A DNA stretch of 15,609 bases from NCBI GenBank assembly GCA_003243865.1, contig QHBQ01000520.1:1-15609 (forward strand), in the 5' to 3' direction. The translations under genes and the position numbers were made by a program. The DNA comes from Candidatus Chloroheliales bacterium. Lineage in GTDB: Bacteria; Chloroflexota; Chloroflexia; QHBQ01. Position 1 is the first letter of the stretch. Every line of letters starts with the position of its first letter. The notes under the pieces are model-generated. The model made no database searches, was not told the DNA's origin, and was given only the letters and a program-made list of their open reading frames with translations. Below are positions 1 to 15,609 of this stretch, piece by piece.

Positions 1-3000
1 AATCCACGACCCGATGTTGAGGGTACTGAAACCACCGTAACCGCATCTGGCGCTGACCTGAACCTGAGCTTCAATCCACGACCCGATGTTGAGGGTACTG
101 AAACGTAGCACCATGCGCTGGATCTCCAAAGTGAAGGCTTGCTTCAATCCACGACCCGATGTTGAGGGTACTGAAACGACTTGTACAACCGTTTCAGCGC
201 CACATTTCCGATGGTGCTTCAATCCACGACCCGATGTTGAGGGTACTGAAACTGGAATTGCTCATTGCCATTGCCGATCAGCCAGGTGCTTCAATCCACG
301 ACCCGATGTTGAGGGTACTGAAACCGTTGGCAGAGGGTGAACGAGTTGCCGGAGATGCCAGCTTCAATCCACGACCCGATGTTGAGGGTACTGAAACACG
401 CCCAATCCGCGCAAGCTGAACGAGCTACACGACAGCGCTTCAATCCACGACCCGATGTTGAGGGTACTGAAACTCGTATTCGATAACATTCAGAGCGAAA
501 GAGAAGCGAGCTTCAATCCACGACCCGATGTTGAGGGTACTGAAACAATCAGATGCTCCACCGCATACGTCGTAATCCAGGTGCTTCAATCCACGACCCG
601 ATGTTGAGGGTACTGAAACATACGCCACCGGCGTCGGCTCCGGCGGCCTGAAATACAGGCTTCAATCCACGACCCGATGTTGAGGGTACTGAAACTCCGA
701 ACATGATGAGCATTCGCAGACACGCCTTCCGCTTCAATCCACGACCCGATGTTGAGGGTACTGAAACAGTTTCGCCAACATTTTCTCTAGCGCACGCACC
801 CCCATGCTTCAATCCACGACCCGATGTTGAGGGTACTGAAACACCCTCACAGCACTCAATCCATGAAGATAGTCATGAGCTTCAATCCACGACCCGATGT
901 TGAGGGTACTGAAACCTCACCACCTTCCACCAGCAGCAGATGCCGAGGGTGCTTCAATCCACGACCCGATGTTGAGGGTACTGAAACGGTTGCCAGAATA
1001 AATACGCTCCAAAAACGCCAACCAGCTTCAATCCACGACCCGATGTTGAGGGTACTGAAACGCTCGACCTTTCCGCCTATCTGGATATTCAGTACATGCT
1101 TCAATCCACGACCCGATGTTGAGGGTACTGAAACTGCAGGTTGAAGCGCCTCTCCAACTCCACCCTTGAGGCTTCAATCCACGACCCGATGTTGAGGGTA
1201 CTGAAACATATACCCCTACCGCGAGGGCAAACACCGATAAGCTTCAATCCACGACCCGATGTTGAGGGTACTGAAACCTGGGCCAGCAGCCCCGCCGCCA
1301 GGATATTAGTTGGCGCGCTTCAATCCACGACCCGATGTTGAGGGTACTGAAACCTGAAGATGCACGGGGGCGGGATTGCCTCAGACTATGCGCTTCAATC
1401 CACGACCCGATGTTGAGGGTACTGAAACTGCCTAGGTCGGCAAGGATGTCGGTCAGCGGACGCTTCTGCTTCAATCCACGACCCGATGTTGAGGGTACTG
1501 AAACCCTCTTTCTGCGGCATTGCCGCACTTGTGTATGTGTAGCTTCAATCCACGACCCGATGTTGAGGGTACTGAAACCCCGCACGGCGCAGAGGAAGGC
1601 AAGGGCGTACCCGGCTTCAATCCACGACCCGATGTTGAGGGTACTGAAACAGCGCGACAAAGGTGCAAAATGGCTATCAGAACCCCAGGCTTCAATCCAC
1701 GACCCGATGTTGAGGGTACTGAAACTCGGATGAGCGGAAGATGAAGTGAACGCTGGCTTGCGTGCTTCAATCCACGACCCGATGTTGAGGGTACTGAAAC
1801 CAGTGGTAATGGCGGGCGATGCTACGATCCAGCCCAGCTTCAATCCACGACCCGATGTTGAGGGTACTGAAACACACCCCATCGCCCTTGCCGTACAGCG
1901 GCTTCAGCAGCTTCAATCCACGACCCGATGTTGAGGGTACTGAAACCCATATCTGCGCCGTTGGTTGCTGCTGGGGTTCGCTTGCTTCAATCCACGACCC
2001 GATGTTGAGGGTACTGAAACGCCCGCTGGCTGCCACTACGCGATTGCCAGCGGTTGGGCTTCAATCCACGACCCGATGTTGAGGGTACTGAAACTGATTG
2101 CATCATCAACTATGCTCATGCCAGGTTCTTCGCTTCAATCCACGACCCGATGTTGAGGGTACTGAAACACGGACTTGACCCCCTCCACCAGCAGAGGGAT
2201 TGCGCTTCAATCCACGACCCGATGTTGAGGGTACTGAAACCCCCTGATAACATCCTGTTCTGGCCTACCCACGATTGCTTCAATCCACGACCCGATGTTG
2301 AGGGTACTGAAACCTACTGGCGTAGAGACGAAACAGATGAGGTAACGCGGCTTCAATCCACGACCCGATGTTGAGGGTACTGAAACTGCGGCCAGCGGCA
2401 TAGTTGCGCGTGCCGACATCGTAGAGCTTCAATCCACGACCCGATGTTGAGGGTACTGAAACGACAGCCAGAAGGCAGACGCAGTGACCGGCGAACTGCT
2501 TCAATCCACGACCCGATGTTGAGGGTACTGAAACGCCACCGAGCAGATGCACATCGCGGCCTGCGAACTCAGCTTCAATCCACGACCCGATGTTGAGGGT
2601 ACTGAAACCTTCATTGACAATCGTACTCTCCCGCGCGGATACCCGCTTCAATCCACGACCCGATGTTGAGGGTACTGAAACACCGTCGCCGGGGTAATGG
2701 ATGACTATCTTGCTGATGGCTTCAATCCACGACCCGATGTTGAGGGTACTGAAACTTCAGCAGCAACGTTGCAGAGGCGAAAGCGCGATTTGAGCTTCAA
2801 TCCACGACCCGATGTTGAGGGTACTGAAACCCTTGCTTGATGAAAGACCTGCCGCCGCATACCCCCAGCTTCAATCCACGACCCGATGTTGAGGGTACTG
2901 AAACTGTTCGACAATCTTCACTGCCGTTTTGCTCATTCGAGCTTCAATCCACGACCCGATGTTGAGGGTACTGAAACGCGCACCTGGTGCCAGGTTAGCG

Positions 3001-3050
3001 CACGGCTGATGCGGCTTCAATCCACGACCCGATGTTGAGGGTACTGAAAC
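1..3050 (+). CRISPR. CRISPR array, 42 repeats (first truncated by window edge), 41 spacers
   Basis: A 37-nt direct repeat begins GCTTCAATCCACGACCC and ends GAGGGTACTGAAAC. Copies start at 68, 141, 216, 288, 361, 437, 510, 583, 659, 731 and so on, up to 3014-3050; positions 1-32 are the tail of a copy cut by the window edge. All full copies read as identical. The 41 spacers are 33-39 nt long, mostly 35-38, and none repeats another. The repeat's ACTGAAAC end matches the usual crRNA 5' handle, so transcription is probably on the + strand with the leader to the left, outside the window. The repeat has weak internal complementarity (ACCC with GGGT; terminal TTCA with TGAA). No cas gene is present, so the type is unassigned; repeat and spacer lengths fit type I or III systems. 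Open frames here are produced by the stop-poor repeat and are not genes. Confidence 0.99.
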
Positions 3051-3088
3051 TCTGCGCGGTGTGCAAGCAATATTGATAACCGAGCGGG

Positions 3089-3105
3089 GCTTCAATCCAC
3101 GACCC
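3089..3105 (+). repeat. Broken CRISPR half-repeat at array interruption
   Basis: The first 17 nt of the canonical repeat (GCTTCAATCCACGACCC) follow a normal-length 38-nt spacer (3051-3088). The sequence then diverges into a purine-rich stretch leading into the next gene. The missing right half of the repeat is not found at the far side of the inserted segment, so this is not a clean insertion that kept both halves. Confidence 0.9.
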
Positions 3106-3129
3106 AATGAAGCAGAAAGAAGAAGAGAA

Positions 3130-3567
3130 GTGAGGCTTGACGAGCGGGATCACAGGTCATTGGTGCTCTGGGCCACTGACTGCGCTGAGCATGTACTTCC
3201 ATACTTCGAGGAGATGTTCCCGGGAGACGACCGACCTCGGAAAGCTGTCGAAGCAGGGCGTGCCTGGGTGCGCGGTGAGATAACTTTGAGTGATGCGCGC
3301 GCCGCCGCATTTGCCGCCCACGCCTCCGCCCGCGACGCCGATCAAGCGGCTGCCCGTGCCGCCGCCCGCGCTGCCGGTCACGCCGCCGCAACTGCCCATG
3401 TTGTCGGTCACGCCACTCACGCTGCCGCCTATGCTGTCACTGCCGCCACCTATGCCGCCGTTTCCACCGACGCCGCCGCTGCCGCCACCAAGGAACGTGA
3501 TTGGCAATACCGACACCTTCCGGAGCACCTTCGGTCAGGAGCGTTTCTCGCCCGAGACGATAACTGA
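3130..3567 (+). CDS. Imm5-like putative immunity protein inside the CRISPR locus
   Basis: Encodes 145 aa from GTG at 3130, beginning MRLDERDHRSL, just after a purine-rich AAGAAGAG stretch that could serve as ribosome binding site. The N-terminal part (LVLWATDCAEHVLPYFEE, then DDRPRKAVEAGRAWVRGE) leads into an alanine/histidine-rich helical middle with repeated AAGHAA and AAY motifs. The end, around ERDWQYRHLPEHLR, is charged. This arrangement is how I remember the Imm5 family of predicted immunity proteins (polymorphic-toxin type), which are small, all-helical and alanine-rich. The same frame opens further upstream at 3061, but that stretch is CRISPR spacer and repeat. No toxin gene is adjacent, so the partner is unknown. 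Transcription may be read-through from the array. The low-complexity Ala/His composition limits certainty. The protein could instead be an unrelated helical protein, though the non-repetitive N- and C-terminal ends argue for a real gene. Confidence 0.62.
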   Translation: MRLDERDHRSLVLWATDCAEHVLPYFEEMFPGDDRPRKAVEAGRAWVRGEITLSDARAAAFAAHASARDADQAAARAAARAAGHAAATAHVVGHATHAAAYAVTAATYAAVSTDAAAAATKERDWQYRHLPEHLRSGAFLARDDN

Positions 3568-3584
3568 GGGCCTGTGTCGGCCCT
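3567..3584 (+). terminator. Short GC hairpin after the Imm5-like gene
   Basis: AGGGCC and GGCCCT form a 6-bp stem around the loop TGTGTC, starting at the last base of the gene's stop codon. No T-run follows, and the hairpin overlaps the first base pairs of the next CRISPR-like repeat. It is a weak terminator candidate and may be chance. Confidence 0.25.
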
Positions 3585-3987
3585 GCAATCTACTACCGGC
3601 TAATGAGGGGACTGAAACACCAACCACGCTTACCCACTCGTGTTACATTGCCGCCTGCAATCTACTACCGGCTAATGAGGGGACTGAAACTGGGTTTGGT
3701 GTCGGGGATGTTCTCGTCAACGAAAATGGGGCATCAATCTACTACCGGCTAATGAGGGTACTGAAACGATCACCGGCGCGGGCAACAACTATGCGTTCAG
3801 CCCCTTCAATCAACGACCCGCTAATGAGGGCACTGAAACAGCCTTAGCTCGATCAGTCTCGCGACCAGCGTGACCAGGCTTCAATACACGCCCCAATGTT
3901 AGGGGTACTGAAACGGGTTGAGCAGGTTCAGCGGGTGAGGACAGATGTACGCTTCAATCCACGACCCGATGTTGAGGGTACTGAAAC
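3582..3987 (+). CRISPR. Mini-array of six divergent CRISPR repeats, five spacers
   Basis: Six 37-nt units lie at 3582-3618, 3654-3690, 3731-3767, 3803-3839, 3878-3914 and 3951-3987, separated by spacers of 35, 40, 35, 38 and 36 nt. Every unit keeps the ACTGAAAC end. By hand alignment to the main-array repeat, mismatches are 9, 9, 7, 6, 5 and 0 from left to right. The first two units are identical to each other (CTACTACCGGCTAATGAGGG core), and the last is an exact canonical copy. Position is consistent with the trailer side of the locus, cut off from the main array by the Imm5-like gene. Repeat and spacer lengths are preserved, so units could still be processed if transcribed. Confidence 0.92.
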
Positions 3988-4096
3988 GGGCAGTCGGTAG
4001 CGTTGTTGGTCATCTCGCGGTGGCCGCGCGAGGTTACTGCAGTGGCGGCCGAGATGCTGTTTCAGAGCATGGCGGGTGAACAGGGTTAGCCTCTGC

Positions 4097-4126
4097 TTGC
4101 GTCGGCGAACTCTAGGGTGGTATAAT
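4097..4126 (+). promoter_or_regulatory. Probable promoter of the helicase-methylase-ATPase operon
   Basis: An exact -10 hexamer TATAAT lies at 4121-4126, with TTGCGT 18 nt upstream at 4097-4102 as a weaker -35. The expected start would fall about 40 nt before the helicase ATG at 4173, and a GGAAAGG ribosome binding site at 4156-4162 lies 10 nt upstream of that ATG. The stretch 3988-4096 between the last CRISPR repeat and this promoter contains no gene; it holds one small hairpin (CTCGCG at 4014-4019 paired with CGCGAG at 4027-4032), too weak to name. Confidence 0.6.
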
Positions 4127-4172
4127 CCCGCCACCGCATTTTGTCCCACCGCTTTGGAAAGGCATCCATTAC

Positions 4173-7100
4173 ATGGCTGAACTGAAGGATTTGCAGAAGG
4201 GCGCACAGGTGCGCGGCATCGTCCCTGATGTTGCTGTGACCATCGTGGATGCGACGCGGCTGGGTTCCGCTGCCGTCAACCTGACCTATCGCAACGAGCA
4301 GACCGGCGACATTGGCAGCCGGTTGGTGCTGGGCTTCGATGTTGGCGGGTTGACGGTGGAGCGCGACGACCGGCAGTGGGCCTTCGACGGCGACGGTGCC
4401 CGCTTCCGGCTGGCGCTGGAGGCGCGGCGCATCCAAATGGCCTTCATGTTCGACACTTTGCTGGGCATTACCACCTCCAAGGTTGACCCTCTGCCGCATC
4501 AGATTTCCGCCGTGTACGAGCGACTGCTCAAGCAGCAACCGCTGCGCTTCCTGCTTGCCGACGACCCCGGCGCGGGCAAGACCATCATGGCGGGCCTGCT
4601 GATTAAGGAACTGATGCTGCGCGGCGACCTCGAACGCTGCCTGATCGTCGTTCCGGCCAGCCTTGCCGACCAGTGGAAGGTGGAGATGCAGGATAAGTTT
4701 AACATTGACTTCCGCATCTTCGGTCGTAGCGAGATTGCCGACGCGCACGGTAACCCCTTTGCCAACGATAAGCTGGTCATCAGTCGGCTCGACCTGCTCA
4801 AGCAGGACCAGAACATGGAGCTGCTGCGCCAGAGCGATTGGGACCTTGTGGTGGTGGACGAGGCGCACAAGATGAGCGCTACCTACGACTCTGCTGGTGG
4901 CCGCCGTGAGACTGCCCGCTACAAGCTGGGCAAGCTGCTCGGCGAACACACCCGCCACCTGCTGCTGATGACCGCCACGCCGCATCGGGGCAAGGATGAG
5001 GACTTCCAACTGTTCATGGCCCTGCTCGACCCCGACCGCTTCGAGGGCAAGTACCGCGCGGAAGTGCATCGCAAGCAGGATGTAAGCGACATCATGCGCC
5101 GTCTGCTCAAAGAGGACATCCTCGACTTCGATGGTCGCCATCTGTTCCCGGAGAGGTTCGCGGACACGGTCAGCTACCAGCTGAGTCGCGGCGAGGATGG
5201 CAACCCCAGCGAGCATGAGCTTTACCGGCAGGTGACCAGCTATGTGCGTGAGCAGATGGGTCGGGCCGAGGCCATTGTGCGCGAGGCCGAGCAGCAGAAG
5301 GCCACCGGCGATGGTGACGGCAAGACCAGGGGCGCGGGCGAGGCGAAGCAGCGCAGCTTCGCGATTGGCTTCGCCCTCACCATCTTGCAGCGCCGCCTGG
5401 CCTCGTCGCCCAATGCCATCTACAGGTCGCTCAACCGCCGCCGCGAACGGTTGGAGAAGGCGCTGCGCGAAAAGCAGACCGACGGCTTCAATCTCACCGC
5501 CATTGCCTATCTGCCCGAAAACATGGATGAACTGGATGACCGCTCTGATGAGGATGCTGAAGTGGCCGAGCTGCTCTCCTCGGCTAGCGCGGCTACCAGC
5601 CTGCGCGAGCTGCAACAGGAGATTGACACCCTCACGCACCTGGAAAACATCGCCAAGACGCTGGTGGATAGCGGCAGCGACAGCAAGTGGCGCAGGCTGC
5701 GGCAGGTGTTGCTCGAAGAGCCGGAGATGCTCGACCCGCACGGCCAGCGCTTCAAGCTGGTCATCTTCACCGAACATCGTGACACCCTTACCTACCTCAG
5801 CGACAAGATTGGCGAACTGATGGGCAAGCAGGCGATTACCACCATCCACGGCAGTATGCGCCTGGAAGAACGACTTGCCAACCAGGACGAGTTCGTCAAC
5901 AACCCCGATGTTCGCTTCCTGGTCGCCACCGACGCGGCGGGCGAGGGCATCAACCTGCAACGCGCCGCCCATCTGATGGTCAACTACGATTTGCCCTGGA
6001 ACCCCAACCGCCTGGAGCAACGCTTTGGCCGCATCCACCGTTACGGCCAGACCGAAAAGTGCTTCTGCTGGAACCTGATTGCCAGCGACACCCGCGAGGG
6101 CCAGGTGTTCGAGACCATCCTGGGGAAGTTGAATGAGATGCGCGAGGCGCTAGGTGACCGCGTTTTCGATGTGCTTGGCACCCTGTTCGAGGAAGCGCCG
6201 CTGGACAAGCTGGTGATGGGCGCGGTGCTTAAGAGTGAGCAGGATGATGGCTATATGCAGCAGGTCATCGAACTGGTGGATAAGGAGCATTTCGTCAAGG
6301 CGCTGGAGGAGAACGCGCTCAACAAGGAAGACTTCGGCCCCGGCATCCTGGCCGACATCAAGGAACTGGTGCAGCGCGCCGAGGTCAGCCGCCTGGTGCC
6401 TTATTTCATCGCCTCGTTCTTCCTCGAGGCGTTCCGCAACCTGGGCGGCGAGGCGGTCGAGCGCGAGGCGGGCCGCTACGAGATTAAGTTTGTTCCCAAC
6501 GAATTGCGCGCCCGCGCCAGGCGCAACGGTCACCACATCGTCACCAAGTATGCCCGCATCTGCTTCGATAAGGCCGACATCGCCGCCCCCGGCCACAGCC
6601 GCGCTGCGCTCAAGGCTGAGTTCATCGCCCCCGGCCACTCGCTGCTCGATACCGTGGTCGAACTGCTGCTGGAGCGCGAGGGCAGCCTGCTGCGCGAGGG
6701 CACCATCCTGGTAGACCACCGCCCCGACGCCCCCGCCAACCCGCGGGTGATGTTCTGCGTGCGCCAGGATATTACCGACCAGACCGTCGCCACCGCCAGC
6801 GGCCCGCACGTGGTTTCCAGTGCGCTCAACTTCGTGGAGATTGATGCCGACGGCAACACCGAAGCCACCCGCCAGGGGCCATACTTGGACTATCGCCCGC
6901 TGCAGCCCCATGAAGTGGCGACGGCAGCGCAGATTCGCCACGATTGGCTCAGCCCCGATGTGGAGCAGATGGCGGTCAACTATGCGATCGGCCAACTGCT
7001 GCCCGCCCAGTTGCAGGAGGTCACTGCCGCCCGCACTGCCCTGCTCGCCAAGACTGAGCAGGCGGTGCGTTTGCGCCTGGAGCAGGAGATTGTCTACTGG

Positions 7101-7796
7101 GACTCGCGGGCGCAGCAGTTCAAGGAGCAGGAGCTGGCGGGCAAGCAGCCGAAGATGAACTCCGAAGCCGCCGCCCGCCGCCGCGACGAGCTACTCGCCC
7201 GCCTCGATAGCCGCATGGCGAAGCTGAAGCAGGAGCGCAATATCGGGGCGCAACTTCCATTGGTCGTCGCGGGCGCGCTGGTCATCCCCGCCGCGCTGCT
7301 GCCCGCCGCGCCCCAACCCGCTGCCGACGGCGAGGATGAGTTCCAACTGCCCTACGGCGGCGACCCCGCTGCCCGCCGCCGCATCGAGCAGCTTGCGATG
7401 GCCGCAGTGATGGAGGCGGAGCGGCGGATGGGCTTTGAGCCATGCGATGTGTCGGCCATCAATCGTGGCTTCGACATCGAATCGCGCTCACCGCGCGACG
7501 CATATGGCCGCCCCGCCGACCCCGACGTTCACCTCCGCTTCATCGAGGTCAAGGGCCGCGCCGCCGCCGCTGATGTCGTGACCATCACCCGCAACGAGTG
7601 CATCGCCGGGCTGAACAGCGAAAACGACTTCATCCTCGCCATCGCTCTAATCGCGGCAGACGAAGTGGTTGCCCTCTACTACGTCCCCGACCCCATCCAC
7701 CGCATCATGCCCGCCCAGCCCGACTGGTCGCTGATCTCGTTCGACGCTGACATCAAGCAGCTACTCGCTTATCCCGGAGTGCGAAAGTTGCTCTAA
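4173..7796 (+). CDS. SNF2-family helicase with C-terminal DUF3883 domain
   Basis: A 1207-aa superfamily 2 helicase, probably a DNA translocase of a phage-defence module. The motor motifs are intact and ordered: Walker A GAGKT at 133-137, DEAH at 229-232, TATPH at about 267-271, motif V DAAGEGINLQ from 587, and motif VI QRFGRIHRYGQ at 616-626. The spacing and the HRYGQ ending fit the SNF2/HepA (RapA-like) group. A charged, probably coiled-coil stretch covers about 945-1030. The C-terminal end carries a DUF3883-type domain: GFDIES around 1099-1104, FIEVKG at 1123-1128, then TRNEC. The spaced D and ExK look like a PD-(D/E)XK nuclease core, which is my inference. The start is chosen for GGAAAGG 10 nt upstream and the promoter at 4097-4126. 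It is first of three defence genes, 143 bp before the methylase. Similar helicases occur in DISARM and BREX operons, but no DrmB, PglZ or phospholipase D gene is seen here. Confidence 0.93.
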   Translation: MAELKDLQKGAQVRGIVPDVAVTIVDATRLGSAAVNLTYRNEQTGDIGSRLVLGFDVGGLTVERDDRQWAFDGDGARFRLALEARRIQMAFMFDTLLGITTSKVDPLPHQISAVYERLLKQQPLRFLLADDPGAGKTIMAGLLIKELMLRGDLERCLIVVPASLADQWKVEMQDKFNIDFRIFGRSEIADAHGNPFANDKLVISRLDLLKQDQNMELLRQSDWDLVVVDEAHKMSATYDSAGGRRETARYKLGKLLGEHTRHLLLMTATPHRGKDEDFQLFMALLDPDRFEGKYRAEVHRKQDVSDIMRRLLKEDILDFDGRHLFPERFADTVSYQLSRGEDGNPSEHELYRQVTSYVREQMGRAEAIVREAEQQKATGDGDGKTRGAGEAKQRSFAIGFALTILQRRLASSPNAIYRSLNRRRERLEKALREKQTDGFNLTAIAYLPENMDELDDRSDEDAEVAELLSSASAATSLRELQQEIDTLTHLENIAKTLVDSGSDSKWRRLRQVLLEEPEMLDPHGQRFKLVIFTEHRDTLTYLSDKIGELMGKQAITTIHGSMRLEERLANQDEFVNNPDVRFLVATDAAGEGINLQRAAHLMVNYDLPWNPNRLEQRFGRIHRYGQTEKCFCWNLIASDTREGQVFETILGKLNEMREALGDRVFDVLGTLFEEAPLDKLVMGAVLKSEQDDGYMQQVIELVDKEHFVKALEENALNKEDFGPGILADIKELVQRAEVSRLVPYFIASFFLEAFRNLGGEAVEREAGRYEIKFVPNELRARARRNGHHIVTKYARICFDKADIAAPGHSRAALKAEFIAPGHSLLDTVVELLLEREGSLLREGTILVDHRPDAPANPRVMFCVRQDITDQTVATASGPHVVSSALNFVEIDADGNTEATRQGPYLDYRPLQPHEVATAAQIRHDWLSPDVEQMAVNYAIGQLLPAQLQEVTAARTALLAKTEQAVRLRLEQEIVYWDSRAQQFKEQELAGKQPKMNSEAAARRRDELLARLDSRMAKLKQERNIGAQLPLVVAGALVIPAALLPAAPQPAADGEDEFQLPYGGDPAARRRIEQLAMAAVMEAERRMGFEPCDVSAINRGFDIESRSPRDAYGRPADPDVHLRFIEVKGRAAAADVVTITRNECIAGLNSENDFILAIALIAADEVVALYYVPDPIHRIMPAQPDWSLISFDADIKQLLAYPGVRKLL

Positions 7797-7803
7797 CCAC
7801 CAG

Positions 7804-7868
7804 GTTGATTAACCAAGCCCCCAGCGGGGTTTGGATGTTGATTAACTAAGCCCCCAGCGGGGGTTTGG
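7804..7868 (+). repeat. Two tandem hairpin repeats between helicase and methylase genes
   Basis: Two near-identical copies, 7804-7834 and 7837-7868, each begin GTTGATTAAC and contain a CCCCCAGCGGGG hairpin followed by TTTGG. They differ by one C/T change and one G in the stem. They resemble dispersed palindromic repeats seen in intergenic DNA of GC-rich bacteria. The GGGGGTTT side could weakly attenuate transcription between the genes, but there is no classical U-tract. Confidence 0.8.
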
Positions 7869-7939
7869 GGGAGAATGGTGAACCCCCCACCAAGCCAATC
7901 GTAACCGTCAACCCATTCTACAATCAGGAGACCCTGTCC

Positions 7940-10810
7940 ATGACCACCAAGAAACTCATCGAAACCAGCCTGCCGCTCGAGGCCATCAACATTGCTTCCG
8001 CCCGCGAGAAATCCATCCGTCACGGCCACCCCTCAACCCTGCACCTGTGGTTCGCCCGCCGCCCGCTGGCTGCCTGCCGCGCAGTGCTGTTCGGCCAACT
8101 GGTGGACGACCCCGGCAGCCTGCCCGATGAGTTTCCTACTGATGAAGATGTGCGCGGCGAACGCGAACGCCTCGCCAACATCATCACCGACCTGGTGCAG
8201 TGGGAGAACAGCAACAACCAGGAAGTGCTGCACAAGGCCCGCACCGAGATTGCCCGCAGCGTGGCCCGCGCTCATGGCGTGAAGTTGCCCACTGCGCCGA
8301 CTGCCGCGCAGGTGGCTGATGCGCTGCGCCAGTACGCTCCGCCGGTGCTGGACCCCTTCTGCGGCGGTGGCTCCATCCCACTGGAGGCGCAACGCCTCGG
8401 CCTCGAAGCGCACGGCTCCGACCTTAACCCGGTGGCGGTGCTGATTACCAAAGCGCTGATCGAGATCCCGCCCCGATTTGCCAATCGTCCGCCGGTGCAC
8501 CCCACCCGCGCTGCCGACCAGCGCACCATTGCCCATGACTGGCGTGGCGCACAAGGGCTGGCTGAAGATGTGCTCTATTACGGCGAGTGGATGCGCGACG
8601 AGGCGCAGAAGCGTATCGGCCACCTCTATCCCAAAGCCAAGCTGCCAAACGGTGGCGAGGCGACGGTGATTGCCTGGCTGTGGACGCGCATAGTTAAATG
8701 CCCCAACCCTGCCTGTGGGGCAATGATGCCGCTGGTGCGCTCGTTCGTGTTGTCCAGCAAGAAGGGCAAGGAGGCGTGGGCCGAACCGCAGATTGACCGC
8801 AGCCAGCCGCTGCCGCGCATCAGCTTCGCTATCCGCAATGGTGGCACACCGCCCAGCGGCACGGTCAATCGCAATGGTGCCACCTGCATTGTCTGTAACA
8901 CGCCGGTTACACTCAACCATATTCGCAATGAAGGTAAAGCGGGTCGAATGGGCGCACAGCTAGAGGCTATCGTCGCCGAGGGTAAGGGTGGACGTATATA
9001 CTTGCCACCTAATGATGAGCAAGTTGCTACCTCTGAGCAGGCTGTACCAACTTGGAAACCAAGTAATGAGCTAGTCGGCAAGGTTGCGGTCAGCGTTCCA
9101 CTCTACGGGATGCGAACCTTCGGCGACCTATTCACCCCGCGCCAGCTAGTCGCGCTCACCACCTTCAGCGACCTTGTGACCGAGGCGCGAGCGCAAGTGC
9201 TACGCGACGCTTCCGCCGCTGGGATGCACACCGCCGAGGTCTCGCTCGACGATGGCGGCAACGGTGCGGCAGCCTATGCCGATGCGGTGGCTACCTATTT
9301 GGCTTTCGCTGTCGATAAAGTCGCAGATCGTAACTCTGTAATTACTTCGTGGGCTAGTAATCGTGAGCACGCACGAAACACATTCGCAAGACAGGCGATA
9401 CCTATGGTTTGGGACTTTGCTGAAAGTAATACTTTTTCGGATTCAAGTGGCAACTATTTTGGTGGAATTGAGAGCATCTACAGTGCTCTTAATATAATGC
9501 CTACTGAGCGTGATGGTCTGGCAAAACAAATTGATGCTACAGTAATGAAGGAAGATAAACCACCTGTAATATCTACAGACCCACCATACTATGACAATAT
9601 AGGCTATGCAGACTTGGCCGACTTCTTTTACGTCTGGCTGCGCCGCTCTTTGTTTAACGTATACCCACGACTACTAAGCACAATGCTAGTACCTAAGAAG
9701 CAAGAACTAGTTGCTACGCCATACCGCTTTGAGGGTGATGCAACTGCTAGTGCAAAAGAGAAGGCAAGGAATTTCTTTGAGGTGGGTCTGCATAAAGTGT
9801 TCGCTCAAATGCAAAATCAGCAGGCTGCCGATTACCCTCTAGCTATTTACTACGCATTTAAGCAGGCGGAGAATGAAGATGAGGATGAGGATAATGACGA
9901 TTCTAAGGGTGATGTTATTGCATCTACTGGCTGGGAAACAATGCTAGAAGGTCTACTTAAGGCAGGTTTTCTAGTGACTGGTACATGGCCTATGAACACT
10001 GAATTGGGCAGGCGCATGGTTGGGCGAGGAGCCAACGCCCTCGCCTCCTCAATCGTGCTAGCCTGCCGCCCCCGCCCGGCGAACGCGCCGATGAGCACGC
10101 GCAAGGACTTCCTGCGCGCCCTGCGCCAGGAGTTGCCGGGCGAACTGAAGGTGCTGACCAGCGGGCGGGTTGCGCCGGTGGACTTGCAGCAGGCGGCCAT
10201 CGGCCCCGGCATGGCGGTCTACTCGCGCTACGCCCGCGTGCTGGAGCCGGATGGCAGCGCGATGAGCATCCGCACCGCCTTGCAGCAAATCAACGAGGTG
10301 ATCCAGACCTACTTCGCCGAGCGCGAGGGCGAACTGGATAGCGATACCCAGTTCTGCCTCACCTGGTACAAGCAGTACGGTACCATCGCCTCTCCCTACG
10401 GCGTGGCCGAAACCCTGAGCAAGGCTAAGAACGTCTCGATTGAGGCACTGGTGCGGGCAGGGCTGCTCAAGTCGGCGGGCGGCAAGGTGCAACTTTACCT
10501 CGCCAGCGCTGACGTATACAAGGGCGAATGGCAGCCGGGTGAGCAGCGCATGGTCAGCATCTGGGAGGCCACCCACCGGCTGGTCGCCGCGCACAGCAGT
10601 GGCGGCAATAAGGACGCCGCCCGCGTCGCGATGCGCCTCGGCGCGGTCGGCGAGCAAGCCCGCGACCTGGCCTACCAGCTCTACGTCATCGCCAACGACA
10701 AGGGCTGGGCGCAGGAAGCGCTGGGCTACAACAGCATGGTGGCCGAGTGGCCCGCCATCCGCGATGAAGCCAACAAGTTGGCAAGCCAGCCCACGCTGTT
10801 CGGCGTGTAA
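7940..10810 (+). CDS. DUF1156 Zn-ribbon adenine-specific DNA methylase
   Basis: A 956-aa predicted N6-adenine DNA methyltransferase, the likely self-marking enzyme of the module. The N-terminal residues (ETSLPLEAINIASAREKS, then HGHPSTLHLWFARRPLAACR) are the DUF1156 signature. Methylase motif I is DPFCGGGS at 138-145; catalytic motif IV is DPPY at 547-550, followed by YDNIGYADLADFFYVW. A zinc ribbon is suggested by C254, C259, C316 and C319. An acidic linker (ENEDEDEDNDD) starts at residue 644. I chose ATG 7940 because AGGAG lies 9 nt upstream (7926-7930) and the family signature begins immediately; the frame stays open upstream to 7865 but that part reads through repeats. Base composition is uneven: residues about 454-693 (9300-10020) are markedly AT-richer than either end, suggesting a recombined core. 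The family (COG1743 type) is known from BREX- and DISARM-related operons. Confidence 0.95.
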   Translation: MTTKKLIETSLPLEAINIASAREKSIRHGHPSTLHLWFARRPLAACRAVLFGQLVDDPGSLPDEFPTDEDVRGERERLANIITDLVQWENSNNQEVLHKARTEIARSVARAHGVKLPTAPTAAQVADALRQYAPPVLDPFCGGGSIPLEAQRLGLEAHGSDLNPVAVLITKALIEIPPRFANRPPVHPTRAADQRTIAHDWRGAQGLAEDVLYYGEWMRDEAQKRIGHLYPKAKLPNGGEATVIAWLWTRIVKCPNPACGAMMPLVRSFVLSSKKGKEAWAEPQIDRSQPLPRISFAIRNGGTPPSGTVNRNGATCIVCNTPVTLNHIRNEGKAGRMGAQLEAIVAEGKGGRIYLPPNDEQVATSEQAVPTWKPSNELVGKVAVSVPLYGMRTFGDLFTPRQLVALTTFSDLVTEARAQVLRDASAAGMHTAEVSLDDGGNGAAAYADAVATYLAFAVDKVADRNSVITSWASNREHARNTFARQAIPMVWDFAESNTFSDSSGNYFGGIESIYSALNIMPTERDGLAKQIDATVMKEDKPPVISTDPPYYDNIGYADLADFFYVWLRRSLFNVYPRLLSTMLVPKKQELVATPYRFEGDATASAKEKARNFFEVGLHKVFAQMQNQQAADYPLAIYYAFKQAENEDEDEDNDDSKGDVIASTGWETMLEGLLKAGFLVTGTWPMNTELGRRMVGRGANALASSIVLACRPRPANAPMSTRKDFLRALRQELPGELKVLTSGRVAPVDLQQAAIGPGMAVYSRYARVLEPDGSAMSIRTALQQINEVIQTYFAEREGELDSDTQFCLTWYKQYGTIASPYGVAETLSKAKNVSIEALVRAGLLKSAGGKVQLYLASADVYKGEWQPGEQRMVSIWEATHRLVAAHSSGGNKDAARVAMRLGAVGEQARDLAYQLYVIANDKGWAQEALGYNSMVAEWPAIRDEANKLASQPTLFGV

Positions 10811-10817
10811 CCAAATC

Positions 10818-11089
10818 CGTAGGGGCGCATCGCCGTGCGCCCCGGTCAAGGGCGGCATCGGGGCGGGCAACATCGGGGCGGGCGGCGACGGGGCAGGCAA
10901 CATCGGTGCGGTGCGGCAACGGGGCAGGCAACATCGGGGCGGGCGGCGACCCGCCCCTACGGGGGATGCAATCACCGTGCGCCCTGGCCAGGGCGAAACA
11001 ACGTAGGGGCGCATCGCCGTGCGCCCCGGTCAAATCGTAGGGGCGCATCGCCGCGCGCCCCGGCCAAGGCGCATCGCCGTGCGCCCCCA
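10818..11089 (+). repeat. REP palindrome cluster upstream of the RAYT gene
   Basis: Four copies of a roughly 32-bp REP unit starting CGTAGGGGCGCATCGCC lie at 10818-10849, 11002-11033, 11036-11067 and 11068-11087 (the last lacks its 5' end). Each folds as GGGGCGCA paired with TGCGCCCC around a 6-nt loop. Between them lies a G-rich stretch of short tandem motifs (GGCAACATCGGGGC) ending in a second palindrome at 10936-10960 (GGGGCGGG with CCCGCCCC). The cluster begins only 8 bp after the methylase stop codon. Confidence 0.9.
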
Positions 11090-11107
11090 CCACAAGGGAA
11101 CAAACCG

Positions 11108-11623
11108 ATGAGCAGATACGACCCCGAACGTCATCACCGCCACACAATACGCTGGCAGCAATGGGATTACCGTCGCGTCGGCGCGTATTTCGTCACCATT
11201 GTCAGCTACGGACGTGAACCGCTGTTCGGCACTATCACAAACGGCCAGGTAAGCCTATCGCCGTATGGTGAGATTGTGCAGGCCGAGTGGCTTAGTTCAC
11301 CTTCGGCCCGCTCCAATATCGAACTCGATGAGTTCATCATAATGCCTAACCATCTTCATGGTATCATATGGATAACCGAACAGGGAGATGAGGGCAGGAG
11401 CACGATGGCCTGGTCGCTAGGTGCGATGGTAGGCGGGTTCAAGGGCGCGGCCACCAAGCGCATCAACGAATTGCGTGGAACGCCCCGTGTACCTGTCTGG
11501 CAGCGTAACTACTACGAGCGCGTCATCCGCGATGAAAGAGAACTGGCCGCCACCCAACAATACATCATCAACAATCCGGCCCAATGGGATGAAGATGACG
11601 AAAACCCATCCAAACATCCGTAG
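11108..11623 (+). CDS. REP-associated tyrosine transposase (RAYT, Y1/HUH family)
   Basis: A 171-aa single-strand DNA transposase-like protein of the IS200-related RAYT group, which recognises and cleaves REP palindromes. The metal-binding HUH motif is His82-Leu-His84 within IIMPNHLHG. The catalytic tyrosine is Tyr135 or Tyr136 in WQRNYYERVI, followed by the usual helix ending YIINNP. The N-terminal YFVTIVSYGREPLFG is also typical. The start at ATG 11108 is chosen because AAGGG lies 9 nt upstream (11094-11098) and the family signature begins there; the longer open frame upstream is only REP sequence. The stop codon TAG (11621-11623) lies inside a REP unit beginning at 11619. The gene is flanked by REPs on both sides, as expected for RAYT loci, and sits between the methylase and ATPase genes, splitting the defence operon. 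All active-site residues look intact. Confidence 0.95.
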   Translation: MSRYDPERHHRHTIRWQQWDYRRVGAYFVTIVSYGREPLFGTITNGQVSLSPYGEIVQAEWLSSPSARSNIELDEFIIMPNHLHGIIWITEQGDEGRSTMAWSLGAMVGGFKGAATKRINELRGTPRVPVWQRNYYERVIRDERELAATQQYIINNPAQWDEDDENPSKHP

Positions 11624-11946
11624 GGGTGCATCGCCGTGCGTCCCGGTCAAGGGCGGCAATGGGGCGGCATCGGGGTGGGAGGCATCGGGGCGGGCAGCGA
11701 CCCGCCCCTACGGGGATGCAATAGCCGTGCGCCCCGGCCAAGACGAACCAACGTAGGGGCGCATCGCCGTGCGCCCCGGCCAAATCGTAGGGGCACAACG
11801 GTGCGGGCAACATCGGGGCGGGCGGCGACCCGCCCCTACGGGGATGCAATCATCGTACACCCCGGCCAAAACCAACCGCCGTAGGGGCGCATCGCCGTGC
11901 GCCCCGGCCAAAACCAACCGCCGTAGGGGCGCATCGCCGTGCGCCC
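11619..11946 (+). repeat. REP palindrome cluster downstream of the RAYT gene
   Basis: Further copies of the GTAGGGGCGCATCGCC-type unit lie at 11619-11650, 11752-11783, 11880-11911 and 11922-11946, with a truncated copy at 11786-11795. The companion GGGGCGGG/CCCGCCCC palindrome recurs at 11687-11711 (with base changes) and 11815-11839, each followed by TACGGGGATGCAAT. The segment from the RAYT stop to the ATPase start (11624-11971) holds nothing else except a ribosome binding site (GGAG 11963-11966). Confidence 0.9.
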
Positions 11947-11971
11947 TGCCACCCAATCAATAGGAGCGATC

Positions 11972-14827
11972 ATGACCAACCTGGTTCCCTGGCGCGAAGT
12001 CGTCCAGCCCCATCCTGATGTGCAATCAGGCCGCTACCAGCAGGCCGAGTTCGCCGCCGACCTGTCGCAGGTACGCGCCGGTAATGCCACCAGCGAGTAT
12101 CAGGATGCCGCCGAGTTCTTCCAGCGCACCTACCTGACCGCCGGTATCCGCCGCCTGCTGATCGCCGCAATCAAGCGGCTGCGTGGCGAGGGCGAAGCGC
12201 CGGTGGTGCAACTGAAGACCGCGTTCGGCGGCGGCAAGACCCACACCATGCTCGCCCTCTACCACCTGCTGCGCTCGCCGGAGCAGTCGGCCAGTGTGCC
12301 AGCGGTGCGCCAGCTAATCGAGGATGCGGGCGGGATGCCACCCGCTGCCCGCGTCGCGGTCATCGTCGGCACCAGCTTCAGCCCCAACGAGCCTTCGCAG
12401 ACGCTGGCGCAGTATGGCACCGAGGTGCACACCCTCTGGGGCGAGATTGCCGCGCAACTGGATGGGCTGGCGGGTTACAAGCTAGTCGCCCAGTCCGATG
12501 CCGCCGCCACCTACGCTGCCGCTGACGTGCTGCGCGCCCTGTTCAAGCAGGCTGGCCCCTCGGTCATCTTGATAGATGAGCTAATCGCCTTCATGCGCGC
12601 TCTATCCGGCAGCGCCAAAGCGGGCAGCGCGGGTAGCTTCAGCAACAATCTCAGCTTCATCCAGGCGCTGACCGAGGCGGTGCGCACCAGCCCCAATGCG
12701 ATGCTGATTGCCTCCATCCCTGAATCCGAGGAGGAGCTAGGTGGGCAGGAGGGTCGCGTTGCGCTCAACCGCGTGGAGAAGGTGTTTGGCCGCATCGAGG
12801 ATGTGTGGCAGCCGGTCGAGGTGCAAGAGTCGTTCGAGGTGGTGCGCCGCCGTCTGTTCGGCCCGATTGCCAATGAGGCCGCCCGCGATGCTGCCGTCGC
12901 CGCCTTCGCTGAAACCTACCGCAGCAACCCCAGCGACTTCCCCAACGAGTGCCGCGAGAAGGCATACGAGCAGCGGATGCGCAGCAGCTACCCCATCCAT
13001 CCCGAAGTGTTCGACCGGCTCTACGAAGACTGGGCCAGCCTGGAGAAGTTCCAACGCACCCGCGGCGTGCTGCGCCTGCTCGCCAAGGTTATCCACCATC
13101 TGTGGCGAAGCGATGACCGCAGCCTGATGCTGCTCCCTGGCAGCATCCCGGTGGAGCAGAGCGATGTGCGCGGCGAGCTACTGCGCTACATCGGCGAACA
13201 GTGGAACAGCGTCATAGACGCGGACGTAAAGGATGCCAGTCAGGAGCTAGACCGCCAATCACCCCGTTTCGCCAACGTTCACGCCGCGCAGCGCATCGCT
13301 CGCACAATTCTGCTCGGCTCGGCTCCCGCCCGCAACAAGAAGGGCATCGAGGGTGTGCGTATCAAGCTCGGCGTGATGCAGCCCAGCGATGAGGGCGGTA
13401 TCGCCGTCTACGCTGATGCGTTGCAGCAAATGGGCAGCAAGTTTGCCTACCTCTACGGCACGGGCAGCAGCTACTGGTTCGAGGTGCAGCCCAACCTCAA
13501 CCGTACTGTCGCTGATCGTAGCAGCCGGATGCGCAGTGGTGTGCTGGCCGAGCTAGAGCAGCGCATCAAGCGCTGGAACACCCGCGACAGCAACTTCGCT
13601 GGCGTCCACCTCGCCCCTGCTGGCAGCGCCGATGTGCCAGACGAAGACCGCGCCCGTCTGGTGGTACTCTCGCCCGCCCATTTGTTCACCAGCCGCGACA
13701 GCGAGAGCCGCGAGAACAGCGACGCGATTGCCGAGGCTAAGAACATCCTGGAGAACCGCGGCAGCAGCCCGCGCCGCTATCGTAATATGCTCATCTTCCT
13801 CGCCGCTGACGCCAACGACTATAATGCGCTCGAAACTGAGGCCAGCCGCTACCTGGCCTGGAAGTCTATCTGCGACGATAGCCTCGGCCTCAACCTCGAC
13901 AAGGCCCAAATCAAGCAGGCCAATGAAGCCCGCGACCAATCGAGCAGCAAGCTGGACAGCCAGTTGGAGGATACTTACAAGTGGGTCATTTTCCCCACCC
14001 AGGAAGGCACCGCCCCCATCGAGTGGGAAGCGAAGAAGCTCAGTGGTTTTAGCGGCACAGCAGTGCGCCGCGCCTTTAGCGCCGCCGAGCGCGACGGCCT
14101 GCTAATCAGCAAGTGGTCGCCCATCGGCCTGGACCAGGAGTTCAATCGCTATCTCTGGCGGCAGAACGAGCGCGAACAAAAGCCCAACATTTCAGTCAAG
14201 ACCCTGTGGCAGCAACTCGCCACCTACGTTTATCTGCCCCGACTCAAATCGCCGGAAGTGCTGGTCGAGGTTATCCGCAGTGGCGCGGCCAACCAGGACT
14301 TCTTCGGCTACGCGATGGGCTACGATGCCGTCAGCGACAAGTATAAGGGCCTCTACTTTGGCCGCCTGCCCGCCAGCGTGACGATTGATGACTACAGCGT
14401 ACTGGTTGACCATGAAGTGGCCCGTCGCCTAACCGCGCCCGCCAGTGTCCCCGCCGAGGGTGTAAGCGCGGGCGGCAACGGCAGCGGCGGCATAGTGCAG
14501 CCGGTCGCGGGCAGCAGCATTGCTTCCGGCAGCGGCACTAACCTATCTGTCCACGAGCAACCCGCCGCCTATCCCACCTCGGCTACTACTCCCGCCCCGC
14601 CGCGCAAACCAACCCACTTCAGTGGGCGGGTCGAGCTACATCCGCTGATGCTCGTCTCCTCCGCTGGGCGCATCACCGAGGAGATCCTGCAGCGGATGCC
14701 CGGAGCGAATATCACTGTTCACCTCGACATCGAAGCTGAGTTGCCCGAAGGTGCCGACGAGCAGACCCAGCGTACCGTGATGGAGAACGCCAACGTACTT
14801 AAGTTCAAGGATGCCGACTTCTCGTAG
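11972..14827 (+). CDS. DUF499 P-loop ATPase of a BREX/Pgl-like defence module
   Basis: A 951-aa predicted AAA-type ATPase of the DUF499 family, distantly related to BrxC/PglY of BREX. Walker A is FGGGKTHT at 85-92, with the three glycines and KTH usual in this group. Walker B is ILIDEL, with Asp202 and Glu203. The ARERDQ-like middle part is long and helical. The C-terminal region changes after a low-complexity Gly/Ser/Ala/Pro linker (about residues 825-885) into a conserved-looking module starting HFSGRVELHPLML and ending NANVLKFKDADFS, which I recognise from other DUF499 proteins. The start at ATG 11972 has GGAG 5 nt upstream; an upstream in-frame extension from 11939 is REP-derived. It is probably the energy-coupling partner of the helicase and methylase. 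Expression from the 4097-4126 promoter would have to cross about 1.1 kb of RAYT/REP sequence, so a separate promoter may exist, though I see none clearly. Confidence 0.93.
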   Translation: MTNLVPWREVVQPHPDVQSGRYQQAEFAADLSQVRAGNATSEYQDAAEFFQRTYLTAGIRRLLIAAIKRLRGEGEAPVVQLKTAFGGGKTHTMLALYHLLRSPEQSASVPAVRQLIEDAGGMPPAARVAVIVGTSFSPNEPSQTLAQYGTEVHTLWGEIAAQLDGLAGYKLVAQSDAAATYAAADVLRALFKQAGPSVILIDELIAFMRALSGSAKAGSAGSFSNNLSFIQALTEAVRTSPNAMLIASIPESEEELGGQEGRVALNRVEKVFGRIEDVWQPVEVQESFEVVRRRLFGPIANEAARDAAVAAFAETYRSNPSDFPNECREKAYEQRMRSSYPIHPEVFDRLYEDWASLEKFQRTRGVLRLLAKVIHHLWRSDDRSLMLLPGSIPVEQSDVRGELLRYIGEQWNSVIDADVKDASQELDRQSPRFANVHAAQRIARTILLGSAPARNKKGIEGVRIKLGVMQPSDEGGIAVYADALQQMGSKFAYLYGTGSSYWFEVQPNLNRTVADRSSRMRSGVLAELEQRIKRWNTRDSNFAGVHLAPAGSADVPDEDRARLVVLSPAHLFTSRDSESRENSDAIAEAKNILENRGSSPRRYRNMLIFLAADANDYNALETEASRYLAWKSICDDSLGLNLDKAQIKQANEARDQSSSKLDSQLEDTYKWVIFPTQEGTAPIEWEAKKLSGFSGTAVRRAFSAAERDGLLISKWSPIGLDQEFNRYLWRQNEREQKPNISVKTLWQQLATYVYLPRLKSPEVLVEVIRSGAANQDFFGYAMGYDAVSDKYKGLYFGRLPASVTIDDYSVLVDHEVARRLTAPASVPAEGVSAGGNGSGGIVQPVAGSSIASGSGTNLSVHEQPAAYPTSATTPAPPRKPTHFSGRVELHPLMLVSSAGRITEEILQRMPGANITVHLDIEAELPEGADEQTQRTVMENANVLKFKDADFS

Positions 14828-14840
14828 CCGAAGTTCAGCA

Positions 14841-14959
14841 GGGCGAACAGCACTTCGAGGGCGAACAGCAATTCGCCCCTACGGAAATATGCCCGATACG
14901 GGCGCAAGCAGGGCGAACAGCGATTCGCCCCTACGGAAATATGCCCGATACGGGCGCAA
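14841..14959 (+). repeat. Tandem 49-bp palindromic repeats downstream of the ATPase gene
   Basis: Two 49-bp copies, 14859-14907 and 14911-14959 (period 52), begin GGGCGAACAGC and end GATACGGGCGCAA, differing at one base. A partial copy starts at 14841. Each holds two hairpins: GGGCGAA with TTCGCCC, and GCCCG with CGGGC. They begin 13 bp after the ATPase stop and may act as mRNA 3' stabilisers or attenuators. Nothing recognisable lies in 14960-15035. Confidence 0.88.
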
Positions 14960-15038
14960 ATGCTTTACTCATACGCGCTGTTAAGTCGCACACCCACCCT
15001 GAGTGGCTCTCTCGATGTCGTACTCATCCTATCTCTTA

Positions 15039-15108
15039 GAGCCTATCCGAAAAACCGTTTTCCGTCCTTAGGGGCGAATTGCTGTTCGCCCAGTTTTCGG
15101 ATAGGCTC
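15039..15108 (+). mobile_element. 70-bp MITE with 15-bp terminal inverted repeats and TTA target duplication
   Basis: GAGCCTATCCGAAAA at 15039-15053 is matched perfectly in inverted orientation at 15094-15108. TTA flanks both sides directly (15036-15038 and 15109-15111), as expected of a 3-bp target duplication. The ends resemble IS5-family inverted repeats with a TNA-type target, from memory. There is no transposase inside. The interior carries a 23-bp REP core (15069-15091) that is the exact reverse complement of 14859-14881. The element ends 5 bp before the -35 box of the copper ATPase promoter. Confidence 0.82.
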
Positions 15109-15113
15109 TTACC

Positions 15114-15142
15114 TTGACATTAAGGATATTAGTTGTTATAAT
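15114..15142 (+). promoter_or_regulatory. Consensus sigma-70 promoter of the copper ATPase gene
   Basis: TTGACA at 15114-15119 and TATAAT at 15137-15142 are separated by exactly 17 nt, a perfect consensus promoter. Transcription would begin around 15149-15151, inside or at the edge of the palindromic operator that follows. Confidence 0.9.
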
Positions 15143-15150
15143 CATCTCAG

Positions 15151-15172
15151 ACCCATACCCAGGGGTATGGGT
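15151..15172 (+). promoter_or_regulatory. CsoR-like copper operator overlapping the transcription start
   Basis: A perfect 10-bp inverted repeat, ACCCATACCC and GGGTATGGGT, is separated by AG. The central ATACCC/GGGTAT arrangement resembles operators of CsoR-type copper sensors, which repress until Cu(I) binds. Its place just after the -10 box and before a copper P-type ATPase supports copper-induced derepression. The regulator gene is not in the window, and other repressors remain possible. Confidence 0.65.
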
Positions 15173-15191
15173 GTCTCGCGGAGATGCCGGG

Positions 15192-15609
15192 ATGAATACA
15201 AATGAACGGACGGGGCTGACCGGGCGGCGCAGCGACCATAGCAGCATGAACCATGATGCAATGCAAAGCTATGCTGCAGCAAGCGATGCGACAATGGATC
15301 ATGCCGCGATGGAGCGTGACGGCGCGGCAATGGCAGGGATGGACCATGCCAAGATGAAGCACGGCGGCATGAGCCACGATATGTCCGACCCAGCGATGGC
15401 GAAGGCAATGGAAGCGGATATGCGCAACCGCTTCTTCGTCGCGCTGGTTCTTACCATCCCAGTCATCCTTTATTCACCGTTGGGCCAGAGCCTACTGCAC
15501 ATCACCCTGCCAACGCCCATTCCAGTCAACTGGCTGCTGCTCATCCTGACCACACCAATCGTGTTTTGGGCAGGCTGGATATTTGTGGGTGGCGCATTCA
15601 GCGCACTGC
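15192..15609 (+). CDS. Copper-translocating P-type ATPase, N-terminal part (cut by window end)
   Basis: The first 139 codons of a P1B-type heavy-metal ATPase that pumps copper out of the cytoplasm. The start is ATG 15192, 8 nt after GGAG (15180-15183); nearby ATGs at 15184 and 15202 reach stops within a few codons. The first 80 residues contain 13 Met and 6 His in motifs such as MDHAKMKHGGMSHDM, a metal-binding tail typical of CopB-like (P1B-3) pumps; no CxxC heavy-metal domain is present in this part. The first membrane segment is about residues 81-97 (FFVALVLTIPVILYSPLG) and the second about 113-133 (WLLLILTTPIVFWAGWIF). The catalytic DKTGT, the ion-binding CPC/CPH motif and the C-terminus lie beyond the window. 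It is controlled by a consensus promoter and a CsoR-like operator. Confidence 0.88.
   Translation, partial: MNTNERTGLTGRRSDHSSMNHDAMQSYAAASDATMDHAAMERDGAAMAGMDHAKMKHGGMSHDMSDPAMAKAMEADMRNRFFVALVLTIPVILYSPLGQSLLHITLPTPIPVNWLLLILTTPIVFWAGWIFVGGAFSAL

Follow-up and report, generated by a model that had tools for sequence, protein, structure and literature searches.

An intact Imm5_like gene at the apparent trailer end of a CRISPR array, followed by a probable remnant of a related array, in a Candidatus Chloroheliales bacterium

Inserts between the repeats of a CRISPR array are rare but known in the open-licence literature. According to excerpts of a review, locus F of Sulfolobus solfataricus holds an 899-bp plasmid-like fragment between two of its repeats, and the same excerpts call Sulfolobus CRISPR loci relatively intractable to transposition. 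Excerpts of PMC8047081 describe CRISPR arrays whose terminal repeat is altered or truncated. Zhang et al. (2012; PMC3482391) describe Imm5 proteins as mostly α-helical, name DYW deaminases and CdiAC as their partners, and state that the genes of polyimmunity proteins usually have no linked toxin. The immunity protein SsdAI, which was solved in complex with the deaminase toxin SsdA (7JTU), is exclusively α-helical according to excerpts of PMC7901873. The locus described here lies in a window of 15,609 nucleotides (positions 1–15,609 of contig QHBQ01000520.1) from a Candidatus Chloroheliales bacterium. It shares with Sulfolobus locus F the presence of foreign DNA between repeats of one array, but the insert there is a plasmid fragment and not one intact immunity-like gene, and the excerpts do not mention a half repeat. 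The terminal-repeat cases are alike in that the change affects the 3′ end of the leader-distal repeat, whereas here more repeats follow past a gene. The sequence-only reading of this DNA had called genes between the repeats of one locus uncommon.

The locus has the near-identical repeats and the spacers of even length that define a CRISPR array. There are 42 exact copies of a 37-nt repeat R (GCTTCAATCCACGACCCGATGTTGAGGGTACTGAAAC), 41 of them across positions 68–3014 and one at 3951, and the spacers of the main array measure 33–39 nt. Base 1 of the window falls inside R, which leaves a 32-nt cut copy there. We take the ACTGAAAC end of R to resemble a crRNA 5′ handle, and together with a match to Rfam CRISPR-DR32 on the + strand, below the gathering score, this makes + the likely crRNA strand. 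The sequence-only reading let the array break off in mid-repeat at 3105, and indeed R matches for 17 nt at 3089 and then stops. The interval that follows (3106–3581) is, as had also been described, 476 bp of non-array DNA with one complete small ORF, from GTG at 3130 to the TGA ending at 3567. CRISPR-like repeats were further said to resume at 3582; the coordinates are right, but the units over 3582–3987 do not simply continue the R array. They run in the order V, V, hybrid, hybrid, R-like and exact R (Table 1). We consider it probable that an orphan Imm5_like gene moved in horizontally and landed by chance between the trailer end of the array and an older, leaderless and decayed remnant. On this best reading the arrangement is locally unusual but mechanistically ordinary.

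Table 1. Coordinates of repeats, gene and intervening segments in the CRISPR locus (window numbering).
Feature	Position	Strand	Remark
Main CRISPR array	1–3050	+	41 exact R and a copy cut by the window start; CRISPR-DR32 match below gathering score
Final spacer of main array, 38 nt	3051–3088	+	
Half repeat matching R over its initial 17 nt; interpreted as 3′-truncated terminal repeat	3089–3105	+	Compare L090 near 282
Purine-rich 5′ leader of Imm5_like gene	3106–3129	+	Partly common to Rubrobacter (L002) and Haladaptatus (L001), by eye
Imm5_like gene, intact, GTG start, 145 aa	3130–3567	+	
Stop codon to first V repeat, 14 bp	3568–3581	+	With first V bases can form GC-rich hairpin; 14 of 200 shuffles fold equally well
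V repeat, copy 1	3582–3618	+	
V repeat, copy 2, identical to copy 1	3654–3690	+	
Hybrid repeat, middle V-like, ends R-like	3731–3767	+	
Hybrid repeat, mixed R and V positions	3803–3839	+	
R-like repeat with five private changes	3878–3914	+	
Exact R repeat, last unit, then non-array DNA	3951–3987	+	

Comparison with another genome of the class Chloroflexia, G095, bears on how the array ends. This is the only one among 158 genomes of the class in which R was matched, with one difference. Its array carries one spacer past the last full repeat, followed by a terminal repeat truncated after about eight bases, which lets position 3105 be read as the true trailer end of the main array. A GC-rich interspersed repeat is common to the window and G095 and absent in seven other genomes tested; this shared element and the one-difference repeat suggest a host related to G095. 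The Imm5_like gene was not found in G095. Cas1 of G095 is located on two short contigs, and a search of these contigs with a simple R pattern gave no match.

No leader precedes the units downstream of the gene, and V (CCTGCAATCTACTACCGGCTAATGAGGGGACTGAAAC) differs from R at 9 of 37 positions. The series from V to exact R is best read as a leaderless remnant of a related array in which the repeat was altered stepwise. Folding is weak evidence here: V reaches −1.7 kcal/mol and R −7.4 kcal/mol, 31 of 200 shuffles equal the value for R, and the copy at 3878, although decayed, reaches −8.2 kcal/mol. The shift from V over the hybrids to R along 3582–3987 is graded and may be the trace of a repeat that evolved step by step as it was copied with each acquisition. 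Simple decay does not explain the exact R at 3951. This copy lies past the decayed units and shows R-type repeats continuing beyond the gene, which speaks against chance landing as far as that is pictured as a plain array end followed by other DNA. It is possible that the gene and the V-type units were imported as one block from another CRISPR locus via recombination between repeats. Such an import would account for the hybrid repeats and for R on both sides, since R flanks the block (3014 and 3951), the two V copies are identical and the two R/V hybrids stand in graded order. However, no donor was found: a combined R/V pattern allowing up to two mismatches was found in 0 of 400 Chloroflexota genomes (a sample without G095), and the left junction is a half repeat for which no matching other half exists past the gene. 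We regard block import as rather improbable; it is a variant of the landing-site reading, and the odds of the two overlap.

The junctions at 3106 and 3581 have neither a target-site duplication nor inverted ends of 3–11 nt, and the longest direct word shared near them is 5 nt. An IS or MITE insertion, considered as a source of the segment, was rejected for lacking a target-site duplication and terminal inverted repeats. The gene may be a cargo of CRISPR-mediated recombination, as the sequence-only reading had offered; this suggestion, too, comes with no target-site duplication or terminal inverted repeat. Alternatively, an assembly chimera could have fused array DNA with unrelated DNA at one of the repeats. 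Assembly errors arise at repeats, and the window itself begins inside one. Yet the stretch common to the left junction and R is only 17 nt long, shorter than usual assembly words, the 5′ leader of the gene follows directly after the junction, and related repeats resume in the same orientation. An artefact of this kind is unlikely.

The 145-aa product falls well within the curated cut-off of the Imm5_like family PF21805 (146.1 bits against 25, E 6.7e-43, profile positions 3–128 of 129), so the ORF is not chance coding. Spurious coding, with neither a family match nor homologues, had been named as the outcome that would speak against the gene; besides the 146-bit match, the protein search gave 2230 homologues at E ≤0.001 among 7996 scored candidates. 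Among 21 aligned homologues the start lies at the residue of GTG 3130 in 13 and six residues earlier in 8, and the gene is therefore complete. Its match covers nearly the full profile, and the identity of relatives reaches 83%, with 97% of the query covered. What differs from these putative immunity proteins is the setting, a CRISPR locus with no toxin recognised adjoining. Against Imm5 proper (PF14423), the family in which a search had been proposed, the product scores 18.4 bits, under the cut-off of 25. The designation Imm5-like immunity gene can thus be kept at the level of PF21805, where the fold is also suggestive, but not as membership of Imm5. Likenesses to Imm5 are the mostly α-helical character reported in the excerpts of PMC3482391 and the overlap of residues 15–92 with the profile, and some close relatives of the product are annotated as PF14423. 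Imm5_like and Imm5 grade into each other here, because one of three close relatives tested (P0108) just reaches the PF14423 cut-off with 25.0 bits. PF14423 is the family with published toxin partners, and the score below its cut-off weighs against the immunity reading. Nothing was found for the accession PF14423 in the open-licence literature.

Structure prediction, which had likewise been proposed, yielded a confident all-helical model whose best solved match belongs to a toxin–immunity complex. The model, built from a 58-sequence alignment, has seven helices with pLDDT 94.1 and pTM 0.89; an earlier model without an alignment was poor (pTM 0.47) and was set aside. The best match among solved structures is chain B of 7JTU, which from its helical match we infer to be SsdAI. 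No PDB match reached a Foldseek E of ≤0.001, the structure-comparison Z for chain B is within the range that helical models reach by chance, and a sequence link between the product and SsdAI was not found. SsdAI differs from the product in being longer (193 residues, 11% identity) and in having a cognate toxin. The possible SsdAI-like fold is a lead, not proof, and as such it provides a structural clue to a large family whose sole name is 'putative immunity protein'. In a library of predicted viral structures (BFVD) the best and sole match at E ≤0.001 is A0A6J5RNF9, an Imm-5-like protein of an uncultured phage (E 2.9e-4, TM 0.75 of the query), which differs by its 25% identity and length of 209 residues.

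The relatives are spread over many bacterial and archaeal phyla, and several are close at the DNA level. Of the loci fetched, three hold the best full-length relatives: a Verrucomicrobia MAG shows 83% DNA identity over window positions 3134–3568, the haloarchaeon Haladaptatus halobius 80% over 3111–3560 and a Rubrobacter MAG 76% over 3122–3557. Outside the gene, this similarity extends no further than about 20 bp upstream. Compared with the haloarchaeal copy, the gene has a synonymous divergence of 0.46 and a dN/dS of 0.35, values that would fit purifying selection over the family and a fairly recent passage between the domains, through whatever intermediates. A tree was made from 38 of the 58 rows of alignment A2, leaving out 20 proteins from the protein search. 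The phylum label requires 23 changes on it against a possible minimum of 15 and a shuffled mean of 26.0, with 1 of 200 shuffles as low. The phyla are therefore broadly but not wholly mixed, the label being slightly clustered, and descent contributes alongside transfer. As only 4 of the 35 inner branches are starred, the tree shows phylum mixing and not a donor.

In the class Chloroflexia the gene is matched in 35 of 158 genomes. A phage or plasmid origin was considered and set aside: a tblastn search of phage records gave 0 matches, and of the plasmid records 9 matched, none covering 80% of the query. Candidate viral stretches include 3 relatives among 45, and three PHROGs families of unknown function were matched, two of them below E 0.001. 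From the PHROGs families and the BFVD match it follows that phages do carry members, and it is conceivable that one delivered the window's gene. One of the 3 viral relatives is a truncated Imm5_like copy with 85% DNA identity (L076, 1977–2237), with neighbours in its viral contig that we read as host-type genes and a phage-type integrase.

No array was detected near the gene in the 108 relative loci listed, so that the search for further CRISPR loci with the same gene, also proposed earlier, came back empty. These loci (107 distinct, L139 being the same place as L033) comprise a set of 78, made up of 75 genome loci from among the matches listed and 3 viral stretches, and a set of 30 from Chloroflexia, which extend at most 1.5 kb per side; many loci end at contig ends. 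The detector required three exact 20-mers spaced 45–110 bp apart, and it detected the arrays of the window and of L090; arrays that are short or degenerate would escape it. The sole signal among the 78 loci, in L018, was a low-complexity repeat on reading and was dropped. A scan of five other ORFs of the window, small ORFs being outside it, left two without any match and recognised no toxin domain in any of them; a toxin gene beside it, as expected for a polymorphic-toxin immunity gene, was thus not seen among these five. The immediate neighbours of 43 relatives, hand-picked from 75 loci, are mixed, and in a scan of 83 of their 84 neighbours (one long L023 ORF was left out) no toxin family is present among the 25 listed of the 133 Pfam families found. 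A DYW deaminase family was matched in 0 of 40 genomes, but the control also matched nowhere, hence this result is uninformative. Among the interpretations offered by the sequence-only reading, the stranded antitoxin fits best, given that no toxin was found in the five window ORFs or among the 25 listed families. Its assignment to an immunity-type family also held, while a pairing with CRISPR did not recur in the 108 loci.

The start codon is 24 bp past the half repeat, and the gene is on the same strand as the likely crRNA. Co-transcription with the array would fit this anatomy. A sigma-70-like site was not found in 2900–4200, but this negative is weak, as shuffled sequence averages 0.5 such sites. 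With no more than 24 bp before its start codon, the gene may be either silent or transcribed by read-through from the array, which would be the simplest source if it is expressed. A closer tie can be imagined, in which the gene is transcribed from the pre-crRNA promoter, excised between flanking repeats by the repeat-processing nuclease, and expressed in step with array activity. The shared orientation, resting on the presumed ACTGAAAC handle and the CRISPR-DR32 match, the short upstream segment and, as a weak negative, the lack of a promoter-like site in 2900–4200 would agree with such a tie. Against this stand the roughly 42 repeat units upstream within the window, the poor folding of V, itself weak evidence, and the absence of a gene–array pairing in the 108 relative loci listed. 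We consider this tie unlikely. Its extreme form, in which the gene fills a giant spacer slot, is driven by the array promoter and is released by the repeat nuclease at the final complete repeat and V copy 1, coupling immunity against rivals' toxins to CRISPR activity, is very improbable.

Repression by the array was considered as well. In a CreTA-like module a degenerate repeat unit would guide Cas proteins to repress the adjoining gene, and here degenerate repeats do adjoin a gene of toxin-immunity type. According to the excerpted literature, creA genes mostly carry two divergent repeats, which would agree with this idea. The same literature presents CreT toxins as RNA and not as immunity proteins, which weighs against it. 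Spacer matches to 3089–3620 did not exceed those of 12 dinucleotide-shuffle controls, and a CreA-type 10-nt seed (positions 1–5 and 7–11) had no full match to 3089–3600. Only one 9/10 match occurred against a chance mean of 1.9, and 174 of 200 single-base shuffles gave as many. The complementarity of a guide seed to the promoter of the regulated gene was therefore not found. Since the spacers match the gene region no better than chance, a CreTA-like arrangement is not supported and we give it almost no chance.

In view of the above we return to chance landing of a horizontally acquired gene. What is directly observed is an intact gene in PF21805 with close DNA relatives in distant phyla and a similarity that stops at the gene edges. 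The gene would have arrived horizontally and settled between the array trailer end and the decayed remnant of a related array. Its α-helical product could bind and block a deaminase-type toxin delivered by a competitor, as SsdAI does with SsdA, and would work without a linked toxin gene. The CRISPR setting would then be an accident of the landing site and not a functional partnership. The intact frame and the tiny flanks of 24 and 14 bp argue to some extent against this, as they could mean retention for use. If chance landing is correct, the locus is a case of an immunity-like gene that travels across domains and has come to rest in the dead end of an array; if array transcription expresses the gene, the locus would be a naturally occurring case in which CRISPR DNA carries a protein gene.

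Several other features of the window may be recorded. TGAAGC in the gene leader can base-pair with the six bases that open the half repeat (3089–3113; −6.1 kcal/mol, with 2 of 200 shuffles as good), a pairing that leaves the purine-rich start region uncovered. Directly downstream of the remnant, positions 4173–14827 hold an HmaABC-type defence system with a helicase, a DUF1156 methylase and a DUF499 ATPase (PADLOC HmaA, HmaB and HmaC). Related NCBIfam antiphage models match these genes below their cut-offs, and HmaB has only a short weak match in G095. Between hmaB and hmaC (10811–11938), several GC-rich palindromic repeats (GTAGGGGCGCATCGCCGTGCGCCC and variants) surround an ORF that gave no match in a Pfam scan and whose inner part presumably resembles a REP-associated transposase. 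The GTAGGGGCGCATCGCCGTGCGCCC repeat occurs in G095 with one mismatch. Past hmaC, positions 14858–14959 form a near-perfect tandem pair of a 50-nt unit, 98% identical.
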